Of a DNA stretch of 64,000 nt, positions 1 to 64,000 are shown piece after piece; position 1 is the first letter of the stretch; each line of letters begins with the position of its first letter. Source of the DNA: an uncultured Alistipes sp. (GTDB taxonomy: Bacteria > Bacteroidota > Bacteroidia > Bacteroidales > Rikenellaceae). Under the pieces are notes generated by a model. It had not been told where the DNA came from, made no database searches, and saw only the letters and a list, made by a program, of their open reading frames with translations. Location of the stretch: positions 97,797 through 161,796 of the forward strand of contig CALVFO010000026.1 of NCBI GenBank assembly GCA_944326855.1, in the 5' to 3' direction. Both the position numbers and the translations under genes were made by a program.

Positions 1-391
1 AGGAGGAGTTGGCACTCTCCTTGACCCGCCAGTCCGAGCCGTCGAGGTAGTCGTCGATGACCGCCAGGTTGGAAAGCAGCGTTTTGGAGTCGCGCAGTTG
101 TTCGTGCTTTTTGCGGTAGAGCAGGTAGCTTTTCAACAGTTCGAAGTGGCCGTAACCGTACAATACCTTCTCCACCATGTCCTGTACTTGTTCGACATGA
201 GGAATCTCTCCGGGTTGTTCCCGGCAGAGAGAGGCGATCACTTTTTCGCACAACCGATGTGCCTCCTGCCGGTCGGTAAGGCCTACGGACTGCATGGCCT
301 TGAAAATGGCTTGTTCGATTTTTTCGGGTCGGAAGTCGACCTGTTGGCCGTTGCGTTTTACGATCCGGCCGAAATGGGTAGCTCCATTCAT
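1..391 (-). CDS. nrdD: Anaerobic (class III) ribonucleoside-triphosphate reductase, N-terminal part
   Basis: Partial gene: the coding strand runs off the left edge, leaving the first 130 codons. An ATP-cone domain (about residues 5-95, starting FGRIVKRNGQQVDF) is followed by DDYLDGSDWRVKESANSS, which resembles the start of the class III NrdD catalytic domain. NrdD reduces ribonucleotides with an oxygen-sensitive glycyl radical and does not need B12. The ATG at 391 is used because a TAA lies in frame five codons upstream. A cobalamin riboswitch lies about 120 bases upstream, so the gene is probably repressed when B12 is plentiful. The glycyl-radical region and any nrdG are outside the window. 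A class I or II enzyme with an ATP cone is less likely given the DWRVKE motif. Confidence 0.85.
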   Translation of the reverse strand, partial: MNGATHFGRIVKRNGQQVDFRPEKIEQAIFKAMQSVGLTDRQEAHRLCEKVIASLCREQPGEIPHVEQVQDMVEKVLYGYGHFELLKSYLLYRKKHEQLRDSKTLLSNLAVIDDYLDGSDWRVKESANSS

Positions 392-512
392 TCTGACAAA
401 TTTTTAAGGGTTGATGTTCAGAAAATGGATGCTCCGGGAATGAAATAAGAGAAGATCCGCCGAAAAAGAGCGGTCGTCTGTTCGCTTTTCACCCGAAAGC
501 TCCAGGGGTTGT

Positions 513-689
513 CTACCAGGCAGGTCTTCTGACTTGTTTCGGTCCGTGCGCCTTCCCATTGAACGGTTCAACAGTGGCCAAGGATGCACTTTCCTGGGGT
601 TGAAACTTACAGCTACGGGGATAGTTCCTGATTTGCACAGGATTCCCTTTTGATCCCTCGGCCGGAACAGGGCCTCGGGAACCCGGTAG
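513..689 (-). promoter_or_regulatory. Cobalamin (B12) riboswitch upstream of nrdD
   Basis: Read on the minus strand, this holds the class hallmarks. There is a closing P1 stem (CTACCGGG at 689-682 pairing with CCTGGTAG at 520-513, one G-U pair), the core GGGAATCCTGTGCAAATCAGG, CCCCGTAGCTGT, and the B12-box-like AGAAGACCTGCC near 533-520. A -7 promoter box lies just upstream, so the transcript should start at or near P1. About 120 bases separate the aptamer from the nrdD ATG. I see no strong terminator hairpin with a U-run there, so control may act on translation. Repression by adenosylcobalamin is the usual mode for this class. Confidence 0.93.
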
Positions 690-695
690 TCGAAA

Positions 696-703
696 CAAAT
701 GTA
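696..703 (-). promoter_or_regulatory. Bacteroidota -7 promoter box for nrdD
   Basis: TACATTTG on the minus strand matches TAnnTTTG exactly. It would start transcription close to position 689, the 5' end of the riboswitch. A TTG lies 23 bases further upstream, longer than the usual 19-21, so the -33 box is uncertain. Confidence 0.6.
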
Positions 704-848
704 AAAAGGATATTCCGCTTCCCGGACAATCCCCTTCGACACTTGCCAACATTTTACGAACATTCCTCAGAAAAGGAGGGACCGGCGGTACGGGCATCCC
801 TTTTTGGATATCGTACCTGCCGGGAAAGAGGACAAGAGACGTACGAAA

Positions 849-883
849 AACGGGCGCATTTCCCACAGGGAAGTGCGCCCGTT
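849..883 (-). terminator. Rho-independent terminator of the GH123-like gene
   Basis: A 16-bp stem with one G-U pair (AACGGGCGCATTTCCC against GGGAAGTGCGCCCGTT) around a 3-base loop. On the minus strand it is followed by a T-run. It lies 21 bases past the stop of the gene at 904. Confidence 0.85.
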
Positions 884-903
884 GAAAAGTCGGAGGCGTT
901 ATG

Positions 904-3627
904 CTATTTTTCCAGCAGGATGAACATCCCTTCCCGGCCCATGATTTCAAAGGGCTTTTCCAGCGAGAAGGGGGCGTTCGCCAAACCGTTCCGGTCCGAG
1001 AAGTGGGTTTTGCCCCATTGCAGATCGCGAACTTCCGGCAGGCTGATTTTCGAGGGAGTGAAGCCCAGCAGTTTTTCGTCTACCTGGATCGTGCCCGTCT
1101 GAGGCAGGTCCGTCCAGTTGGCGACCGCGATGAGCGCCTTGTCCGGTTTGAGGTAGATCGAGGCGATCATCTCCGGATTGTCCGTACGCACCGGGCAGGC
1201 TTCGTCCCAGAATCCCACTAACCGGGCCTCTTTCATGCCGAAATCGTCCCACAGCTTCCACATCGAAATGGGATTGCCGCTCCAGGGCAGGCGAGGAAGC
1301 ATGCCGAAGACCATGCCGCGGTAGGTGTTGCGGGCATTGAGCGTTTCGCTCAACAGCCCGAACGGAATACCCGACATTTCGACCAGCCAGAAATCGGGGG
1401 TATTGTCGGCCTCGAACCCTTCGCCGATCCACAGCCGGTCGATGTAAGGCAAAAGATCCATGTACAGGTGTATCGAGTTGGCATAGCCGGCAAACGGATT
1501 CATGTGGTTCCAGGTGTGCATGTCCACTACGCGGTGCTGGCCGTCGCGGTCCAGAATGCGGCGTGCACGTTGCATCGTGCGATGATCCAGGGCGCTGTCG
1601 TCGATATACATGCCGTCGATGCCCATGTGACGAATCATCCAGTCGAGGCCTTCGAGGTAATAGTTGTTCCAGCGTGAGTCGGGAGTCGTGATGACCGAAA
1701 TGTCCATGTCGCCTTTGTATTTCCCCTCCTGGAACGCACAATACCAGGCCGGGATGAAGTGGGCCTTGAGGTTTTCGATCAGCCAGGGTTTGGGCCCGCT
1801 TTTGTGGATCATCGTGCGGGTGTCCTTACCCGGACCGTCAAAGATAATCTCGCCGCCGAGGCTGCGCAGGGCCCATAATTCAGGGGTCTTGACCGTCAAT
1901 TCGCGGGTCGTGTAGTAGGGCCGAACCATCAGACCCCGGCTGTGGGCCTTCTCCACGAAGGTCTTGAAATCCCCGATCGAATGGTCGTGATAGGGATAGT
2001 TGATGTAGGGATAGATGTCTTTTTTGTGGTGGATGTTGATCATCGTGGCGCCGGCCTGGGCCGCGATGTCGATGTAGGGCTCGCTCACGTCGCTGTTCGA
2101 GTGGTAGAAGCGTTCGGTAGCCATCATGGCCAGATTCAGCGGTTTGAGCGGGGTGATCGTCATGTCGAAGTCGAATTGCAGGGCCTCGCCCTTCTGCATC
2201 GTCCGGGGACCGCTGAAAGCGGTCAGCAGGACCCGATCGTTTGCGGTGTCGGCGATGTCGATGCCTCCCTTGCCCGCATTCCCCCACGACTCGGGCAGAT
2301 TCAGTTTCCCCAGCGCGTAATAGATGTTGACCAGCGGACGACGATAGTTGCTGCCTTTGAACACGAAGTTCAATCCGGCATTCACGTTCCCCATCCAGAT
2401 CTTGTCCTGTTGCTTGTCGATGTCCCAACGCCAGTGAATGGACGAATCGGGGCGGTACCCTCCTTTATGCCCCAGGCCCATCAGGTAACGGGAGGCATAT
2501 CGGGTATAGGGTACCTCCAGGCGGATATCCTTGATCTGGGTGTTTGCGAGCGAGGTGACCGTCAGCCGGTAGGCTACCGTTCCGTCGAATTCGAACTGCC
2601 CTTCACAAAGTACGCTGAAGTGTTTGTTCTTCCGGGTAAGCTGCCAGTTGATTTTCGCGTCGTTTTGTTCTACGATGCGCAGCTTCCCGCCGGAGAGAAC
2701 CTCTTCCCCCTCGGCGGTTTCGACGATCAGGCGGATTTCATCACCCAATACGGCGTTGTGGGCGCTGTCCGAAAGCAGATTGTCCTGACCGTAACGGGTC
2801 ACGATACCGGCCGGAAGGCCTGTGCGGGGGGAAAGTTCCAGCGTTCCGCCCAAATAAGACAAGGTGTTGCCCGTGATTTTTACCGGGATATAGGGTTTGG
2901 TGACCGTATTTTCGAGGCCGATCCGCGAATCGAGCCAACCCAGACGGGCCTTGCGCCAGGCGTCGTCGGTTCCGTGGTTGGGAATCGCAGCCCCCTTGAC
3001 GTCGATCTGGGCTTCGATGGAGATCGGGGCGGTATTTTCGGCCTGTACCGTCACGGTACCCCGATAGGTGCCTTGTGCCGTTTGGGGAATATCCATCACG
3101 ATCCATAGCGGCTGTACCGAGTCCCGACCGACCGAGACCGTCTTCCGGAAGGGAACTCCTTCTTTGTCCTCACCGCCTAAATTGATGCATTTCAAGGCGC
3201 TTTTCGGAATCCGTTTCCCGTCGGAGGATTTGAAATCCGAAAAAACGACCTGCAGATTTTCTAACGCCATGTAGGGAGCGTATACGCCGATCTGCCAGGA
3301 ATAGTACTCGCCCGGAGCGCATGCTCCCCGAAAACGGGTTCTCTCTTCGGCCGGGCGCGACATCCAGGGTGCGGGCAGCGCCTCCAACAGACGGATGTCG
3401 TTCTGACGGTCTTCGGTGAAACAGAAAAATTGGGCGGCCGGCTTTTCGTCCAGCAGTTTCTGGACGGCTTCTTTAGGGGCCGGGTCCTGCATCGGAGAAT
3501 GTTTTTCGGTAAATTGTCCGTTTACCTGCAGGTCGAAAAAGGCATTCGTTACCTCCTCTTCCTGGGCCGAAAGTGTCCCGGCATACAAACCGGCCAGTCC
3601 GACCCATAGCCAGAGCGATGTTTTCAT
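904..3627 (-). CDS. Secreted GH123-like glycoside hydrolase
   Basis: About 907 residues. The ATG at 3627 is chosen because it opens a signal peptide (MKTSLWLWVGLAG...LSAQ); an upstream ATG at 3654 would bury it. The N-terminal part (about 90-200) resembles the beta-sandwich N-domain of GH123-like proteins. A central beta-sandwich follows, then a TIM-barrel-like part (about 510-830) with GIDGMYIDDSA near residue 670, typical of a glycosidase active-site strand. GH123 members remove beta-linked N-acetylgalactosamine; the substrate here is not established. The protein is probably periplasmic or surface exposed. It is monocistronic, with its own promoter and terminator. The fold is moderately sure; family and specificity are not. 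Confidence 0.65.
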   Translation of the reverse strand: MKTSLWLWVGLAGLYAGTLSAQEEEVTNAFFDLQVNGQFTEKHSPMQDPAPKEAVQKLLDEKPAAQFFCFTEDRQNDIRLLEALPAPWMSRPAEERTRFRGACAPGEYYSWQIGVYAPYMALENLQVVFSDFKSSDGKRIPKSALKCINLGGEDKEGVPFRKTVSVGRDSVQPLWIVMDIPQTAQGTYRGTVTVQAENTAPISIEAQIDVKGAAIPNHGTDDAWRKARLGWLDSRIGLENTVTKPYIPVKITGNTLSYLGGTLELSPRTGLPAGIVTRYGQDNLLSDSAHNAVLGDEIRLIVETAEGEEVLSGGKLRIVEQNDAKINWQLTRKNKHFSVLCEGQFEFDGTVAYRLTVTSLANTQIKDIRLEVPYTRYASRYLMGLGHKGGYRPDSSIHWRWDIDKQQDKIWMGNVNAGLNFVFKGSNYRRPLVNIYYALGKLNLPESWGNAGKGGIDIADTANDRVLLTAFSGPRTMQKGEALQFDFDMTITPLKPLNLAMMATERFYHSNSDVSEPYIDIAAQAGATMINIHHKKDIYPYINYPYHDHSIGDFKTFVEKAHSRGLMVRPYYTTRELTVKTPELWALRSLGGEIIFDGPGKDTRTMIHKSGPKPWLIENLKAHFIPAWYCAFQEGKYKGDMDISVITTPDSRWNNYYLEGLDWMIRHMGIDGMYIDDSALDHRTMQRARRILDRDGQHRVVDMHTWNHMNPFAGYANSIHLYMDLLPYIDRLWIGEGFEADNTPDFWLVEMSGIPFGLLSETLNARNTYRGMVFGMLPRLPWSGNPISMWKLWDDFGMKEARLVGFWDEACPVRTDNPEMIASIYLKPDKALIAVANWTDLPQTGTIQVDEKLLGFTPSKISLPEVRDLQWGKTHFSDRNGLANAPFSLEKPFEIMGREGMFILLEK

Positions 3628-3651
3628 ATCGGATTCGATTTTGTGGATATA

Positions 3652-3659
3652 CAAAGATA
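3652..3659 (-). promoter_or_regulatory. -7 box for the GH123-like gene
   Basis: TATCTTTG on the minus strand, an exact TAnnTTTG match 24 bases upstream of the ATG at 3627. The -33 box is unclear. Confidence 0.55.
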
Positions 3660-3753
3660 ACTTTCCGGGCCGAAATTATGAAATACCGTGCTGTTGTTGT
3701 GCCCTGTTTTCTGTGAAGAGGAGTTCGAATCTGTTTCGTGTCGGGGGTCCGAA

Positions 3754-5286
3754 TCAGGAGAAAGTGCGGGCAGCGGATCTCTTCAGCAGTTCGGCCACCG
3801 GAGTGTTCGTCAGACGGCTTTGAATCCAAACCGGGAAATCGCAGAGGACCAACAGAGACCGTTCGTAACGGTCGGCCTGAATGTTCCGGACCTGCGGTTC
3901 GAGTTTGGTCCACAGGCGAAGCCGGGATGTCCGATCAAAGGGCAGCGGATAGGCCTGTACGAACCGAAAGAGCAATTTTTCCATGGCATATTGAGGTTGC
4001 CCTTTGTCTCCGCGCATGGCTCGTCGGAGGGCGGTCGTTTCGGAGAGTACCCGATCGTAATCGCCCGATTCGGCCAATAAGAGCAGGTTGACCAGTCGTG
4101 CCGTCCGGTAATCCGGGAAACCGGACAGCAATTTGCCCGAAGCCCATATCTTTCGCAGGGCTTTTCGGGCCTCATTCAGACGGTCGGTGAACAGCCACAG
4201 AACGGCATCGTGCAAGAATAGCCGCAGTTGCATCGCCAGTCCGAGCAGATGAATCTTGTGAAAGAGTGCTTCCTCGAAACGCTTCCGCCAACGTACGGCC
4301 TCTTCCAGTCGACCGGTGTGCAGCAGGGCCAGAGAATTATACCAGTAGATCCGGGCCGAATCGGCCAGTGCCATTTCCGGGGCATCGGGTTGGTCGGCGT
4401 TCAGTTTTGCGGTGAAATAGGGAATTTCATCATACAGCCCGACGGCCAGCAGGGTGTCCAGAATGCCCTCCAAAGCCTGCCGATAGTGGGTCGGAGCAAT
4501 CGGATCGTGTGTCCGCTTCTCCTCGAAACGGCGGATCAGGCCCCGATAGTGGCGCAGGGCTGCCGGATAATTGCCTACGCTCAGAAAATAGGTGGCCTGA
4601 AAAAGGGCGTGCAACTCCTCGGTTTCGAAATGACGGCTGGGACCGTTGGCGACCAGGTTCAGTTCGTGCAGCAGCAGGTCGTTGAGTTTTTGTTGCTCCT
4701 GAGCCGAACGAACATATCCCTGGCGAAGGAAGCGGAATTTGAGAATGTCATATAACTGATTGTGCCAGTGCTTGCTGCGGATGCGCTTGATGAGATCGAT
4801 GATGCGGATTTGCTTGCCGACCAGCGTTTTTTCGTCCAGTGTCCCGAAATTGCGCAGACGTCGATAACGGAGTTCCGTTTGCCGGATGAGCAGCTGCAAT
4901 ACGTCCTGGCGATGGAGCTCGGCCTGTTTTTTGGCGTGGTTCAGCTCCCGGAAAGCCTCTTCGTAGAGGCCTCGTTCGAAAAGAATGTCCGCTGTCGAGA
5001 TCGTTTCGAAAATACGGTGCTGGATATCTTTCGCTCCCCGCAGGTGCAACAGGCATTCCAGCAGGTTCGTGTACAGGTATTTGACCGTTGTCTCGGGTTG
5101 GGTTCCGGGACATTGTCGGGAAAAAACCTCGAAAGCCTCTTCGAGAGAATCGCTCCGATCGAACAGATCGAACATGAGACGGTACATTTTGGAACCGCTC
5201 TGCAAATGGGAATAAAGTCGGAAATATCTTTTTTCGGACTTTGTCATGGAGCGTACCAGTAAAAACGAGGAGACGGATTTGCTCAT
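3754..5286 (-). CDS. Helical-repeat (TPR-like) cytoplasmic protein of unknown function
   Basis: 510 residues with no signal peptide or membrane segment. The sequence is almost wholly alpha-helical, rich in Leu, Arg, Glu and Ala, with repeating helix pairs such as YEEAFRELNHAKKQAELHRQ that suggest TPR-like scaffolding. I recognise no catalytic motif. It resembles uncharacterised Bacteroidota proteins of similar size. It is transcribed alone, divergent from the ADP-ribosylglycohydrolase cluster at 5471. The start MSKSVSSFLLVRSMTKSEKR is the first ATG of the open frame. Function unknown. Confidence 0.7.
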   Translation of the reverse strand: MSKSVSSFLLVRSMTKSEKRYFRLYSHLQSGSKMYRLMFDLFDRSDSLEEAFEVFSRQCPGTQPETTVKYLYTNLLECLLHLRGAKDIQHRIFETISTADILFERGLYEEAFRELNHAKKQAELHRQDVLQLLIRQTELRYRRLRNFGTLDEKTLVGKQIRIIDLIKRIRSKHWHNQLYDILKFRFLRQGYVRSAQEQQKLNDLLLHELNLVANGPSRHFETEELHALFQATYFLSVGNYPAALRHYRGLIRRFEEKRTHDPIAPTHYRQALEGILDTLLAVGLYDEIPYFTAKLNADQPDAPEMALADSARIYWYNSLALLHTGRLEEAVRWRKRFEEALFHKIHLLGLAMQLRLFLHDAVLWLFTDRLNEARKALRKIWASGKLLSGFPDYRTARLVNLLLLAESGDYDRVLSETTALRRAMRGDKGQPQYAMEKLLFRFVQAYPLPFDRTSRLRLWTKLEPQVRNIQADRYERSLLVLCDFPVWIQSRLTNTPVAELLKRSAARTFS

Positions 5287-5418
5287 TCAATCTATTTTTA
5301 ACCAATATTTTATGCCTATATATCCGGATCGGGATACTTGAAGGATTATCCCTTGAATTGGATGTTTGGGTTTCTCTAAAATAGTCTTTTTTTGCGGAGG
5401 ATTTACGCCTCGAACTTT

Positions 5419-5426
5419 TATTTTTG
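5419..5426 (+). promoter_or_regulatory. -7 box for the ribosyl-scavenging cluster
   Basis: TATTTTTG, an exact TAnnTTTG match 44 bases upstream of the ATG at 5471. A TTTG at 5391-5394 is 24 bases upstream, slightly too far to be a confident -33 box. Confidence 0.55.
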
Positions 5427-5470
5427 TAAAAAACGAACTTTCGACCTGTCGAACCCCTAAAAACCTATCC

Positions 5471-7045
5471 ATGAAAAAACTGTTTCTCTTTTCGTTGGGC
5501 CTCTGGTTGTGTGCCTGCGGCCCCGACCGCTCCGATAGCGGACAAATGCCTCAAACCGTCACCCTGACCCGCGAAGTCCTGCAGGACAAGATCAAAGGCG
5601 GCTGGGCGGGCCAGACCATCGGTTGCTCGTACGGAAGCGTAACGGAATTCCGGTATAACGGCGGTCTGATTCCTGCCTACACCCCGATCCCCTGGCCCGA
5701 CGGGTATATCAAATGGTGGTATGAAAACTCTCCCGGCCTCTACGACGATGTGTATATGGACCTGACTTTCGTCGAAGTGATCGACCGGCTGGGCGTGGAT
5801 GCTCCGGTGGATTCGTTCGCCATGGCTTTCGCTACGGCCGATTACCGGCTCTGGCACGCCAACCAGGCCGCCCGTTACAACATTCTCAACGGCATCATGC
5901 CTCCGGCTTCGGGCCATTGGCTCAACAACGCTCATGCCGATGACCTCGATTACCAGATCGAAGCCGACTTTACGGGGCTGATGTGTCCGGGAATGCCCAA
6001 CAAGGCCTCTGAAATCTCCGACAAGATCGGTCATATCATGTGCTATGGCGACGGTTGGTACGGCGGTGTATACGTCGGGGCGATGTATTCGCTGGCCTTT
6101 GTCTCCGATGACATGGAATTCGTGGTGACCGAAGCCCTGAAAGCCATCCCGCAGGAGAGCAAATTTTATCAATGCATAAACGATGTGATCCGCTGGTGGA
6201 AGCAGTACCCCGACGACTGGCAGCAAACCTGGTTCGAAGTGACCCGCAAATGGAATCAGGACGTGGGGTGCCCCAGCGGCGTATTCGGCTCGTTCAACAT
6301 CGATGCGGTCATCAACAGCGCCTACATCGTCATCGGACTGCTCTATGGCGAAAAGGATTTCTTCAAGACCATGGATATCTCCACCCGTTGCGGGTACGAT
6401 TCGGACTGCAATCCGGCTTCGGCCGCCGGGATTCTGGGCACGATGATCGGATACAAGAACATTCCCGAATACTGGATGAAGAACCTGCGGGAAGCCGAAG
6501 ATATGGATTTCGCCTTCACCCACACCTCGCTGAACAAAGTTTATGAGGTAGGTTTCCGTCATGCCCTGCAAATGATTTCCGAAAACGGAGGAACGGTCAC
6601 CGATTCGACCGTAACCATCGCCTGCCAGCAACCGGTTCCGGTACGTCTGGAACAATCCTTCGAAGGACACTATCCGGTATTGGCTCGTTCGATGACCGTG
6701 CCCATGCAGCAGCTCGATACGCTCCAGTTCGAAGGTACGGGGGCTGTTTTCCGCGGCAAACTGGAATGTAAGGACGAGTCCTATGTGGCCGAAGTGGATT
6801 GTTATCTCGACGGCGAACTGGTCGAAACGGCCAAACTCCCGATTGCTTTCCACGATCGCAAACAGGAAATTTTCTTCCGTTACCAACTGCCTAAAGCCAA
6901 CCATACGGTAGCGATGAAGTGGAAAAATCCGCGCCCGGACGCCACCTTCGACTTTACCTACATGTTGGTCTATTCGGATGCACCGTATGAACATCCCCAC
7001 GCCCGTCTGCAGGCTGAAAGCATGAAAAACAATACCGTAAAATAG
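5471..7045 (+). CDS. Exported ADP-ribosylglycohydrolase-family lipoprotein
   Basis: 524 residues. The ATG at 5471 opens a lipoprotein signal (MKKLFLFSLGLWLCAC, lipid Cys at 16). The catalytic domain (about 35-400) shows the DraG-type metal-site motifs YDDVYMDLTF (Asp92, Asp93) and GYDSDCNPASAAG (Asp310, Asp312). About 120 residues of beta-rich C-terminal domain follow. The family hydrolyses N-glycosidic bonds of ADP-ribose or related ribosides. As a lipoprotein this one acts outside the cytoplasm, so it probably serves nutrient scavenging rather than protein de-modification. It is first in a cluster: ribokinase starts five bases after its stop. Substrate unknown. Confidence 0.85.
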   Translation: MKKLFLFSLGLWLCACGPDRSDSGQMPQTVTLTREVLQDKIKGGWAGQTIGCSYGSVTEFRYNGGLIPAYTPIPWPDGYIKWWYENSPGLYDDVYMDLTFVEVIDRLGVDAPVDSFAMAFATADYRLWHANQAARYNILNGIMPPASGHWLNNAHADDLDYQIEADFTGLMCPGMPNKASEISDKIGHIMCYGDGWYGGVYVGAMYSLAFVSDDMEFVVTEALKAIPQESKFYQCINDVIRWWKQYPDDWQQTWFEVTRKWNQDVGCPSGVFGSFNIDAVINSAYIVIGLLYGEKDFFKTMDISTRCGYDSDCNPASAAGILGTMIGYKNIPEYWMKNLREAEDMDFAFTHTSLNKVYEVGFRHALQMISENGGTVTDSTVTIACQQPVPVRLEQSFEGHYPVLARSMTVPMQQLDTLQFEGTGAVFRGKLECKDESYVAEVDCYLDGELVETAKLPIAFHDRKQEIFFRYQLPKANHTVAMKWKNPRPDATFDFTYMLVYSDAPYEHPHARLQAESMKNNTVK

Positions 7046-7050
7046 AAGCC

Positions 7051-7995
7051 ATGACTGCAGAAACTTCCACACCGAAACAAATTCTGGTGGTCGGCAGCAG
7101 CAACACCGATATGGTGGTGCGCAGCTCTCACCTGCCCCGTCCGGGGGAAACCGTGCTGGGCGGCACTTTTCTGATGAATCCCGGCGGCAAAGGGGCCAAT
7201 CAGGCTGTGGCCGTAGCGCGTCTGGGCGGACAAGTGACCTTCATCTGCAAGGTGGGCAGCGATATTTTCGGTCATCAGGCCCGCCAGCTCTTCGAAGAGG
7301 AGGGAATCGATACGACCTATGTTTGTACCGATACGGAACATCCCTCGGGGGTCGCTCTGATTACCGTCGACGATCGGGCCGAAAACTGCATTGTCGTGGC
7401 TTCGGGGGCCAATGCCCATCTGTTGCCCGCCGATCTGGCCGGCATTGAGAAAGTGTTGGATCGGACCGAAATCATTCTGGTGCAACTCGAAATTCCGATC
7501 GAAACGGTGGAATATGTGGCTTCTCTGGCCCGTGAGCGGGGAAAGAAACTGATCCTGAATCCGGCTCCGGCCTGTCCGCTCTCCCGGGAGCTGCTCGAAT
7601 GCCTCTACCTGATTACCCCGAACGAGACCGAGGCGGAGATGATCTCGGGTGTCAAGATCGTCGATGAAACCTCGGCTGTCGAAGCAGCCGCCCGGATCGC
7701 CGAACTGGGAGTCGGGCACGTTATGATCACCTTGGGCTCCAAGGGGGCTTTGGTCTATTCCGAAGGAGTAGCTACACGGATTCCGGCCTATGATATTCAG
7801 GCTGTGGATACGACCGCGGCCGGGGATGTATTCAACGGAGCGTTGGCGGTCTCTCTTTCCGAAGGCCATTCCCTGACGGAAGCGGCCCGTTTCGCCTGCA
7901 AGGCTTCGGCCCTGTCGATCAGCCGGGTCGGTGCCCAGGCCTCGGTTCCCTATCGCAACGAACTCGATGTGACGGAACTTCCGCTGAAAGATTGA
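7051..7995 (+). CDS. rbsK: Ribokinase
   Basis: 314 residues of the PfkB carbohydrate-kinase family. Visible are the N-terminal VVGSSNTDMVVR, the substrate-binding NPGGKGANQAVAVARLGG (about residues 45-62), LNPAPA near 170, and the ATP and catalytic-base motif DTTAAGDVFNGAL near 252. It phosphorylates D-ribose to ribose-5-phosphate for the pentose phosphate pathway and PRPP synthesis. Its position directly behind an exported ribosyl hydrolase and before a sugar permease suggests it captures ribose released outside the cell. A related PfkB sugar or nucleoside kinase is possible, but the motifs fit ribokinase. Confidence 0.92.
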   Translation: MTAETSTPKQILVVGSSNTDMVVRSSHLPRPGETVLGGTFLMNPGGKGANQAVAVARLGGQVTFICKVGSDIFGHQARQLFEEEGIDTTYVCTDTEHPSGVALITVDDRAENCIVVASGANAHLLPADLAGIEKVLDRTEIILVQLEIPIETVEYVASLARERGKKLILNPAPACPLSRELLECLYLITPNETEAEMISGVKIVDETSAVEAAARIAELGVGHVMITLGSKGALVYSEGVATRIPAYDIQAVDTTAAGDVFNGALAVSLSEGHSLTEAARFACKASALSISRVGAQASVPYRNELDVTELPLKD

Positions 7996-8005
7996 TCTTT
8001 TCGAA

Positions 8006-8033
8006 GGCTGTCCCTCCGTGCGGAGGGATGGCC
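8006..8033 (+). other. Intercistronic hairpin between rbsK and the permease gene
   Basis: Stem of up to 12 bp (GGCTGTCCCTCC with GGAGGGATGGCC, two G-U pairs) around a GTGC loop, 11 bases past the ribokinase stop. It has no T-run, so it is more likely an mRNA stabiliser or attenuator that sets expression along the operon than a full terminator. Confidence 0.5.
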
Positions 8034-8113
8034 TCTTCGGCTATGTCGGCGGGACGGGTTCCTCGATCGGGATGCGCGTTCGCCATACCTTTGAAACCTT
8101 AAAACTACGCCTT

Positions 8114-9112
8114 ATGTATATCGTTCATGACTATACCCTCGCGGTGATTTTCTGCTTTATCACCATGTTGTGCTGGGGGTCGTGGGGCAATACCCAGAAA
8201 CTGGCCGCCCGTACCTGGCGGTATGAATTTTTCTATTGGGATTATGTCATCGGCGTGCTGCTGTTTTCGATCCTGGCCGCCTTTACCCTCGGAAGTACCG
8301 GAACCGAGGGCCGCGGGTTTGTCGCCGATCTCGCTCAGGCCGATCCGTCCAATCTGGGGAAAGCCTTCCTCGGAGGAGTCGTTTTCAATACGGCCAATAT
8401 CCTGCTTTCGGCGGCCATCGCACTGTGCGGCATGTCGGTGGCTTTCCCCGTGGGCATCGGGCTGGCCCTGGTGCTGGGGGTGTTGATCAACTACTTCGGA
8501 GAGGCCAAAGGCGATCCGATCTATATTTTTTCCGGCGTGGTGTTGATTACCATCGCTATCCTGTTGAATGCCCTGGCGTATAAAAAAGCACAGAGCGGAG
8601 CCAGTCGGGTGTCGCGCAGCGGGATTCTGACGGCCATTGCCGCCGGGGTGATCATGGCCTTCTTCTACCGCTTCGTCGCCGCCTCGATGGACATGAATTT
8701 CACGGCTCCGGCTCCCGGAAAACTGACCCCCTATACCGCTCTGGTTGTTTTTGCCGTGGGAATTTTCCTCAGCACCTTCATCCTCAATACCATCGCCATG
8801 AAACGTCCCATCGAGGGCGAACCGGCCTCGATCCGGGATTACTTCCGGGGAAACTTCAAAACGCACCTGGTCGGCGTGCTGGGCGGTGTGATCTGGTGCA
8901 TCGGGCAGTTGTTGAGCCTGATCGCTTCGGGTACGGCCGGGGCCGCCATCTCATACGGTTTGGGACAAGGGGCAACGTTGGTTTCTGCCCTGTGGGGAAT
9001 TCTGGTTTGGCATGAATTCCGGCAGGCTCCGGCGGTCTCGAACAAACTCAACCTCGGGATGTTCGTCTTTTTCTTGGCGGGTCTGGGGCTGTTGATTTAT
9101 GCCGGTGCTTAA
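8114..9112 (+). CDS. DMT-superfamily sugar permease (GRP/ureide-permease-like)
   Basis: 332 residues, predicted to have about ten membrane helices. The ATG at 8114 (MYIVHDYTLAVIF) is preferred over the open-frame start at 8018, which would add a non-hydrophobic tail lying in the hairpin region. The stretches CFITMLCWGSWGNTQKLA and ALCGMSVAFPVGIGLALVLG resemble the glucose/ribose-uptake (GRP) group of drug/metabolite transporters. It probably imports the pentose or nucleoside released by the upstream hydrolase, in the inner membrane. It lies between rbsK and the esterase, which starts four bases after its stop. Substrate is inferred only from context. Confidence 0.75.
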   Translation: MYIVHDYTLAVIFCFITMLCWGSWGNTQKLAARTWRYEFFYWDYVIGVLLFSILAAFTLGSTGTEGRGFVADLAQADPSNLGKAFLGGVVFNTANILLSAAIALCGMSVAFPVGIGLALVLGVLINYFGEAKGDPIYIFSGVVLITIAILLNALAYKKAQSGASRVSRSGILTAIAAGVIMAFFYRFVAASMDMNFTAPAPGKLTPYTALVVFAVGIFLSTFILNTIAMKRPIEGEPASIRDYFRGNFKTHLVGVLGGVIWCIGQLLSLIASGTAGAAISYGLGQGATLVSALWGILVWHEFRQAPAVSNKLNLGMFVFFLAGLGLLIYAGA

Positions 9113-9116
9113 AACG

Positions 9117-10019
9117 ATGACAGGGATGAAACGATGGATCTGCCTGTGTGTTTGGGGAGTGTTGGTTGGTTGGAGCCTTCCCTCTCTGGCGCAGACGACG
9201 CCGTCCGAACTGCCGCTCTGGCCTGAAGGCCCGTCCGAAAGCAACGGTCTCTCGGGCCCCGAAACGATCGTCGGTCCCCGGGACTATACCTCCAATGTCA
9301 GCGTACCGACCCTGACCTTTTATCCGGCCCGTTCGGATCGCAACACCGGAATCGGTGTGATTCTGATCCCCGGAGGAGGGTATGCCGCGCTGGCCATGCA
9401 GCAGGAAGGCGAGCCGGTCGCCCGATGGCTGGCCGAACACGGAATTTCCGGCATTGTTCTCAAATACCGGATGCCCAACGGACATGCGCGCGTTCCTCTG
9501 GCCGATGCCCAACAGACGATGCGTCTGATCCGGGCGCATGCTCGTCAATGGGGGCTCGATACGGCCCGCATCGGGGTCATGGGCTTTTCGGCCGGCGGTC
9601 ACCTGGCCTCCACGCTCTTGACCCGCTACGAGCAGGATACGCGTCCGGCGTTCGGGATTTTGTGCTATCCGGTTATTTCTTTTGCCGATTCTCTGGTGCA
9701 TCGGGGATCCATGCTCAATCTGTTGGGCGCCGATACCACCGAGACGATGAAGGCCTATTATTCGAGTGAACGTCACGTGACTCCTCAGACACCACCGACC
9801 TTGTTGCTGCTGTCGAACAACGACGGAACGGTTAAAACCCGGAATTCGACCCTGTTTTACGATGCGCTCAAGGCTCAGAAGGTCCCATCTGCGCTGTATC
9901 TGTTCCCTTCCGGCGGACACGGCTGGGGCTTTCGGGAGAGTTTTTCCTATCATGAGATCATGAAAACGCTGGTCCTGGATTGGATTCGATACCTCTATCC
10001 CGAAACGGAAATTCCCTGA
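9117..10019 (+). CDS. Secreted alpha/beta-hydrolase, acetyl-xylan-esterase-like
   Basis: 300 residues from the ATG at 9117; an ATG at 9126 (MKRWICLCVWGVL) is equally possible and opens the same signal peptide ending SLAQ. The hydrolase fold shows the oxyanion motif IPGGGYAALA, nucleophile GFSAGGHLA, an acid in NNDGTVKTRNS and the catalytic-His motif GGHGWGF. These resemble carbohydrate acetyl esterases of gut Bacteroidota. It probably removes acyl groups from sugars in the periplasm. It appears to be the last gene of the cluster, followed by a terminator at 10047. Whether it works with the ribosyl hydrolase is unknown. Confidence 0.8.
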   Translation: MTGMKRWICLCVWGVLVGWSLPSLAQTTPSELPLWPEGPSESNGLSGPETIVGPRDYTSNVSVPTLTFYPARSDRNTGIGVILIPGGGYAALAMQQEGEPVARWLAEHGISGIVLKYRMPNGHARVPLADAQQTMRLIRAHARQWGLDTARIGVMGFSAGGHLASTLLTRYEQDTRPAFGILCYPVISFADSLVHRGSMLNLLGADTTETMKAYYSSERHVTPQTPPTLLLLSNNDGTVKTRNSTLFYDALKAQKVPSALYLFPSGGHGWGFRESFSYHEIMKTLVLDWIRYLYPETEIP

Positions 10020-10046
10020 TCGAACCATTTTGTACGTGACAGGATA

Positions 10047-10078
10047 AACGCCCGGAGTCATTACGGATTCCGGGCGTT
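10047..10078 (+). terminator. Terminator of the ribosyl-scavenging cluster
   Basis: Stem AACGCCCGGA/TCCGGGCGTT with a 12-base loop, starting 27 bases after the esterase stop. The T-run is weak (TTGTCGTTG). The rest of 10020-10438 holds only the next promoter; I see no gene in it. Confidence 0.65.
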
Positions 10079-10287
10079 GTCGTTGGCTACGGGGACGTTG
10101 GGATGGTGATCTCTGTGGACGGGGAAGGCTCTCCGGCCCAAAACCCTCAAAGTAGGCGACGGTATCACGGGGATGTAGGCAGAATGGGACGATCTGGCTG
10201 ATGTTTGCCGGGTCGCTCGGGCTTTCCTCTTTCCCGATTGGATCCAACGAGGAGCTGCGTTCGAGGAGACGAACAAAAATTTCGCTA

Positions 10288-10295
10288 TCTTTGTT
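10288..10295 (+). promoter_or_regulatory. -7 box for the first heparinase-like gene
   Basis: TATCTTTG, an exact TAnnTTTG match. It implies a leader of about 135 bases before the ATG at 10439. There is no clear -33 TTTG. Confidence 0.5.
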
Positions 10296-10438
10296 AGACG
10301 GTCAGGGCGCCGTGGTAAATCCCCGGGGAACGGAATCATTCGTTTACATTTCGTAGAAGGGGAAGGTGTCCGTTTCCGGCCGGATCGTTTTTTGACCCGA
10401 ACCGAAAAAATTGCATGAATCTCTAACCCCGCATACCC

Positions 10439-12469
10439 ATGAAATTGAAAACGTTGATCGGCCTGGTGTTGGGCCTTTGTCTCTCTCAGTCGCTGGTGGC
10501 TCAGGATTACCTGAAACTCAGCCAGGAAATTCTCAACCGTAATCTCGAACACCCCTATCTGGTTTTCGACAACCAGAGCAAACAGCAGATTCTGGATCGG
10601 ATCGCTTCCGATCCTGTGCAGGCCCAGATTTGGGATGTGTTGCTGCAACAGGGGCGTCGTCTGATGCTGACGACGGTCGAACCCGAACCGTTTTTGGATA
10701 ACGACGCCAACGTATACAACGAAACCTTCGATTTCGAACATTTCGTAGGTTACTACCGGGAGGGCTCCAAGTTGTTGGCCTTTCTGTACCAGATGACCGG
10801 AGACGAGGCCTATGCCCAGAAAGCGTTCCACTATGCGGATCGGCTTTGCGAAATGACCTACTGGGTGCTGGGCCTGCATCGTTACAAGGTGATCCATAAA
10901 CGTGTCTGGCCCTGGGGCGCCGGAGATGATCAGGTGGTGTTTACCTTCGACCTGCATACCAGTGAGATCGCCCTGGCTCTGGGGTTGGTTTACGACTGGC
11001 TCTATCCGGCACTCGACAAGGAACAACGGAATCGTATCCGTAGCGGCCTGCTCGAAAACGCTATTCTGCGCGTGCGGGGTAATTACGATTACTTCTGGTG
11101 GAGCGGTGCCTATCGTTGCAATTGGTCAGGCAGTTGTTATGGAGGTTTGGGGATCGCCGCGTTGTCTCTCCTGACCGAAGACCCCAAACTGGTGGATGTC
11201 GTGGCCCGCAGTTGTGAAGGCATGGTCAAGAATCTGGAACAGTACGGTGCCGACAACGGTTGGGCCGAAGGACGTCACTATTCGGTATACGGTCTTCGGG
11301 AGACGATCTCGTTCATGGAAGCCGTCAAACGGCTTACTGACGGTAAACTGAACATGTTCAAGGCCGAAGGATGGCAGCATCCGGCCGATTTCGGACTGTA
11401 CGGCATGACGGGAACCTTCAATGACGGTTTCTCGCCCGGACCGATCGGCTTTTCCTATTTTTACAACAAATTCATCGCCGAAAACCCCGATCCGGCGGCC
11501 ATGTATTACCTCGAAAAATATTTCGGGGATGATCGCCGCTCGATGAGTTTCTGGGAGTTGATCTGGCCGCGTCCCACCGATGTCAAGGCCGAAAAACCCG
11601 CCGTGGCTTCGAAATACTTCCCGAGTATCGACTGGGCCTTCATGCGTCGGGATTTCGGGGAAGAGAACCTGCAGGTGGCCATCAAGTGCGCCCCGATGAA
11701 CGATCCTCATCACGGGCATCTGGATGCCGGTTCGTTCATTCTGAGCTGGCAAGGCGATATTCTGGTGGGGGAAATGGACCAGAAGGTTTATGACCAGTTC
11801 TTCTTTACCGAGGATCGTTGGAAATACCTGCATGTGCGGAGTCTTTCGCACAATGTAGTGCATGTCAACGGCGAGGAGCAAATCCCCTGCAAACACAAGG
11901 ATCAACCCTGGATCGAAGGCCTGGGGGGCAGAATCGATAAATTCTATACTTCGCCGACATTCGATTACACGTTGATGGATCCCACCGACGCCTATCCCAA
12001 ACAGCAGATGAAGGGTTGGAAACGGGCCATGATTCTCGATAAACGTACCGATGTGGTGGTGGTGCTCGATCGCATTGCCTGCGAGAAAGGGGCTTCGATC
12101 GACCTGTTGTTCCATCCCCGGGTCGACGTCACGGTCAACGACGGCCGCAGTGCCAGTCTGCAAGGCAAAAGTGCCGCCATGGAGATGCAGCCGCTGATTA
12201 ATTCGCCCTATCAGGTCAGCTTGCAGAAACAGTATGTCGTACGGGTGGTCAAAAACGATCCGATGCAGATCGTTCCCTGTATTTTTACCTCGCTCAAGGC
12301 GCCTGCCGAAGAGACGGTCGTGGCTACGGTGTTCTATCCTTCGGACAGAAAAGCGACGGCCGGCGGTTTTGCGCTGGATGAAAGCGGTTCCTATCCGGTG
12401 GTCCGCTATACGTTGGACGGCCAGAATTATGCCTGGGAAATCGCCCCGGATGCCGTGAAAGCGTTATAA
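10439..12469 (+). CDS. Secreted heparinase II/III-family polysaccharide lyase
   Basis: 676 residues with a signal peptide (MKLKTLIGLVLGLCLSQSLVAQ). A helical toroid (about 40-380) contains WSGAYRCNWSGSCYGG, and a beta-sandwich (about 390-676) opens with the family motif HHGHLDAGSF. Family members cleave uronic-acid-containing polysaccharides by beta-elimination, using Tyr and His residues of the kind seen here. The substrate cannot be read from sequence; neighbouring rhamnosidases would fit a rhamnose- and uronate-containing glycan. A paralogue of nearly equal length lies at 25704 on the other strand. It is monocistronic. Confidence 0.82.
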   Translation: MKLKTLIGLVLGLCLSQSLVAQDYLKLSQEILNRNLEHPYLVFDNQSKQQILDRIASDPVQAQIWDVLLQQGRRLMLTTVEPEPFLDNDANVYNETFDFEHFVGYYREGSKLLAFLYQMTGDEAYAQKAFHYADRLCEMTYWVLGLHRYKVIHKRVWPWGAGDDQVVFTFDLHTSEIALALGLVYDWLYPALDKEQRNRIRSGLLENAILRVRGNYDYFWWSGAYRCNWSGSCYGGLGIAALSLLTEDPKLVDVVARSCEGMVKNLEQYGADNGWAEGRHYSVYGLRETISFMEAVKRLTDGKLNMFKAEGWQHPADFGLYGMTGTFNDGFSPGPIGFSYFYNKFIAENPDPAAMYYLEKYFGDDRRSMSFWELIWPRPTDVKAEKPAVASKYFPSIDWAFMRRDFGEENLQVAIKCAPMNDPHHGHLDAGSFILSWQGDILVGEMDQKVYDQFFFTEDRWKYLHVRSLSHNVVHVNGEEQIPCKHKDQPWIEGLGGRIDKFYTSPTFDYTLMDPTDAYPKQQMKGWKRAMILDKRTDVVVVLDRIACEKGASIDLLFHPRVDVTVNDGRSASLQGKSAAMEMQPLINSPYQVSLQKQYVVRVVKNDPMQIVPCIFTSLKAPAEETVVATVFYPSDRKATAGGFALDESGSYPVVRYTLDGQNYAWEIAPDAVKAL

Positions 12470-12602
12470 GATTCTCGGTACGGGTCGGAACTCCCGATGC
12501 AGCGCCCGGAAACGGAGGGTCTGTTTTCGGGGAACCGGTTCGGGATCGAGCATCGGTATCGGAGCCTCGGGAACGATGTCCGGAGTCCTCCATTTTCATA
12601 AG

Positions 12603-12636
12603 CCCCTGTCCTGTTCTTTCGGGATGGGGGTTTTTT
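12603..12636 (+). terminator. Terminator after the first heparinase-like gene
   Basis: CCCC..CC pairs with GG..GGGG across a small internal loop, followed by TTTTTT. The rest of 12470-12978 shows open frames on both strands but no supported gene. Confidence 0.6.
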
Positions 12637-12902
12637 AGGTCGGGGACGTATGACGGCGGGCTGCGATACGGCATCTGGCAGGAAGGCCCCAAAGACGCGA
12701 TACGATATCTGGCAGGAAGGACCCAAAGGACGTGGATGTGGTTTACGGTTCGGTGGCCCGAAGGTCGTCGTGACGGAACTTTTCAGGTCGGTTGAGGCTG
12801 TCGAAACGGGTGCCGGATCGGGTTCTGAACGGCCGGAGTCTTCTTGCCTGCGTTGCCGAATTCGGTATGGATTTCCCGTTGGGAGGACCGGAAGCGGAAA
12901 AA

Positions 12903-12937
12903 CAAACACGCGGAATTTTTGACATTCCGCGTGTTTG
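12903..12937 (-). terminator. Terminator of the lgt-SPOR operon
   Basis: A perfect 14-bp stem (CAAACACGCGGAAT/ATTCCGCGTGTTTG) with a 7-base loop. On the minus strand it is followed by TTTTTCC. It lies 41 bases beyond the SPOR gene stop. Confidence 0.88.
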
Positions 12938-12978
12938 AGAATATTGGTCGGGGTGATTGGCCCCGGAACTCGTAACGC

Positions 12979-13998
12979 CTATCGGGCCCGGCGCTTGAAT
13001 ACCCAGGCATCCGGGAAATTCCCGCTCACGGCCCGGCGTTGTTGCTGGGCTTCGGCATCGCTGCCCATGTCGGCCGTATAGACCATGATTTTCCCGTTGG
13101 ACAGCAATAGTTTGCGGTAGTTCTGCGAGGCGTCCTTTTTGCGGGCCGAGGCAATGAACCGTTCGGCGTTTTCATCGGTACTGTAGGTGCCTACCACCAC
13201 ATAATAGCGCATCTCTCCGCGTTGAGGAGTCTTCGCCGTCGAGCCTCCGCCGACAGAAGAGGCGGAGGAAGGTTGGGGACCGCTCGGCTTCGGCGCATTC
13301 GATGACGCAGAGGCCGGTTTGGCCTTCGGGGGTGCCGAAGGAGTGGGCCGGGCCGGGTCGGTTGCCGGAGCAGAAGGGGTCAGATCGCTGTCGGTGAGGG
13401 CCTCCAATGTCTTTTCCGCACCCTCCTCCGTCGCCGATCCCCGGTGTGTGGTGTCGTCGTCGGCAAGCGTTTCTGCGACCGGAACCTTTTCGGCATAAGG
13501 CGCATCGTATGGAGCCGGTCGGCTATTGAGAAAAGTGATCAGTCCGGCGGCCAGTCCTCCTCCCACGATGACGGTCGTGCCTACCCAGAAGAAAATTTGC
13601 CGCAGGGTGAAGGGGCGTTGTAACTGAAACGCCGCGATCCCTGAAGGATTGAGCGTACGTTGTAACTTTTCCGAAGGAATAAAGGTGTTCCCGACAATTT
13701 CGCCCACCGATTCGATGTATATGCTTCGTTGGGTTTGAACGCTGGATCGCCAGGCGTCGTAAATTTCCCGGCTGCCGGCTTCGTCCCGACCGCTGCTCTC
13801 GCCGATCAGCCACAGAATTTCGTCGTAACCCGGTTCCGGTTCTGGCGAGAAGGTTACCCGACTGAACGGTGGAATCAGTTTCCCGTTTTCCTGCATGCGA
13901 GCCGGTTCGGAGACCACACACAACGAACCGATTTCCGGCAGGTTGATACCCCGGCGTTGTGCCAGGGCGTTGAAGATAAGCATGCTTACAGGGTCCAT
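12979..13998 (-). CDS. HU-like/SPOR-domain membrane protein
   Basis: 339 residues. The N-terminal part (about 1-120) resembles the bacterial HU-related (CCDC81-type) domains: short alpha/beta units including GINLPEIGSLCVV. One membrane segment follows (about 134-157), then a Pro/Ala/Ser-rich linker (about 165-250), and a C-terminal SPOR domain (about 262-335, MRYYVVVGTYSTDENAERFI). SPOR domains bind denuded septal peptidoglycan, so the protein should sit at the division site with its linker and SPOR domain in the periplasm. Its start is two bases downstream of the lgt stop. The role of the HU-like cytoplasmic part is unknown. Confidence 0.8.
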   Translation of the reverse strand: MDPVSMLIFNALAQRRGINLPEIGSLCVVSEPARMQENGKLIPPFSRVTFSPEPEPGYDEILWLIGESSGRDEAGSREIYDAWRSSVQTQRSIYIESVGEIVGNTFIPSEKLQRTLNPSGIAAFQLQRPFTLRQIFFWVGTTVIVGGGLAAGLITFLNSRPAPYDAPYAEKVPVAETLADDDTTHRGSATEEGAEKTLEALTDSDLTPSAPATDPARPTPSAPPKAKPASASSNAPKPSGPQPSSASSVGGGSTAKTPQRGEMRYYVVVGTYSTDENAERFIASARKKDASQNYRKLLLSNGKIMVYTADMGSDAEAQQQRRAVSGNFPDAWVFKRRAR

Positions 13999-14000
13999 GG

Positions 14001-14870
14001 CTATTTTTTCTTAGGTTTATGGGGATGGGAAGACGACGGGGAAGGACTTGAGGCCAGCGGAGCCGGGACAAGAGCCGGTTTGCGGAGTGCCCGCCACAGA
14101 ATCACCACCCCTGCCAAAATGAACGGAAGGCTGAGTAGCTGCCCCATATTCAGAAACATGTTCTCTTCGAACGCCTCCTGGGGATTTTTGACGAATTCGA
14201 TGAGAACCCGGACTCCGAACAGAACGATCAGGAAAAATCCGAACATGACGCCGGGACGGCGGCGGGCCAGGTCTTTTCGATAGTACATCCACCACAGAAT
14301 GACGAAAAGAATCAGGTATGAGAAGGCTTCATAAAGTTGTGTGGGGTGTTTGGGAACGACCTCTCCGTTGCGGACGAAGATAAAGCCCCACGGCAACGAG
14401 GTTTCGATACCATAGATTTCGGAATTGAGCAAGTTGCCGATCCGGACGAGAGCACCGGCGATCGCAACGGCGATTCCGATCCGGTCCAGCGACCAGATGT
14501 AGGGCATTTTGTATTTGCGGGAGAACAGCCACAGGCCGATGAGCAACCCTACGGCGGCACCATGGCTGGCCATCCCTCCGTCACGGATATACAGGATTTC
14601 GATCGGATGGGTCAGGTAGTAACCCGGGGCATAAAACAGGCAGTGTCCCAACCGCGAGCCGATGACGGTCGACAATACTCCGTACCAAAAAATCGAATCG
14701 AACATTTTGGGCGAGTATCCTTCGCGTTTCATCATGAAATTGAACAGATAGGCGCTGATGGCCAGTCCTACGGCCCACATCAGACCGTAATAGCGAATAT
14801 CGAACGATCCGATCGACAACATGGAGGGGTCGACATCCCAGGTGACGAACAGAGGCAAAAATGTTTCCAT
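14001..14870 (-). CDS. lgt: Prolipoprotein diacylglyceryl transferase
   Basis: 289 residues in the inner membrane, with about seven helices. It transfers diacylglycerol from phosphatidylglycerol to the lipobox cysteine, the first step of lipoprotein maturation. The essential His lies in GGMASHGAAVGLLIG, and the essential Arg and Asn in RIGNLLNSEIYG. The ATG at 14870 (METFLPLFVTWD) is preferred over 14891 because it lies downstream of the -7 promoter box at 14889. Its long C-terminal tail ends in Pro/Ser/Lys-rich sequence. Many lipoproteins in this window depend on this enzyme. Confidence 0.95.
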   Translation of the reverse strand: METFLPLFVTWDVDPSMLSIGSFDIRYYGLMWAVGLAISAYLFNFMMKREGYSPKMFDSIFWYGVLSTVIGSRLGHCLFYAPGYYLTHPIEILYIRDGGMASHGAAVGLLIGLWLFSRKYKMPYIWSLDRIGIAVAIAGALVRIGNLLNSEIYGIETSLPWGFIFVRNGEVVPKHPTQLYEAFSYLILFVILWWMYYRKDLARRRPGVMFGFFLIVLFGVRVLIEFVKNPQEAFEENMFLNMGQLLSLPFILAGVVILWRALRKPALVPAPLASSPSPSSSHPHKPKKK

Positions 14871-14888
14871 AACCGTTGAGCGTTTCGA

Positions 14889-14896
14889 CAAAGATA
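14889..14896 (-). promoter_or_regulatory. -7 box for the lgt-SPOR operon
   Basis: TATCTTTG on the minus strand, an exact TAnnTTTG match, 18 bases upstream of the lgt ATG at 14870. Confidence 0.6.
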
Positions 14897-15130
14897 GGAA
14901 TTTTCCGTAAACGGCCTTATCGTCACGACTTGGAGAGCGAGCGGGTAAGTGACTTCAGGAGAATGATACGTCTGAAAAGAAGGTGTCGGTTCAGGCTGCG
15001 GGGATGCGGTTGTTCCGGAACGTATGGATTCGGGAAACGATCGGAGTCGGACCGGAGCGTGTGGAATCGGGCCGGGAGGTGGAATCAGACTGGGAAGAGT
15101 GGAATCGGATCGGGATGGAATTGGCGGATC

Positions 15131-16159
15131 TCAGGCATCCGCAGGCGGTTTGCTTAAGGTGAATGAGAAGGTACTGCCTTCGTTGAGGCGACTGCGCAGG
15201 TTGAGCGTTTCTCCGTGTGCTTCGAGGATGTGTTTGACGATGGCCAGCCCCAAACCCGTACCGCCCTGTTCCCGTGAGCGGCTTTTGTCGACCCGGAAGA
15301 ACCGTTCGAAAACCCGGGGTTGATGTTCTTCGGCGATGCCGATCCCGTCGTCTTGCACCTCCACCATGATCTTGTCGAAACCGTCGATGAAACTGACGGT
15401 AATATGTCCTCCCTGACGCCCATACTTGATGGCATTGCTGATCAGGTTGAGAACAACCTGGCTGATCCGCTTGCGATCGGCGTACACGATGACCGGCAGT
15501 TCCGAATTGATCCGGATTCGGATCTCCTTCTTGGCTGCTTCCATCTCGAACGTGTCGGCCACCTCGCGAACCAATTGAACCAGATCGAACGGTTCTTTGT
15601 CCATGATCTGCAAACGGCTTTCGTATTGGGAAATGTCTTCCAGATCCTGAACGATGTTGATCAGCCGTTCGATGTTGCGTTCGGTACGTTCGAGGTATTT
15701 CTGGTTGATGCTGTCGTCTTTCAACCCTCCGTCCAGCAGGGTCAGGATATAGCCCTGGATCGAAAACAAGGGTGTTTTGATTTCGTGCGAGACGTTGCCG
15801 ATGTATTGCTTGCGAAAGAGCTCGTTCTCTTTGAGGCGGGCGATTTCCTGAGCGTTGCGGTCGGCCCAATGGGTCAGGTCGTCTTGAATCGTTTCGACGA
15901 TATCGCCTTTCTGAGGCAATTCCCGGGTGCGCAGATCTTTGGACAGCAGGATCTGATAGATCGGCTTGATACGGTACAGAACGTATTTGTTGATGAAGTA
16001 TCGGGCCGACCAGAAGGTGATTCCGAAAACGATGCCGAAAATCAATAGCATTACGGGCAGCGGCTCAGGATAGAACAGGCTGCACAACAACCCCACTGCC
16101 GTGGCTGTCAGGCTGATCGCCATGGCTACGCCATGGATGGTCCTGATCTTGAGTTTCAC
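15131..16159 (-). CDS. Membrane sensor histidine kinase (PhoR-like)
   Basis: 342 residues. Two membrane helices (about 10-30 and 35-55) are separated by only a few residues, so there is almost no periplasmic sensor. A dimerisation helix carries the phospho-acceptor H125 in GNVSHEIKTPL. The ATP-binding domain has the N box (NLISNAIKYG), G1 (DDGIGI) and G2 (GTGLGLAIVKHI). No response regulator adjoins it, so its partner is elsewhere. It starts 12 bases after the riboflavin synthase stop and is probably cotranscribed with it. With no real sensor loop, it probably detects a membrane or cytoplasmic cue. Confidence 0.88.
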   Translation of the reverse strand: MKLKIRTIHGVAMAISLTATAVGLLCSLFYPEPLPVMLLIFGIVFGITFWSARYFINKYVLYRIKPIYQILLSKDLRTRELPQKGDIVETIQDDLTHWADRNAQEIARLKENELFRKQYIGNVSHEIKTPLFSIQGYILTLLDGGLKDDSINQKYLERTERNIERLINIVQDLEDISQYESRLQIMDKEPFDLVQLVREVADTFEMEAAKKEIRIRINSELPVIVYADRKRISQVVLNLISNAIKYGRQGGHITVSFIDGFDKIMVEVQDDGIGIAEEHQPRVFERFFRVDKSRSREQGGTGLGLAIVKHILEAHGETLNLRSRLNEGSTFSFTLSKPPADA

Positions 16160-16171
16160 GATACCCGGAGA

Positions 16172-16765
16172 TTACTTGAGGTATTGTTTCATGAGTCGGG
16201 CAATGTACTTGCCCACGATGTCGAATTCGAGATTGACCCGGGTCCCGACTCGAAAAGTATGGAAATTGGTGTGTTGATAGGTATAGGGAATGATGGCGAC
16301 CTGGAAGGAGTTTTCGCGGGAGTTGACCACCGTCAGACTGACACCGTTGACGGCCACCGAACCTTTTTCCACGGTGATGTTCCCGGTCGAAGCGTCGTAT
16401 TCGAACGTAAAATACCAGCTTCCGTCAGCCTCTTCGATGCGGGTGCACAGGGCCGTCTGGTCGACATGACCTTGCACGATATGTCCGTCCAGCAGCGCAT
16501 CGGGTTTCATGCTGCGTTCCACATTGACCAGATCTCCTACCTGTAAATCTCCCAGGTTGGACTTGAGCAGGGTTTCGGCGATGGCCGTTACCGTATAGCG
16601 GTTTCCATCCAGTTCCACTACCGTCAGGCAAACCCCGTTATGGGCGATGCTCTGGTCGATACGCAGTTCGGAAGTGAACGGACATTCTAACGTAAAATGC
16701 TTGTTGCCTTGTTCTTCGCGGATGGCCACCACCGTGGCGGTCGTTTCTACGATACCTGAAAACAT
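16172..16765 (-). CDS. ribE: Riboflavin synthase
   Basis: 197 residues, the usual length. It makes riboflavin from two molecules of 6,7-dimethyl-8-ribityllumazine. The N-terminal MFSGIVETTATV is characteristic, as is the internal duplication of lumazine-binding barrels: IAHNGVCLTVVEL (about 41-53) matches VAVNGVSLTVVNS in the second half. It is the middle gene of a three-gene minus-strand operon, between the S24-type regulator (25 bases upstream) and the histidine kinase (12 bases downstream). No FMN riboswitch is visible before the operon. Confidence 0.95.
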   Translation of the reverse strand: MFSGIVETTATVVAIREEQGNKHFTLECPFTSELRIDQSIAHNGVCLTVVELDGNRYTVTAIAETLLKSNLGDLQVGDLVNVERSMKPDALLDGHIVQGHVDQTALCTRIEEADGSWYFTFEYDASTGNITVEKGSVAVNGVSLTVVNSRENSFQVAIIPYTYQHTNFHTFRVGTRVNLEFDIVGKYIARLMKQYLK

Positions 16766-16790
16766 GATTTAAAAAATTGAATATTGGGGG

Positions 16791-17420
16791 TCAGGTGTTT
16801 TTTTTGATGATGATTCCCTGCACCAGAAACAGTTTCCCGATTTTGGCTTTTTCGAGGGTAATGGGGTCGTATTCTTGGGTGTTGCGGGGTAATAGCAGTA
16901 ATTGTTCGGGATCTTCCCCCTGTCGGATAATTCGGATGCCGCTGAATCGGGTCGAATGGATGACGTAGGTTTCACCCGGAATGATGGAAGAAACGGGAAC
17001 CTGTTTGAGCATCAGCATGCTCCCTGCCGGAATCTCGGGTTGCATGGCCGTTCCCAGACAAAGACCGGCCACATCGCAGTCTTCGAACATGGGAAGATTG
17101 ATCAAAAAACGAGGTTCGGGGCGTTTATGACCCATTCGGACGATGTCCAGTACGTCCATACCGTAGAAGGGAACTCCGGTCGATGCGTTTTGGCGGGAAG
17201 AGAGGAACATGTCTCCTTCGCCACTCAACAACCATCCTTTACTGATCGAAGGATATTTGGCGGCGACGAGTTCGGCCAGATCACGACTGATTCCGTTGTT
17301 TCCTTTTTTGATCTGGTATAGATTTTCGCTGCGTTTCAGGCCGATTGTCAATGCGAACGAGTTGACGGACAAGCCTGTCCATTTGATGACCCGTTCCAGA
17401 CGTTGCCAATTGTCCAACAT
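16791..17420 (-). CDS. HTH/S24-type transcriptional regulator with degenerate protease site
   Basis: 209 residues. The N-terminal helix-turn-helix (about 1-65) is followed by an S24 (LexA/CI-like) domain (about 105-205). In cleaving members the catalytic Ser lies in a G-D-S-M motif; here it reads GTAMQPEI, with Ala125 in the Ser position. The catalytic Lys position appears to be Arg163 (SGIRIIRQ). If so, the protein cannot self-cleave and would act as a constitutive or ligand-sensing dimeric repressor. It heads the ribE operon. A perfect inverted repeat overlapping its own promoter (17461-17481) is a plausible operator. What it regulates beyond itself is unknown. Confidence 0.85.
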   Translation of the reverse strand: MLDNWQRLERVIKWTGLSVNSFALTIGLKRSENLYQIKKGNNGISRDLAELVAAKYPSISKGWLLSGEGDMFLSSRQNASTGVPFYGMDVLDIVRMGHKRPEPRFLINLPMFEDCDVAGLCLGTAMQPEIPAGSMLMLKQVPVSSIIPGETYVIHSTRFSGIRIIRQGEDPEQLLLLPRNTQEYDPITLEKAKIGKLFLVQGIIIKKNT

Positions 17421-17441
17421 GAGACTTCGATTGATTTACTG

Positions 17442-17472
17442 CAAAAATACATTTATTTATGGAATGTACAAA
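17442..17472 (-). promoter_or_regulatory. Promoter of the S24-ribE-kinase operon
   Basis: On the minus strand TTTG (17472-17469), 19 bases, then TATTTTTG (17449-17442). This is an exact match to the Bacteroidota vegetative promoter in both boxes and spacing, the clearest in the window. Confidence 0.85.
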
Positions 17473-17481
17473 TATCATTCC
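17461..17481. promoter_or_regulatory. Inverted repeat, candidate operator
   Basis: Perfect inverted repeat GGAATG-N9-CATTCC that encloses the -33 TTTG box of the operon promoter. A dimeric HTH protein bound here would block RNA polymerase. The first gene of the operon encodes such a protein, so autorepression is inferred. Confidence 0.6.
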
Positions 17482-17598
17482 TGACCGATTCCCGATAGCC
17501 GGGCTTTTTAAAATAAAACTGTGCCGTCGAAAAATAATTGTGTGCGGAGCTCCTTTTTTTGCATCCGCAGAAGGGGGAAGGGGAAATCTGAGAAAAAA

Positions 17599-17630
17599 TT
17601 TGTAATAACCGTGAAAAAATTGCAACTTTG
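17599..17630 (+). promoter_or_regulatory. Probable promoter of tRNA-Arg
   Basis: TTTG at 17599-17602, 20 bases, then CAACTTTG at 17623-17630 (one mismatch to TAnnTTTG). It ends 16 bases before the tRNA. Confidence 0.5.
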
Positions 17631-17646
17631 CACCGGATTTTATCCG

Positions 17647-17718
17647 GCCCCTGTAGTTCAATGGATAGAATGACAGATTCCGGTTCTGTTGATATGGGTT
17701 CGATTCCCGTCGGGGGTA
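17647..17718 (+). tRNA. tRNA-Arg (anticodon CCG)
   Basis: A full cloverleaf: acceptor GCCCCTG/CGGGGGT (with two G-U pairs), D stem GTTC/GAAT, anticodon stem ACAGA/TCTGT with loop TTCCGGT giving anticodon CCG (reads CGG), T arm ATGGG-TTCGATT-CCCGT, discriminator A. The CCA end is not encoded. It is 72 bases long and stands alone, followed directly by a branched hairpin. Confidence 0.95.
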
Positions 17719-17731
17719 CTTCCGTGTAAAG

Positions 17732-17826
17732 AAACATCCGAACAAAGGAAAAAAGCCGGCTGTATCACAGCGGCTCCACGAAAATCTGAAAAAAGTTTTC
17801 GTTTCCCTTGTTCGGATGTTTTTTTG
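17732..17826 (+). terminator. Branched (three-way) terminator or small structured RNA after tRNA-Arg
   Basis: A long closing stem (AAACATCCGAACAA at 17732-17745 with TTGTTCGGATGTTT at 17808-17821, extended by GGAA pairs after one mismatch) encloses two further hairpins. These are AGCC-g-GCTGT-atc-ACAGC-GGCT (17754-17775) and ACGAAAA/TTTTCGT (17778-17802). A run of T follows (17819-17825). This would terminate the tRNA transcript, but the three-way shape is unusual for that purpose and could be a stable RNA in its own right. The rest of 17421-18002 holds no gene that I can support. Confidence 0.75.
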
Positions 17827-18002
17827 TTGCAATTCTGTCGCCGGGATTGGGTCGTTTCATTTTGTTGCATTACCTTTATAGAAGAGCGAGCGTACGTGCG
17901 ATTTCGGATGGTTTTACATGCGGGAAAATCCGCGGACGCTGGCTGAATGTGCTGTCCGGGAAATGTTGTTTTTGAAGTTGAAATGTTGCAAAATGAAGGA
18001 TT

Positions 18003-18563
18003 ATGAAACTAAGAATGTTGTTTTTAGTGTTACTGCTGCCTTTGTTGGGTCACACTCAAGAGAAGCGTCATTTCATGTCGGTATCGGCGGGGGTTTGGGA
18101 AAATGACGGAGGGTATTTTTATCGAGCGATCGATTTTTCATTCGGCCCAGCTTTCGCACTCGAGTATCAGTATCTCTGGACGGACTGCGTGTCTCTCCGG
18201 GGAAAGTTTTCAGCAGGAGCTATTTCCAGAAAAGCCATTGGGGAGGTAGTCAGACCCGTCAGTGTGACAGCCGGTATTTTATGGACCCCTTTTGGAGAAA
18301 AATTCAGAAATTTCCAGATCGGGGTTTCACCCGGTTATGTATGCTGCCGATACGACTACATGGACGTAGAACGTCCTGTCAACGATCAGAATCGTATAGA
18401 TACCCATCATGTATTCGGCATCGAATTTCCCGTCCGATTTCATTTTATCAATAATGATCGTCATGTATTTGGGATTAATTTTGATTTGATTACAGTCTTT
18501 ACCGGCGGTCGTTATCAAATATTTACGTTACAAAATATGTTGTCTTACGGGCTGAAATTTTAG
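18003..18563 (+). CDS. Small outer-membrane beta-barrel protein, unknown function
   Basis: 186 residues with a signal peptide (MKLRMLFLVLLLPLLGHTQ). Alternating hydrophobic and aromatic strands and a terminal Phe (MLSYGLKF) suggest an eight-stranded outer-membrane barrel. There is no family motif I recognise. Base composition is visibly more AT-rich than neighbouring genes, and it lies next to a tRNA gene, so it may be recently acquired. A hairpin at 18591 probably ends its transcript. It could be strain-specific. Confidence 0.65.
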   Translation: MKLRMLFLVLLLPLLGHTQEKRHFMSVSAGVWENDGGYFYRAIDFSFGPAFALEYQYLWTDCVSLRGKFSAGAISRKAIGEVVRPVSVTAGILWTPFGEKFRNFQIGVSPGYVCCRYDYMDVERPVNDQNRIDTHHVFGIEFPVRFHFINNDRHVFGINFDLITVFTGGRYQIFTLQNMLSYGLKF

Positions 18564-18590
18564 TGTCTGAAGTCGGCCTGCTCCCATATC

Positions 18591-18615
18591 GGGTCGTCCT
18601 TTGCCGGGGCGACCC
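18591..18615 (+). terminator. Terminator after the small barrel protein gene
   Basis: GGGTCG pairs with CGACCC, with an inner CC/GG, followed by TTTACTT. It lies 27 bases past the stop. Apart from this and a promoter box, 18564-18910 shows nothing. Confidence 0.6.
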
Positions 18616-18831
18616 TTTACTTGTGTCAACAAACCGGAATTCGGCTTTCTGAAAGATGGCAGGTAATCTCCTTCGTGGGTTATCTGACAAAGACGACATC
18701 CTGCGCATGGATGGACGGATGAGGCCCTGTGTTTCTTGTCGTATCTATATCTCTGACTTCCCTATCTTTCGTCCCATTCTACTCGGGAACAAACGCCCGG
18801 CCCGGATCTGTGTGAGTTTCCAAATATTTTT

Positions 18832-18839
18832 TATTTTTG
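18832..18839 (+). promoter_or_regulatory. -7 box for the first rhamnosidase gene
   Basis: TATTTTTG, an exact TAnnTTTG match, 71 bases upstream of the ATG at 18911. Confidence 0.5.
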
Positions 18840-18910
18840 TACAATTGGGAAAAGGCTCTCCGCCATCCGTATTTTCCCCCAACTACTGATCCGCTTACTG
18901 ATAATTCGTT

Positions 18911-21900
18911 ATGAAAAAAAGATTGTTTACCGTTTGCATCGGGATATTGTCTGCATGGACAGGCGTATGCTTCGCTCAATCTAATCCCGGGAACCTCACC
19001 GCTCATCAATTAAGAACAGAATACCTGGTCAATCCGGTCGGCATCGATGAAACCTCTCCCCGATTGAGTTGGCAGTTATCCTCTCCTCTCAATGCGGAGA
19101 AACAGACGGCCTATCGCGTGCTGGTCGCCTCTTCGCTCGATGCTCTCCGTCAGGATCGGGGTGATCTGTGGGACAGTGGGAAGATCCTTTCCGATCAGAC
19201 TCTCCATGTGGTTTATGACGGTCAGAACCTGACTTCCCGTATGGAAGTTTGGTGGAAGGTGATGGTCTGGGACAAGGAAGGCAAACCTTCCGCTTGGAGT
19301 GAGCCGGCTCAGTGGAGCATGGGGCTGCTTCAGGAACGGGACTGGCAGGCCCAATGGATTGCCGACAGCACCGCGATGAAAACCGAAATCGAATTGATCC
19401 CCAAGATCGATGGCTTTTGCAGCCTGGTCGCTCATCGGGCCGATACCACCCAACGGGTTACCATCGATCTGGGTGCGTCGAAAACTTTCGATACGATTAA
19501 GCTGTTCCCGGCCCGACCGTTCGATTATCGGGCCGATGTGCCGGGCTTTTTGTTCCCGGTTCGTTTTCGGATCGAAGTAGCCGATCAGGAAGATTTTTCG
19601 GATCTCCGCACGATCGCCGACTATACCCGAACGGATATTCCCAATCCGGGCGTAGAACCGCAATCTTACCCGGTTCCGACTACGACCGCCCGGTTTGTTC
19701 GGCTGACCGTAACCCGTTTGGCCCTGCGTGATGGGGACAATTACGGCTTCGCGCTGGCCGAAATGCAGGTTCTTTCGGGCGGAAAAAACCTGGCCGAAAA
19801 AGCCTCCGTTCTTTCCGACGATGCTATTAAGCGTTGGAACTGGAATCCTTTTTATTTGACCGACGGCATCCTGAGATCGACTCCTCTGGGTCTGGAAATG
19901 TACGGGGCCCTGCCGGCTACGTATGCACGCAAAACGTTTTCGCTTCCAAAACCCGTTAAAAAGGCCACTCTTTACGTAACAGCCAAGGGGTTGTATGAAT
20001 TCCGGATCAACGGACAGAAACTGGGCAATCAACGTCTGGCTCCGGAATGGACGGATTACCATAAACGGATCAGTTATCAGACCTATGACATCACCCCTTG
20101 GGTGCAAACCGGCGAGAATGCCGCTGCAGCAACTCTGGCCGAAGGTTGGTATGCCGGGGAATTGTGGGCTTCGGGTCGTTTCACCTATGGGAAATATCCT
20201 GAATTGCTGGCCCAGATCGAGGTCGAATTTGCCGACGGCACCCGTCAGGTGATCCCGACGGACGCAAGTTGGAAAACGACGACGCAAGGTCCGGTTACGG
20301 CGGCCGGTATCTATCGGGGCGAAATGTATGATGCCCGTTTGGAACTGTCGGGATGGGATCGGCCCGGTTTCGACGACAGCCGTTGGACGTCGGCCGGTGC
20401 TTTCATGCCGAATTCTCTGCGGCTGATTTCTTTGCGCAACGAGCCGATCCGGGTCGAACAAGAGATCAGACCCCAATCGATTACCGAACCGAAGCCCGGA
20501 GTCTATGTGATTGATTTCGGGCAGAATCTGGTGGGGTGCTGTCATTTCAAATTGAAAGGAAAGGCCGGGAAGACCGTTACTTTCCGCCATGCGGAAGCGG
20601 TTTATGACGATGGAACGTTGTACACGATCAGTATCCGGTTAGCGCCGCAGATCGATCAGTATACCCCGGCTCGGGACGGAGAGTTCGAATACGAACCGAC
20701 GTTTACCTACCATGGATTCCGCTATGCTGAGGTTTCGGGGGTGGAAGAAGCTCCTACGCTCGATGATGTCGTGGCTCGGGTGTTTCATTCATCGGCTCCG
20801 TTCACCGGCACGTTTGCCTGCTCCAACGATTCGTTGAATCAGTTGATGAGCAATATCTTGTGGACTCAGCGATCCAACCTGATGAGTACCCCCAACGACT
20901 GTCCGCAGCGGGATGAACGCATGGGATGGATGGGCGATATTCAGGCCTTCGGCCAAACGGCCATTTTCAACATGGATCTGGCGGCCTTCATCACCAAATT
21001 CGCACAGGACATGCGGGACGGTCAGGCGGATGACGGTCGTTTCCCGGACTATGCGCCGCATCCGGGGGGTGCCAACGATTTTCGTAAGGGGGCTCCTGCC
21101 TGGGGGGACTGCGGTGTGATGCTGCCTTGGACGGCTTATATCAATTATGCCGACCGTCGGTTGCTCGAAGAGCAGTTTGCGGCGGCCAAAGCCTGGGTGG
21201 ACTATATCGCCCGCAACAACCCGGACCTGATTTGGCGTAATGGTCGCAACAGCGATTACAGCGACTGGATGAACGGCGACGAAATCATCACGCCCGGTTG
21301 GCCCAGAAAGGGGGCCGAAGTACCCAAAGAGGTTTTTGCTACGGCTTTTTTCGCCCGTTCGACCCAGATCGTAGCCCGTATGGCGGAAGAGATCGGTTAT
21401 CCGCTTGAAGCGGACCGTTACCGTCAACTGGCCGAAGCGATCAAAAAGGCCTTCAACCAGGCTTTTGTAGAGCCCGACGGACATATTCTGGGCGATACGC
21501 AGGCGGGATATGCCATTGCCTTGAATTTCGATCTGCTTCCCGAAGAGTTGCGGGCCAAAGCCGCCGCCCTGATGGTCGACAACATCCAAAACAAATACCA
21601 GGGACGACTTTCCACCGGGATTCAGACCTCCCACCGCATGATGATGGAACTGGTCCGGGAAGGGTATGCCGATGTGGCCTGGCAGTTGATGACCAGCCGG
21701 GCTTTCCCCTCGTGGCTGTATATGGTCGACAACGGTGCCACTACGATTTGGGAACGTTGGGACGGGTATGTGAAGGGCCGTGGTTTCTATCAGGAAAGCA
21801 ATACCAACTCCATGAACCATTGGGCGTTCGGTTCGGTGGGCGAATGGATGTGGCGTTATATTGCCGGGTTGAATCCCGATGAGGCGCATCCCGGATGGGA

Positions 21901-22192
21901 ACATTTCTTCATCACGCCGATCCCGGGCGGCAATGTCACTTGGGCCAAAGCAGATTATGAAAGTATCCGGGGGAAAATCTCCAGCCACTGGAAAATCGAA
22001 AAAGGCAAGTTCCGGCTCGATGTCGAGATTCCTGTCGGCACGTCCGCAACGGTTTCTCTGCCGTCCGATCGGGCTACCGGCATCACCCTGAACGGGAAGA
22101 AGGTAGAACCCATCGCTTTCGACCATCGAACGGCGACCTTGGAACTCGAATCGGGAATCTACCAGCTTGTGGCTCCTTTCCGGCAGGAATAA
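18911..22192 (+). CDS. Secreted GH78 alpha-L-rhamnosidase with inserted discoidin-like domain
   Basis: 1093 residues with a signal peptide (MKKRLFTVCIGILSAWTGVCFAQ). Order: fibronectin-like N-domain (about 30-140), an extra beta-rich region (about 160-290) resembling an F5/8-type C (discoidin) sugar-binding domain, GH78 N-terminal sandwich (about 340-500), (alpha/alpha)6 catalytic barrel (about 620-980), and a C-terminal sandwich. Catalytic motifs are NDCPQRDERMGWMGD (near 661-675, general acid Glu) and GATTIWERWDGY (near 940, base Glu). It removes terminal alpha-L-rhamnose from plant or bacterial glycans. The second GH78 protein lacks the insert. Confidence 0.93.
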   Translation: MKKRLFTVCIGILSAWTGVCFAQSNPGNLTAHQLRTEYLVNPVGIDETSPRLSWQLSSPLNAEKQTAYRVLVASSLDALRQDRGDLWDSGKILSDQTLHVVYDGQNLTSRMEVWWKVMVWDKEGKPSAWSEPAQWSMGLLQERDWQAQWIADSTAMKTEIELIPKIDGFCSLVAHRADTTQRVTIDLGASKTFDTIKLFPARPFDYRADVPGFLFPVRFRIEVADQEDFSDLRTIADYTRTDIPNPGVEPQSYPVPTTTARFVRLTVTRLALRDGDNYGFALAEMQVLSGGKNLAEKASVLSDDAIKRWNWNPFYLTDGILRSTPLGLEMYGALPATYARKTFSLPKPVKKATLYVTAKGLYEFRINGQKLGNQRLAPEWTDYHKRISYQTYDITPWVQTGENAAAATLAEGWYAGELWASGRFTYGKYPELLAQIEVEFADGTRQVIPTDASWKTTTQGPVTAAGIYRGEMYDARLELSGWDRPGFDDSRWTSAGAFMPNSLRLISLRNEPIRVEQEIRPQSITEPKPGVYVIDFGQNLVGCCHFKLKGKAGKTVTFRHAEAVYDDGTLYTISIRLAPQIDQYTPARDGEFEYEPTFTYHGFRYAEVSGVEEAPTLDDVVARVFHSSAPFTGTFACSNDSLNQLMSNILWTQRSNLMSTPNDCPQRDERMGWMGDIQAFGQTAIFNMDLAAFITKFAQDMRDGQADDGRFPDYAPHPGGANDFRKGAPAWGDCGVMLPWTAYINYADRRLLEEQFAAAKAWVDYIARNNPDLIWRNGRNSDYSDWMNGDEIITPGWPRKGAEVPKEVFATAFFARSTQIVARMAEEIGYPLEADRYRQLAEAIKKAFNQAFVEPDGHILGDTQAGYAIALNFDLLPEELRAKAAALMVDNIQNKYQGRLSTGIQTSHRMMMELVREGYADVAWQLMTSRAFPSWLYMVDNGATTIWERWDGYVKGRGFYQESNTNSMNHWAFGSVGEWMWRYIAGLNPDEAHPGWEHFFITPIPGGNVTWAKADYESIRGKISSHWKIEKGKFRLDVEIPVGTSATVSLPSDRATGITLNGKKVEPIAFDHRTATLELESGIYQLVAPFRQE

Positions 22193-22684
22193 ACCGAACG
22201 GAGAGAGGGTGTCGGGAAATCGGGCTTTTCGTGAAGGTCGTGGTGGGAAAAGCCATGACTCCGGATGCATATGTAGTCGATGTCGATCGGGATATGCAAT
22301 GAGGATGTCGACAGGTCCTTTGGGAAGGGACCGTTCTGAAAAATTCCGGACGGGGAAGCGTCGATTCAGCGTCGATCCGCAGGCTGGTTTAAGTCGCCTG
22401 CCAAATCGTTGAATACGAAAACAGGGGGCCGGAAGAAGACCGGAAAAAGCAGGAGAAGCGAGTGTTTGGAATCAGGCCCCTGAACCCAGACCGGGCATCC
22501 CTGCATCAGGAACCGGGGCTCGGAAATCAGGGGACAGGAACCGAAATCTGGAAACCGGGGAGCAAGAACCGGGGAACAAGAACCGGGGAGGCGGGGCCGG
22601 GAACTTTTCCTTTCTTCGGGTCGGGGACTTTTTCTCTTTCCGGGTATGGGATTCCGCATCATCGAACCTTTAACATGTGAACAT
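22193..22684 (+). other. Gene-free gap between the two rhamnosidase genes
   Basis: I see no supported gene and no exact -7 box. The right half is purine-rich and carries imperfect G-rich repeats, listed separately. It probably contains the leader of the second rhamnosidase gene. Confidence 0.5.
22508..22601 (+). repeat. Imperfect G-rich short tandem repeats
   Basis: A unit of about 14 bases, GAACCGGGGANCAA, occurs in consecutive copies around 22550-22595, with weaker copies upstream. Four runs of four G lie within about 40 bases, so a G-quadruplex is possible in the leader of the gene at 22685. There are too few and too short units for a CRISPR array. Confidence 0.55.
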
Positions 22685-25420
22685 ATGAAAATTTCGAAGA
22701 TTTGGTTTTTGGCATTGTTCATCGGGTTGGGAGCTTGTCAGACTCCGCAAGTAACGGTCGAACATCTGCGCGTCGAGATGCAGGAAAATCCGGTCGGGAT
22801 CGGAACGACCCATCCTCGTTTTTCCTGGCAGTTGCAGGCTTCGGTCGCCGATGTCGTTCAGTCGGCTTATCGGATCGAGGTGGCTCGTTCTGAAAAGGAA
22901 CTTCAGTCCGGAGATCTGGTGTGGGATTCGGGACGTGTCGCCGACAGCCTGTCGGTATTGATTCCGTACGGAGGTCCGTCGCTCGAATCGGGCAGTGAAT
23001 ACTACTGGCGGGTGCGGGTCGAAACGAATCGGGGCGAAACGCCCTGGAGCCCCGTGGGCCGATGGTCGATGGCGTTGCTCGATGCGCAGGATTGGCGGGC
23101 CGAGTGGATCGGCATAGCTCCCGAAGATTCGACGATGACTTTCGGAGGAGATACCAACCGCCCCTGGATCCGGACCCGTCTGTCGGCCCGGTATCTGCGC
23201 AAGGAGTTTTCGGTGGAAGGCGAAGTCTCCCGGGCCATGCTTTATATCTGTGGTTTGGGAGCCTATGATGCTTACCTGAACGGCGAGCGGATCGGGAATG
23301 CCGTATTGGCACCGGCGCAAACCAATTTTGCGAAGACGACCTATTTCAACACCTATGAGGTTACTGCGATGCTGGAGAGCGGTACGAATGCGCTGGGGGT
23401 CGTATTGGGAAACCAGCATTATTATTCTACGCGCAATCCGGGGATTATCGGTTACGGTTATCCGCAGTTGCTGGCCCAGCTGGAGGTGGAATATGCCGAT
23501 GGCACTCGGGATACGGTGGTGAGCGATCTCTCCTGGCAGGTTACCGATCGGGGACCGATTGTCGCCAACAACGAGTTCGACGGCGAGGAATACGATGCCC
23601 GTCTGGAAATGCCGGGCTGGAATCGGGCCGGATACGATGCATCGGCCTGGCGGAAACCCGATCGGATGAAAGCTCCGACGGGACAGTTCTGCGCCCAGCC
23701 TAATCCACCCATGGTGATCCACGAAGAGTTGAAGCCGGTTTCTGTCAAACGGCTGGACGATGGCCGACTGATTGTGGATATGGGACAGAACATGGTCGGT
23801 TGGTTACGGGTACGACTCCAGGGGAAGAAGGATCAGCCGATTCAGTTCCGGTTCGCCGAGTTGTTGACTCCCGACGGGAACCTCTATATGGATAACCTGC
23901 GAGGGGCCTTGGTGACCGATATATATACGCCGGCTATCGACGGCTCTTTCGAATGGGAGCCCCGGTTCGTGTATCACGGCTTCCGGTATGTCGAGATCAG
24001 CGGCCTGGATGAGCTTCCCGAAGCGGATTCTTTGACCGGCTGTGTGATTTACGACGATATGGAGACCACCGGAACGTTCGAAACCTCCAACGAAGTGCTC
24101 AATCAGGTTTTCCGGAATGCCTATTGGGGGATTCGGGGCAATTACCGGAGCTTCCCCACCGACTGTCCTCAACGAGACGAACGGTTGGGCTGGCTGGGCG
24201 ACCGGACGACCGGAGCCTATGGCGAAGCCTTCGTGTTCGACAATGCGCTGATGTATAACAAATGGTTGCAGGATATCGAGGATTCCCAAAGTCCCGAAGG
24301 GTGCATCTCGGCCGTCAGTCCGGCTTATTGGGAAATCTATCAGGATAACGTCACCTGGCCGGCTGCCTATTTTACGGTGGCGGATATGCTCTATCGTCAT
24401 TTCGGCGATACGAGCGGGATCGTACGTCACTATCCTTCGATGAAACGTTTTGTCGACCGGATTGTGTCGGCGGCCATGGAAGACGATATCGTGGTCAAAG
24501 ACCGTTACGGCGATTGGTGCATGCCGCCCGAACGTCAGGAGCTGATCCATTCTCAGGACCCCGCCCGCAAAACCCCCGGTCCGATTCTCTCGACGACCGT
24601 TTTCTATCATTTGTTGGAATTGATGAGCGAATACGCGGTTTTAAGCGGCAACGAGGCCGATACAACGGCTTATTGCGAGTTGGCAGCCCGGATCAAAAAG
24701 GCCTATAACGAACGCTATTTCGATCCGCAAACAGCCCGGTACGGGAACAATACGGTGACCGGGAACGTGTTGTCGCTTCGGCTCGGATTGGTTCCGGAGG
24801 GGTATGAAGAACGGGTTGCCCGGAATATCGTGGATAAAACGGTCGGTGAATTCGATGGTCATGTCAGCACCGGGGTATTGGGCATTCAGCACCTAATGCG
24901 CGGGTTGACCGAGAGCGGACACGTGGATTTGGCCTATCGCATCGCCACCAACGATACCTATCCCAGTTGGGGGTATATGGCCAAGCAGGGAGCCACGACC
25001 ATCTGGGAGTTGTGGAATGGTGATACCGCGGCTCCGGACATGAACTCCTGCAACCATGTGATGTTGTTGGGAGACCTGTTGATCTGGTATTACGAAAACC
25101 TGGCCGGTATTCGCAACGATCCCTCCAGCATCGCTTTCAAACGCCTCCGCATGACTCCGGTATTCCCGGAAGGGCTCGAGGAGGTAAAGGCGAGCTATCG
25201 CTCTCCGTATGGGACGATCGCAAGTCATTGGACGTTGCACGGAAATGACTTTACCTGGGAGATCGAACTGCCGGCCAATACTTCGGCCCGGATCGAAATC
25301 CCGGCCCGTTTCGGAGTCCGTTCCGCGGATCAGCCGGGGGTACGCAGCCTGTCTCAGGGAGAGACTTCAACGGTCATCGAGATCGGCTCGGGGCGGTATC
25401 GGTTCGTTTCGGCCCGCTGA
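22685..25420 (+). CDS. GH78 alpha-L-rhamnosidase lipoprotein
   Basis: 911 residues. The ATG at 22685 opens a lipoprotein signal (MKISKIWFLALFIGLGAC), so the enzyme is anchored in a membrane, probably on the outer membrane. It has the same GH78 layout as its neighbour but no discoidin-like insert. Catalytic motifs are DCPQRDERLGWLGDRTTG (near 492) and GATTIWELWNGD (near 768). It removes alpha-L-rhamnosyl residues. Its divergence from the other GH78 protein suggests a different linkage or aglycone. It converges on the second heparinase-like gene, with a shared bidirectional terminator between them. Confidence 0.92.
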   Translation: MKISKIWFLALFIGLGACQTPQVTVEHLRVEMQENPVGIGTTHPRFSWQLQASVADVVQSAYRIEVARSEKELQSGDLVWDSGRVADSLSVLIPYGGPSLESGSEYYWRVRVETNRGETPWSPVGRWSMALLDAQDWRAEWIGIAPEDSTMTFGGDTNRPWIRTRLSARYLRKEFSVEGEVSRAMLYICGLGAYDAYLNGERIGNAVLAPAQTNFAKTTYFNTYEVTAMLESGTNALGVVLGNQHYYSTRNPGIIGYGYPQLLAQLEVEYADGTRDTVVSDLSWQVTDRGPIVANNEFDGEEYDARLEMPGWNRAGYDASAWRKPDRMKAPTGQFCAQPNPPMVIHEELKPVSVKRLDDGRLIVDMGQNMVGWLRVRLQGKKDQPIQFRFAELLTPDGNLYMDNLRGALVTDIYTPAIDGSFEWEPRFVYHGFRYVEISGLDELPEADSLTGCVIYDDMETTGTFETSNEVLNQVFRNAYWGIRGNYRSFPTDCPQRDERLGWLGDRTTGAYGEAFVFDNALMYNKWLQDIEDSQSPEGCISAVSPAYWEIYQDNVTWPAAYFTVADMLYRHFGDTSGIVRHYPSMKRFVDRIVSAAMEDDIVVKDRYGDWCMPPERQELIHSQDPARKTPGPILSTTVFYHLLELMSEYAVLSGNEADTTAYCELAARIKKAYNERYFDPQTARYGNNTVTGNVLSLRLGLVPEGYEERVARNIVDKTVGEFDGHVSTGVLGIQHLMRGLTESGHVDLAYRIATNDTYPSWGYMAKQGATTIWELWNGDTAAPDMNSCNHVMLLGDLLIWYYENLAGIRNDPSSIAFKRLRMTPVFPEGLEEVKASYRSPYGTIASHWTLHGNDFTWEIELPANTSARIEIPARFGVRSADQPGVRSLSQGETSTVIEIGSGRYRFVSAR

Positions 25421-25491
25421 TCCGACCGAAATAATCCCGGTGCGGATTCGAACGGTGCACGTTTCTGATCCGAGACGGGAAGTGTGTGGGT

Positions 25492-25533
25492 AAACAAACG
25501 CCTGACCTTTTCGAAAGGTCAGGCGTTTGTTTT
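25492..25533. terminator. Bidirectional terminator between convergent rhamnosidase and heparinase genes
   Basis: Near-perfect stem of about 16-19 bp (core CAAACGCCTGACC/GGTCAGGCGTTTG) with A and T runs at the two ends, so it can act on both strands. Confidence 0.88.
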
Positions 25534-25703
25534 GAGAAAACTCCGATGGAGGTATGGGGTCATTCGGGTCGGTTACGAAGGCGACAAGGGACGTGTCGCC
25601 AAAGAGATTCGTAGTGCCGGGAAAGTGAGTGGTCGGGAGATAATCTCCCGCTGGAACCCGTTCCCGAATGCGTGGGGGCGAGAACGTTCCGACGATTCTG
25701 TCG

Positions 25704-27770
25704 TTATCGTTCCAGCGTCACTTGTTCCGGGGAGACCGTATAGCGCAGGGTCTGTCCGTTCACCACACAGCTGATCACCGGAGCGGAACCGTTTTCTTCC
25801 AGGGTGAACTGTTTGGCCCCCAATGAACCGTCCTTTAATGCCGTCGGATAGAAAACACTGGCGATATAGTTCGTTTCGGCCGGAGCTTTTTCGATCAGGA
25901 TGTGGTAATAGGGAATCCAGCGGGTGGCCTGACTCTGTACGATCTGATGGTGCAGTTGCCGGCCCGTTTTCAGCGTATAATCGCCTTTGAACAGCGGAAC
26001 CATCTCCATGTCGACCCGTTCCCCTTTCAGCGTCATCACCCCGTCCTGTCGGCGGGCTTCCACATTGGGATGGAACAGGACGTCGATTTCGGCTCCCGGC
26101 GCGCATTTTACCTCGTCGAGCAGAATGACGATGTTGTTTTCCTTATCCAAAATCGCCCAGCGTTTCCATCCCTTCAGTTCCTGGCCGGGATAGGCTTGCG
26201 TTGCATTTACCAAAGTATAGGCGTAATCGTCTTTCACGACGAATTGTTCGATCTTGCCGCCGATGAAGTGATCGGCCCAGGGTTGATCCTTGTGTTTGGC
26301 GACTTGCTGCTGCTCGCCGTTCACGATTACCACGTTCTGGCCGTAGCTGTTCGTGTAGAGGTAATCCCAGCGCATTTCGTCGAATACGAACAGATCGTAC
26401 CCTCCGGCGGCAAACTTGCCGATTACCGATTCATTCTGCCAGGTCAGCGCTACCGAGCCGATGTCCAGAAAACCGTGGTGAGGATCGCCGTTGGGACCCG
26501 ATTTGACGGCCAACTGCATGTATTCATCCCCGAAATCCTTGCGCATGAAGGCCCAGTCGATGGTTCGGAAATGTTTGGAGGCCTCGGCCGGTTTGACGGC
26601 CGGAACATCTTTCGGCGTGGGCCAGATCAGGTTCCACCAGATCGGACCGTCGGGATTGATGCTCTGATCCTGAATATTTTCCAGATACCATTTCCCGGTC
26701 GTATTTTTGGTCTCGGCGACCAGTTTGTTGTGGGTATGGGTGGCCCCTACCGGGCCGATTTGTCCGCCGTCGCAGAACGGACCGCCCAGCGCGAAGAGGG
26801 CGAAATCGGTCGGGGTGTTTTTGATGCCCGGCAATTCGAACAGGTTGATCCGGCTGTCGGTCGCCCGTTTGATGGCGTCCATGAAATAGGACGACGTGCC
26901 GAATCCGTAAGCCCAATAACCGCGACCTTCGGCCCAGCCTCCGTCCATGCCGATCTGTCCGATCATCCCGGCCACTCCTTCACAGGCCCGGGCGACCACA
27001 TCGACCAGTTGCGGATCTTCGGTCAGCAACGTCAGGGCGGCCATGCCGGCCCCGGAGTGGCAGATACCCGACCAATTGCACCGATAGGCCGTCGACCACC
27101 AGTGGTATTCGTAACAGCCCCGGACTTTCGTGATGACTTTTTCCAGCAGGGCGCCACGGATACGGTTGCGCTGGTACTTATTCAGGGCGGGATAGAGCCA
27201 GTCGTACACCAGGGCCACTTCGACACCATAATCACCGGTGGTGTGGTCATAGGAGAAAACCACCTGGTCATCTTGGGCCCCCCACGGCCAGACACGCCCG
27301 TAAATATTGACAAAATCGTGAGCTTTCTGGATCCAGGTATCCAGCGCACAGATCTTGTCGATCATGTAGTAGGCTTTCTGGGCGTAGGCTTCGTCGCCGT
27401 ACATCTGGTAGAGGAAGGCCAGGGTTTCGGCTCCCTGCAGATAATAGTGGCGGTAGTTCCAGTTGGGATTCTCTCCGCCGATGTAGCGTGCCCGCAGTTT
27501 TTCGGCCACGAACGGAGGTTCCACATCGGGGGTCGTCAGCATATAACGTTCTCCGGCCACGCGAATCATTTCCATGATTTCGGCAGCTTGAGGATCGGTC
27601 TCGACCAGACGCAGAATCTCCTGCTTGCTTTGGTTGTCGAACACCAGATAAGGATGTTGCAGTTTTTGGGTCGGAATGGCCTTTATGAGGCTCAGGTAGT
27701 CCGGCTCTGCGGACCACACCCCTGAAAGGCTCGTCAAAAGGCATAATGCCAGCGCGAATAATTTTTTCAT
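25704..27770 (-). CDS. Secreted heparinase II/III-family polysaccharide lyase (second copy)
   Basis: 688 residues with a signal peptide (MKKLFALALCLLTSLSGVWSAE). It is a clear paralogue of the gene at 10439: shared HPYLVFDNQSKQ near the N-terminus, TAYRCNWSG in the toroid, and HHGFLDIGSVALTW at the start of the beta-sandwich. It probably cleaves a uronate-containing polysaccharide by beta-elimination, in the periplasm. Similarity is spread over the full length, with many substitutions in the middle, so the two copies probably differ in specificity. It is monocistronic and ends at a shared terminator. Confidence 0.82.
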   Translation of the reverse strand: MKKLFALALCLLTSLSGVWSAEPDYLSLIKAIPTQKLQHPYLVFDNQSKQEILRLVETDPQAAEIMEMIRVAGERYMLTTPDVEPPFVAEKLRARYIGGENPNWNYRHYYLQGAETLAFLYQMYGDEAYAQKAYYMIDKICALDTWIQKAHDFVNIYGRVWPWGAQDDQVVFSYDHTTGDYGVEVALVYDWLYPALNKYQRNRIRGALLEKVITKVRGCYEYHWWSTAYRCNWSGICHSGAGMAALTLLTEDPQLVDVVARACEGVAGMIGQIGMDGGWAEGRGYWAYGFGTSSYFMDAIKRATDSRINLFELPGIKNTPTDFALFALGGPFCDGGQIGPVGATHTHNKLVAETKNTTGKWYLENIQDQSINPDGPIWWNLIWPTPKDVPAVKPAEASKHFRTIDWAFMRKDFGDEYMQLAVKSGPNGDPHHGFLDIGSVALTWQNESVIGKFAAGGYDLFVFDEMRWDYLYTNSYGQNVVIVNGEQQQVAKHKDQPWADHFIGGKIEQFVVKDDYAYTLVNATQAYPGQELKGWKRWAILDKENNIVILLDEVKCAPGAEIDVLFHPNVEARRQDGVMTLKGERVDMEMVPLFKGDYTLKTGRQLHHQIVQSQATRWIPYYHILIEKAPAETNYIASVFYPTALKDGSLGAKQFTLEENGSAPVISCVVNGQTLRYTVSPEQVTLER

Positions 27771-28137
27771 AGATTTAGGTTAGGTTATAGAGAGTTGTGT
27801 TCGTGTAGTGCGTGCGAAAAATCCATACAACAAATCCGCCGGACGGGGCCCGGATGGACGGGGGATTGTGTTTGGGTGTCGTTCCGCATCCCGAGGACGG
27901 GAAACGATGTAAAAATAATAAAAAAACCGTCGGGACAAAGGGGAAAAGACAGAATTCCGGGGCTGTTCCGCAAGTTTATCAACGGGATCCGTCCTTACAC
28001 GGCGCCTGGAGGGGTTCTGTCGGTAGCGAGGAATATCATGGTCGGCCGGTTCGGGAAAAGGTCGTTCAAGGGCAGGAGGTGGGATGCGTTTGAATGAGAA
28101 AGAAACTTTGCGGGAACGGGAATGAACCGCTCATATG
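27771..28137. other. Gene-free gap upstream of the second heparinase gene
   Basis: This should contain the promoter of the minus-strand gene at 27770, but no exact TAnnTTTG is seen; TATTTTTA near 27910 on the minus strand has one mismatch. Short open frames here lack start context or family features. Confidence 0.4.
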
Positions 28138-28173
28138 CGACGCCCCCCTTCTCAGTTGGGAAGGGGGACGTCG
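28138..28173 (-). terminator. Terminator of the DUF4837 gene
   Basis: CGACG-C-CCCCCTT pairs with AAGGGGG-A-CGTCG, one mismatch in a 13-bp stem. It lies 20 bases past the stop of the gene at 28193. Confidence 0.75.
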
Positions 28174-28192
28174 TGTAGCGTAACCGCTTATG

Positions 28193-29248
28193 TTATTCGG
28201 CGAGCGTGGTGTCGCCAGAAACTTCAGCAGGAGAGGTATCGGCGGGAACTTCGGCCGGAGCTTCGCCCGGGAAGCGGGCGGTATAAATCAGGTTTTCGAG
28301 CTCGCGGACGTAGTTGCGTTTGTGGTGCTTGGGTGAGAATACGTAACCGTCGATGCAGATGACGCGCCCCGTGGCGGCATCCAGGGTCGAAAAGCTCACG
28401 AAAGGTCCGCCCATGAAATCCCCTTCCACATACCAGAATCCCCGCATTTCGGCCCACAGACGTCCTTGAATGCGGCGGTAGTGGATTTCGGGTTCGATCT
28501 CGGAGACGGTAGACATGTATGAACCGTCGGCCGGACCCGGAATCAGGGCCGTAAACTGGTTGCGGCGGTTGATCAGCGAATCGAGGCTGAATGTATTCTG
28601 ATTGGTATAGGGATAGCTGTAAATGACGACACCCTGGCTGACCAGCGGCAACTCGAACGAAGTCCACAAAAAGTCGGGCAGGTCATTGCGGATGGTATAC
28701 CCCTTGGGCAAAGAAAGATCGAATCCGAATTTCTGGCGAATGGTTTCCTGGATACGGGTTTCGGTTTGCGAGGTGGCGTAGGAAACGAAACGGTCGCGTT
28801 CAGCAATGGCAAAGATTTGCTGCAGGTCGGTTCGATGTTCCCAGATGTAGTTGGTGACGATACTGTCGTTGGGCCCGCTGATGTGTACGATCAACTGAGG
28901 GGCGGCATAAACGTCCTGCTCCATCTCCATGGCGGGTTGGGGATAATCGGGACCGATGGCAATTTCCAATACATTGCGGTGACGCTCCATGACGCTCGTA
29001 AAGGCCTGAGGGGCCAGAGGAATCGGATCCATCAGGGGTTCCCGCTGGTTGAGCATGGGAACGGGTTCGAGCAGTACGGCCCGCAGGGTATCTCCGACCG
29101 GAGACTCCCATACCGAGGCGGGTGTGACAACCAACACCTCGAAGGCGCGTCCCGTGGAAGCTACCTTGTGGTTCCCCCCCGAAGAGCAGGCACTTAGAGT
29201 CACCCATAAGGCGAGTAAACAAACAACGATTCGACGTAGGAATTTCAT
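28193..29248 (-). CDS. DUF4837-family lipoprotein
   Basis: 351 residues from the ATG at 29248, which opens a lipoprotein signal (MKFLRRIVVCLLALWVTLSAC). The upstream in-frame ATG at 29380 would bury the signal and overlap the divergent deacetylase gene. The body matches the DUF4837 type: GRAFEVLVVTPASVWESPVG at the start and RGFWYVEGDFMGGPF in the C-terminal third. A Pro/Glu/Thr-rich tail contains short near-repeats (PAEVPADTSPAEVSGDT). It is conserved in Bacteroidota, envelope-located and of unknown function. It is transcribed alone, divergent from the deacetylase gene. Confidence 0.88.
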   Translation of the reverse strand: MKFLRRIVVCLLALWVTLSACSSGGNHKVASTGRAFEVLVVTPASVWESPVGDTLRAVLLEPVPMLNQREPLMDPIPLAPQAFTSVMERHRNVLEIAIGPDYPQPAMEMEQDVYAAPQLIVHISGPNDSIVTNYIWEHRTDLQQIFAIAERDRFVSYATSQTETRIQETIRQKFGFDLSLPKGYTIRNDLPDFLWTSFELPLVSQGVVIYSYPYTNQNTFSLDSLINRRNQFTALIPGPADGSYMSTVSEIEPEIHYRRIQGRLWAEMRGFWYVEGDFMGGPFVSFSTLDAATGRVICIDGYVFSPKHHKRNYVRELENLIYTARFPGEAPAEVPADTSPAEVSGDTTLAE

Positions 29249-29298
29249 AGTACAATGACGATTAAATAGCGGGTGATCCGCGGAGGAATCCCAATAGA

Positions 29299-29306
29299 CA
29301 AAAATA
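29299..29306 (-). promoter_or_regulatory. -7 box for the DUF4837 gene
   Basis: TATTTTTG on the minus strand, an exact TAnnTTTG match 50 bases upstream of the ATG at 29248. Confidence 0.55.
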
Positions 29307-29374
29307 GTTATTTGCCCCGAGATTTTGAGGTTCGGGATAAATAAATTTACTTTGCGGCAAATTGATTCGTTCCG

Positions 29375-29983
29375 ATGCATTTCAAACCTCCAAAACTGAT
29401 TCGTCGCCTGATGCCCGCCTTGATTTGGGATATGCCGGTCACGGACGAGGTGTATCTGACTTTCGACGACGGCCCGACGCCCGAGGTGACGGAGTGGATT
29501 CTGGATACCCTATCCAAATATGGGGCCAAAGCGACGTTTTTCTGCCTGGGGAAAAATGCCGAAATGCATCCCGAACTTTTTCAGAAGATCGTCGATCAGG
29601 GGCACAAGATCGGAAATCATACCTACAGTCACCAAAAAGGTTGGGGCATGAGTCTCGAACGCTATCTGGAGGATGTGGAATTCGGGAATAATTTTTTGAA
29701 AAGCGATCTGTTTCGGCCGCCTTACGGACGCATCACACCGGCACAGGCCCGACGGCTGAGTGAACATTACAGCCTGATCATGTGGGACATTATTTCGCGC
29801 GATTACAGCCAGTGGGTCTCGCCGCGCTCCTGCCTGCACAACGTGACCCGATATGTGCAGGGAGGGTCGATCGTGGTATTTCACGATTCGCGCAAGGCGT
29901 TCCGGAATTTGCGCTATGCCCTGCCCCGTACGTTGCAGTTTTTGCAGGACCGGGGCCTGAAGTGCGTGACGCTCGAACCATAG
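29375..29983 (+). CDS. Polysaccharide deacetylase (CE4, NodB-like)
   Basis: 202 residues, a bare catalytic NodB domain. Motif 1 TFDDGP (Asp31, Asp32), motif 2 HTYSH (His82, His86), motif 3 RPPYG (114-118) and a late His in SIVVFHDS are all present, so the metal site and catalytic pair look intact. The family removes N-acetyl groups from peptidoglycan or other amino-sugar polymers. No signal peptide is clear (MHFKPPKLIRRLMPALIWDM), so localisation is unsure. It is divergent from DUF4837 and followed by ubiX about 195 bases on. Confidence 0.9.
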   Translation: MHFKPPKLIRRLMPALIWDMPVTDEVYLTFDDGPTPEVTEWILDTLSKYGAKATFFCLGKNAEMHPELFQKIVDQGHKIGNHTYSHQKGWGMSLERYLEDVEFGNNFLKSDLFRPPYGRITPAQARRLSEHYSLIMWDIISRDYSQWVSPRSCLHNVTRYVQGGSIVVFHDSRKAFRNLRYALPRTLQFLQDRGLKCVTLEP

Positions 29984-30178
29984 CCGGAGCGGCGAAATAT
30001 CCGGAACTCATCGGAGAAGGGATGCGGGTCGGAAACGAGGCGGTTTCAGCCTTGGAAAAATCGCGGCGAGGTTTCTTGTCGAGGCATGGAAATTGACAGA
30101 GAATCCGGTGTGTTGACATCACATATCGACGTCGACAATCGAAAATCACCCTCACGGAGAGGAATCCGAAAAAAAGAG

Positions 30179-30760
30179 ATGGACAAAAAACGCAATATCA
30201 TCGTGGCGGTGACCGGAGCCAGCGGGTCGATTTATGCCCGTTTGTTGTGTCAGGCATTGGCCCGGGCGCAGGAGGTGGGCGAAATCGCCCTGATCGTTAC
30301 ACGCAACGGCCGGGAGGTGGCGGCCTTCGAAGATTCCACCGCCTGGATGGACGATCCGCGCATGACCCGATATGACGATGACGATCTGTTCGCCCCTCCG
30401 GCTTCGGGATCGGCCGATTATGAGGCCATGGTGGTCATCCCCTGTTCGATGGGTATGGCCGGAAGAATCGCTTCGGGCGTGTCGGACGGGTTGACCGGTC
30501 GGGCCGCGGATGTGATGCTCAAAGAGCGTCGAAGGTTGATTCTGGTGCCACGCGAAGCCCCGATGAGTACGATCCATCTGCGGAATCTGACCACCCTTTC
30601 CGAATGCGGGGCGATCGTCTGCCCGGCAGCACCCTCTTTTTACGGTCATCCCCGGCAGATCGAACAGCTCTGCGAAAGCATCGTCCAGCGGGTGATTGCC
30701 CTGTTGGGCATCGATCTTCCCCGGTATCGTTGGACGGGACGTCCGGCGGAGAAGGATTAG
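30179..30760 (+). CDS. ubiX: UbiX-family flavin prenyltransferase
   Basis: 193 residues from the ATG at 30179 (MDKKRNIIVAVTGASGSIYA). It prenylates FMN to the cofactor used by UbiD-type decarboxylases. The FMN-binding VTGASGSIYARLL, the IPCSMGMAGRIASG motif and PREAPMSTIHLRNLTTLS are characteristic. No ubiD neighbour is present. In menaquinone-using Bacteroidota the cofactor would serve a UbiD-like step elsewhere. An earlier in-frame ATG at 30086 only adds a charged tail with no homology. Confidence 0.92.
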   Translation: MDKKRNIIVAVTGASGSIYARLLCQALARAQEVGEIALIVTRNGREVAAFEDSTAWMDDPRMTRYDDDDLFAPPASGSADYEAMVVIPCSMGMAGRIASGVSDGLTGRAADVMLKERRRLILVPREAPMSTIHLRNLTTLSECGAIVCPAAPSFYGHPRQIEQLCESIVQRVIALLGIDLPRYRWTGRPAEKD

Positions 30761-31035
30761 GGGTCTCCGGGGCGAAGCGACGGGATCGGCCGAGGGATGG
30801 GCTTCGGGATAGTTCCAGTAATGTTCGAATGCCGGGTCTGCGGCAGGGCGACCGTCTTCGAATCCAGTTTCGGTATGATCGTACGGGAAGGAACTTGTCG
30901 GCGGCTGTGCGTGATTGACCGTTTGCCGTCGGATCGGGGAAAGGAGTCCCTCCACCTCTCGCCGACAATCGGAACGGAAAATTTGGTATTTTTACGGTCG
31001 GAAAGGTCGATGCTGCGACCCGATGTATCGTCTTT

Positions 31036-32970
31036 ATGGGAGAGGAAACCAAACAGGAGCGTTTGATTCGGCTCAAGGAAAAAGTGTCGTTGCTGCCCGA
31101 TTCCCCGGGCGTGTATCAGTTCTTGGGGGCGGACGGGCAGGTGATTTATGTCGGAAAGGCCAAAAATCTCAAGCGTCGAGTCTCCTCCTATTTTCTGGCG
31201 AAGGCCGGTCACAGCGCCAAGGTGCGGGTGATGGTCGGCAAGATCGAGGACCTGAGGCATGTGGTGGTGGCGACCGAAAATGAAGCGTTTCTGCTGGAAA
31301 ATAACCTGATCAAGAGTCTGCAACCCCGTTACAATACCCTGCTCAAGGACGATAAGACCTATCCCTGGGTGGCCATCCGCAACGAGTCCTTCCCGCGCGT
31401 GGTGTCGACCCGACGTCGGGAACGGGACGGATCGCAATATTTCGGGCCGTATGCGTCGGTGTATGTCCAGAAGTCGGTGTTGGAGACCCTGCGCAGCCTC
31501 TATACGTTGAGAACCTGTTCGCTCAACCTCTCGCCCGAGGCGATCGCCCGGGGACGTTACAGCGTTTGTCTGGAATATCATATCGGAAACTGCAAAGGCC
31601 CCTGTGTGGGTTTGCAGACCGAAGAACAGTATCGGGAAAGTATTGCCATGGCGGCTTCGCTGCTCAAGGGCGATACGCGGGCGACGCGCGAATACCTGCA
31701 GCGACAGATGGAAGAGGCGGCGGCCCGACTCCATTTCGAAGAGGCGGCCCGCTATAAAAAGAAGATCGAAATTTTGGCCCAGTATCAGAGCAAGTCGGTG
31801 GTGGTGAGCAATACGCTGACCAACCTGGATGTCTTTTCGCTGGTGGTCGACGAGGGGGTGGCATTCTGCAATTTCATGCGCATCGTCGAGGGGGCCGTGG
31901 TCAATACCTTCACCGTCGAACTCAAACCGGGTCTGGAAGACGAACCGTGCGATGTGCTGACCTATGCGGTGAGCCGTATTCGCGACCGACTCGGAACCTC
32001 CCTCTCGCGGGAGGTGATCGTGCCCTTCCTGCCTCGGGAAGAGCTGTTCGAGGGAGTGACCTTCACCATCCCCAAACGGGGCGATAAATTGCGGTTGCTG
32101 GAACTCTCCGAGCGCAATTGCCGCGTGTATCGCCTCGAGAAGCTCAAGCAGATCGAAATCAAGGACCCCGCCCGGCATACCGATCGGGTTTTGGCTACCT
32201 TGCAGAAAGAGTTGCATCTGAAGGAGCCGCCCCGGCATATCGAATGTTTCGATAACTCCAACTTGCAGGGGACGAATCCGGTAGCCTCGTGCGTGGTCTT
32301 CCGCGATGCCCGGCCTTCGAAAAAGGAATACCGCCATTTCAACGTCAAAACCGTGATCGGAGCCAATGACTTCGCTTCGATGGAAGAGATCGTTTCCCGC
32401 CGCTACACCCGTTTGTTGGCCGAAGGGGCCGATCTGCCTCAGTTGATCGTCGTCGACGGGGGTAAAGGGCAGTTGAGTTTTGCCTACGAGGTGTTGAGGC
32501 GGCTGGGGCTGGAACAGCGCATCGCTATCGTGGGGCTGGCCAAACGGATCGAGGAGGTCTATTTCCCGCACGATCCGCTGCCCTATTACATCGATCGCAA
32601 CAGCGAAGCCCTCAAGGTGTTGATGCATATCCGGGACGAGGCGCACCGTTTCGGGATCACGTTTCACCGTCAGAAGCGCTCCCTGGCCTTTATTAAGAGC
32701 GAATTGGAGAGCATTCCTTCGTTGGGAAGCCGTTCGGTGGAGAAATTGCTCAAGCGTTATCGCACGATTTCCCGGATTCGCCGGGTGTCGTTCGAGGAAC
32801 TTTCCGATCTGATCGGGGCACACCGGGCCGAGGAGGTCGTGAAATACTTTGCCGACCAGCCGGCTCCGAAACCCGAAACGGATCGTACGGTGGAAAGTGG
32901 GGACGAAATTTCTGCCGACATCTCTTCGGTGACGAAAGCCGGAGGAACACCGGATGCTTCCTTAGAATAA
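31036..32970 (+). CDS. uvrC: Excinuclease ABC subunit C
   Basis: 644 residues, usual length. It makes both incisions around UvrB-bound DNA lesions in nucleotide excision repair. Order: GIY-YIG nuclease (about 17-100, SPGVYQFLGADGQVIYVGK), cysteine-containing region, UVR motif (about 205-240), RNase-H-like C-terminal nuclease (IECFDNSNLQGTNPVASCVV and VVDGGKGQLS), and helix-hairpin-helix pair (about 555-615). A short acidic tail follows. It is followed by a strong terminator. Confidence 0.96.
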   Translation: MGEETKQERLIRLKEKVSLLPDSPGVYQFLGADGQVIYVGKAKNLKRRVSSYFLAKAGHSAKVRVMVGKIEDLRHVVVATENEAFLLENNLIKSLQPRYNTLLKDDKTYPWVAIRNESFPRVVSTRRRERDGSQYFGPYASVYVQKSVLETLRSLYTLRTCSLNLSPEAIARGRYSVCLEYHIGNCKGPCVGLQTEEQYRESIAMAASLLKGDTRATREYLQRQMEEAAARLHFEEAARYKKKIEILAQYQSKSVVVSNTLTNLDVFSLVVDEGVAFCNFMRIVEGAVVNTFTVELKPGLEDEPCDVLTYAVSRIRDRLGTSLSREVIVPFLPREELFEGVTFTIPKRGDKLRLLELSERNCRVYRLEKLKQIEIKDPARHTDRVLATLQKELHLKEPPRHIECFDNSNLQGTNPVASCVVFRDARPSKKEYRHFNVKTVIGANDFASMEEIVSRRYTRLLAEGADLPQLIVVDGGKGQLSFAYEVLRRLGLEQRIAIVGLAKRIEEVYFPHDPLPYYIDRNSEALKVLMHIRDEAHRFGITFHRQKRSLAFIKSELESIPSLGSRSVEKLLKRYRTISRIRRVSFEELSDLIGAHRAEEVVKYFADQPAPKPETDRTVESGDEISADISSVTKAGGTPDASLE

Positions 32971-32999
32971 ACCGGCTCAGAACAGAACGGCTGTCTCTG

Positions 33000-33032
33000 A
33001 AAATCTCCTCGTTTCGCGGGGGGATTTTTTTG
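33000..33032 (+). terminator. Terminator of uvrC
   Basis: AAAATC-TCC-TCG pairs with CGG-GGG-GATTTT (two G-U pairs) around TTTCG, followed by a T-run. It lies 30 bases past the uvrC stop. Confidence 0.82.
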
Positions 33033-33245
33033 TCCGGTCACACAGGATCCGAGGCGTTTTTTCGGAACTTTTTCTGAAAATCGGGTTGTGTTTTTCGATC
33101 TGTCTTTTCCCGAAAAACGAAAGCGCTTGGCCAAAAGATCGTTGCGGCGAGTTGCTGAAAAAATGTCAATAACTTCCCGGGAAACGAAGGGAATGCAATT
33201 CGGATAATGGCTTTCTTTGTATTCGGAATTAAACTTTATATCGCA

Positions 33246-33602
33246 ATGGCGCTTTCGGTCATAGAGCTGGAAAACATGGAATTCCGGGCGTTTCACGGAT
33301 GTTATCCTCTGGAACAGGTCGTCGGTAACCGGTTTCGGGTGAACGTAACCCTGACGGCCGACCTCTCCCGGGCTGCCGCGAGCGATCGGGTCGACGATAC
33401 GATCAACTATTTGCAGGTGTTCGAAATCGTACGCGAACAAATGGCCATTACCTCCCATATTCTGGAGCACGTTTGTGAACGGATTATCGATGCCATTTAT
33501 GCGGCTTTCCCGCAGTGTGAGCGGGTAAAAGTAAAAGTGTCCAAAATCGCACCCCCTCTGGGAGGAAAAATCGAACAGGTTTCGGTAACCTCTGAACGAT
33601 AG
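33246..33602 (+). CDS. folB: Dihydroneopterin aldolase
   Basis: 118 residues. It converts dihydroneopterin to 6-hydroxymethyl-dihydropterin and glycolaldehyde in folate synthesis, just upstream of FolK, which is encoded at 47675. The ATG at 33246 (MALSVIELENMEFRAFHGCY) is chosen over 33207 because it opens the family's first strand. AFHGCYPLEQ, the DDTINYLQVF stretch and KIAPPLGGKIEQVSV match the family. It stands alone between uvrC and the beta-propeller glycosidase. Confidence 0.92.
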   Translation: MALSVIELENMEFRAFHGCYPLEQVVGNRFRVNVTLTADLSRAAASDRVDDTINYLQVFEIVREQMAITSHILEHVCERIIDAIYAAFPQCERVKVKVSKIAPPLGGKIEQVSVTSER

Positions 33603-33840
33603 GAAGTTAGTCTTGTGTTGATAAGTTATTGATAAGATTGACGTCGAAATTTTTTAGTTCAGGACGACAGTTCGTATTCTTGTAAACGAAAACCGATCCG
33701 TTCCGAATCTTTCGCGGATTTCGAACTTCGCACTTCGGAACGGCACGATCATAACGAGGGAAAAACAGGATGTGCGGGAAAGAGTTTCGGACGACGGCAA
33801 ACCGTCGTGCGATGCTTTACTCGCCTTTGAAAACCGGATC

Positions 33841-34923
33841 ATGAAACGAAAAGGGTGGATCATAGGCATGTTGCTCTGCGCGGTGGAACTTTCCGCGCAG
33901 GAAGGCCCGAACGTGTATCGGGCCCCCGAGAGCTATGTGGACGGGCGCTCGCAGGCCGTCCTGCGTATGGATGCCCGGGACGAAGGTCTGGTCCTGCCCT
34001 GCGGGACGGGTCCCGACAGCTGTGATACGTATGGGGCTCGCGAGGCGGTGGTCATCGAGTATCAGGGCGTGTATTACCTCCATTATGACGGCGCCGGTAA
34101 AGACGGCTGGCTCTCTTGTCTGGCAACCAGTCGCGATCTGCGGCATTGGACCAAACACGGCCGACAACTGGAACTGGGTCAGGCAGAACAACCCGATTCG
34201 AAATCGGCCTCCTCGCCCTGGTTGTTTTTCGCCGACGGCAAATGGCACATGTTCTACGTGGGAACGCAGTTTTGTTCGCCGGCCCCCGACCGCATCCCGT
34301 CGGTGCCTTACGTGACCCTGAAAGCCGAGGCCGATCATCCGGCCGGTCCCTGGCGCAAACGGTATGACATCGTGCCCTTTGTCAATGAGGCCGGTACCTA
34401 TTACAGCGATACGGCCAGCCCGGGAGATGTGGTCGAACAGGATGGCGAATACCTGATGTTCTTCGGAGCCGCCGCTTATACGGCTCCCGGTAAGTTGGGA
34501 CGCACGGTGGGCATGGCCCGCACCCGCGATTTGGACGGAACCTGGCAGGTGGACCCTCAACCCATCTTCCCGGCTACGGAACAGTGCGAAAATACCTCGC
34601 TCTATTATGAACCCAGTAACGGAACCTGGTTCTTGTTTACCAACCATATCGGCATCCATCCCGATCGGGGGGAATATACCGATGCCGTTTGGGTCTATTG
34701 GACGAAAGATCTGAATCAATGGAATACGGAAGATAAAGCGATTGTGATCGATTGCCAGAATACCCGGCAGGTGAAAGGCGCTATCGGGATGCCTTCGGTG
34801 ATTCGAGTGGGTGATTCCCTGGCGGTTCTGTATGACGGTGCTCCGGGCGAAAATTATGGTCATATGGGTCGTGGAATCAACCTGGCTTGGTTGTCGCTGC
34901 CGCTGAATCCTCCTGTCAAATAA
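33841..34923 (+). CDS. Secreted five-bladed beta-propeller glycosidase (GH43/GH32-like)
   Basis: 360 residues with a signal peptide (MKRKGWIIGMLLCAVELSAQ) that fixes the start at 33841. Repeated blade motifs such as YYLHYDGAGKDGWLSCLATS, KWHMFYVGTQF, EYLMFFGAAAY and TWFLFTNHIG indicate a five-bladed propeller of the GH43/GH32/GH117/GH130 type. The likely substrate is an alpha- or beta-linked pentose or hexose, not readable from sequence. The acid residues in SDTASPGDVV and SLYYEPSNG could be catalytic. nrdJ starts 15 bases after its stop, although the two functions are unrelated. Confidence 0.72.
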   Translation: MKRKGWIIGMLLCAVELSAQEGPNVYRAPESYVDGRSQAVLRMDARDEGLVLPCGTGPDSCDTYGAREAVVIEYQGVYYLHYDGAGKDGWLSCLATSRDLRHWTKHGRQLELGQAEQPDSKSASSPWLFFADGKWHMFYVGTQFCSPAPDRIPSVPYVTLKAEADHPAGPWRKRYDIVPFVNEAGTYYSDTASPGDVVEQDGEYLMFFGAAAYTAPGKLGRTVGMARTRDLDGTWQVDPQPIFPATEQCENTSLYYEPSNGTWFLFTNHIGIHPDRGEYTDAVWVYWTKDLNQWNTEDKAIVIDCQNTRQVKGAIGMPSVIRVGDSLAVLYDGAPGENYGHMGRGINLAWLSLPLNPPVK

Positions 34924-34938
34924 TAACATCTCAAGGTT

Positions 34939-37506
34939 ATGTCGAACGAAAAAGAAAACAAACAACCCTCCGCCCCGCTAAAAGAGTATCCTTATGCCGA
35001 GGCGGTTGCCGAAGCCAAGGCCTATTTTAAAGGCGATGAATTGGCCGCTACGGTTTGGGTGAGCAAGTATGCGCTCAAAGACTCTTTCGGGAAGATTTAT
35101 GAAAAATCGCCCGATCAGATGCATTGGCGTATCGCTCATGAGATCGCCCGCATCGAAAGCCAGTATCCCGAATCCATGGACGCCCCTCAGGTGTATGATC
35201 TGCTGAAAGATTTTCGGTATTTGATTCCCCAGGGAGGTCCCATGACCGGGATCGGCAACAATTTGCAGATCGCCTCACTGTCCAACTGTTTCGTGATCGG
35301 TCATCGTCATCCGGCCGATTCTTATGGGGGGATCATTCGTATCGACGAAGAACAGGTGCAGCTGATGAAACGTCGCGGGGGTGTGGGTCATGACCTCTCG
35401 CATATTCGTCCGACGGGGTCGCCCGTACTCAACAGCGCCTTGACCTCGACCGGGATCGTCCCCTTCATGGAACGCTATTCGAATTCGACGCGTGAGGTGG
35501 CTCAGGACGGACGTCGCGGGGCCCTGATGTTGTCGCTGTCGATCAAACATCCCGATGCCGAGAACTTTATCGATGCCAAGGTGGAAACCGGCAAGGTAAC
35601 CGGAGCCAACGTTTCGATCAAGATCGATGACGAATTTATGAAAGCCGCCCTGAGCGGGAAGAAATACCATCAGCAGTTCCCCATCGACTCGGATCATCCC
35701 AAATACGAAAAGGATATCGATGCCCGCACCTTGTGGGACAAGATTATCCATAACGCCTGGAAATCGGCTGAGCCGGGCGTGTTGTTCTGGGATACCGTCA
35801 TTCGCGAGTCGGTGCCCGACTGCTATGCCGACGAAGGTTTCCGGACGGTGTCGACCAACCCTTGCGGGGAAATTCCGCTGTGTCCTTACGACAGCTGTCG
35901 TCTGTTGGCCATCAATCTGTACAGCTACGTGGACGCTCCTTTTACGCGTAACGCCAGCTTCAACTTCGATAAATTCAAGAAGCATGTGGGCTACGCCATG
36001 CGGATCATGGACGATATCATCGACCTGGAACTGGAAAAAGTGCAGGCCATCATCAACAAGATCGACGGAGACCCTGAAGACGACGATATTCGCCGGGTAG
36101 AACTTCAGTTGTGGGAAAAGATCCGTACCAAAGCGCTGCAGGGACGTCGTACAGGGCTCGGAATTACGGCCGAAGGCGATATGCTGGCCGCTTTGGGGCT
36201 GCGTTACGGCTCGGAAGAAGCCATCGATTTTGCCGTACAGATTCAGAAAACGTTGGCGCTGGAAGCCTATCGGGCTTCGGTGAAGATGGCTGAAGAACGG
36301 GGCGCTTTCCCGATTTATTCGGCCGAAAAGGAAGTTAACAACCCCATGATCGGACGTATCCGCGAAGCCGATCCGGCGCTGTACGAAGAGATGGCGAAAA
36401 AGGGTCGTCGCAACATCGCCCTGTTGACGATCGCTCCGACGGGCACCACCAGCCTCATGTCGCAGACCACCTCGGGGATCGAACCCGTTTTCCGTCCCTA
36501 CTACATGCGTCGCCGCAAGGTCAACCCCAGCGATAAGGACGTGAAAGTGACCTTTGTGGATGAAGTGGGCGATTCGTGGGAAGAATACAATGTTTTCCAT
36601 CATAAATTCCTGACCTATCTGTCCGTACAGGGGTACGATCTGGAACAGGTGAAAAACATGACACAGGAAGAGTTGGATGCTCTGGTCGAAAAATCGCCCT
36701 ATTATAAAGCAACGGCCAACGATATCGACTGGGTCAGCAAGGTTAAAATGCAGGGAGCCATTCAGAAATGGGTCGACCATTCGATCTCGGTGACGGTCAA
36801 TCTGCCCAATGAAGTGACCGAAGAACTGGTCGGGCAGGTTTATCGGACAGCTTGGGAGTCGGGCTGCAAGGGAGTCACCGTTTATCGGGACGGCTCGCGT
36901 GCCGGGGTGCTGGTCGAAAAGAAAAAAGAAAAGGAAAACGCTTCGGGTAACGGCGAGTACAAACCGCCTTTGAAGCGCCCTATCGAATTGGCCGCCGATA
37001 TCGTTCGTTTCAAGAATGGAGAAGAGAGCTGGATAGCCTTTGTCGGTATTTACAACGATCGTCCGTATGAAATCTTCACCGGGAAATTGGAAGAGGATGC
37101 GATGTTTATTCCCCGAAAAGTAAATAAGGGGGTCATCATCAAAGTAAAAGATGCCGAAGGAAATAAACGTTACGATTTCCAGTATACCGATAAATACGGT
37201 TATACGAACACCATTGGGGGAATTTCCCGTCTGTTCGACGAAGAGTTCTGGAACTATGCCAAATTGATTTCAGGGGTATTGCGTAACGGGATGCCTATTT
37301 TGGATGTGGTGACGCTGATCGAATCGCTGCACTTGAACAGCCAGAGCATCAATACCTGGAAAAACGGGGTGGCACGCGCTTTGAAACAGTATATTGCCAA
37401 TGGTACCAAAGCCAAAGAAAAATGCCCCAATTGCGGACAGGAAACGTTGGTGTATCAGAATAGCTGTCCGGTGTGCATGAGCTGCGGATATTCGAAATGC
37501 GGATAA
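34939..37506 (+). CDS. nrdJ: Class II (adenosylcobalamin-dependent) ribonucleotide reductase
   Basis: 855 residues. It reduces ribonucleotides using an adenosylcobalamin-derived thiyl radical, with or without oxygen. Active-site residues are visible: Cys117 in LSNCFVIGH, and Asn307, Cys309 and Glu311 in STNPCGEIPL. APTGTTSLMS is the phosphate-binding loop. There is no N-terminal ATP cone. The C-terminus carries the class II zinc/redox cluster CPNCGQ...CPVCMSCGYSKCG. Together with the riboswitch-controlled nrdD at the left edge, it means the cell holds B12-dependent and B12-independent isozymes. Confidence 0.96.
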   Translation: MSNEKENKQPSAPLKEYPYAEAVAEAKAYFKGDELAATVWVSKYALKDSFGKIYEKSPDQMHWRIAHEIARIESQYPESMDAPQVYDLLKDFRYLIPQGGPMTGIGNNLQIASLSNCFVIGHRHPADSYGGIIRIDEEQVQLMKRRGGVGHDLSHIRPTGSPVLNSALTSTGIVPFMERYSNSTREVAQDGRRGALMLSLSIKHPDAENFIDAKVETGKVTGANVSIKIDDEFMKAALSGKKYHQQFPIDSDHPKYEKDIDARTLWDKIIHNAWKSAEPGVLFWDTVIRESVPDCYADEGFRTVSTNPCGEIPLCPYDSCRLLAINLYSYVDAPFTRNASFNFDKFKKHVGYAMRIMDDIIDLELEKVQAIINKIDGDPEDDDIRRVELQLWEKIRTKALQGRRTGLGITAEGDMLAALGLRYGSEEAIDFAVQIQKTLALEAYRASVKMAEERGAFPIYSAEKEVNNPMIGRIREADPALYEEMAKKGRRNIALLTIAPTGTTSLMSQTTSGIEPVFRPYYMRRRKVNPSDKDVKVTFVDEVGDSWEEYNVFHHKFLTYLSVQGYDLEQVKNMTQEELDALVEKSPYYKATANDIDWVSKVKMQGAIQKWVDHSISVTVNLPNEVTEELVGQVYRTAWESGCKGVTVYRDGSRAGVLVEKKKEKENASGNGEYKPPLKRPIELAADIVRFKNGEESWIAFVGIYNDRPYEIFTGKLEEDAMFIPRKVNKGVIIKVKDAEGNKRYDFQYTDKYGYTNTIGGISRLFDEEFWNYAKLISGVLRNGMPILDVVTLIESLHLNSQSINTWKNGVARALKQYIANGTKAKEKCPNCGQETLVYQNSCPVCMSCGYSKCG

Positions 37507-37694
37507 TCTCCTGAGACGGGTGCCCAAGGGGCCTTTTCGTGCGGTCGACGGTTTGTCGGTTCGTGACGAAGAAGATCGTGAGGGCCGGAAAGACCTGGAT
37601 TGTACCGGAAAGACGAGGTGTTCGTCAGAATCTGCGGATCGTGTCGATTCGGACTATCCCTGGCACGCATTTAGATTACAGAAACCATGAAAGT

Positions 37695-37742
37695 CCCATC
37701 GAGGCGGGTGAACTTCTTATCATGTTCGCCCGCCTCGATGGG
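37695..37742. terminator. Long hairpin between convergent nrdJ and regulator genes
   Basis: A 19-bp stem with one G-U pair (CCCATCGAGGCGGGTGAAC at 37695-37713 with its partner at 37724-37742) and a 10-base loop. U-runs are short on both sides. It is the only structure in 37507-37816, where I see no gene. Confidence 0.75.
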
Positions 37743-37816
37743 TTTCGGGATATGAAAAAATGGGGGGGAATGTTTGGACCGGATTGATCGCTGTGTCGGA
37801 AGCAGCAAGAAGAGGG

Positions 37817-39028
37817 TTAGGAAACCCCCAGCGCATAGGCCTCTACTTCTTCCATGCCGATCGTCTCGCCGCTGAGAATGACCAGACGTTCGACCACGTT
37901 GCGTAATTCGCGGATATTTCCGCTCCATTCCAGTTTCGTGAGTGTCTCTACGGCCTCCTCGGCGATGGCTTTGGGCGGAATACGGTATTCGGCGCAAATC
38001 TGCCGGATGAAATGGTCGATTAACAGGGGAATATCTTCCAGCCGATCTTTCAGGGCCGGAACCCGGATGATGATGACGCTGAGCCGATGGTAGAGGTCTT
38101 CCCGGAAATTGCCCGCTGCAATTTCCCGTTGCAGATCTTTGTTCGTGGCCGCAATCACGCGGACATTGACGGGAATATCCTTGTCGCTGCCTACCCGGGT
38201 GATGCGGTGTTCCTGGAGGGCCCGCAATACTTTGGCCTGGGCCGAGAGACTCATGTCCCCGATCTCATCCAGAAACAGCGTCCCTTTGTCGGCTTGTTCG
38301 AATTTCCCTTTGCGTTGGCGGATCGCCGAAGTGAAAGCCCCCTTTTCGTGTCCGAACAATTCGCTTTCGATCAACTCCGAAGGAATGGCGGCACAGTTGA
38401 CCTCGATGAATGCTTCGTCGCACCGGGGACTCTGTTCGTGCAGCGCATGCGCGACCAATTCCTTCCCGGTTCCGTTGGCCCCCAGAATCAGTACCCGCGC
38501 ATCCGAAGGCGCGATCTTTTCGATCAGTTTCTTGACATGTTCGATGGCCTTGGACTGGCCGATGATCTCCGTGTGTCCCGGTGGCACGATTTTTAAAGGT
38601 CGTGGCGGCACGCTTCCCGAAGTGATGACGGTCGGGAGTTCCGGTTGGAGCTTATGGCGGATCTCTTCCTTGATGAGCTGTGTTTCCCGAATGGAGGTCA
38701 GCAGTTTGTTCAGATCGATCGGTTTGGGCAGGTAGTCGTAGGCCCCATGACGCATGACATTGACGGCCGAATCGACGCTTTTCAGGTTGGAAAGCATGAT
38801 GAAAGGAAGAAGCGGCGTCTTCTCATGGACGATCGTCAGCAGATCGTAAGCCCCGCAGTCTTGGATCATCATGTCGCACAATATGACATGGAAGGGTTTA
38901 TGGTCGATTTTCGAAATCGCTTCATTGCCGGTTTCGGCCGTATCTACGACAAACCCTTCGTATTCGAGACGTTCTTTTAACGTGTTCCGAATGCTTCGTT
39001 CCCCATCTACAACCAAGATACTTAGCAT
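37817..39028 (-). CDS. Sigma-54-type AAA+ response regulator without DNA-binding domain
   Basis: 403 residues from the ATG at 39028 (MLSILVVDGERSI). Receiver domain (1-115): phospho-acceptor Asp52, Ser80 and Lys102 are present, but the usual acidic pair is D8-G9. AAA+ domain (about 150-390): Walker A GANGTGKE (183-190), Walker B LFLDEIGD (251-258), and the sigma-54 contact loop reads GAFTSA (230-235) instead of GAFTGA. The protein stops soon after the AAA+ C-terminal helices, with no Fis-type helix-turn-helix. It should therefore act on RNA polymerase without binding DNA, or through a partner. No kinase gene adjoins it. Confidence 0.9.
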   Translation of the reverse strand: MLSILVVDGERSIRNTLKERLEYEGFVVDTAETGNEAISKIDHKPFHVILCDMMIQDCGAYDLLTIVHEKTPLLPFIMLSNLKSVDSAVNVMRHGAYDYLPKPIDLNKLLTSIRETQLIKEEIRHKLQPELPTVITSGSVPPRPLKIVPPGHTEIIGQSKAIEHVKKLIEKIAPSDARVLILGANGTGKELVAHALHEQSPRCDEAFIEVNCAAIPSELIESELFGHEKGAFTSAIRQRKGKFEQADKGTLFLDEIGDMSLSAQAKVLRALQEHRITRVGSDKDIPVNVRVIAATNKDLQREIAAGNFREDLYHRLSVIIIRVPALKDRLEDIPLLIDHFIRQICAEYRIPPKAIAEEAVETLTKLEWSGNIRELRNVVERLVILSGETIGMEEVEAYALGVS

Positions 39029-39051
39029 AAATAATTGGATAAAAAATATTC

Positions 39052-39059
39052 TATATTTG
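39052..39059 (+). promoter_or_regulatory. -7 box upstream of the DUF4290 gene
   Basis: TATATTTG, an exact TAnnTTTG match on the plus strand, but about 210 bases before the ATG at 39270. It also lies just upstream of the divergent regulator's start, so the region between the genes is shared. Confidence 0.4.
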
Positions 39060-39269
39060 GCTAATTGGCAAAAATCCATTAGTTTTGTCAACAAAGATAC
39101 TGAAATTCTTCAGAGTGCCAAGGAAATCTCTATTTCAAAATCCTTGCCAATGAGATTCCAAGCATAATCTTACGTATCACTCGAATCAATCTTTTTGGAA
39201 TACGAATGCGGCTGAACGGAACAGAGCCGGATACGGACCGAATCATTCGTAGCTTCTTTAAAACTTTTT

Positions 39270-39956
39270 ATGGAGAAAAATTATAACTACGAGCGCAAGA
39301 AACTGCGGCTTCCCGAGTATGGTAGGCATATTCATCAAATGGTTGAATATCTGATGTCTATACAGGATCGGGACCTGAGGAACAGCCAGGCTCGCGTGGT
39401 GGTCGAAATCATGGGTAATCTGAATCCCGTCCTGAGGGATACGGCGGATTTCGCACATAAACTGTGGGATCATCTTTTTATTATTTCCGACTTTCAACTC
39501 GATGTCGATTCTCCCTATCCGCGTCCTTCTTCGGAAATGTTGGCCCCGAAACCGGATAAACTCTCCTATCCCAGTAAAAAAATCGCTTTTAAACAGTATG
39601 GCAAACATATCGAACGCATGTTGGCCAAGCTCGCTCAGGAAACCGATGAGCCGGCGAAAACCGTAACGGCGGTCAATATTGCGAAATATATGAAAGCCAA
39701 ATCGTTCGAATACAACCAGGAGCATCCCAGTAATGAAGTTATCTTAAAAGATATAAGGGAAATGTCCGATCATGCCATTCAGATCGACGAAGGTGCTATC
39801 AATAATATCAAAACGGAATACAAGCAGAATCAGACCGGATATAAAAATCGTAAAAACTATTCAGCCTCAGCACATTCTTCTTCCAAGTCGGCCGTTCGTT
39901 CGAACAAGTTGACGCAAAAACGCCGTCAAAACAACCGGGTACAATACGGGAAGTAG
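39270..39956 (+). CDS. DUF4290-family protein
   Basis: 228 residues, cytoplasmic, with no signal peptide. The conserved start YNYERKKLRLPEYGRHIHQM and DTADFAHKLWDHLFIISDF identify DUF4290, a family found almost only in Bacteroidota. It is mainly helical, with a basic, Ser/Lys/Gln-rich disordered tail (about 185-228) that could bind nucleic acid. Function unknown. smpB begins about 100 bases downstream with its own promoter. Confidence 0.88.
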   Translation: MEKNYNYERKKLRLPEYGRHIHQMVEYLMSIQDRDLRNSQARVVVEIMGNLNPVLRDTADFAHKLWDHLFIISDFQLDVDSPYPRPSSEMLAPKPDKLSYPSKKIAFKQYGKHIERMLAKLAQETDEPAKTVTAVNIAKYMKAKSFEYNQEHPSNEVILKDIREMSDHAIQIDEGAINNIKTEYKQNQTGYKNRKNYSASAHSSSKSAVRSNKLTQKRRQNNRVQYGK

Positions 39957-39983
39957 AATTCCGGGAAGTTCGGCTATTTTTAT

Positions 39984-39991
39984 TACATTTG
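39984..39991 (+). promoter_or_regulatory. -7 box for smpB
   Basis: TACATTTG, an exact TAnnTTTG match, 67 bases upstream of the smpB ATG. Confidence 0.55.
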
Positions 39992-40058
39992 CACCATTGG
40001 CCTGAATAGGGGCGAATTCCGAAACCGGACGCCGACATCACGACAGGGCCTGTGAAAA

Positions 40059-40514
40059 ATGGCGGACAATCGTAACATATCCATCCGAAACAAACGGGCG
40101 ACTTTCGATTACGAGATTCTCGATACCTATACGGCCGGTATCGTGCTTTCGGGAACGGAAATCAAATCCCTGCGGCAGGGCAAAGCCTCGCTGGTGGATT
40201 GTTATTGTTATTTCCATCGTCACGAGCTCTTCGTGCGGGGCATGAATATTTCGGAATACCATTGGGGAACCTACAACAACCACATCCCCAAACGGGATCG
40301 CAAGCTCCTGCTCCAGCATCGGGAACTGGTTAAACTGGAACGCGCTTTGCAGGATAAGGGCCTCACCATTGTGGGCATCAAACTCTTTATCAATGAACGG
40401 GGATTGGCCAAGTTGCAGATCGGCTTGGCCCGGGGTCGGAAAAGTTTCGATAAACGCGAGTACCTCAAGGAAAAAGACGCCCGTCGGGAAATGGACCGCC
40501 ATTTGAAAAAATAG
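40059..40514 (+). CDS. smpB: SsrA (tmRNA)-binding protein SmpB
   Basis: 151 residues, usual length. It binds tmRNA and brings it to stalled ribosomes for trans-translation. Family motifs are [31 protein letters not shown], and a basic tail ([17 protein letters not shown]) that enters the mRNA channel. It is followed eight bases later by the Ig-like lipoprotein gene, so the two are probably cotranscribed. The tmRNA gene itself is not in the window. Confidence 0.96.
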
Positions 40515-40522
40515 CCCCAGTC

Positions 40523-42535
40523 ATGAACCGCAAACCCTTGCATATTCACAAAGGTCTCGCCCGAGGAGTGATTCTGGCTCTGTTTGCGACAGGATTGCTG
40601 AGCCGTTGTGCGCAGATCGCCATGCCGCAGGGCGGCCCGAAAGATTCGCTGCCGCCTCAGGTGGTGAGTATGACCCCGGCTTTCGGAACGACTGATTTCG
40701 AAGGCAAACGAATATACATCGAATTCGACGAATACGTTCAACTCAAGGATCAGCAGAAAGAGTTTTTCACCTCGCCGTTTATGACGAAGAATCCGTCGTT
40801 GGTGATCAAGGGGCGGGGCGTGCAGATCGACCTTCAGGATACCTTGTTGCCCGATCAAACCTATGCGTTCAATTTCGGAAGTTGTGTTGCGGACAACAAC
40901 GAAGGAAATCCGTATATCGGCTTACGGTATGTCTTCTCGACCGGATCCGAGATCGATTCCATGCTGATGTCGGGGTATACGATCGACGCCCAGACATGCG
41001 ATACGCTCGGAAATAGTTTTATGTTGTTCTTCGATCCGGCTACCGACTCCGTTCCCGGATGCGATTCCACCCTCTATAACAGCCAGCCATTGGCCGTGGG
41101 GAAGGCTTTCCCCAACGGGATTTTCCTGGCCGAAAACCTGAAACCGATCCCCTATCGGGTCTTTGCCCTGGAGGACAACAACGGAAACCGGCGTTATGAA
41201 CCGGGTGTCGACCGGGTCGCTTTCCTGGACAGTCTGCATAATCCTTTGGATATGCCTTCGTTTGATGTCTGGTACGATACCTCGCGTCACTATTTGCAGG
41301 CTCAACCGCAGGTGATGTTGCGACTGTTCATGGAACCTCCTCTCAAACGACAGACCTACTCTTCGAGCAAACGGATCGCCGGAAATAAAATCGAACTCTA
41401 TTTCGGCGCTCCCTTCCCGCAGATCGAGGAGCTCTCATTCGAAGGGGTCGATTCGTCCCGCATTCAGGTCGAATACCTGACCCACAATCGAGACAGTATG
41501 TATCTGTGGATCGACAGCACGGGACTTTCCTTGCCCGATACCCTGCGAGGCCGGTTGATCTACCAGAAACAGGATAGCCTGCGGCAGTATTTTACCGATA
41601 CGGTTTCGCTGAAACTGGGTTGGAAAGAGCCGGAGATTAAGGGGAACCGCAAACAGAACGATCAGAAAAAAAAGGAAGAGGAGAAACCGGTCAATCCGTT
41701 TAAAGTCTCGGTGACGCCTTCCGGAACGGTCAATCCCGAGAAACATATTTCGTTTTCGTTTGTGGCTCCGTTGGTTACCCTGGATACGTCCGCCATTCAA
41801 CTGGAGGTACTTCCTGAGAAGGAGGGGGGAACAGCAACCCGTATTCCGCTTACCTTTACGCAGGATACCTTTAAAATGAGAGACTGGATCCTGAAAGCCG
41901 AATGGGCCCCCGGACAGAAGTATCGTTTGCTGATTCCCGATCGGACTTTCCGGAATGTGAACGGTGAGATGAACGATACGCTGAAGGCCGAATTCGGCAT
42001 CGAAATGCCGGATAAGTTTGCGACGCTGGTCTTTCATATTCAGGGCGAAACACCCCAAAGTGAATACATCGTCGAGCTGATCGATGAAAACGGCAAGGTC
42101 ATCGAACAGCGAAATCATTTGACTACGGGGACCCATCGGTTCCGCTATATCCCGGCCGGCAATATTCGGGTGCGGGTGGTGGACGATCGCAACCGGAATG
42201 GCCAATGGGATACGGGTTCGCTGCTCGCATTGCGACAGCCGGAACGGGTCGAGATGTTCGTGGGTCCGGATGGACAGGAAACGATCGTCGCCAAAGTGAA
42301 TTGGGAACTGGAATACGAGATGAACATGGCGGAGATTTTCGCGCCCATCACCATGGAACGCATGGAGCAGATGATCGGACGCCTGGAAGCTGTACGGCAG
42401 AAAAAACTGGCTGAAGAACGTATGCAGGCACAGCAAAACAGTCAGAACACCCATAATCACGGCGGTCAGAACTCCGGAATGTCCGGGTTCGGCACCTCCG
42501 GGACCGGAAACCAGAATTATGGAATGCCTTTTTAG
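40523..42535 (+). CDS. Large Ig-like-domain lipoprotein
   Basis: 670 residues. The N-terminal signal ends GLLSRC, where Arg before the lipid Cys is off-consensus, but the mature start CAQIAMPQGGPKDSLPP is typical of a Bacteroidota lipoprotein family with an N-terminal bacterial Ig-like (Big_5) domain. This Ig-like part covers about 42-135; the rest is beta-rich, with a coiled, Gln/Asn/Gly-rich tail (about 625-670). It is probably on the periplasmic side of the outer membrane. Exact function unknown. It follows smpB by eight bases and precedes a barrel protein gene by 58. Confidence 0.82.
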   Translation: MNRKPLHIHKGLARGVILALFATGLLSRCAQIAMPQGGPKDSLPPQVVSMTPAFGTTDFEGKRIYIEFDEYVQLKDQQKEFFTSPFMTKNPSLVIKGRGVQIDLQDTLLPDQTYAFNFGSCVADNNEGNPYIGLRYVFSTGSEIDSMLMSGYTIDAQTCDTLGNSFMLFFDPATDSVPGCDSTLYNSQPLAVGKAFPNGIFLAENLKPIPYRVFALEDNNGNRRYEPGVDRVAFLDSLHNPLDMPSFDVWYDTSRHYLQAQPQVMLRLFMEPPLKRQTYSSSKRIAGNKIELYFGAPFPQIEELSFEGVDSSRIQVEYLTHNRDSMYLWIDSTGLSLPDTLRGRLIYQKQDSLRQYFTDTVSLKLGWKEPEIKGNRKQNDQKKKEEEKPVNPFKVSVTPSGTVNPEKHISFSFVAPLVTLDTSAIQLEVLPEKEGGTATRIPLTFTQDTFKMRDWILKAEWAPGQKYRLLIPDRTFRNVNGEMNDTLKAEFGIEMPDKFATLVFHIQGETPQSEYIVELIDENGKVIEQRNHLTTGTHRFRYIPAGNIRVRVVDDRNRNGQWDTGSLLALRQPERVEMFVGPDGQETIVAKVNWELEYEMNMAEIFAPITMERMEQMIGRLEAVRQKKLAEERMQAQQNSQNTHNHGGQNSGMSGFGTSGTGNQNYGMPF

Positions 42536-42593
42536 ACGGATTTGTTCGGGAACGCTTCCCGGATGATCGCCCGAAAAGGTCGTTTCAGAATGT

Positions 42594-43694
42594 ATGACCA
42601 TGTACAAAGGACTGAAATTCATAGTGATTCTTGTCTTCTCGCTGGGAAGTTCGTTCGCGTATGCCCAACATTATATCGGTGTGCGGGGCGGCTGGGGCGG
42701 CGGGAATGCGCGTTTTACGCCCAAACAGGAAACCGCTATGCAATGGGGTCTCTATTCGGGCGGTGTGTCCTATAAGTTTTTCAGCGATATCAAGTACGTG
42801 GGCGCCATTCAGCTCGATTTGCAATACATCGGAAAAGGGTACGTTACCCTCGAACGAAAAGGAGCCGATACCAGTTATCATCGGACGATCAATAGTTTCG
42901 AATTGCCCTTCATGTGGCAACCGCACTTCTATTTCTTTCAGCGGCATGCCCGCTTTTTCCTGAATCTCGGGGTGCAGTTTTCCTACAACCTCGATTCCCG
43001 GCAGTGGTACGAATCGAAACGGCATGGCGTCTACGACGACAAGATCTATCCCATGAAATTGGTGAGGGACGTTCGGTTCGGATACGGGCTTTGCGGCGGT
43101 GCGGGGATTTCGTTGCTGGCCGGACGTTGGGATATTACCCTGGAAGCCCGTTACAATTTCGGTTACTCGGATATCCTGCGCTCGAAAATCAAGTATGAGC
43201 CCAATCTTTATACCCAGTCCCCGTTGGATAACCTTAATTTCTCGATGGCGGTCTATTATCGGCTGGGGAAAGAGGGCCTGCGTTCGGCCCCCAGCAAACG
43301 GATGGCGGTTCGGCTGGAAGAGGCCGAGGCTCGTCGTATGATGCGACGTCGTGCGAAACAGGGACTGCCTCCGGTCGACAGCGTATTGATGCGGGAGATC
43401 GATGAAATTCTCAATACTCCGTTATTCCCCGATGGTGTCGGCTCCGAAATACAGCCGGTTCCGGAAAAGGAAAAAGGAACGGGACAGGAGCCGATTCGCA
43501 ATGAGGCTCCCACCCTGGAAACGCATCCGGCGGAAACGCTTCCTGCTTCGGGCAACCCGCCGGCAAGAAAGGATACCGGAGTAATCCGTGTGGCATCGGT
43601 TCGGAACAGCGTGCGGGAGGCGAGTAGTCTGCCGGTTGCTTCGGGAATGGTCCCGGAGTCTGCCCATACGCGCTTTTTCGAAACGGTCTCGTGA
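42594..43694 (+). CDS. PorT-like outer-membrane beta-barrel protein
   Basis: 366 residues with a signal peptide (MTMYKGLKFIVILVFSLGSS...AYAQ); the ATG at 42600 is an equal choice. The barrel part (about 25-225) starts HYIGVRGGWGGGNARF and has strands like FFLNLGVQFSYNLD, resembling PorT-type proteins of Bacteroidota. The last 140 residues are charged and disordered (RRMMRRRAKQGLPPVDS, then Pro/Glu-rich), which is unusual for a barrel protein and may face the periplasm. Role unknown; PorT itself supports type IX secretion. Confidence 0.7.
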   Translation: MTMYKGLKFIVILVFSLGSSFAYAQHYIGVRGGWGGGNARFTPKQETAMQWGLYSGGVSYKFFSDIKYVGAIQLDLQYIGKGYVTLERKGADTSYHRTINSFELPFMWQPHFYFFQRHARFFLNLGVQFSYNLDSRQWYESKRHGVYDDKIYPMKLVRDVRFGYGLCGGAGISLLAGRWDITLEARYNFGYSDILRSKIKYEPNLYTQSPLDNLNFSMAVYYRLGKEGLRSAPSKRMAVRLEEAEARRMMRRRAKQGLPPVDSVLMREIDEILNTPLFPDGVGSEIQPVPEKEKGTGQEPIRNEAPTLETHPAETLPASGNPPARKDTGVIRVASVRNSVREASSLPVASGMVPESAHTRFFETVS

Positions 43695-43832
43695 TCGGGA
43701 AACCCGTTTCGGGGAACGGTAACCGAGATGTCGTCTGTCGGGCCTGAACGGCTCGTCGGAGGGCGAACCCTGAGTTGAACCTGAACTGCGGCCGAAAGAC
43801 CGCCTGCATATCCTCTAACGTATCGAACGATT

Positions 43833-44183
43833 ATGAGTAGTCAAACCGAAACGACCCGCCAACAAAAAATCGCCCGGCAGATTCAGCGCGATATGGGTGA
43901 AATCCTGCGCCGTGAAGCCGCCGGGTTGCTGCATGGAGCCATGGTGTCGGTCACCCTGGTTCGGATGAGTCCCGACCTGTCGCTGGCCAAGGTCTATCTG
44001 AGTATTTTCCCTTTTGAAAAACACCCCGAAGTGATGAATAGCATCCAGGAAAACAACTGGATGATCCGCAAAGCACTTGGAACGAGGGTGAAGCACCAGT
44101 TGCGTCACGTCCCCGAACTGGCTTTCTATGTCGACGATTCGCTGGAATACATCAGCGGCATCGACAAACTGCTCAAGCAATAA
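43833..44183 (+). CDS. rbfA: Ribosome-binding factor A
   Basis: 116 residues of a KH-like fold. RbfA binds the 30S subunit and helps 16S rRNA 5'-end maturation, especially in the cold. RQQKIARQIQRDMGEILRRE, the SPDLSLAKVYLSIFP strand and LRHVPELAFYVDDSLEY match the family. It lies 27 bases upstream of the FtsX-type permease gene. Confidence 0.93.
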   Translation: MSSQTETTRQQKIARQIQRDMGEILRREAAGLLHGAMVSVTLVRMSPDLSLAKVYLSIFPFEKHPEVMNSIQENNWMIRKALGTRVKHQLRHVPELAFYVDDSLEYISGIDKLLKQ

Positions 44184-44210
44184 CGTCCGTTTCGCTGTCG
44201 TCTGTTTCCC

Positions 44211-45446
44211 ATGAACCGTCTCTCGCTGCTTTTCGCCCGCCGGTATCTCTTTTCCCGCAAGTCGCATTCGGTGATCAACATCGTCTCGGGAGTGAGTGCG
44301 TTTGCCGTTTCCATTCCGGTGGCGGCCATGGTGATTCTGCTGTCGGTATTCAACGGATTCGAAAACCTGATCCAGAGCCTTTACAGCACGTTCGATCCCG
44401 ATCTGGTCATTACACCCGTACAGGGCAAGACCTTCCCCGAAGAGAGCCTCCCGGCTGATCGCCTGCGGGCGATCGAGGGCGTAGAGTCCGTTTCGTATGC
44501 CCTGGAAGAAAATGCTCTGTTCGAGTATCGAGACCGGCAATACATCGGGATGATGAAAGGAGTGGATTCTCTCTACGGACAGGTCGTCCCGATGGACAGC
44601 ATCGTGACCCAGGGACAATACCGGTTGCGGTTGGGGGATTTTCAGGAAGCGTGCGTCGGACAGGGGGTGGCTTATGCCTTGGGGATCCGGGCTTCACTGA
44701 ACGATCCCATGGCGATCTATATCCCCCGTCGGGGCAATTTCTCTCCGTTGCTCCCGATGAGTATCTACCGCCGGGAGTCGGTCTATCCCTCCGGGATTTT
44801 TGCGTTGGATGCCGAGTCTGACGGCCAGTATGTGTTCGTTTCCCTGGACTTGGCCCAGCGTCTGCTGGATCTGCCCGCGCAGGCCTCTTCCATCGCCGTC
44901 AAACTACAGCCCGGGACCTCTGCGGAAGTCGTACAGGCTCGTCTGAAGGCAGAGGTCGGACCCGGATTCAAGGTCCTTTCCCGCTACCAGCAGAACGAAT
45001 CGTTCTATCGGATCATGATGTATGAAAAGTGGGGCATTTATTTTATCATCCTGCTGGTTCTGGTCATTGCCTCGTTCTCCCTGGTGGGCTCATTGGTCAT
45101 GCTGATCATCGAAAAACGCAAAGATACCCGTACCCTGGTTACCATGGGTGCTTCGCTGAGCCTGATTCGACGGATCTTCCGCTATGAGGGATTGCTCATT
45201 TACGGCATCGGTTCTTTGTTCGGGTTGGCCTTGGGTTTGTTGCTGGCCGGACTGCAACAACATTTCGGCTGGATCGGCATGGGGGGAAGCACCTTTCTGG
45301 TCGATGCCTATCCGGTGGAAATTCGGATCGGGGATCTGTTCTGGATCGTGGTGACGGTCGGGGCCCTGAGCTGGTTGATCGCTACGCTCACCGTGCGGAC
45401 CATGATCTCGCCCGAAACCATCCGCCCCGAAGAGCACGACGCCTGA
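44211..45446 (+). CDS. FtsX-family ABC transporter permease (LolC/E-like)
   Basis: 411 residues with four membrane helices: one at about 20-45, then a large periplasmic domain (about 46-270), and three at about 275-400. This is the LolC/LolE/MacB layout. The N-terminus (LLFARRYLFSRKSHSVINIVS) is typical of lipoprotein-releasing permeases, so it probably moves outer-membrane lipoproteins from the inner membrane. No ATPase gene adjoins it; the partner must be elsewhere. It follows rbfA closely and may share its transcript. Confidence 0.85.
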   Translation: MNRLSLLFARRYLFSRKSHSVINIVSGVSAFAVSIPVAAMVILLSVFNGFENLIQSLYSTFDPDLVITPVQGKTFPEESLPADRLRAIEGVESVSYALEENALFEYRDRQYIGMMKGVDSLYGQVVPMDSIVTQGQYRLRLGDFQEACVGQGVAYALGIRASLNDPMAIYIPRRGNFSPLLPMSIYRRESVYPSGIFALDAESDGQYVFVSLDLAQRLLDLPAQASSIAVKLQPGTSAEVVQARLKAEVGPGFKVLSRYQQNESFYRIMMYEKWGIYFIILLVLVIASFSLVGSLVMLIIEKRKDTRTLVTMGASLSLIRRIFRYEGLLIYGIGSLFGLALGLLLAGLQQHFGWIGMGGSTFLVDAYPVEIRIGDLFWIVVTVGALSWLIATLTVRTMISPETIRPEEHDA

Positions 45447-45500
45447 CAACCACCGGAACGAACACCGAAACTCCCGAGAACGGTTTTATCGGTCTGCGGC

Positions 45501-45530
45501 TTTCGAAATCGCCGGCTTTTGCGTACCTTG
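45501..45530 (+). promoter_or_regulatory. Probable promoter of the DUF4296 gene
   Basis: TTTC at 45501-45504, 19 bases, then TACCTTG at 45524-45530. This is one base short of TAnnTTTG but has correct spacing. It ends 21 bases before the ATG at 45552. Confidence 0.45.
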
Positions 45531-45551
45531 CGTCCATATTCATTTTCTTGC

Positions 45552-46484
45552 ATGAAACGTCTGTTGATTTGTTGCTTGGTCCTGCCGTTTCTCTTTTCGG
45601 CCTGTCATAAGCCCAAAGAGATTCCCGACGATAAATTGATCGCGATTGTCAGCGATCTGTTCCTGGCCAACGCCTATTGGAGCTCTTCGTTGATGACCGA
45701 TTCGCTACGCCTGGACAGCGTCGACGTCTATGCGCCGGTGTTCGAACGCTATGGCTATCGGGCCGAAGATTTCGTTCATACCATCGACAACCTCTCCAAA
45801 CGCAAAAGCGTGGGCTTGACCGACCTGATCGAACGGGCGATTGAACACCTAACGGCGGAGAGTGCCGGTTATTTCGCTCAGGCGGCCATGCTGGATACGT
45901 TGGATCAGATTGCGGCCGAACGTTATAAACAGGTGGTATATGGCGATACCAGCCTGGTGTTGACGCGTTTGAAACGCCCTGCGGACGAGCCCGATATCTC
46001 CCTGCCGTTGGAGCCGGGAACCTACCGGATCGAATATGTTTACCTGATCGATTCGTCCGATCAGAATCCTTATGTACAGTACATGCAGTTTGTGCTCGAT
46101 TCCTCCGATCGCCGCCGGAACCATACCTACCGCTCGTTCACCAGAGGACGGCAGCGCCGGGATAAGATCGAAGTCGACGTGACGGATACGGCTCTCCTGA
46201 AAACCCTGAACATCTTTCTGGCTTACAGCAGCGGTCGGGAGTCTCGCAAAACCCTCGTCAAAATCGATTCCTTGTCGGTTACGCGTTATATGCCTCCCGA
46301 AATTGCGCTCGATTCGCTGACACGTCGCATTTTGTATCCCTCCCCCATTCCCGAATATCCTCACACAGGTTTCGACCTGCCCTATGATCCTACCGCTCAT
46401 GCCCGAACCTCTGAGAAAGATTTCGTCTCACTTCGCGTGGACACCGCAGGGATGGCTTCCCCGACCGATTCTCTCGTTCGATAG
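45552..46484 (+). CDS. DUF4296-family lipoprotein
   Basis: 310 residues. The ATG at 45552 opens a lipoprotein signal (MKRLLICCLVLPFLFSAC). The N-terminal DUF4296 domain (about 24-105, KEIPDDKLIAIVSDLFLANA) is helical and found in Bacteroidota lipoproteins. The C-terminal 200 residues are beta-rich and less conserved. Its last 86 bases overlap the start of the amidohydrolase gene in another frame, which is unusual and suggests translational coupling. Function unknown. Confidence 0.85.
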   Translation: MKRLLICCLVLPFLFSACHKPKEIPDDKLIAIVSDLFLANAYWSSSLMTDSLRLDSVDVYAPVFERYGYRAEDFVHTIDNLSKRKSVGLTDLIERAIEHLTAESAGYFAQAAMLDTLDQIAAERYKQVVYGDTSLVLTRLKRPADEPDISLPLEPGTYRIEYVYLIDSSDQNPYVQYMQFVLDSSDRRRNHTYRSFTRGRQRRDKIEVDVTDTALLKTLNIFLAYSSGRESRKTLVKIDSLSVTRYMPPEIALDSLTRRILYPSPIPEYPHTGFDLPYDPTAHARTSEKDFVSLRVDTAGMASPTDSLVR

Positions 46485-47553
46485 CGAGGGACTGCTCGTG
46501 GGGATCGAAACGCCGGAACAACTCGACAATCATCATCATGTGGAGTTTTTCAGTGGGGTGTTGATTCCCGGGCTGGTCAATGCTCATACTCATACCGAAC
46601 TCTCCTACCTCCAAGGCAAGATCCCTCCCGGTGGAGGCTTTGCCGCTTTTGCCGACGGCATCGGCCGTTGGCGCTCTCAGGTGCCGGAAGCCGAACGGGC
46701 GGCGGCAGCGGCTTTCCGGGATGCCAAAATGCGCAGCGAAGGGGTGGTGGCCGTGGGAGACATCTGCAATAGCTCGTTTACGTTCGAGCATAAATGTCGC
46801 AGCGGGCTGCATTACCTGAATTTCATCGAATATTTTGGCCTGGCCGTCACGGATTTTTCGGCGACTGATGCCGTGGCCGAGCGAGCCCGGGTGATGGGGT
46901 TGCGTTGGAGCAAGACCCCCCATTCGACTTATGCCCTCCAGGACCGGCCGTTCCGGACGCTGGCCTGCGAAGGCGATCCGCTATCGATTCATTTTATGGA
47001 GAGTCGCTCCGAAGCCGATCTGTTTGAGGGAAGAGGCCCTCTGCATGAACGGAACGAACGTTTGGGCTTGTCAATCGATTTTGCCGCGTATGGCTCCCCG
47101 GCCCGACGGATCACGGAAAGTGTCCCTCCCGAAAAGAATATTCTGCTGGTACATAATACCTTTGTCGACGAGGAGTCCGTACAACGGATCGAGGATCATT
47201 TCACGGGACGGGTTACCTGGGTGCTTTGCCCCCGTTCCAACGAGTATATCGAAGGGGTGTTGCCGGCTTATGGACTGTTGCGTCAATGCGGCGTACGCAT
47301 TGCACTGGGAACCGACAGCCTGGCCAGTAACGAGAGCCTTTCGCCGGTGGAGGAGCTCAAACGTTTCTCCGGGAAAGTTCCTCTGCATGAGTTGATCCGT
47401 TGGGCGACGCTGGGCGGTGCCGAGGCTTTGGGGATCGACGACTGGGCCGGGAGTTTCGAGCTGGGGAAACGACCGGGAGCGGTGTTGCTCACCGGAGCCG
47501 ATCCTCTGACGGAGACGTTGCGTCCCGAGGCCGTTACGCGTCGTATTCTTTAA
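46399..47553 (+). CDS. Metal-dependent amidohydrolase (MtaD/deaminase-like)
   Basis: 384 residues. The ATG at 46399 (MPEPLRKISSHFAWTPQGWL) is preferred over 46384 by a small margin. No later ATG would keep the N-terminal sandwich strand, so the 86-base overlap with the preceding gene looks real. Metal ligands are in VNAHTHTELSYL, SIHFMES, LLVHNTF and ALGTDSLASNESLS, the pattern of the adenosine/guanine/aminofutalosine deaminase and chlorohydrolase branch. It probably deaminates a purine-like or nucleoside-like substrate in the cytoplasm; aminofutalosine is one option. The exact substrate is not readable. Confidence 0.8.
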   Translation: MPEPLRKISSHFAWTPQGWLPRPILSFDSEGLLVGIETPEQLDNHHHVEFFSGVLIPGLVNAHTHTELSYLQGKIPPGGGFAAFADGIGRWRSQVPEAERAAAAAFRDAKMRSEGVVAVGDICNSSFTFEHKCRSGLHYLNFIEYFGLAVTDFSATDAVAERARVMGLRWSKTPHSTYALQDRPFRTLACEGDPLSIHFMESRSEADLFEGRGPLHERNERLGLSIDFAAYGSPARRITESVPPEKNILLVHNTFVDEESVQRIEDHFTGRVTWVLCPRSNEYIEGVLPAYGLLRQCGVRIALGTDSLASNESLSPVEELKRFSGKVPLHELIRWATLGGAEALGIDDWAGSFELGKRPGAVLLTGADPLTETLRPEAVTRRIL

Positions 47554-47674
47554 GCGGATATAGATGGCCTGAGGGGGCAAGGGCTTTTAAGGAACAACGG
47601 AATCTTGGGGGAGATGTGAAAAAAGCGGGCTGGTCGTCGGCTTCGGTGGTGATAGGGCGGGACGAGAAGCTCGA

Positions 47675-48220
47675 TCAGCGGGAGCCGTTGTCTCCCGGTT
47701 CGATTCGGACCAGCATCTCCCGGACACTCAATCCGGTGATGGGATGGCGGTATTCGGGCAGTATCTCGCATAGAGGATGCAACACGAAAGCGCGTTGGGC
47801 AATCAGCGGATGCGGTACGTTTAACCGGGGCAGGTCGATGATGCGGTCACCATAGAAAAGAATGTCGATGTCGATCGGTCGGGAGTGATATTCTCGGGGT
47901 GCCTGGCCGCTGTTTTCGGCGGAGGAAGTGGCGATTTCAGGGCCCGTAATCGTGTTCGGAACGACTTCCCGTATGCGGCCCAGCATCCGTTCGATTTCCT
48001 GAACAGTGTCCAAAACTGCCAACGGTTCCAAGGCGGTCTCCAAGACCAATACCTGATTCAGAAAACGTTGAGGAGCCTCGAATCCCCACGGTTCGGATTC
48101 CCATACCCCGGAACAGATCTTTTCGGGACCGACCCGTTCGATCAGCATTTGTCGGGCACGGGACAGGGTTTCGGCGACGGGACCCAGGTTGCCGCCAGTC
48201 AATAGAACGACTTCGGTCAT
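47675..48220 (-). CDS. folK: 2-amino-4-hydroxy-6-hydroxymethyldihydropteridine pyrophosphokinase
   Basis: 181 residues. It transfers pyrophosphate from ATP to 6-hydroxymethyl-dihydropterin in folate synthesis. LTGGNLGPVAETL at the start, RFLNQVLVLET in the middle, and SRPIDIDILFYGDRIID with HPLIAQRAFVLHPL are the family motifs. Its ATG overlaps the holB stop by four bases, so translation is probably coupled. It is the last gene of the flippase-dut-holB-folK operon. Confidence 0.94.
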   Translation of the reverse strand: MTEVVLLTGGNLGPVAETLSRARQMLIERVGPEKICSGVWESEPWGFEAPQRFLNQVLVLETALEPLAVLDTVQEIERMLGRIREVVPNTITGPEIATSSAENSGQAPREYHSRPIDIDILFYGDRIIDLPRLNVPHPLIAQRAFVLHPLCEILPEYRHPITGLSVREMLVRIEPGDNGSR

Positions 48221-49365
48221 GGCTTCAGGGGCCCGATCAATTTGCTGATCGTCAGGGCAAAATGGGGGAAAATAATCTTGGGATTTCCGTTCTGGCCGAT
48301 CTGACGGATGACCAGCTCCATTTCGGCAACCAGCCGTTCGACATTGCTGTTGTTCACATAAGGGGCGAAACGTTTGCAGAAGTCGTATTCCTTGCCGAAC
48401 AGGAACGAAATCTCGGAAAGCCCCGCCGTCATCATGTAGCTGTCACGGATCAGACGAATGGAATTGACCATCAGGTTTTTCTGCTCCTCACGACCCAATG
48501 AGGCCACCGTCTCGGCCCATTCGAGCAGTTCCATGTGCCGGTTTTCGTAACTCAGCCGCATCAGCTGGACGAAATAGTCGAAACTGGCCTGTGTCTCATT
48601 CGAATGCAGGGCTCCGATCAGGCGTTGAGCTTCGAGCAGGCTCCCACGCGAGAGCCGGGCGATTTTGGAAGCCTCTGTTTCGGAGAGACCTTTGCTTTGG
48701 CCGTAGGCCGTCAGCACATCGGGTTCGAGACCCGGGATGTGGATGCTTTGGGTGCGGGAAAGAATCGTAGGCAAGAGCTTCTCGGGCGATTCGCTGACCA
48801 TTAGAAACAGGGTCTTTTCCCAGGGCTCCTCGATGATCTTGAGCAGTTTGTTGGCGGCCTGGACGTTCATGCGTTCGGGCAACCAGATCAGTACGATCTT
48901 GTATTCCGATTCGAAGGCCTTGAATGAGAGGTTTCGGATGATCTCGTCCGCTTCGAACGTACTGATGTTTCCCTGTTTGTTGTCGATCTCGATGGCTTCG
49001 TACCACTGTTGTTCGCTGAAATAGCCGCCCGTGCGGGTTACGATTTCCCTCCATTGGGGCATGAAACGGCTGCTGAGCGGCTTCTCACCTGAGGATTTGC
49101 CTTTAGGTGAGTTGACCGGTACGACGAAATGCAGGTCGGGATGGGCCAACTGCCCGATCTGGTGACAGGACGGACACTCTCCGCAGGAATCTCCATCGTG
49201 ACGGTGGGGACAGTTCAGGTATTGGGCGTAAGCAATGGCCAGCGGGAGCGTGCCTGCACCGGCATCGCCCGTAAACAGCTGGGCATGACTGATGCGCCCG
49301 GCTTCGACGCTGCGCATCAGATGAGCTTTGATCGCATCCTGTCCCAAAATGGCTTTGAATTGCAT
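48217..49365 (-). CDS. holB: DNA polymerase III delta-prime subunit
   Basis: 382 residues. It is the AAA+ clamp-loader subunit that helps load the sliding clamp. The ATG at 49365 (MQFKAILGQDAIKAHLMRSV) is chosen because the frame upstream of it overlaps dut and lacks homology. A zinc module (CPHRHDGDSCGECPSCHQIG) and the sensor stretch KLLKIIEEPWEKTLFLMV are characteristic. The phosphate loop (TGDAGAGTLPLA) lacks a standard Walker Lys, as is usual for delta-prime, which does not hydrolyse ATP. Confidence 0.93.
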   Translation of the reverse strand: MQFKAILGQDAIKAHLMRSVEAGRISHAQLFTGDAGAGTLPLAIAYAQYLNCPHRHDGDSCGECPSCHQIGQLAHPDLHFVVPVNSPKGKSSGEKPLSSRFMPQWREIVTRTGGYFSEQQWYEAIEIDNKQGNISTFEADEIIRNLSFKAFESEYKIVLIWLPERMNVQAANKLLKIIEEPWEKTLFLMVSESPEKLLPTILSRTQSIHIPGLEPDVLTAYGQSKGLSETEASKIARLSRGSLLEAQRLIGALHSNETQASFDYFVQLMRLSYENRHMELLEWAETVASLGREEQKNLMVNSIRLIRDSYMMTAGLSEISFLFGKEYDFCKRFAPYVNNSNVERLVAEMELVIRQIGQNGNPKIIFPHFALTISKLIGPLKP

Positions 49366-49420
49366 CGGATCGTTGTTTTGAGGTTGGGCGGAGAGATGCT
49401 CCGACCCGAAATCAGGAGGT

Positions 49421-49855
49421 TTATTTGGTGCCGGTCGAGCCGAAACCACCGGTGCCGCGATCCGTTTCGCTCAATTCTTCAACACTTTCCCAGGCGATGC
49501 GGGTGAAGCGGGCCACGACCAGTTGGGCGATGCGTTCGCCGGGCTTTAGTTCGAAATCTTCGTTCGACAGATTGACCAGAATGACCTTGATCTCGCCCCG
49601 GTAGTCGGGATCGATTGTTCCCGGGGTATTGACCAGCGAGATGCCGTGGCGGGTAGCCAGTCCGCTGCGGGGACGTACCTGCATTTCATACCCTTCAGGC
49701 AGTTCGACAAACAGCCCCGTGGGGACCAGTATTCGTTGCAGCGGACGTAACACGACCGGTTCTTCGATATTGGCCCGCACATCCAGACCGGCCGCCTGAG
49801 GCGTTTCGTATTGCGGCAGGTCGAAGGCCGAGCGGTTGATGACTTTTACTTTCAT
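49421..49855 (-). CDS. dut: dUTP diphosphatase
   Basis: 144 residues, a trimeric dUTPase. It cleaves dUTP to dUMP, keeping uracil out of DNA and feeding dTMP synthesis. The five motifs are visible: [48 protein letters not shown] and the C-terminal [10 protein letters not shown]. It sits in an operon between the flippase and holB genes. Confidence 0.96.
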
Positions 49856-49892
49856 GGTGTATGGCTTTTGAGGGTTGCAGGTTGCTTCCCGG

Positions 49893-51368
49893 TTATCGGC
49901 GGACGATCGAACGTACCAAGGCTTTCAGATCGATATGTTCGCGGCGCAGGGCATAATAACCGAACAGAAGCAGCAAGGCTAAATGTAACGAATATTTCCA
50001 TATTCCCGGCCATGTCGGGGTGAAAAAGGTCACTCCGTAACAGAGAGCTCCCAGCAGAAAGTATTCTCCGATGCGTCGGAGCGGATAAGGGGTAGGATAA
50101 TGGATGCGGTTGAGCAGGTAGCTCAGCCCCAACATCACGGTTTCACATCCCAATCGGGCCCAGGCTGCCCCGATGTATCCCATCGAGGGAACCCACCAGA
50201 CGTTCAGCAGGACGGTAACGATCAATCCGGTGCCCGTGATCCAGAGTGCGAAGCGCGTATCGCCGGTTTGTTTGTACCAGAAGTTGAGGTTGAGGGTCAT
50301 GCCCGAGAAGATATTGGCCAGCAGGATCACCGGGAGGATCGACATGCCCTGGCGGAAATCCGGGCCCACCAACAACGCGAAAGCATCCTCGAAGAGCATG
50401 ATCAGCAGAAAAATGCCCACGGAAACCAGGCTGAAGTATTTGAGGGCTTCGGCGTTGGCCTTCAGAAAATCGTCTTTCTTGAAGTTGGCCAGGAAGAAAG
50501 GTTCGGCCGCATAGCGGTACATCTGGATAAACAGCAGCAGAATCACCCCCAGTTTGGCGACGGCACCGTAAATTCCCAAAGCGTCCATGGCTTCGTCGGC
50601 CGGCATGAGGTATTTGATCATTTGTCGGTCGATGAACATGTTCGCTACGCCGGCCACTCCGCTCACCAGCAAAGGGAACGAGTAGAAGAGCATGTCGCGA
50701 AGCAGATGCCACCGGATGACGGGCAGCGTGTCCCGATAGGAGGGATAAAGCACCAACAGGGTGACCAGACTGGTGATGAGGTTCGAAACCAGATAATATC
50801 CGGGACCGTAATCCGGATCATACAGCGACGCCCATATGCCTCCGCTTGTGGCCAGTTTGGGTAGGGTCAGGTAGAGGAACAGAACGATCAGTACGTTGAG
50901 CAGCACCGAAAAGGTGCGTATTGCCACAAAGCGTTTGGCTTTGCCTTCCTGCCTCAGTCGGGCATAAGGGATGGAGGTAATGACATCCAAGGCGATAATC
51001 AGGCCTACCAGTCGGATGTAGGAGGGATGATCGGCATATGCCATCATCCGGGAGAGTTGGGGGGTGAAGATCCACACCAGGGCAGCGAACAGGATGGCTA
51101 CACTGGAAACGGCGCCCCAGGAGGTTGAAAAGACTTCGCGTTTGGCCAGACCCTCGGCTTTGCCGGCAAAACGGAAATAGCCGGTTTCCATGCCCATGGT
51201 CAGGATAACCATGGCAAAGGGAATCAGGGCATACATGTCGGTGATGACACCGTATTCGGCGGTGGTCAGCACCCGGGTCAACAGCGGGGTCAGCAGGTAG
51301 TTCAGCAGGCGCGAAGCGATGCTGCTGATGCCGTAAATGGCGGTTTGCCCGGCCAGTTGTCGAATCAT
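49893..51368 (-). CDS. Polysaccharide flippase (Wzx/MATE-like)
   Basis: 491 residues with about 14 membrane helices in the inner membrane. The start ([20 protein letters not shown]) and [19 protein letters not shown] are typical of oligosaccharide flippases that move undecaprenyl-linked sugar units across the membrane. No glycosyltransferases are nearby. Instead it heads an operon with dut, holB and folK, so it is probably a conserved housekeeping member, such as a general lipid-linked oligosaccharide flippase. Substrate unknown. Confidence 0.88.
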
Positions 51369-51418
51369 TCGGAGTTCTTTTTTCGAGTCGGACAGGATTT
51401 TCTGTTTCCTGTGTGTCG

Positions 51419-51426
51419 CAAAAATA
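51419..51426 (-). promoter_or_regulatory. -7 box for the flippase-dut-holB-folK operon
   Basis: TATTTTTG on the minus strand, an exact match 51 bases upstream of the ATG at 51368. It directly abuts the terminator of the preceding operon. Confidence 0.6.
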
Positions 51427-51428
51427 CG

Positions 51429-51478
51429 AAAAGTCGCGGGAATAGTTTTCGCTGCGGGAAAACTATTCCGCGACTTTT
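51429..51478 (-). terminator. Terminator of the cytochrome-oxidoreductase operon
   Basis: A stem of about 20 bp with one bulged base (core AAAAGTCGCG/CGCGACTTTT plus GGAATAGTTTT/AAAACTATTCC) and A/T runs at the base. It lies about 150 bases beyond the TIM-barrel gene stop; nothing else is seen in 51479-51624. Confidence 0.85.
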
Positions 51479-51624
51479 GAATTGCTTCTCATTCGACAGG
51501 GGACCGCAGCAGGTCGGTTGTCGATGCTCCGTCCAAGAGTTTTGTGGGTTTCTCGGAGCCGGATGCCGGACAGACCGGTTTGGAAAAGATCGTTTCCCGG
51601 GTTACGACCCCGAGCGGTGTGCTG

Positions 51625-52530
51625 TCAGGCTTGTTCCCATTGGCTGCGCAGCAGTTCCAACGCAACGGGGACGGTTTGAGCCCGATCTCCGGTGCTGCCG
51701 CATTCGAAGCTGACGTAGTAGGGATAGTTCATCTGCTTGAGGGCGCGGAAACCCTCTACATAGTTGTCCAGTTCGCCGTCTTCACCCGGCATGCGCCGTT
51801 TCCCACGGCTGGCGACATGCACGTGACGCAGGTAAGGTCCTCCGCTGTACAAGGCTCCGTAGTCGGAAGTCTCTTCGGCGGTCATGTGCCAGAAATCGCC
51901 CATGCAGCATACGCCTTCGCAAGCCGTGTCCCGGCAGATCGAAGCGGCGTCGGCTACCTGACGCAGGTAGAAGGCTTCGGAGCGGTTGAGCGGTTCGAGA
52001 ATGACCGTCGTCCCGTGTCCGAGGGCATATTCACCCAACAGGGCGAGCTGTTCGACCAGATAGGCTCGGGTGTCGGCATTATGGGGCATGACCGGAAGTT
52101 GTTTATTGAAGGCCGGCACCATGATGACACCCGTCGAACCCAATTCTCCGGCAGCAGCGATGATCTCCTTCATCGTCCGGTCGAATTCGGCCCGTACGGC
52201 GGGATCTTCGGCGAGAATGAAGCCCGAAAAACCGGCACAAATGGCGCTTACCTGAATATTCCGTCCCCGCAGGAGCTGTTGCAGTTCAGGAACCCGTTCG
52301 GCCAGTCCCCGGCCTCCGGGTTCGAAGCCGACGATACCGTTGGCCTCCATGAAATCGAGCTTTTCGGTCAGGGTTTCTCCCGGAGCCGTATTTTCCTGGA
52401 ACGAAAGTCTTAACGGCGTCGGTTCTCCGGCCGGTTTCGATTCGGCACACCCTCCCAGCAGCGAGGCAGGAGCGGCGGCGGCCAGGGCCGTACCGGCCAG
52501 CGAGGTTTTCAAAAAGGTTCTTCTGTCCAT
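51625..52530 (-). CDS. Tat-exported xylose-isomerase-like TIM-barrel protein
   Basis: 301 residues. The N-terminus is a twin-arginine signal with lipobox (MDRRTFLKTS...LLGGC, lipid Cys28). The body is a sugar-phosphate isomerase/epimerase-type TIM barrel, with metal-ligand candidates in TTVILEPLNRSEAFYL (Glu), CMGDFWHM (Asp, His), LRHVHVASRG (His) and YVSFECGS (Glu). Exported members of this fold act on oxidised or free sugars as isomerases, epimerases or lyases of 3-keto-glycosides. It is the last gene of the operon with the Gfo/Idh/MocA oxidoreductase, so it probably processes that enzyme's product. Confidence 0.85.
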   Translation of the reverse strand: MDRRTFLKTSLAGTALAAAAPASLLGGCAESKPAGEPTPLRLSFQENTAPGETLTEKLDFMEANGIVGFEPGGRGLAERVPELQQLLRGRNIQVSAICAGFSGFILAEDPAVRAEFDRTMKEIIAAAGELGSTGVIMVPAFNKQLPVMPHNADTRAYLVEQLALLGEYALGHGTTVILEPLNRSEAFYLRQVADAASICRDTACEGVCCMGDFWHMTAEETSDYGALYSGGPYLRHVHVASRGKRRMPGEDGELDNYVEGFRALKQMNYPYYVSFECGSTGDRAQTVPVALELLRSQWEQA

Positions 52531-52549
52531 AATTTTCGTGTTTGCAGGG

Positions 52550-53020
52550 TTATAGGTCTTCGAGGGCCTCGGCCAAACGGCTCAGATAGGCCTCAATGGC
52601 GGGACGGTCGTCCGGAGCCGGAGACCAGAATGCGATCTCGTCGGGCTCCAAAGGACGGTACGGGCCCGCTTTGGTCTCATACAGGACGGTTCCGCTCTCC
52701 AGCACCAACAGCCCGTGCCATTCACCGGCCGGAATGTCGAAACCGTATACTTTTTCCCGGGGATCGACGACGGTTTGCTGGATGATGCTCCCCTCTTCGT
52801 CGAAGATGAAAGAGGCCACCCGGCCGCGCAGGAGGACAATCCCTTCGTCCTTGTCCCGGTGGCGGTGCGCCGGCAGGAATGTGCCGGGTTCCAGGGCATT
52901 GAGCAGACGGTGGAAGGGATCCTCCAGGTGATGGTGAAAGTTGTGGTTCATACGACCCCGCACTGACGAGCGAGCCCGAAGGCTCGTCTCGTCCAGCAGG
53001 GTTCGGTCGATGATTTTCAT
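52550..53020 (-). CDS. WbuC-family cupin
   Basis: 156 residues, a cupin with a His-rich metal site: HHHLEDPFHRLLNALEPGT, then PAHRHRDKDEGIVLLRG and a late His in PAGEWHGLLV. It has the WbuC layout, a family often found in surface-polysaccharide loci. There is no signal peptide, so it is cytoplasmic, unlike the neighbours on both sides. It starts three bases after the oxidoreductase stop and ends 19 bases before the TIM-barrel start. It may epimerise or isomerise a sugar imported from this pathway. Reaction unknown. Confidence 0.82.
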   Translation of the reverse strand: MKIIDRTLLDETSLRARSSVRGRMNHNFHHHLEDPFHRLLNALEPGTFLPAHRHRDKDEGIVLLRGRVASFIFDEEGSIIQQTVVDPREKVYGFDIPAGEWHGLLVLESGTVLYETKAGPYRPLEPDEIAFWSPAPDDRPAIEAYLSRLAEALEDL

Positions 53021-53023
53021 CGC

Positions 53024-54412
53024 TTATTTACTCTTGGGAACTCCCGGTACGGGGATCTGATACAGCGGTTGGGTCATATCCACACTGCCCAATTGGGGAT
53101 TCTCGGGCACGTAGTTCAGCGAAGCCGCTGCCATTTCGTCCCAGGAGATCATCTTGCCGCTGTAGGCCGATTCGCGGGCCATGATGGCCGCCATGTTGGA
53201 CAGCGCAGTTTCTTCGGCCTGCATGATCGGGTTGCCCTGGCGAATGCAGTTGATCCAGTTGACGTGTTCCAAAACGTAGGGATTGGTCTGGGTATGTTGG
53301 GCTTTTTCGGCTTCCAGGTCGAATTCCCAGAGTACATTGCCCTGCAAATCCTTGATGACGCAGCTGCCGTTGCTGCCGCTGTTGCTGGCCCAACTGCCCC
53401 GGGTTCCCTGGATGAACTCACTGACGTTGTTGGCGCAACCGTCGATCTGCCGGCACATGCTGTGGAAATGCACCCCGTTGTCGCAGACGAAATCGGTGCT
53501 GAAGCTGTCGAACTGGTCGCCGGTGAGACGACGCTGACGACTGCCGAACGAAGTGGCGCTGACGGGTTTATAACCCGAGAACCACAGGAATACGTCGATG
53601 TTGTGAACATGCTGTTCCACGATGTGGTCGCCCGAGAGCCATTTCCAGTTCACCCAGTCGCGGATCATCCATTCCATGTCCGACCACCCTTTTTCGCGGT
53701 TTTTGTACCACAGCATGGACTGGTTCCAATAGACGTTCCCGCCCGTGATCTCGCCGATCATGCCTTCGAGAACGATTTTTTTGTAGGATTCCACATACGG
53801 GCGCTGGTGGTGTCTTTGGGTGCCGGTCACCACGCACAAGCCTTTGGCTCGGGCCTGTTTGGCCGTCGCCATGATGGTGCGGTAACCTTCGGGATCCACG
53901 GCGATGGGTTTTTCCAGGAACGAATGAACCCCCTTTTCGGTTGCATATTTGAAGTGCAGCGGACGGAAGGCAGGCGGCGTGGCCACGATCACCACATCCA
54001 CGCCCGAGTCGATTACTTTCTGATAGGCATCGAAACCGATGAAGCAGTTTGCATCGTCGATCGTAACGTTATATTGTTCCTGGAGTTCGCCGCGCAGGTG
54101 TTCCAGCCGATCGCTGAACACGTCGCCCAAAGCGGTGATGGTTACATTGTCGGCGGCCGTCAGAAAATCCTTGGCCGCTCCGGCTCCACGGCCTCCGCAG
54201 CCGATCACTCCGGCTTTGAGCGGTTTGCCGTCGAGGGCTTTATCCATCAGATCGGGGATATATACCTCTTCGGGAGAACGCAAAGGCGTGTTTTGGGCAT
54301 TTTTGTCGGAGCAAGAAGTCAGGATAGTAGGAAGGCCCAGGGCGCCGATCACCCCGGCAGCTGTCGTGTAAGAGAGAAATTCACGACGGCTGATGTTCTT
54401 TTTTTCGCTCAT
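53024..54412 (-). CDS. Tat-exported Gfo/Idh/MocA-family oxidoreductase
   Basis: 462 residues. The signal (SRREFLSYTTAAG...LTSC, lipid Cys34) is a Tat lipoprotein signal, so the protein is exported folded, carrying its dinucleotide. The Rossmann fold has GCGGRG (71-76), and the catalytic Lys lies in EKPIA (167-171). A second motif, SGDHIVEQHVHNID (260-273), holds likely catalytic His and Asp residues. Exported members oxidise sugars or glycosides or act as NAD-assisted glycosidases (GH109-like). It is second in the operon after the cytochrome fusion; substrate unknown. Confidence 0.88.
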   Translation of the reverse strand: MSEKKNISRREFLSYTTAAGVIGALGLPTILTSCSDKNAQNTPLRSPEEVYIPDLMDKALDGKPLKAGVIGCGGRGAGAAKDFLTAADNVTITALGDVFSDRLEHLRGELQEQYNVTIDDANCFIGFDAYQKVIDSGVDVVIVATPPAFRPLHFKYATEKGVHSFLEKPIAVDPEGYRTIMATAKQARAKGLCVVTGTQRHHQRPYVESYKKIVLEGMIGEITGGNVYWNQSMLWYKNREKGWSDMEWMIRDWVNWKWLSGDHIVEQHVHNIDVFLWFSGYKPVSATSFGSRQRRLTGDQFDSFSTDFVCDNGVHFHSMCRQIDGCANNVSEFIQGTRGSWASNSGSNGSCVIKDLQGNVLWEFDLEAEKAQHTQTNPYVLEHVNWINCIRQGNPIMQAEETALSNMAAIMARESAYSGKMISWDEMAAASLNYVPENPQLGSVDMTQPLYQIPVPGVPKSK

Positions 54413-54525
54413 TTCGTGGTTATTTTAGGTTTTGGTTAGGTTTCTGTTTAAGGGGAAGGGTTTTATTCCCGGTATTGTGGTGTTCCTCCGCTTGATGTCA
54501 ACGACTCATGCGGAGACCGTCGGAT

Positions 54526-56058
54526 CTATTCGCCCTCGTATTCGCAAACGACCCGGAATCCGATGGCCCGAATGTCGGAATACCACCAGATGCTTTGCGG
54601 TTGTTGGGGGTCGGTTTTCAGCCATTGCTTGTGGCGGGTATGGTCGCGGGCGGCACAACGCAGCACCGAGGCGTCATCGGCGAACTGACCGCCTCGTACC
54701 ACATGTTCCTCCCCGGAGGCCGGACCCTGGGGGTCGGTGACTCCGTCGGTCAGCTGGGCATAGGCATCGGGAGCATACCAGTCGGCACAATATTCCATGA
54801 CGTTGCCCAGCATATTCTTCAATCCGAACGGGTTGGGTTGTACAGCCGACGGCTCTTCGCTGCGGTTCTGGCTGTTGTTGGCATAAATCACGTAGCGATT
54901 GATGGGCGAGGTGTCGGCCTTGAACAACTTTCTCCAGAATCCTTCGTTGGAAAAGTCTTTCGGATCACCTTCGAAGAAATAGGGTGTGGTCGTTCCGCCG
55001 CGTGCGGCGTATTCCCATTCGGCTTCGGTCGGCAGCCGGTATTTCTTGCCGGTTTTTTTCGACAGCCACAGACAGAAAGTCTCGGCGGCATAATGGGTCA
55101 TGGTGATGGCCGGACGGTCACCCCCGCCCCAACCCTGGTCGGGAATCCCGAACGGAGGCGTAGGTCCGCTGATGGCATCTACTTCCGGATCGGCGTTGTG
55201 GGCGAAAACCACTTCGGGAGGCGTGCGGCCTTCCGACATCGTTTCGGCATAAAAAGCCCAATACTGATCCCAGGTTACTTCGGCTTCACCCATGAAAAAC
55301 GATGAAATGTTCACTTGACGTGCCGGGCCTTCGTCTTCGCGGCGGAAGGATTCTTCCGGCGAACTGCCCAGCGTGAACGAACCGCCGGGAACGGCTTTCA
55401 TCTCGAAGGATACGGTGGTGCCGGGAATGCGTTCGGTAAACGATTCGAAACGGGTGACCGGAGTGGCTTCCGTGAAAGGTTCTCCCTGGTCTTTCTGTTG
55501 GGGAATGCCCTCCATTTGGGCGTGGACGTAATTGGGATTATAGTGCCCTACGTCGAGGTGGCAGCTGATACACTGCAGATTGAGTTTCTCTTCGTTGGCT
55601 TCGTAGTAGAGGTGTGCGGTGATCCCTTCGTCGGTCAGCCGGGCCGGGAACAACTGTTGGTGGCACTCCTTGCAGGATTCGTTGTAGACAATGCCTACGG
55701 CATAATCCAGCTGCTTGCGGCTTTCCCAGTCGAAACTGCTGCTGTCTTTGGTGTAGTAGGACCACAGATCCTTGAGCCCCATTCGGGTTTTGGTGGCGAA
55801 GTGGTGGAAACTGCCTTTGGGGGGAAGATGGCAGGCTGCACAATCGGTGATGACTCCGCTTTTGGAGTTATAGTGGGTGGAGAGTTTCCAGCTTTGGTCG
55901 GCCTGAGGATGGATATGGCAGGATAGACAGTATTCGTTGGAAGAGGTTTTCAGGTAGACCCGGTTCAGGGCGATGGTTACGCTGACGCCGATGACCGCGC
56001 CGATACCGGCGATCCACAGGGCGCGTTTGAGGCGTTTGCTTTTGGAAGAGTCGGACAT
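54526..56058 (-). CDS. Tetraheme NapC/NirT cytochrome fused to FGE-sulfatase-like domain
   Basis: 510 residues. An N-terminal membrane anchor (about 12-32) is followed by four CxxCH haem sites (Cys44, Cys73, Cys129, Cys163), the NapC/NirT quinol-dehydrogenase layout. Residues about 217-507 form an FGE-sulfatase (SUMF1-like) domain: MKAVPGGSFTLGSSPEE, YRLPTEAEWEYAARGG, NMLGNVMEYCADWY and HVVRGGQFADDASVLRCAARD. The two catalytic cysteines of true formylglycine-generating enzymes appear absent from this last stretch, so it is not expected to mature sulfatases. The protein probably sits on the periplasmic face and passes electrons to or from quinone. It is first in the operon. Confidence 0.92.
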   Translation of the reverse strand: MSDSSKSKRLKRALWIAGIGAVIGVSVTIALNRVYLKTSSNEYCLSCHIHPQADQSWKLSTHYNSKSGVITDCAACHLPPKGSFHHFATKTRMGLKDLWSYYTKDSSSFDWESRKQLDYAVGIVYNESCKECHQQLFPARLTDEGITAHLYYEANEEKLNLQCISCHLDVGHYNPNYVHAQMEGIPQQKDQGEPFTEATPVTRFESFTERIPGTTVSFEMKAVPGGSFTLGSSPEESFRREDEGPARQVNISSFFMGEAEVTWDQYWAFYAETMSEGRTPPEVVFAHNADPEVDAISGPTPPFGIPDQGWGGGDRPAITMTHYAAETFCLWLSKKTGKKYRLPTEAEWEYAARGGTTTPYFFEGDPKDFSNEGFWRKLFKADTSPINRYVIYANNSQNRSEEPSAVQPNPFGLKNMLGNVMEYCADWYAPDAYAQLTDGVTDPQGPASGEEHVVRGGQFADDASVLRCAARDHTRHKQWLKTDPQQPQSIWWYSDIRAIGFRVVCEYEGE

Positions 56059-56107
56059 AATCGAGTTTGAGTTTGCAGCCGAAAAGTCTCCTGCGGAGAC
56101 AATCGAA

Positions 56108-56115
56108 CAAATTTA
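56108..56115 (-). promoter_or_regulatory. -7 box for the cytochrome-oxidoreductase operon
   Basis: TAAATTTG on the minus strand, an exact TAnnTTTG match 50 bases upstream of the ATG at 56058. Confidence 0.55.
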
Positions 56116-56238
56116 AAAAAATAAACCGATCCTGAAAAGGGGAATTTTAAATTTGAGTCGGAAGATCGGAGCCGAGGAAAGATCATTCGGATCCGGAGGG
56201 GGTATCGTCTCCGTTCGGGCGGGCGGCTTTTTTGCAAA

Positions 56239-56271
56239 ACTTCCGCCCGGAACAGGATCCCGGGCGGAAGT
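56239..56271 (-). terminator. Terminator of the ROK kinase gene
   Basis: Perfect 12-bp stem (ACTTCCGCCCGG/CCGGGCGGAAGT) with a 9-base loop. On the minus strand it is followed by TTTTGC. It separates the ROK gene from the cytochrome operon, so the two are probably not cotranscribed. Confidence 0.85.
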
Positions 56272-56301
56272 GCATATGGAGTCTGAGGAGCGCTTCCTCG
56301 A

Positions 56302-57297
56302 TCAGTTTTGGCGCAGAGAGGCGGTGTAGACCGCTACCGACAGAGCGGCATAATCGCCGATCTGTTCGCCCAGTCCGGCCGGCACGACACGGCATACCTT
56401 TCGGGCATGGGACAATGTTTCGCGGCGGATCGTCTCTTCGGCGGCAGGCCACAACAAATCGTGAGCCCGGGCGAAAATGCTGCCGATGACAATGACCTCG
56501 GGATTGAGAATGTCGATCAGCAACGACAGACCTTCCCCCAGTAACTCTCCGCTGGTACGGTATACGTCGCGGGCATCGGGGTCTCCGGCTGCGGCCGCTT
56601 CGGCTACGCTTTGGGCGGTGACGCTTTCCAGAGCCGATGCATCGGGGCAGTATGCCGTATGTTCACCCATCTGGAGGCGTTCCATGGCTCGGGTTTTAGC
56701 CAGTTGGGCAATGCCGCCCCCGCTGCAAAAGCCTTCGAACGAGCCGGCCTTGCCGTATCCTACCGGTCCGAACGGACGCATGGCCATGTGGCCGACTTCA
56801 CCGGCCATGTCGTTGGTCCCGCTGTACAGACGGCCGTCCAGAATCAAACCGGCCCCCATGCCGGTTCCGAACGTAAGGAATAGAACGTTGTCGGCTCCGC
56901 GTCCGGCTCCGAATTTCCATTCGGCCAGAGCACAGGCATTGGCGTCGTTTTGAATGCCGGTCGGGATACCGAATCGTTTTTCGAACAGCTCCACGATGGG
57001 AACGTTATCCCAGCCGGGCAGATTGGGAGGGGACATGATCAGGCCCCGCTTGCTGTCGAGCGGGCCTCCGCAACTGATGCCGATGGCTTCGATCTGTACC
57101 GGGGTCAGCCGATGGGACGACAGGACGCTTTCGGTTTCGGCGTAAAACTGTTCCATAACCTCCTGCCAGGGGCGATGGCCGGTCGGAAAGCGTTTCTTTT
57201 CCAGAATGCGGATATTTCCGTCCGCGGAGCATTCTCCCAAAACGACGACGCATTTCGTGCCGCCGATATCGATACCGATCATGTATGGATTTTTCAT
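56302..57297 (-). CDS. ROK-family sugar kinase
   Basis: 331 residues. ATP-binding GIDIGGTKCVVVLG (about 8-21), the catalytic base in GIQNDANACALAEW, and FGTGMGAGLIL are typical of ROK glucokinases, which phosphorylate glucose or N-acetyl-hexosamines. The usual zinc site after EVGH (a Cys-rich CGCG..GC stretch) is replaced by MAMRPFGPVGYGKAGSFEGF, with no cysteines, so zinc binding appears lost. Specificity is therefore unclear. No N-terminal helix-turn-helix is present, so it is an enzyme, not a NagC-type repressor. It lies upstream of the cytochrome operon. Confidence 0.88.
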   Translation of the reverse strand: MKNPYMIGIDIGGTKCVVVLGECSADGNIRILEKKRFPTGHRPWQEVMEQFYAETESVLSSHRLTPVQIEAIGISCGGPLDSKRGLIMSPPNLPGWDNVPIVELFEKRFGIPTGIQNDANACALAEWKFGAGRGADNVLFLTFGTGMGAGLILDGRLYSGTNDMAGEVGHMAMRPFGPVGYGKAGSFEGFCSGGGIAQLAKTRAMERLQMGEHTAYCPDASALESVTAQSVAEAAAAGDPDARDVYRTSGELLGEGLSLLIDILNPEVIVIGSIFARAHDLLWPAAEETIRRETLSHARKVCRVVPAGLGEQIGDYAALSVAVYTASLRQN

Positions 57298-57631
57298 CGT
57301 ATTGAAGGATTGAAAAGGGTTAGTCGGATTGGTTCGGTTTGTCAGACCCGGGGTCTCTTTGCTCCGAGAGACCGGACCTTCATTCAGTAAAATTACGCAT
57401 AAGTTTCGGTTTCTCCAATTCCGGATCGTCCCGTGTATCGGTTCGGACAGGGTTTCGGGAGGAAGAAAACGGGTATTGGGAAAATTGGCCGTTTTTCGAA
57501 AAGGCAGGATGTGTTTACCGCTCGGGGAAGGTTCGGCAATTCGGATTCGGACGATCCGCCGGGGCGTAGATCCTTTGCGGAGGATTTTCCGTTTCCGGTT
57601 GGGGGCTGATCGAGGTTGGGTAGCCCGGAGT
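57298..57631. other. Gene-free gap between ROK kinase and tamL
   Basis: No gene is supported here. A 7-bp inverted repeat (GGTCTCT/AGAGACC) lies at about 57354-57375, 60 bases upstream of the ROK start. A one-mismatch -7 box (TAATTTTA on the minus strand) is near 57395. I see no convincing terminator for tamL. Confidence 0.4.
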
Positions 57632-59941
57632 TTAGAACGGATAACCGATGGCCAGGTGGAATCCCAGACCGTCCTTGAAACTGGGAATGTTGTAGTAGCC
57701 CGGTTTGTCGGGGTTGGGATACGGCGTGTGGAGGCCGATGCCCAGATCGGCTCGCAGGACCAGAAAATCCAGGTCGTAGCGCAGACCGAAACCGGTTCCC
57801 AGGGCGATTTCGCGCCAAAAACCCCGTCCGGTCAGCTGTCCGCCCGGACGATCCGGTTCGTTCTGGAGCAGCCAGATGTTGCCGGCATCCAGAAAAACCG
57901 CTCCGTTGAGCGGCCCCATGATCCGGAATCGGAATTCGACATTGGCTTCCAGTTTGAAATTCCCGGTTTGGTCAAAGTAACCGGTTTGGTTGTCGGCCGG
58001 TGATCGGTAACTGCCCGGACCCAGCGAACGGATCGTGAAAGCCCGGATGCTGTTGGCTCCGCCGATGAAGAACTGCTCGCTGTAGGGTAACACCTGCGAG
58101 TTGCCGTAAGCATGCCCCACGCCGACCATCAGGCGTGAGGCCAGGGTATTGTGTTCGCCTACCTGGAGATAAAACTTCAGTTCGGTGGAGGCTTTGACGA
58201 ACTGGGAAAAACGGTTGCCGAAGATTTCTTTGCTGCCATGATCGCCGCAAAGTTCGTACAGCGCATAAAAGAGATTTCCGGCCGACGTGAAACTCGATTG
58301 CCAAACCAGCCGGTTGCGATCGTTCCGTCCGGTGGGGCGATCGTAGGTGTAGGTATAAGAGATCGACGGGATGAGCTGATCCTGGAAACTCAGGGCGATC
58401 CAGGGATTGGCGTTCATGGTCGAGTCGAAAGCGGAAGTGGTGGACAGCAGCCGGTTGTAGACGAGTTTGAACAGGGTCAGGTTATGGTAACTGCGCGGAG
58501 AGGATTGGAAATCGTATCCCATGGAAGCTCCCAGCGACAGCATGGTGAAAAATTTGGGCCGTTTGAGCATGTTGGCGCTCAGCCGGGCCGTCGTCCGCGG
58601 GGTATTCGGGTCGATGCGGGCGAGAAACCGCGGAGCCAGCAGACGCGGAACACTCAACGAGGCGGTTAGCCCGAATTCATAGGAATTAATTCGGGTGGCA
58701 TTGGCTTCCGCGCTTTTGTTGCCGGTTTGCCATTCGTAATTTCCGTTGAGGTGGATACCCAGTACCTCTCCGCCGTGGAACAGGTTTTTGTGCTGAATCC
58801 CGAAAGTCAGTCCCGGGCCGATAAAACTGTTGGATTTGGTGGAGAAATCGGCTTCGAACTGGGCCTCCATCGGGGCGTCGAACGCGGCCGAAATCAGCAT
58901 GTCGAGCGAATCGCCTGCATGGAGTGAATCCAGCGGCGGAACACTCAGATTGACATAACGAAAAATATCCAGTCGGGTCAGGTTGTTCAGCGTGGCATTG
59001 ATCGAATCCACCCGGGCGGGCTCGCCGGGGGTGATTTGCAGACTGTGGGTCAGTAGTCGCGGACGTATCTTCAAGAGCTTCTGATAGGTGATTTTTACGC
59101 CTCGGTATTCGAGCGAGTCGGTCTCCCCGCCCAGCGGATTGAACAGCGAGATCTTCACCTCTCCAACCCGATAGGCCTGGCGGGCGGCAGGTGGAACCCC
59201 CTGTCCGAGGACCATGCGCAGGTCGACTTTGTAGGGTTGTCGGGTGGTGTCGGCCAGGTATTCGAGGTATTCGGGGCGGAAATAGTAGTAGCTGGCGTTG
59301 CGCAGATGATTGGCGATGCGGATACGCTCCTGGGTCAGGGTGTCGATGTCGTACCGGGAGCCGACATGCAGTAGCGAACTGCTTTTCAGACTGTCGATCG
59401 CCCGGGTGACGGCACAAACCGGTTCGGGATAGGCAATGGAGTCGTAGCTCCAGGGTGATGCCACCTGAACATCGTAACGAATACGGGCCTTCTTGGGGTT
59501 TTTCTGGTCGAGCAGTTCGTATGTGGCACTGGAACCGAAATAGCCGTTGTTGTCCAGTATGTCGCGGACCATTTTGGTGCGTACGTCGGGTTTGACGTCG
59601 GAGATCAGTACCGGTTTTTTGGCCAGCCGCTTGTAAAGCCAGTGTTTGAGCCCTTTCTCCTTGTCGGTATAAAAGGCGTTGTAGGCCCACAGCCCGATCG
59701 GAAAGGGCGTACGGATATAGGGACTGTACAAGGGGTTGTTGGGTTTAACCGACAGGGTTTGTTCGACTTCGGAGACTACGTCGTCCGGAATCTCCCGGGT
59801 CGTATCCGCAGCGGCCTTGATCTCCATCTTCTCCACCCCGGTATACAATACCTGATCCGAGGCCAGCCGTTTGGTGGTCGAACAGCCTGCGACGGTGAGT
59901 ACGCAGAGTATCAGAACGAGGTGACGGAACGGTTTATTCAT
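57632..59941 (-). CDS. tamL: TamL: lipidated TamA/BamA-family outer-membrane protein
   Basis: 769 residues. The N-terminal signal is a lipoprotein one (MNKPFRHLVLILCVLTVAGC), the mark of the Bacteroidota TamL variant of TamA. Three or so POTRA-like domains (about 30-370) precede a 16-strand Omp85 barrel (about 390-769) with the loop motif AEQFFIGGANSIRAF-like (here SEQFFIGGANSIRAF). It ends in Phe (AIGYPF), typical of outer-membrane barrels. With TamB it forms a trans-envelope system for outer-membrane assembly or lipid transport. Its start overlaps the tamB stop by eight bases, indicating coupled translation. Confidence 0.92.
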   Translation of the reverse strand: MNKPFRHLVLILCVLTVAGCSTTKRLASDQVLYTGVEKMEIKAAADTTREIPDDVVSEVEQTLSVKPNNPLYSPYIRTPFPIGLWAYNAFYTDKEKGLKHWLYKRLAKKPVLISDVKPDVRTKMVRDILDNNGYFGSSATYELLDQKNPKKARIRYDVQVASPWSYDSIAYPEPVCAVTRAIDSLKSSSLLHVGSRYDIDTLTQERIRIANHLRNASYYYFRPEYLEYLADTTRQPYKVDLRMVLGQGVPPAARQAYRVGEVKISLFNPLGGETDSLEYRGVKITYQKLLKIRPRLLTHSLQITPGEPARVDSINATLNNLTRLDIFRYVNLSVPPLDSLHAGDSLDMLISAAFDAPMEAQFEADFSTKSNSFIGPGLTFGIQHKNLFHGGEVLGIHLNGNYEWQTGNKSAEANATRINSYEFGLTASLSVPRLLAPRFLARIDPNTPRTTARLSANMLKRPKFFTMLSLGASMGYDFQSSPRSYHNLTLFKLVYNRLLSTTSAFDSTMNANPWIALSFQDQLIPSISYTYTYDRPTGRNDRNRLVWQSSFTSAGNLFYALYELCGDHGSKEIFGNRFSQFVKASTELKFYLQVGEHNTLASRLMVGVGHAYGNSQVLPYSEQFFIGGANSIRAFTIRSLGPGSYRSPADNQTGYFDQTGNFKLEANVEFRFRIMGPLNGAVFLDAGNIWLLQNEPDRPGGQLTGRGFWREIALGTGFGLRYDLDFLVLRADLGIGLHTPYPNPDKPGYYNIPSFKDGLGFHLAIGYPF

Positions 59942-62900
59942 GGTCGGCGGACGTTTCAGAGGGAGTGGATGATGAAGTTTCAGTCGGATGGGCCGGACGT
60001 TCGTTTGGTTTCGTGTTTTTACGCTGGGCCCGTTTTTCTTCGCGTTGTTGTCGTTTCTCCGGGTCGCGGCTCAGGCGGAAAAGATTCCCCAGCCGGTTGA
60101 GTTTTTTGCGTACCACGAAACCGACTCCGGTGTCGATCACTTCCCCTTCGAGAATACTTTCCTGGGTGTTGTAACGATATACCTTCAGGGACATGTTGTC
60201 GCGTTTGTCGAGCCGGTATTCCAGGGAAATATCATCCACGAAGTTTTCTTTCATGTTCTGGGTCGGATCGGCATCGCTGCTGACACTGCCCCCGATGGTG
60301 ACCTTCACCCGATCGTTGAACAGGTTTTTGGAGACCCTGTAGGAATAATCGGTATGTTGGCCCGAAGCCGAACCGGGATCGTTGACCGATCGGATGCCGA
60401 AGGATACGTCGACATTCTTGAGGTTGTTGCGCGCCCACTGATTCAGCTCTTTCTCGATGAACGAATTGAGCGGGTTGTTGCTGTCGATTTTGGCCGTCGT
60501 ACCGGGACCCGTATAGGTGTTGTAAATCAACAGGGCCATGGCCTGGGTGGATCGTTGTTCGGGGGCCAGCGACAACAACTGGTTCTGGATGGTGATGTCG
60601 CCCGGAGCCGACAGGTCGAAGGTGATGGCGAGATCCTTGAGCGTATTGCGGACGTTGACCGTGATGTCGAACGTCACCTTGCGGGAGTTGTTGTCATCGG
60701 TGGTCACGGTAGTCTGGACACTTTCCGTGGCGGTGATGTTGAACGAAGGTTCCGTGATGTCGCCCGTCCATTCGACATAGCTTTTGTTGTCGATCGCGAA
60801 CACCTTCTGGGAAATGATCGGCGGGTTGTACACCACCGTCCCGCCCGAAAGCACATACCGGCCGGTGAATCGGGAGTCGCCCTGCGGATTCATCGTGTAG
60901 GTCAGGCTGCCCTCCCCGATCAGGGCGATGCGGTTGTTGCCGTCTTCGGAAAGGTTGACCGTGGCTTTGACCTGGTCGTCGATATTGACGTTTACCAGCA
61001 TGTCCAGACCCCAGATCTGTACGGGGGGAACCGAATCGAGTCGGGCCAGCGCCGTCGTGTCGCTGAACGAGATAAACTGGACGATGTGCTGTTCCTGATC
61101 GGTCGTTTCCAACGGGGAATCTTGCAGTGTATAGAAAATGTCGGTGCTGTTCCTGAGCCCGATATCTCCCCGTACGACCAAGGCGTTGAGTTTCCCCTGG
61201 GCGCGGAGGTCGATGTCGGCGTTGGCTTTGCCGTATACCATGGATTGGCTGTTGCGGGGGGCATGAATGAGCGGAAAATCCGAAGCATGGAGTCGCAGGT
61301 CGGCATACAGTTGGGAAAAATCGCTCAGATCGACCGTCCCGTCTAAAGCAAGGGCCTTGTTGCCCGGAGCGGTCAGCCCGAAGGCGTCGAAAGTCACATG
61401 GTGGTCGGCCAGGGTGATAGGACGATCGGAGAGTCCGAACGAGGTGCCGATCATGGGAACGGAAAGACTCCCGTCAGCGATTTTCAACGATCCGTCAAAA
61501 GAGGGATGTTGAAGCGGCCCGTTTATCCGGACTTTTCCCTGGAGCGATCCGGTCAGTCGTGCGACATCGGCCGGCAGGAAAGGATTCAGGGGTGCCAGCG
61601 GGAACGAGGGCAGCCCGAGTTCGAAATGCAGGGAGTCGGCCGGGGCACCGACGTAACTTCCCAGAGCGGTCAGAACGGTTTGGGAGTCGATGTCGAGCCG
61701 GGCATCCAGTTTCTTGCGATGCAGGCTGTCGGACAAGAAAGCGAGTTGCAGGCCGATATCGCCCACCCTTTGCCCGTTGTATTGCAGGCTGTCGATATGC
61801 AGGAGGCCCTTGGCTGCGACGGTCGTTTGATTTAACCCCAGGGTCAGGTTCGTGGAGAGCATACCCCCTGCGGGAGGCGGAGCAGGCAGTAATTCCAGCA
61901 CGGAGGCGATGTCGATACCGGCGATATCGAGGTTCACCGCCCCTTCGGGCAGGTGGGGTAATTGTCCCGGTTGGAGGCGCAGGTGTTGTCGGCCGTGTTC
62001 CAGGTTCAGATCGGCATACAGTCTCTTGTTGCGGTGCAGGAGGATGTAGTTGTTCGGGTTGGCCGTCCAGCGTTCATACCCGAAAATGGGATTGAGCGGG
62101 AAGAGACTGACCCGCAGGGCCGAATCCTGGAGCAGCGTTTCGAGCCCGAACCAGAAACCGATGCTGTCGGCCCGGTCCCGTTGGAAGAAATTGATCCGGG
62201 CGGTCTTCCCTTCGATGTCGCCGTAAAGCGCGATCAGCGCCATCCGTTCGAGGTTGCCGGGGCGATTGGCCAGTCGCAGGAAATAGTTGAGCCGTTGTTC
62301 TTGGCGTTGCAGGCCGATGTTCAGCGTGTCGAGGATCATGCCGGACATCTGCCATCCGTTGATGACGATCGACCCGTGGAACGGGGCCGTGGAATCGGTG
62401 GCGATATCGGCGCTCAGGGTTTCGAAGCCCATCTGTTGGGCATGTAAAATGTTGTACAGAATATTCTGTCGCCCGGCCGAGGCGGTGAACCGGAACGGCG
62501 GGAGGGCTTCCTGAATGAGGGCCATGTTCAGGTTCGAGGAGTCGATCTGTTGAGCGATTCGGGCGGAGGTCCGTTGCAGCGAGCCCGGCAGGGAGTCCAG
62601 CGGAATGAAGGTTTGGAAACGGGCGAGAAGGTCTCCGGAACGGATGCTGGCGCTGACCTGATGACGGTCGGCCGAGGCGTCCAGCGCGGTTCGTCGGATG
62701 GCGTCGGTCAGGAATCCGTGGGTGATGCGAATCGAATCGAACACCACTTCGGCCCGGTAGGCGGCCGAATCGGGACGGGCGAGAAGATCGGTCTCGAAAC
62801 AAAACGAGCCGTGCAGAGGATCTCGGACGAAATGGAGGGCTTGCAGGTCCAGACACTGAATATTCCCTTGGAGCCGGGCGGTATATTGTTCGGGCGTTAA

Positions 62901-64000
62901 GGCTCCGTTCAGGGTCAGATCCAGTCGGAGGGCTGAATCGGAACTGTGTAAACGGCCCCGGAGCTGATGCTCGGCTAATAAGGCCTGTACCCCGAGATCG
63001 TGGTATCGATATCCGTTGTATTCGAAACGATCGACGGTCAGATCGATATCGGCGCTGGCACCGGTGGCTGTCGGGTCGAAACCCTCCCCTTGGGCCCGGA
63101 GTTGCAGAGAGACCTTTCCTAAGGAGTCCTGGGGCAGGAACTCATCCATCGGGAAGTTCAGTGCCGACAGTTCGGCCCGATAGTGGTGGGTGTGCAGGTT
63201 GAGTGCTCCGTCCAGGTTCAGGCGGGCCGTGTCGATTTCGAGTTGGAACGAAGGAGCGTAGTTCTGTCCGGCCAGGTCCATTTTCCCCCGCAGGGTCATT
63301 TGAGGCGGGAAAGCAATTCGTTGGCGCAGCGTGGTATCGGGCAAAAGGTCTTTGAGAAAATCGATTTGAGCGAAGCGGCCGTACAGGCGCAGGCTGCCTC
63401 CGAGACGTCGGGGAGCGGTAATCGATCGCAGTTGTCCGTTGGCGCGCAGGGTAATGTTGCGGGAGAGCTCCAGGGACAGCGTCCGCAGATCGATGCGGTC
63501 GAGACGTCCGTCCATTTTTCCGGTGATTTTCATCTTCCGACCCCGTAAGGTATGACGGATGGAGGCATCGGCCGGATACAGCCGCCACAGATCCGCCGTA
63601 GTGAGGCTGGCCTCCAGTTCGAGGGAGAGCGGTGTTTCGGGTTGCATGGCAAGAAGGCCCCCTCCGGCCTGAGCCTGTACGGAGAGATAGGATTCGGGGG
63701 TCTCCAGCCGGAAATTCTGCAGATGGACAGAGGCGGAGTCCATGCTAAAACGGCCTTGAGTCCGGGTTACTTCCAGCCCCGAACGTTCCCGGAAAGCGAG
63801 TGAACGAATGGTTGCGGCCATTTGTTCCCCCCGGTTGAAGATTGAATCGAGTTGAAGGTTCAGGGCGCTGATACGGATATGAGCGGGGTCGAATCCCACT
63901 GCAGGTTTCCCGTACAATGTGCCGTAGGTCAGGTTGTTGTCGTTGAGTTCGAGATGCTGGAGGCTGATTGTCCAGGGCGTCGTCGTGTCGGAAAGCGTAT
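59934..64000 (-). CDS. tamB: TamB (translocation and assembly module), C-terminal 1350 residues
   Basis: Partial: the frame is open to the right edge, so the true start is beyond the window; a TTG at 63917 is not a start. The visible part is a long run of beta-strands (a groove-forming, AsmA-like repeat structure) ending in the conserved DUF490 C-terminal domain (about the last 400 residues, with RFTGRYVLSGGTVVYNPPII and SLEYRLDKRDNMSLKVYRYN). A basic, Ser/Thr-rich tail of about 50 residues follows. TamB is anchored in the inner membrane and spans the periplasm to the outer-membrane partner encoded next (tamL). Confidence 0.93.
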   Translation of the reverse strand, partial: TLSDTTTPWTISLQHLELNDNNLTYGTLYGKPAVGFDPAHIRISALNLQLDSIFNRGEQMAATIRSLAFRERSGLEVTRTQGRFSMDSASVHLQNFRLETPESYLSVQAQAGGGLLAMQPETPLSLELEASLTTADLWRLYPADASIRHTLRGRKMKITGKMDGRLDRIDLRTLSLELSRNITLRANGQLRSITAPRRLGGSLRLYGRFAQIDFLKDLLPDTTLRQRIAFPPQMTLRGKMDLAGQNYAPSFQLEIDTARLNLDGALNLHTHHYRAELSALNFPMDEFLPQDSLGKVSLQLRAQGEGFDPTATGASADIDLTVDRFEYNGYRYHDLGVQALLAEHQLRGRLHSSDSALRLDLTLNGALTPEQYTARLQGNIQCLDLQALHFVRDPLHGSFCFETDLLARPDSAAYRAEVVFDSIRITHGFLTDAIRRTALDASADRHQVSASIRSGDLLARFQTFIPLDSLPGSLQRTSARIAQQIDSSNLNMALIQEALPPFRFTASAGRQNILYNILHAQQMGFETLSADIATDSTAPFHGSIVINGWQMSGMILDTLNIGLQRQEQRLNYFLRLANRPGNLERMALIALYGDIEGKTARINFFQRDRADSIGFWFGLETLLQDSALRVSLFPLNPIFGYERWTANPNNYILLHRNKRLYADLNLEHGRQHLRLQPGQLPHLPEGAVNLDIAGIDIASVLELLPAPPPAGGMLSTNLTLGLNQTTVAAKGLLHIDSLQYNGQRVGDIGLQLAFLSDSLHRKKLDARLDIDSQTVLTALGSYVGAPADSLHFELGLPSFPLAPLNPFLPADVARLTGSLQGKVRINGPLQHPSFDGSLKIADGSLSVPMIGTSFGLSDRPITLADHHVTFDAFGLTAPGNKALALDGTVDLSDFSQLYADLRLHASDFPLIHAPRNSQSMVYGKANADIDLRAQGKLNALVVRGDIGLRNSTDIFYTLQDSPLETTDQEQHIVQFISFSDTTALARLDSVPPVQIWGLDMLVNVNIDDQVKATVNLSEDGNNRIALIGEGSLTYTMNPQGDSRFTGRYVLSGGTVVYNPPIISQKVFAIDNKSYVEWTGDITEPSFNITATESVQTTVTTDDNNSRKVTFDITVNVRNTLKDLAITFDLSAPGDITIQNQLLSLAPEQRSTQAMALLIYNTYTGPGTTAKIDSNNPLNSFIEKELNQWARNNLKNVDVSFGIRSVNDPGSASGQHTDYSYRVSKNLFNDRVKVTIGGSVSSDADPTQNMKENFVDDISLEYRLDKRDNMSLKVYRYNTQESILEGEVIDTGVGFVVRKKLNRLGNLFRLSRDPEKRQQREEKRAQRKNTKPNERPAHPTETSSSTPSETSADHE

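Follow-up and report, generated by a model that had tools for sequence, protein, structure and literature searches.

The 64,000-nucleotide stretch of DNA analysed here, referred to as the window, carries a four-gene locus that we read, with a probability of roughly 0.55, as encoding an extracytoplasmic, respiratory-chain-linked dehydrogenase module for a sugar, probably a glycoside. As judged from sequence, a predicted exported, lipid-anchored Gfo/Idh/MocA oxidoreductase (Gfo) and a domain resembling formylglycine-generating enzyme (FGE-like) form a conserved pair, the FGE-like partner is in Bacteroidales fused to a NapC/NirT-type tetrahaem cytochrome, and in the window's family and near relatives a TIM barrel with predicted export belongs to the set. 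The locus comprises the following features.

56108..56115, minus strand: TAnnTTTG box TAAATTTG, candidate operon promoter, some 50 bases before the first start codon
54526..56058, minus strand: gene 1, membrane-anchored tetrahaem NapC/NirT-type cytochrome with FGE-like domain, 510 amino acids (Pfam)
55945..56010, minus strand: putative N-terminal membrane helix of gene 1, about residues 17-38 (sequence; helix 4-38 in a low-confidence model)
55915..55929, minus strand: haem motif 1 (C44-H48), Cys and His unchanged in all 18 rows of alignment A1
55828..55842, minus strand: haem motif 2 (C73-H77), likewise invariant, 18 of 18 rows
55660..55674, minus strand: haem motif 3 (C129-H133), likewise invariant, 18 of 18 rows
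55558..55572, minus strand: haem motif 4 (C163-H167), likewise invariant, 18 of 18 rows
54544..55416, minus strand: FGE-like domain, about residues 215-505, the wider-conserved Gfo partner (PF03781, domain model)
55159..55179, minus strand: loop D294-A-I-S-G-P-T300, resembling the ApbE flavinylation motif (alignment, domain model)
53024..54412, minus strand: gene 2, Tat-lipoprotein Gfo/Idh/MocA oxidoreductase, 462 amino acids (Pfam, NCBIfam)
52550..53020, minus strand: gene 3, cytoplasmic WbuC-type cupin, 156 amino acids (NCBIfam)
51625..52530, minus strand: gene 4, Tat-lipoprotein xylose-isomerase-like TIM barrel, 301 amino acids (Pfam, structure match)
51429..51478, minus strand: strong terminator-like hairpin downstream of the operon (fold energy against shuffles)

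The initial annotation correctly described the four open reading frames, all on the minus strand, and the order in which they stand, together with the upstream box and the terminator, and its family assignments hold for all four proteins, with matches above the Pfam or NCBIfam cut-offs: Cytochrom_NNT (PF03264, 92.2 against 24.1 bits) and FGE-sulfatase (PF03781, 140 bits) in gene 1, GFO_IDH_MocA (48.5 bits) in gene 2, WbuC (TIGR04366, 144 against 42 bits) in gene 3 and AP_endonuc_2 (92 bits) in gene 4. The downstream hairpin folds with -27.8 kcal/mol (66-base stretch, z = -6.8), a value equalled by none of 200 shuffles; being palindromic, it is usable from both strands. Of the promoter that had been claimed, the TAnnTTTG box, which we take to be a Bacteroidota-type -7 box, is present, but the two-part pattern with an upstream TTTG has no match at 56115-56108 on the minus strand, which leaves the operon promoter a weak candidate. 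Neither a minus-strand intrinsic terminator nor a TAnnTTTG box was found in the 113-base gap between genes 1 and 2 (54413-54525), which can form a CUCCGC/GCGGAG hairpin lacking a U tract (z = -2.6). Co-transcription of the four genes is plausible.

In the window's family, the full-length NapC/NirT-FGE-like cytochrome, a close Gfo and the Tat TIM barrel share an identical distribution, 23 of 120 genomes (hypergeometric 4e-25, a figure that is partly automatic because the genes are linked). In 20 of the 23 the cytochrome gene sits next to that of Gfo, and in G013, G009 and G029 the two are unlinked yet both kept, with all partners still there; in G044 the cytochrome gene is an open frame of 583 amino acids. 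The adjacency on which the initial annotation had made its coupled-system idea depend is thus retained, and a Gfo gene likewise adjoins all 14 fused relatives that come from named genomes among the matches listed, in L070 on the other side. The core of the system in this family consists of three genes, cytochrome-FGE, Gfo and TIM barrel. The cupin, previously counted as a member, adjoins the operon genes in only 11 of the 23 genomes that have the other three and is hence accessory; a four-gene unit was rejected as the core because in 12 of these genomes no cupin gene adjoins the others.

Beyond this family it is the FGE-like domain, and not the cytochrome, that is the wider partner of Gfo. The initial annotation had taken this domain for a passenger, but it is what accompanies Gfo from phylum to phylum: unfused FGE-like genes have a Gfo gene as neighbour in Bacteroidota, Planctomycetota, Verrucomicrobiota and Acidobacteriota. 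In a phylum sample of 395 genomes, all 51 with an FGE-like orthologue also have a Gfo orthologue, which is found in 64 (p ~2e-52, a figure that ignores species kinship), and 13 genomes have a Gfo without a strong FGE-like match. From the 54 orthologue-level FGE matches, 52 loci entered the survey; the window itself and a truncated match in G338 were left out. A same-strand Gfo gene lies within 3.5 kb in 46 of these 52 loci (within 1 kb in 45) as opposed to 1 of 20 control FGE loci (Fisher 3e-11), the controls having been hand-picked, one per genome, from the next FGE matches, with 15 of 20 from one family (f19), so that lineage differs too. The single positive control, L203, looks like a true member. 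No near same-strand Gfo gene was found in 6 of the 52, and in G253, G301, G368 and G490 linkage is absent while a Gfo orthologue lies elsewhere in the genome. In the named-genome list, the best 80 of a larger number of FGE matches, Gfo is near in 50 of 66 loci at or above 140 bits (not near in 16) versus 1 of 14 below. The FGE-like domain is fused to two kinds of cytochrome, NapC in Bacteroidales and PSCyt1 in Verrucomicrobiota; the latter fusion was found in 5 proteins, of which only L098 has a Gfo gene nearby (among the matches listed).

The gene 1 protein has four CXXCH motifs, starting at residues 44, 73, 129 and 163, behind an N-terminal anchor, and shares this single anchor and tetrahaem arrangement with the NapC/NirT/NrfH/CymA quinol dehydrogenases. 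It differs from them in its FGE-like fusion and in scoring under the cut-offs of the NCBIfam NapC, TorC and NrfH models (for the NrfH equivalog 61.7 against 134.2 bits). As the sole PF03264 match in a genome that is ~93% complete, the cytochrome looks dedicated. That gene 1 serves a nitrite or nitrate reductase as its NrfH/NapC partner was rejected in view of these scores, the adjoining Gfo gene and the single match in the genome. The NapC-FGE fusions form one clade of 19 rows with 100/100 support. Note that the full-length cytochrome-FGE model is poor (mean pLDDT 57.5), so that no haem-FGE geometry can be given.

Both gene 2 and gene 4 proteins carry predicted Tat plus lipobox signals (RREF...LTSC and DRRTF...LGGC, respectively), and TIGR01409 backs the Tat signal of Gfo (18.4 against 16.7), while PF10518 is narrowly missed by the TIM barrel (22.2 against 22.7). 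Gfo has a Rossmann glycine motif, an EKP lysine (K168) and a D/E...H pair in E266-Q-H-V-H270, the latter two being presumably catalytic. A 2024 Nature paper reportedly describes a broad-specificity 3-keto pathway in Bacteroides, and the glycoside pathway of that genus had been cited as a known parallel. With the BT2156-BT2160 pathway of Bacteroides thetaiotaomicron the window's set does share a Gfo-family glycoside 3-dehydrogenase type of enzyme in Bacteroidales, but it differs in its FGE-like/haem partner, and its Gfo reaches only 20.1 of the 750 bits set as cut-off for the BT_2158 glycoside 3-dehydrogenase equivalog; membership in that family was rejected.

In the TIM barrel, conserved E179, D212, H238 and E276 align with Glu, Asp, His and Glu of YcjR, residues that we take to form the metal site of that enzyme. 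Its nearest functionally named solved structure is 3-keto-D-glucoside 4-epimerase 6wn6 (E 1.1e-34), a kinship that fits the earlier suggestion of a barrel acting on a keto-sugar. Whether it is part of the system depends on lineage: of 22 family loci, 17 have an orthologous barrel (>300 bits) close to the FGE gene, compared with 1 of 52 survey loci and 6 of the 80 named loci among the matches listed. The membership proposed for it is thus upheld in the window's family and near relatives, but among the matches listed the barrel stands beside only 6 of 14 named fused relatives. The barrels near unfused loci match the window's weakly (~33-66 bits), and that of L099, the one run against NCBIfam, is nearer to hydroxypyruvate isomerase, so that they probably represent another subfamily.

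Within the proposed module, Gfo would use its bound NAD to oxidise a secondary alcohol group on a sugar or glycoside. The FGE-like domain would dock Gfo and relay electrons from the reduced cofactor to the haems, perhaps by way of a covalent FMN on loop D294-T300, and the haems would hand them to menaquinone; the TIM barrel would then epimerise, isomerise or cleave the keto-sugar. Single-electron donation from bound NADH to haem is difficult, so that a switch from two-electron to one-electron transfer is needed, which is hypothetical. Note that NapC/NirT cytochromes usually carry electrons outwards from quinol, the opposite of the direction proposed, and this counts against the module.

The model of the FGE-like domain by itself is usable (pLDDT 87.6, pTM 0.88). 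A fold search returned PvdO and FGE as best matches, with PvdO on top among solved structures, although the PvdO equivalog scores only 89.5 against 500 bits. The domain thus has the fold of the FGE/PvdO/EgtB superfamily but differs in adjoining a Gfo gene and in lacking the copper-binding Cys pair after the RGGSF motif, whose place was read from 6s07: across residues 460-466, Cys is among the commonest residues only at 466 (3 of 61 rows). The reading as a genuine FGE with sulfatases as substrates was rejected on this ground.

For the loop D294-T300 we compared 61 relatives (alignment A4: 55 of the 66 FGE matches at or above 140 bits, L136 and 5 family rows). The ApbE flavinylation motif is given in passages of PMC12052999 as D-x-x-[S/T]-G-A-[S/T], from which the window's DAISGPT departs by Pro in place of Ala; none of the 51 scored phylum-survey loci has the canonical form. 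Position 1 is D in 61 of 61 rows, position 4 S/T in 54 and position 6 A/P in all 61. Eleven matches that were truncated, hard to trim or unneeded had been omitted; by regular expression, a D-x-x-x-x-P-T loop is present in L110, L114, L123, L125, L127 and L130, the pattern matches elsewhere in L112 and L116, and it has no match in L080, L120 and L129. In a separate loop test, 5 of 52 member and 3 of 20 control rows were dropped as their core motif was unrecognised, among them control L203, which visibly has the loop. An apbE gene, encoding the flavin transferase, lies within 3.5 kb in 19 of the 52 surveyed loci, 14 of which have R-P at the loop site where the canonical motif has Ala. The window's genome encodes one ApbE, away from the operon. 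Counting against the module are the non-canonical loop of the window, the lack of a nearby apbE in all 22 fused family loci, and its absence within 3.5 kb of the seven rows with a canonical loop.

We hold only tentatively, and judge on balance unlikely, the bolder proposal that the FGE-like domain is a new covalent flavoprotein, in which ApbE would put FMN on the Thr/Ser of a D-x-x-[S/T]-x-[A/P]-[T/S] loop, and the FGE fold, as a two-to-one-electron converter, would accept hydride from NADH bound permanently in exported Gfo and send electrons on to c-haems and quinone, giving an NAD-based extracytoplasmic respiratory sugar dehydrogenase in several phyla. Carrying appreciable weight, though short of an even chance, is the alternative that the domain serves only as a scaffold for docking or glycan binding, that its loop makes a protein-protein contact, and that apbE is near owing to another flavoprotein. 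Among the fold matches, T9SS PorK/GldK (9mzu) and a Treponema variable protein (2y3c) use FGE-like folds in a structural role, and the window's non-canonical loop agrees with such a role. Moreover, the canonical motif is absent from every gene of at least 100 amino acids in the 19 ApbE-linked survey loci, so that the ApbE target may lie elsewhere. A mere scaffold does not readily account for the canonical DxxSGAT that occupies precisely this site in 7 of the 61 relatives aligned, nor for position 6, where Pro and Ala require five changes on the tree (at least three of them forced by well-supported branches). The same holds for the last residue, Ser/Thr in 61 of 61 aligned rows and in 51 of 51 scored survey rows, where the scoring pattern, [D/E]...[A/P][S/T], itself demanded it (1 of 52 being unscorable). 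In the domain model the loop is unstructured: residues 293-303 have pLDDT below 50, as do 275-278 and 280-282.

Reverse wiring, in which menaquinol would feed the haems, the FGE-like domain and finally Gfo for reduction of a keto-sugar outside the cytoplasm as a respiratory electron sink, appears improbable to us. NapC/NirT proteins, to which gene 1 belongs by its PF03264 match, are usually quinol dehydrogenases feeding periplasmic reductases, and the host appears to belong to an anaerobic, gut-type lineage of Bacteroidales, for which electron sinks are important; however, by midpoint potentials the path from menaquinol through bound NAD(H) to a sugar ketone runs uphill, and oxidation downhill.

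We give a similarly small chance to a redox-neutral Gfo, a GH109-type glycosidase-like enzyme that oxidises, eliminates, hydrates and reduces back with the same NAD, leaving the FGE-like/cytochrome protein to serve otherwise, for instance in rescue of over-reduced cofactor or in enzyme maturation. Comparable exported Gfo proteins with bound NAD are known. An Agrobacterium TIM barrel annotated as sugar phosphate isomerase is, according to passages of PMC10628242, a 3-keto-glycoside eliminase. Nevertheless, the two kinds of cytochrome fusion point to electron flow, and none of the 11 structure matches of Gfo at E 1e-5 is a chain named as GH109 glycosidase. Chance co-inheritance of unrelated exported genes is hardly credible, for although linked genes share phylogenetic profiles without joint function, the partners are co-retained when unlinked and the association extends over four phyla or more, with next to none of it in the control sets.

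The proposed dehydrogenase module has partial counterparts. LacABC is a GMC flavoprotein with a cytochrome c, and the YcjS/YcjQ-YcjR pathway of E. coli is cytoplasmic, uses soluble NAD and has no cytochrome. In the window, by contrast, the dehydrogenase is Gfo/Idh/MocA with FGE-like/NapC, the operon has no GMC or DUF1080 protein, and Gfo and TIM barrel both have export and lipoprotein signals. Common to the LacABC-type glycoside 3-dehydrogenases of Caulobacter and Pedobacter with their DUF1080 hydrolase is, according to passages of PMC9007349, periplasmic membrane-bound glycoside oxidation to the 3-keto form followed by a separate exported processing enzyme; the E. coli 3-keto-glucoside pathway shares sugar dehydrogenases and a related TIM-barrel 3-keto-D-glucoside epimerase/isomerase (PMC11543891; 6wn6). 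With the ApbE-flavinylated extracytosolic carriers in passages of PMC8238504, where flavin and cytochrome are interchangeable in fumarate reductases, the system shares an apbE adjoining an exported redox module; it differs in that its fused form has no apbE nearby and in that the main text of that paper has no occurrence of formylglycine or FGE and no FGE-like substrate. A search of the open-licence literature returned nothing relevant joining MocA with NirT, formylglycine or ApbE, nor formylglycine-generating enzymes with flavinylation.

If true, the module would be an undescribed way for gut and environmental bacteria to win energy from sugars. Sugar enzymes that depend on NAD and are exported occur widely among Bacteroidota and Planctomycetota, and to our knowledge no explanation exists of how they dispose of electrons outside the cytoplasm; a conserved partner that is joined to two kinds of haem protein and is often near apbE offers a direct, testable answer. 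Should it be right, the FGE fold would gain a redox-carrier role together with a new flavinylation motif, and gut Bacteroidales could oxidise sugars at the membrane surface and gain respiratory energy by doing so.

The genes on the minus strand at 51625-56058 exist as the initial annotation described them, and the unit comprises the following features:

56115-56108, TAAATTTG box upstream of gene 1
54526-56058, minus strand, gene 1: membrane-anchored protein with four CXXCH motifs, in which a Cytochrom_NNT domain (92 bits) precedes one of the FGE-sulfatase type (140 bits)
53024-54412, minus strand, gene 2: Gfo/Idh/MocA oxidoreductase with an N-terminal Tat signal that ends in a lipobox, as read from the sequence
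52550-53020, minus strand, gene 3: WbuC-type cupin
51625-52530, minus strand, gene 4: xylose-isomerase-like TIM barrel, likewise with an N-terminal Tat signal ending in a lipobox
51429-51478, strong terminal hairpin of the operon (z = -6.8)

Genes 1 and 2 are separated by 113 bases (54413-54525) that contain no minus-strand terminator-like site. This stretch can be folded into a CUCCGC/GCGGAG hairpin that lacks a U tract (z = -2.6) and is possibly a site of RNA processing or regulation. Of the operons compared, only those of the closest relatives (loci L042 and L043) have the flanking POLY, ROK and TAM genes nearby, and the conserved unit therefore stops at the operon borders.

The window's family was covered by 120 genomes. 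Of these, 23 hold the full-length cytochrome-FGE protein, 23 a Gfo protein with ≥59% identity and 23 a TIM barrel with ≥61% identity (one copy spanning two contigs), and a comparison of the lists showed that these are the identical 23 genomes. The adjacency of cytochrome and Gfo genes that had been proposed is kept in 20 of the 23 genomes carrying both. In genome G013 a single contig carries the two genes at a distance of ~1.1 Mb; G009 and G029 have them on separate contigs, with the TIM-barrel gene still adjoining the Gfo gene. The original four-gene set thus stands for these three members, but not for the cupin, whose gene adjoins in 11 of the 23 genomes; in G069 it adjoins the TIM-barrel gene on another contig. 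Note that in G039 the Gfo gene (L059:9645-11324) is cut in two by an in-frame stop, through either decay or an assembly error. The window's own genome holds a second, 46% identical Gfo gene (G000:C55:19995-21344, locus L036); within the 15.8 kb fetched there, profiles identified no FGE, ApbE or TIM gene and no haem partner, and similar orphan paralogues occur in other genomes (L037-L041).

Named genomes were further scanned with an alignment of the cytochrome, and the best 80 matches were kept. At least 14 of these are fused relatives, from Parabacteroides, Tannerella, a Dysgonomonadaceae MAG, Sunxiuqinia, Maribellus and other Bacteroidota; a Gfo gene is adjacent in all 14 listed, and an orthologous TIM barrel is present in six. 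The next matches are FGE-like proteins without the NapC part, from Flavobacteriaceae, Sphingobacteriaceae, Chitinophagaceae, Planctomycetota, Verrucomicrobiota and Acidobacteriota. As many of these unfused genes have a Gfo gene directly downstream, the FGE-like domain accompanies Gfo more widely than the cytochrome does. Among the best 80 matches a same-strand Gfo gene lies within 3.5 kb at 51 loci, at 50 of 66 with an FGE score of at least 140 bits versus one of 14 below; apbE is found at 19 of the 80 and the NapC fusion at 14. Clustering of neighbours within 6 kb placed apbE-like genes at 18 loci, a set slightly different from those 19. In Sphingobacterium (L099:9959-17345), genes for an FGE-like protein, Gfo, ApbE, a TIM barrel, a protein without assigned identity (14371-15618) and a GMC oxidoreductase follow each other consecutively, so that one locus may combine sugar dehydrogenases of two kinds. 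In Maribacter (L083:10884-16779) the FGE-like gene is followed by YceI, PSCyt1/PSCyt2/PSD1, DUF1501 and PSCyt1 genes, and no Gfo gene was found in this neighbourhood; by clustering, locus L088 resembles it.

We then surveyed 395 genomes of Bacteroidota, with a cut for FGE-like orthologues at E < 1e-73, above a gap in the scores, and for Gfo orthologues at E up to 1e-80. The former were present in 51 genomes and the latter in 64, and all 51 genomes with the FGE-like protein also hold the Gfo orthologue (p ~2e-52, uncorrected for species relatedness). Two of the 13 Gfo-only genomes, G447 and G373, have a weaker FGE match adjoining the Gfo gene. A same-strand Gfo gene is present at 46 of the 52 fetched FGE-like loci, in 45 cases within 1 kb and in L187 at 3.4 kb; within 3.5 kb, apbE was found at 19 and some TIM-barrel gene, on either strand, at 26. 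In 20 control loci with weaker FGE matches, Gfo, apbE and TIM barrel were each found once, always in L203, itself apparently a true member. Fisher tests of members versus controls, the latter skewed in that 15 of 20 loci come from one other family, yielded 3e-11 for Gfo, 0.008 for apbE and 3e-4 for the TIM barrel. The Gfo orthologue is present but unlinked to the FGE-like gene in G253, G301, G368 and G490. When 14 Gfo candidates of G199 were compared with the profile of the window's Gfo, only the FGE-adjacent one reached E 1e-8, and the partner is thus a specific orthologous group and not any Gfo.

An identity of the domain as a formylglycine-generating enzyme was rejected on the feature tested, the copper-binding Cys pair being absent. 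The domain model (pLDDT 87.6, pTM 0.88) falls below a pLDDT of 50 at residues 275-278, 280-282 and 293-303. In spite of this, loop 294-300 (DAISGPT) is among the best conserved stretches: in 61 aligned rows D294 is invariant, position 4 is Ser or Thr in 54, and positions 6 (Ala/Pro) and 7 (Thr/Ser) conform throughout. The loop closely resembles the motif that ApbE flavinylates, D-x-x-[S/T]-G-A-[S/T], in which FMN attaches to the last residue (PMC12052999). According to the accessible text of this review, loss of the Asp has a minor effect and Gly-to-Ala or Ala-to-Val exchanges halve modification; Pro or Arg in those positions is not mentioned there. Position 6 requires five Pro/Ala changes on the tree, at least three of them forced by well-supported branches. 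The loop is present in 43 of 47 scored survey members versus none of 17 scored controls, and a looser pattern covers 51 of 52 members, 47 of which have Asp and four Glu. The exactly canonical motif occurs in seven of the 61 rows, L076, L077 and L078 from the fused clade and L089, L091, L093 and L105 from Flavobacteriaceae/Flavobacteriia, none with apbE within 3.5 kb. It is absent from the loop in all 51 scored survey loci; 14 of the 19 ApbE-linked ones have R-P in place of G-A, and these 19 loci do not contain it elsewhere. No apbE was found near 22 fused family loci, some of them on short contigs, and the only ApbE found in the window's genome (G000:C36, L226:6257-7543) adjoins a YegS-type lipid kinase gene. 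Weighing the likeness of the loop against the non-canonical survey loops and the placement of apbE, we regard its flavinylation as a good hypothesis, but not as a result.

The NapC-fused rows (n = 19) form a single clade with 100/100 support. Five verrucomicrobial FGE-like proteins of this subfamily (L081, L085, L098, L100 and L108) instead carry haem domains of the planctomycete cytochrome c type, PSCyt1, and as only L098 has a Gfo gene nearby, the link to Gfo is weakened for this group. That one domain has been joined to cytochromes of two unrelated kinds is the strongest hint, at the level of sequence, that the FGE-like domain may exchange electrons with haem.

In the mechanism we propose, a sugar alcohol would be oxidised on Gfo-bound NAD+, the hydride would be passed to FMN on the FGE-like loop, and single electrons would move from FMN to the four haems and on to menaquinone. 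Midpoint potentials make oxidation of the sugar, with menaquinone as the acceptor, the downhill direction. As far as the accessible portions of the respective papers describe these systems, the set would be alike in working to the LacABC-type periplasmic glycoside 3-dehydrogenases, but with another dehydrogenase family and another electron partner (PMC9007349), and to YcjS/YcjR, but exported and membrane-wired (PMC11543891); it would also resemble the flavin/cytochrome interchange of fumarate reductases (PMC8238504). No description of the gene set was found in the open-licence papers searched.

For the TIM barrel the closest protein is the putative sugar isomerase 3kws (E 8e-149). Its closest functionally named relative is the 3-keto-D-glucoside 4-epimerase 6wn6 (E 1e-34), whose metal-site residues it shares. 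An Agrobacterium protein with a sugar phosphate isomerase annotation is described, in the accessible part of PMC10628242, to catalyse beta-elimination of a 3-keto-glycoside, so that epimerase and lyase roles are both possible for the TIM barrel. Its relation to 6wn6 and the retained metal site make a 3-keto-glycoside a reasonable intermediate in the window's family.
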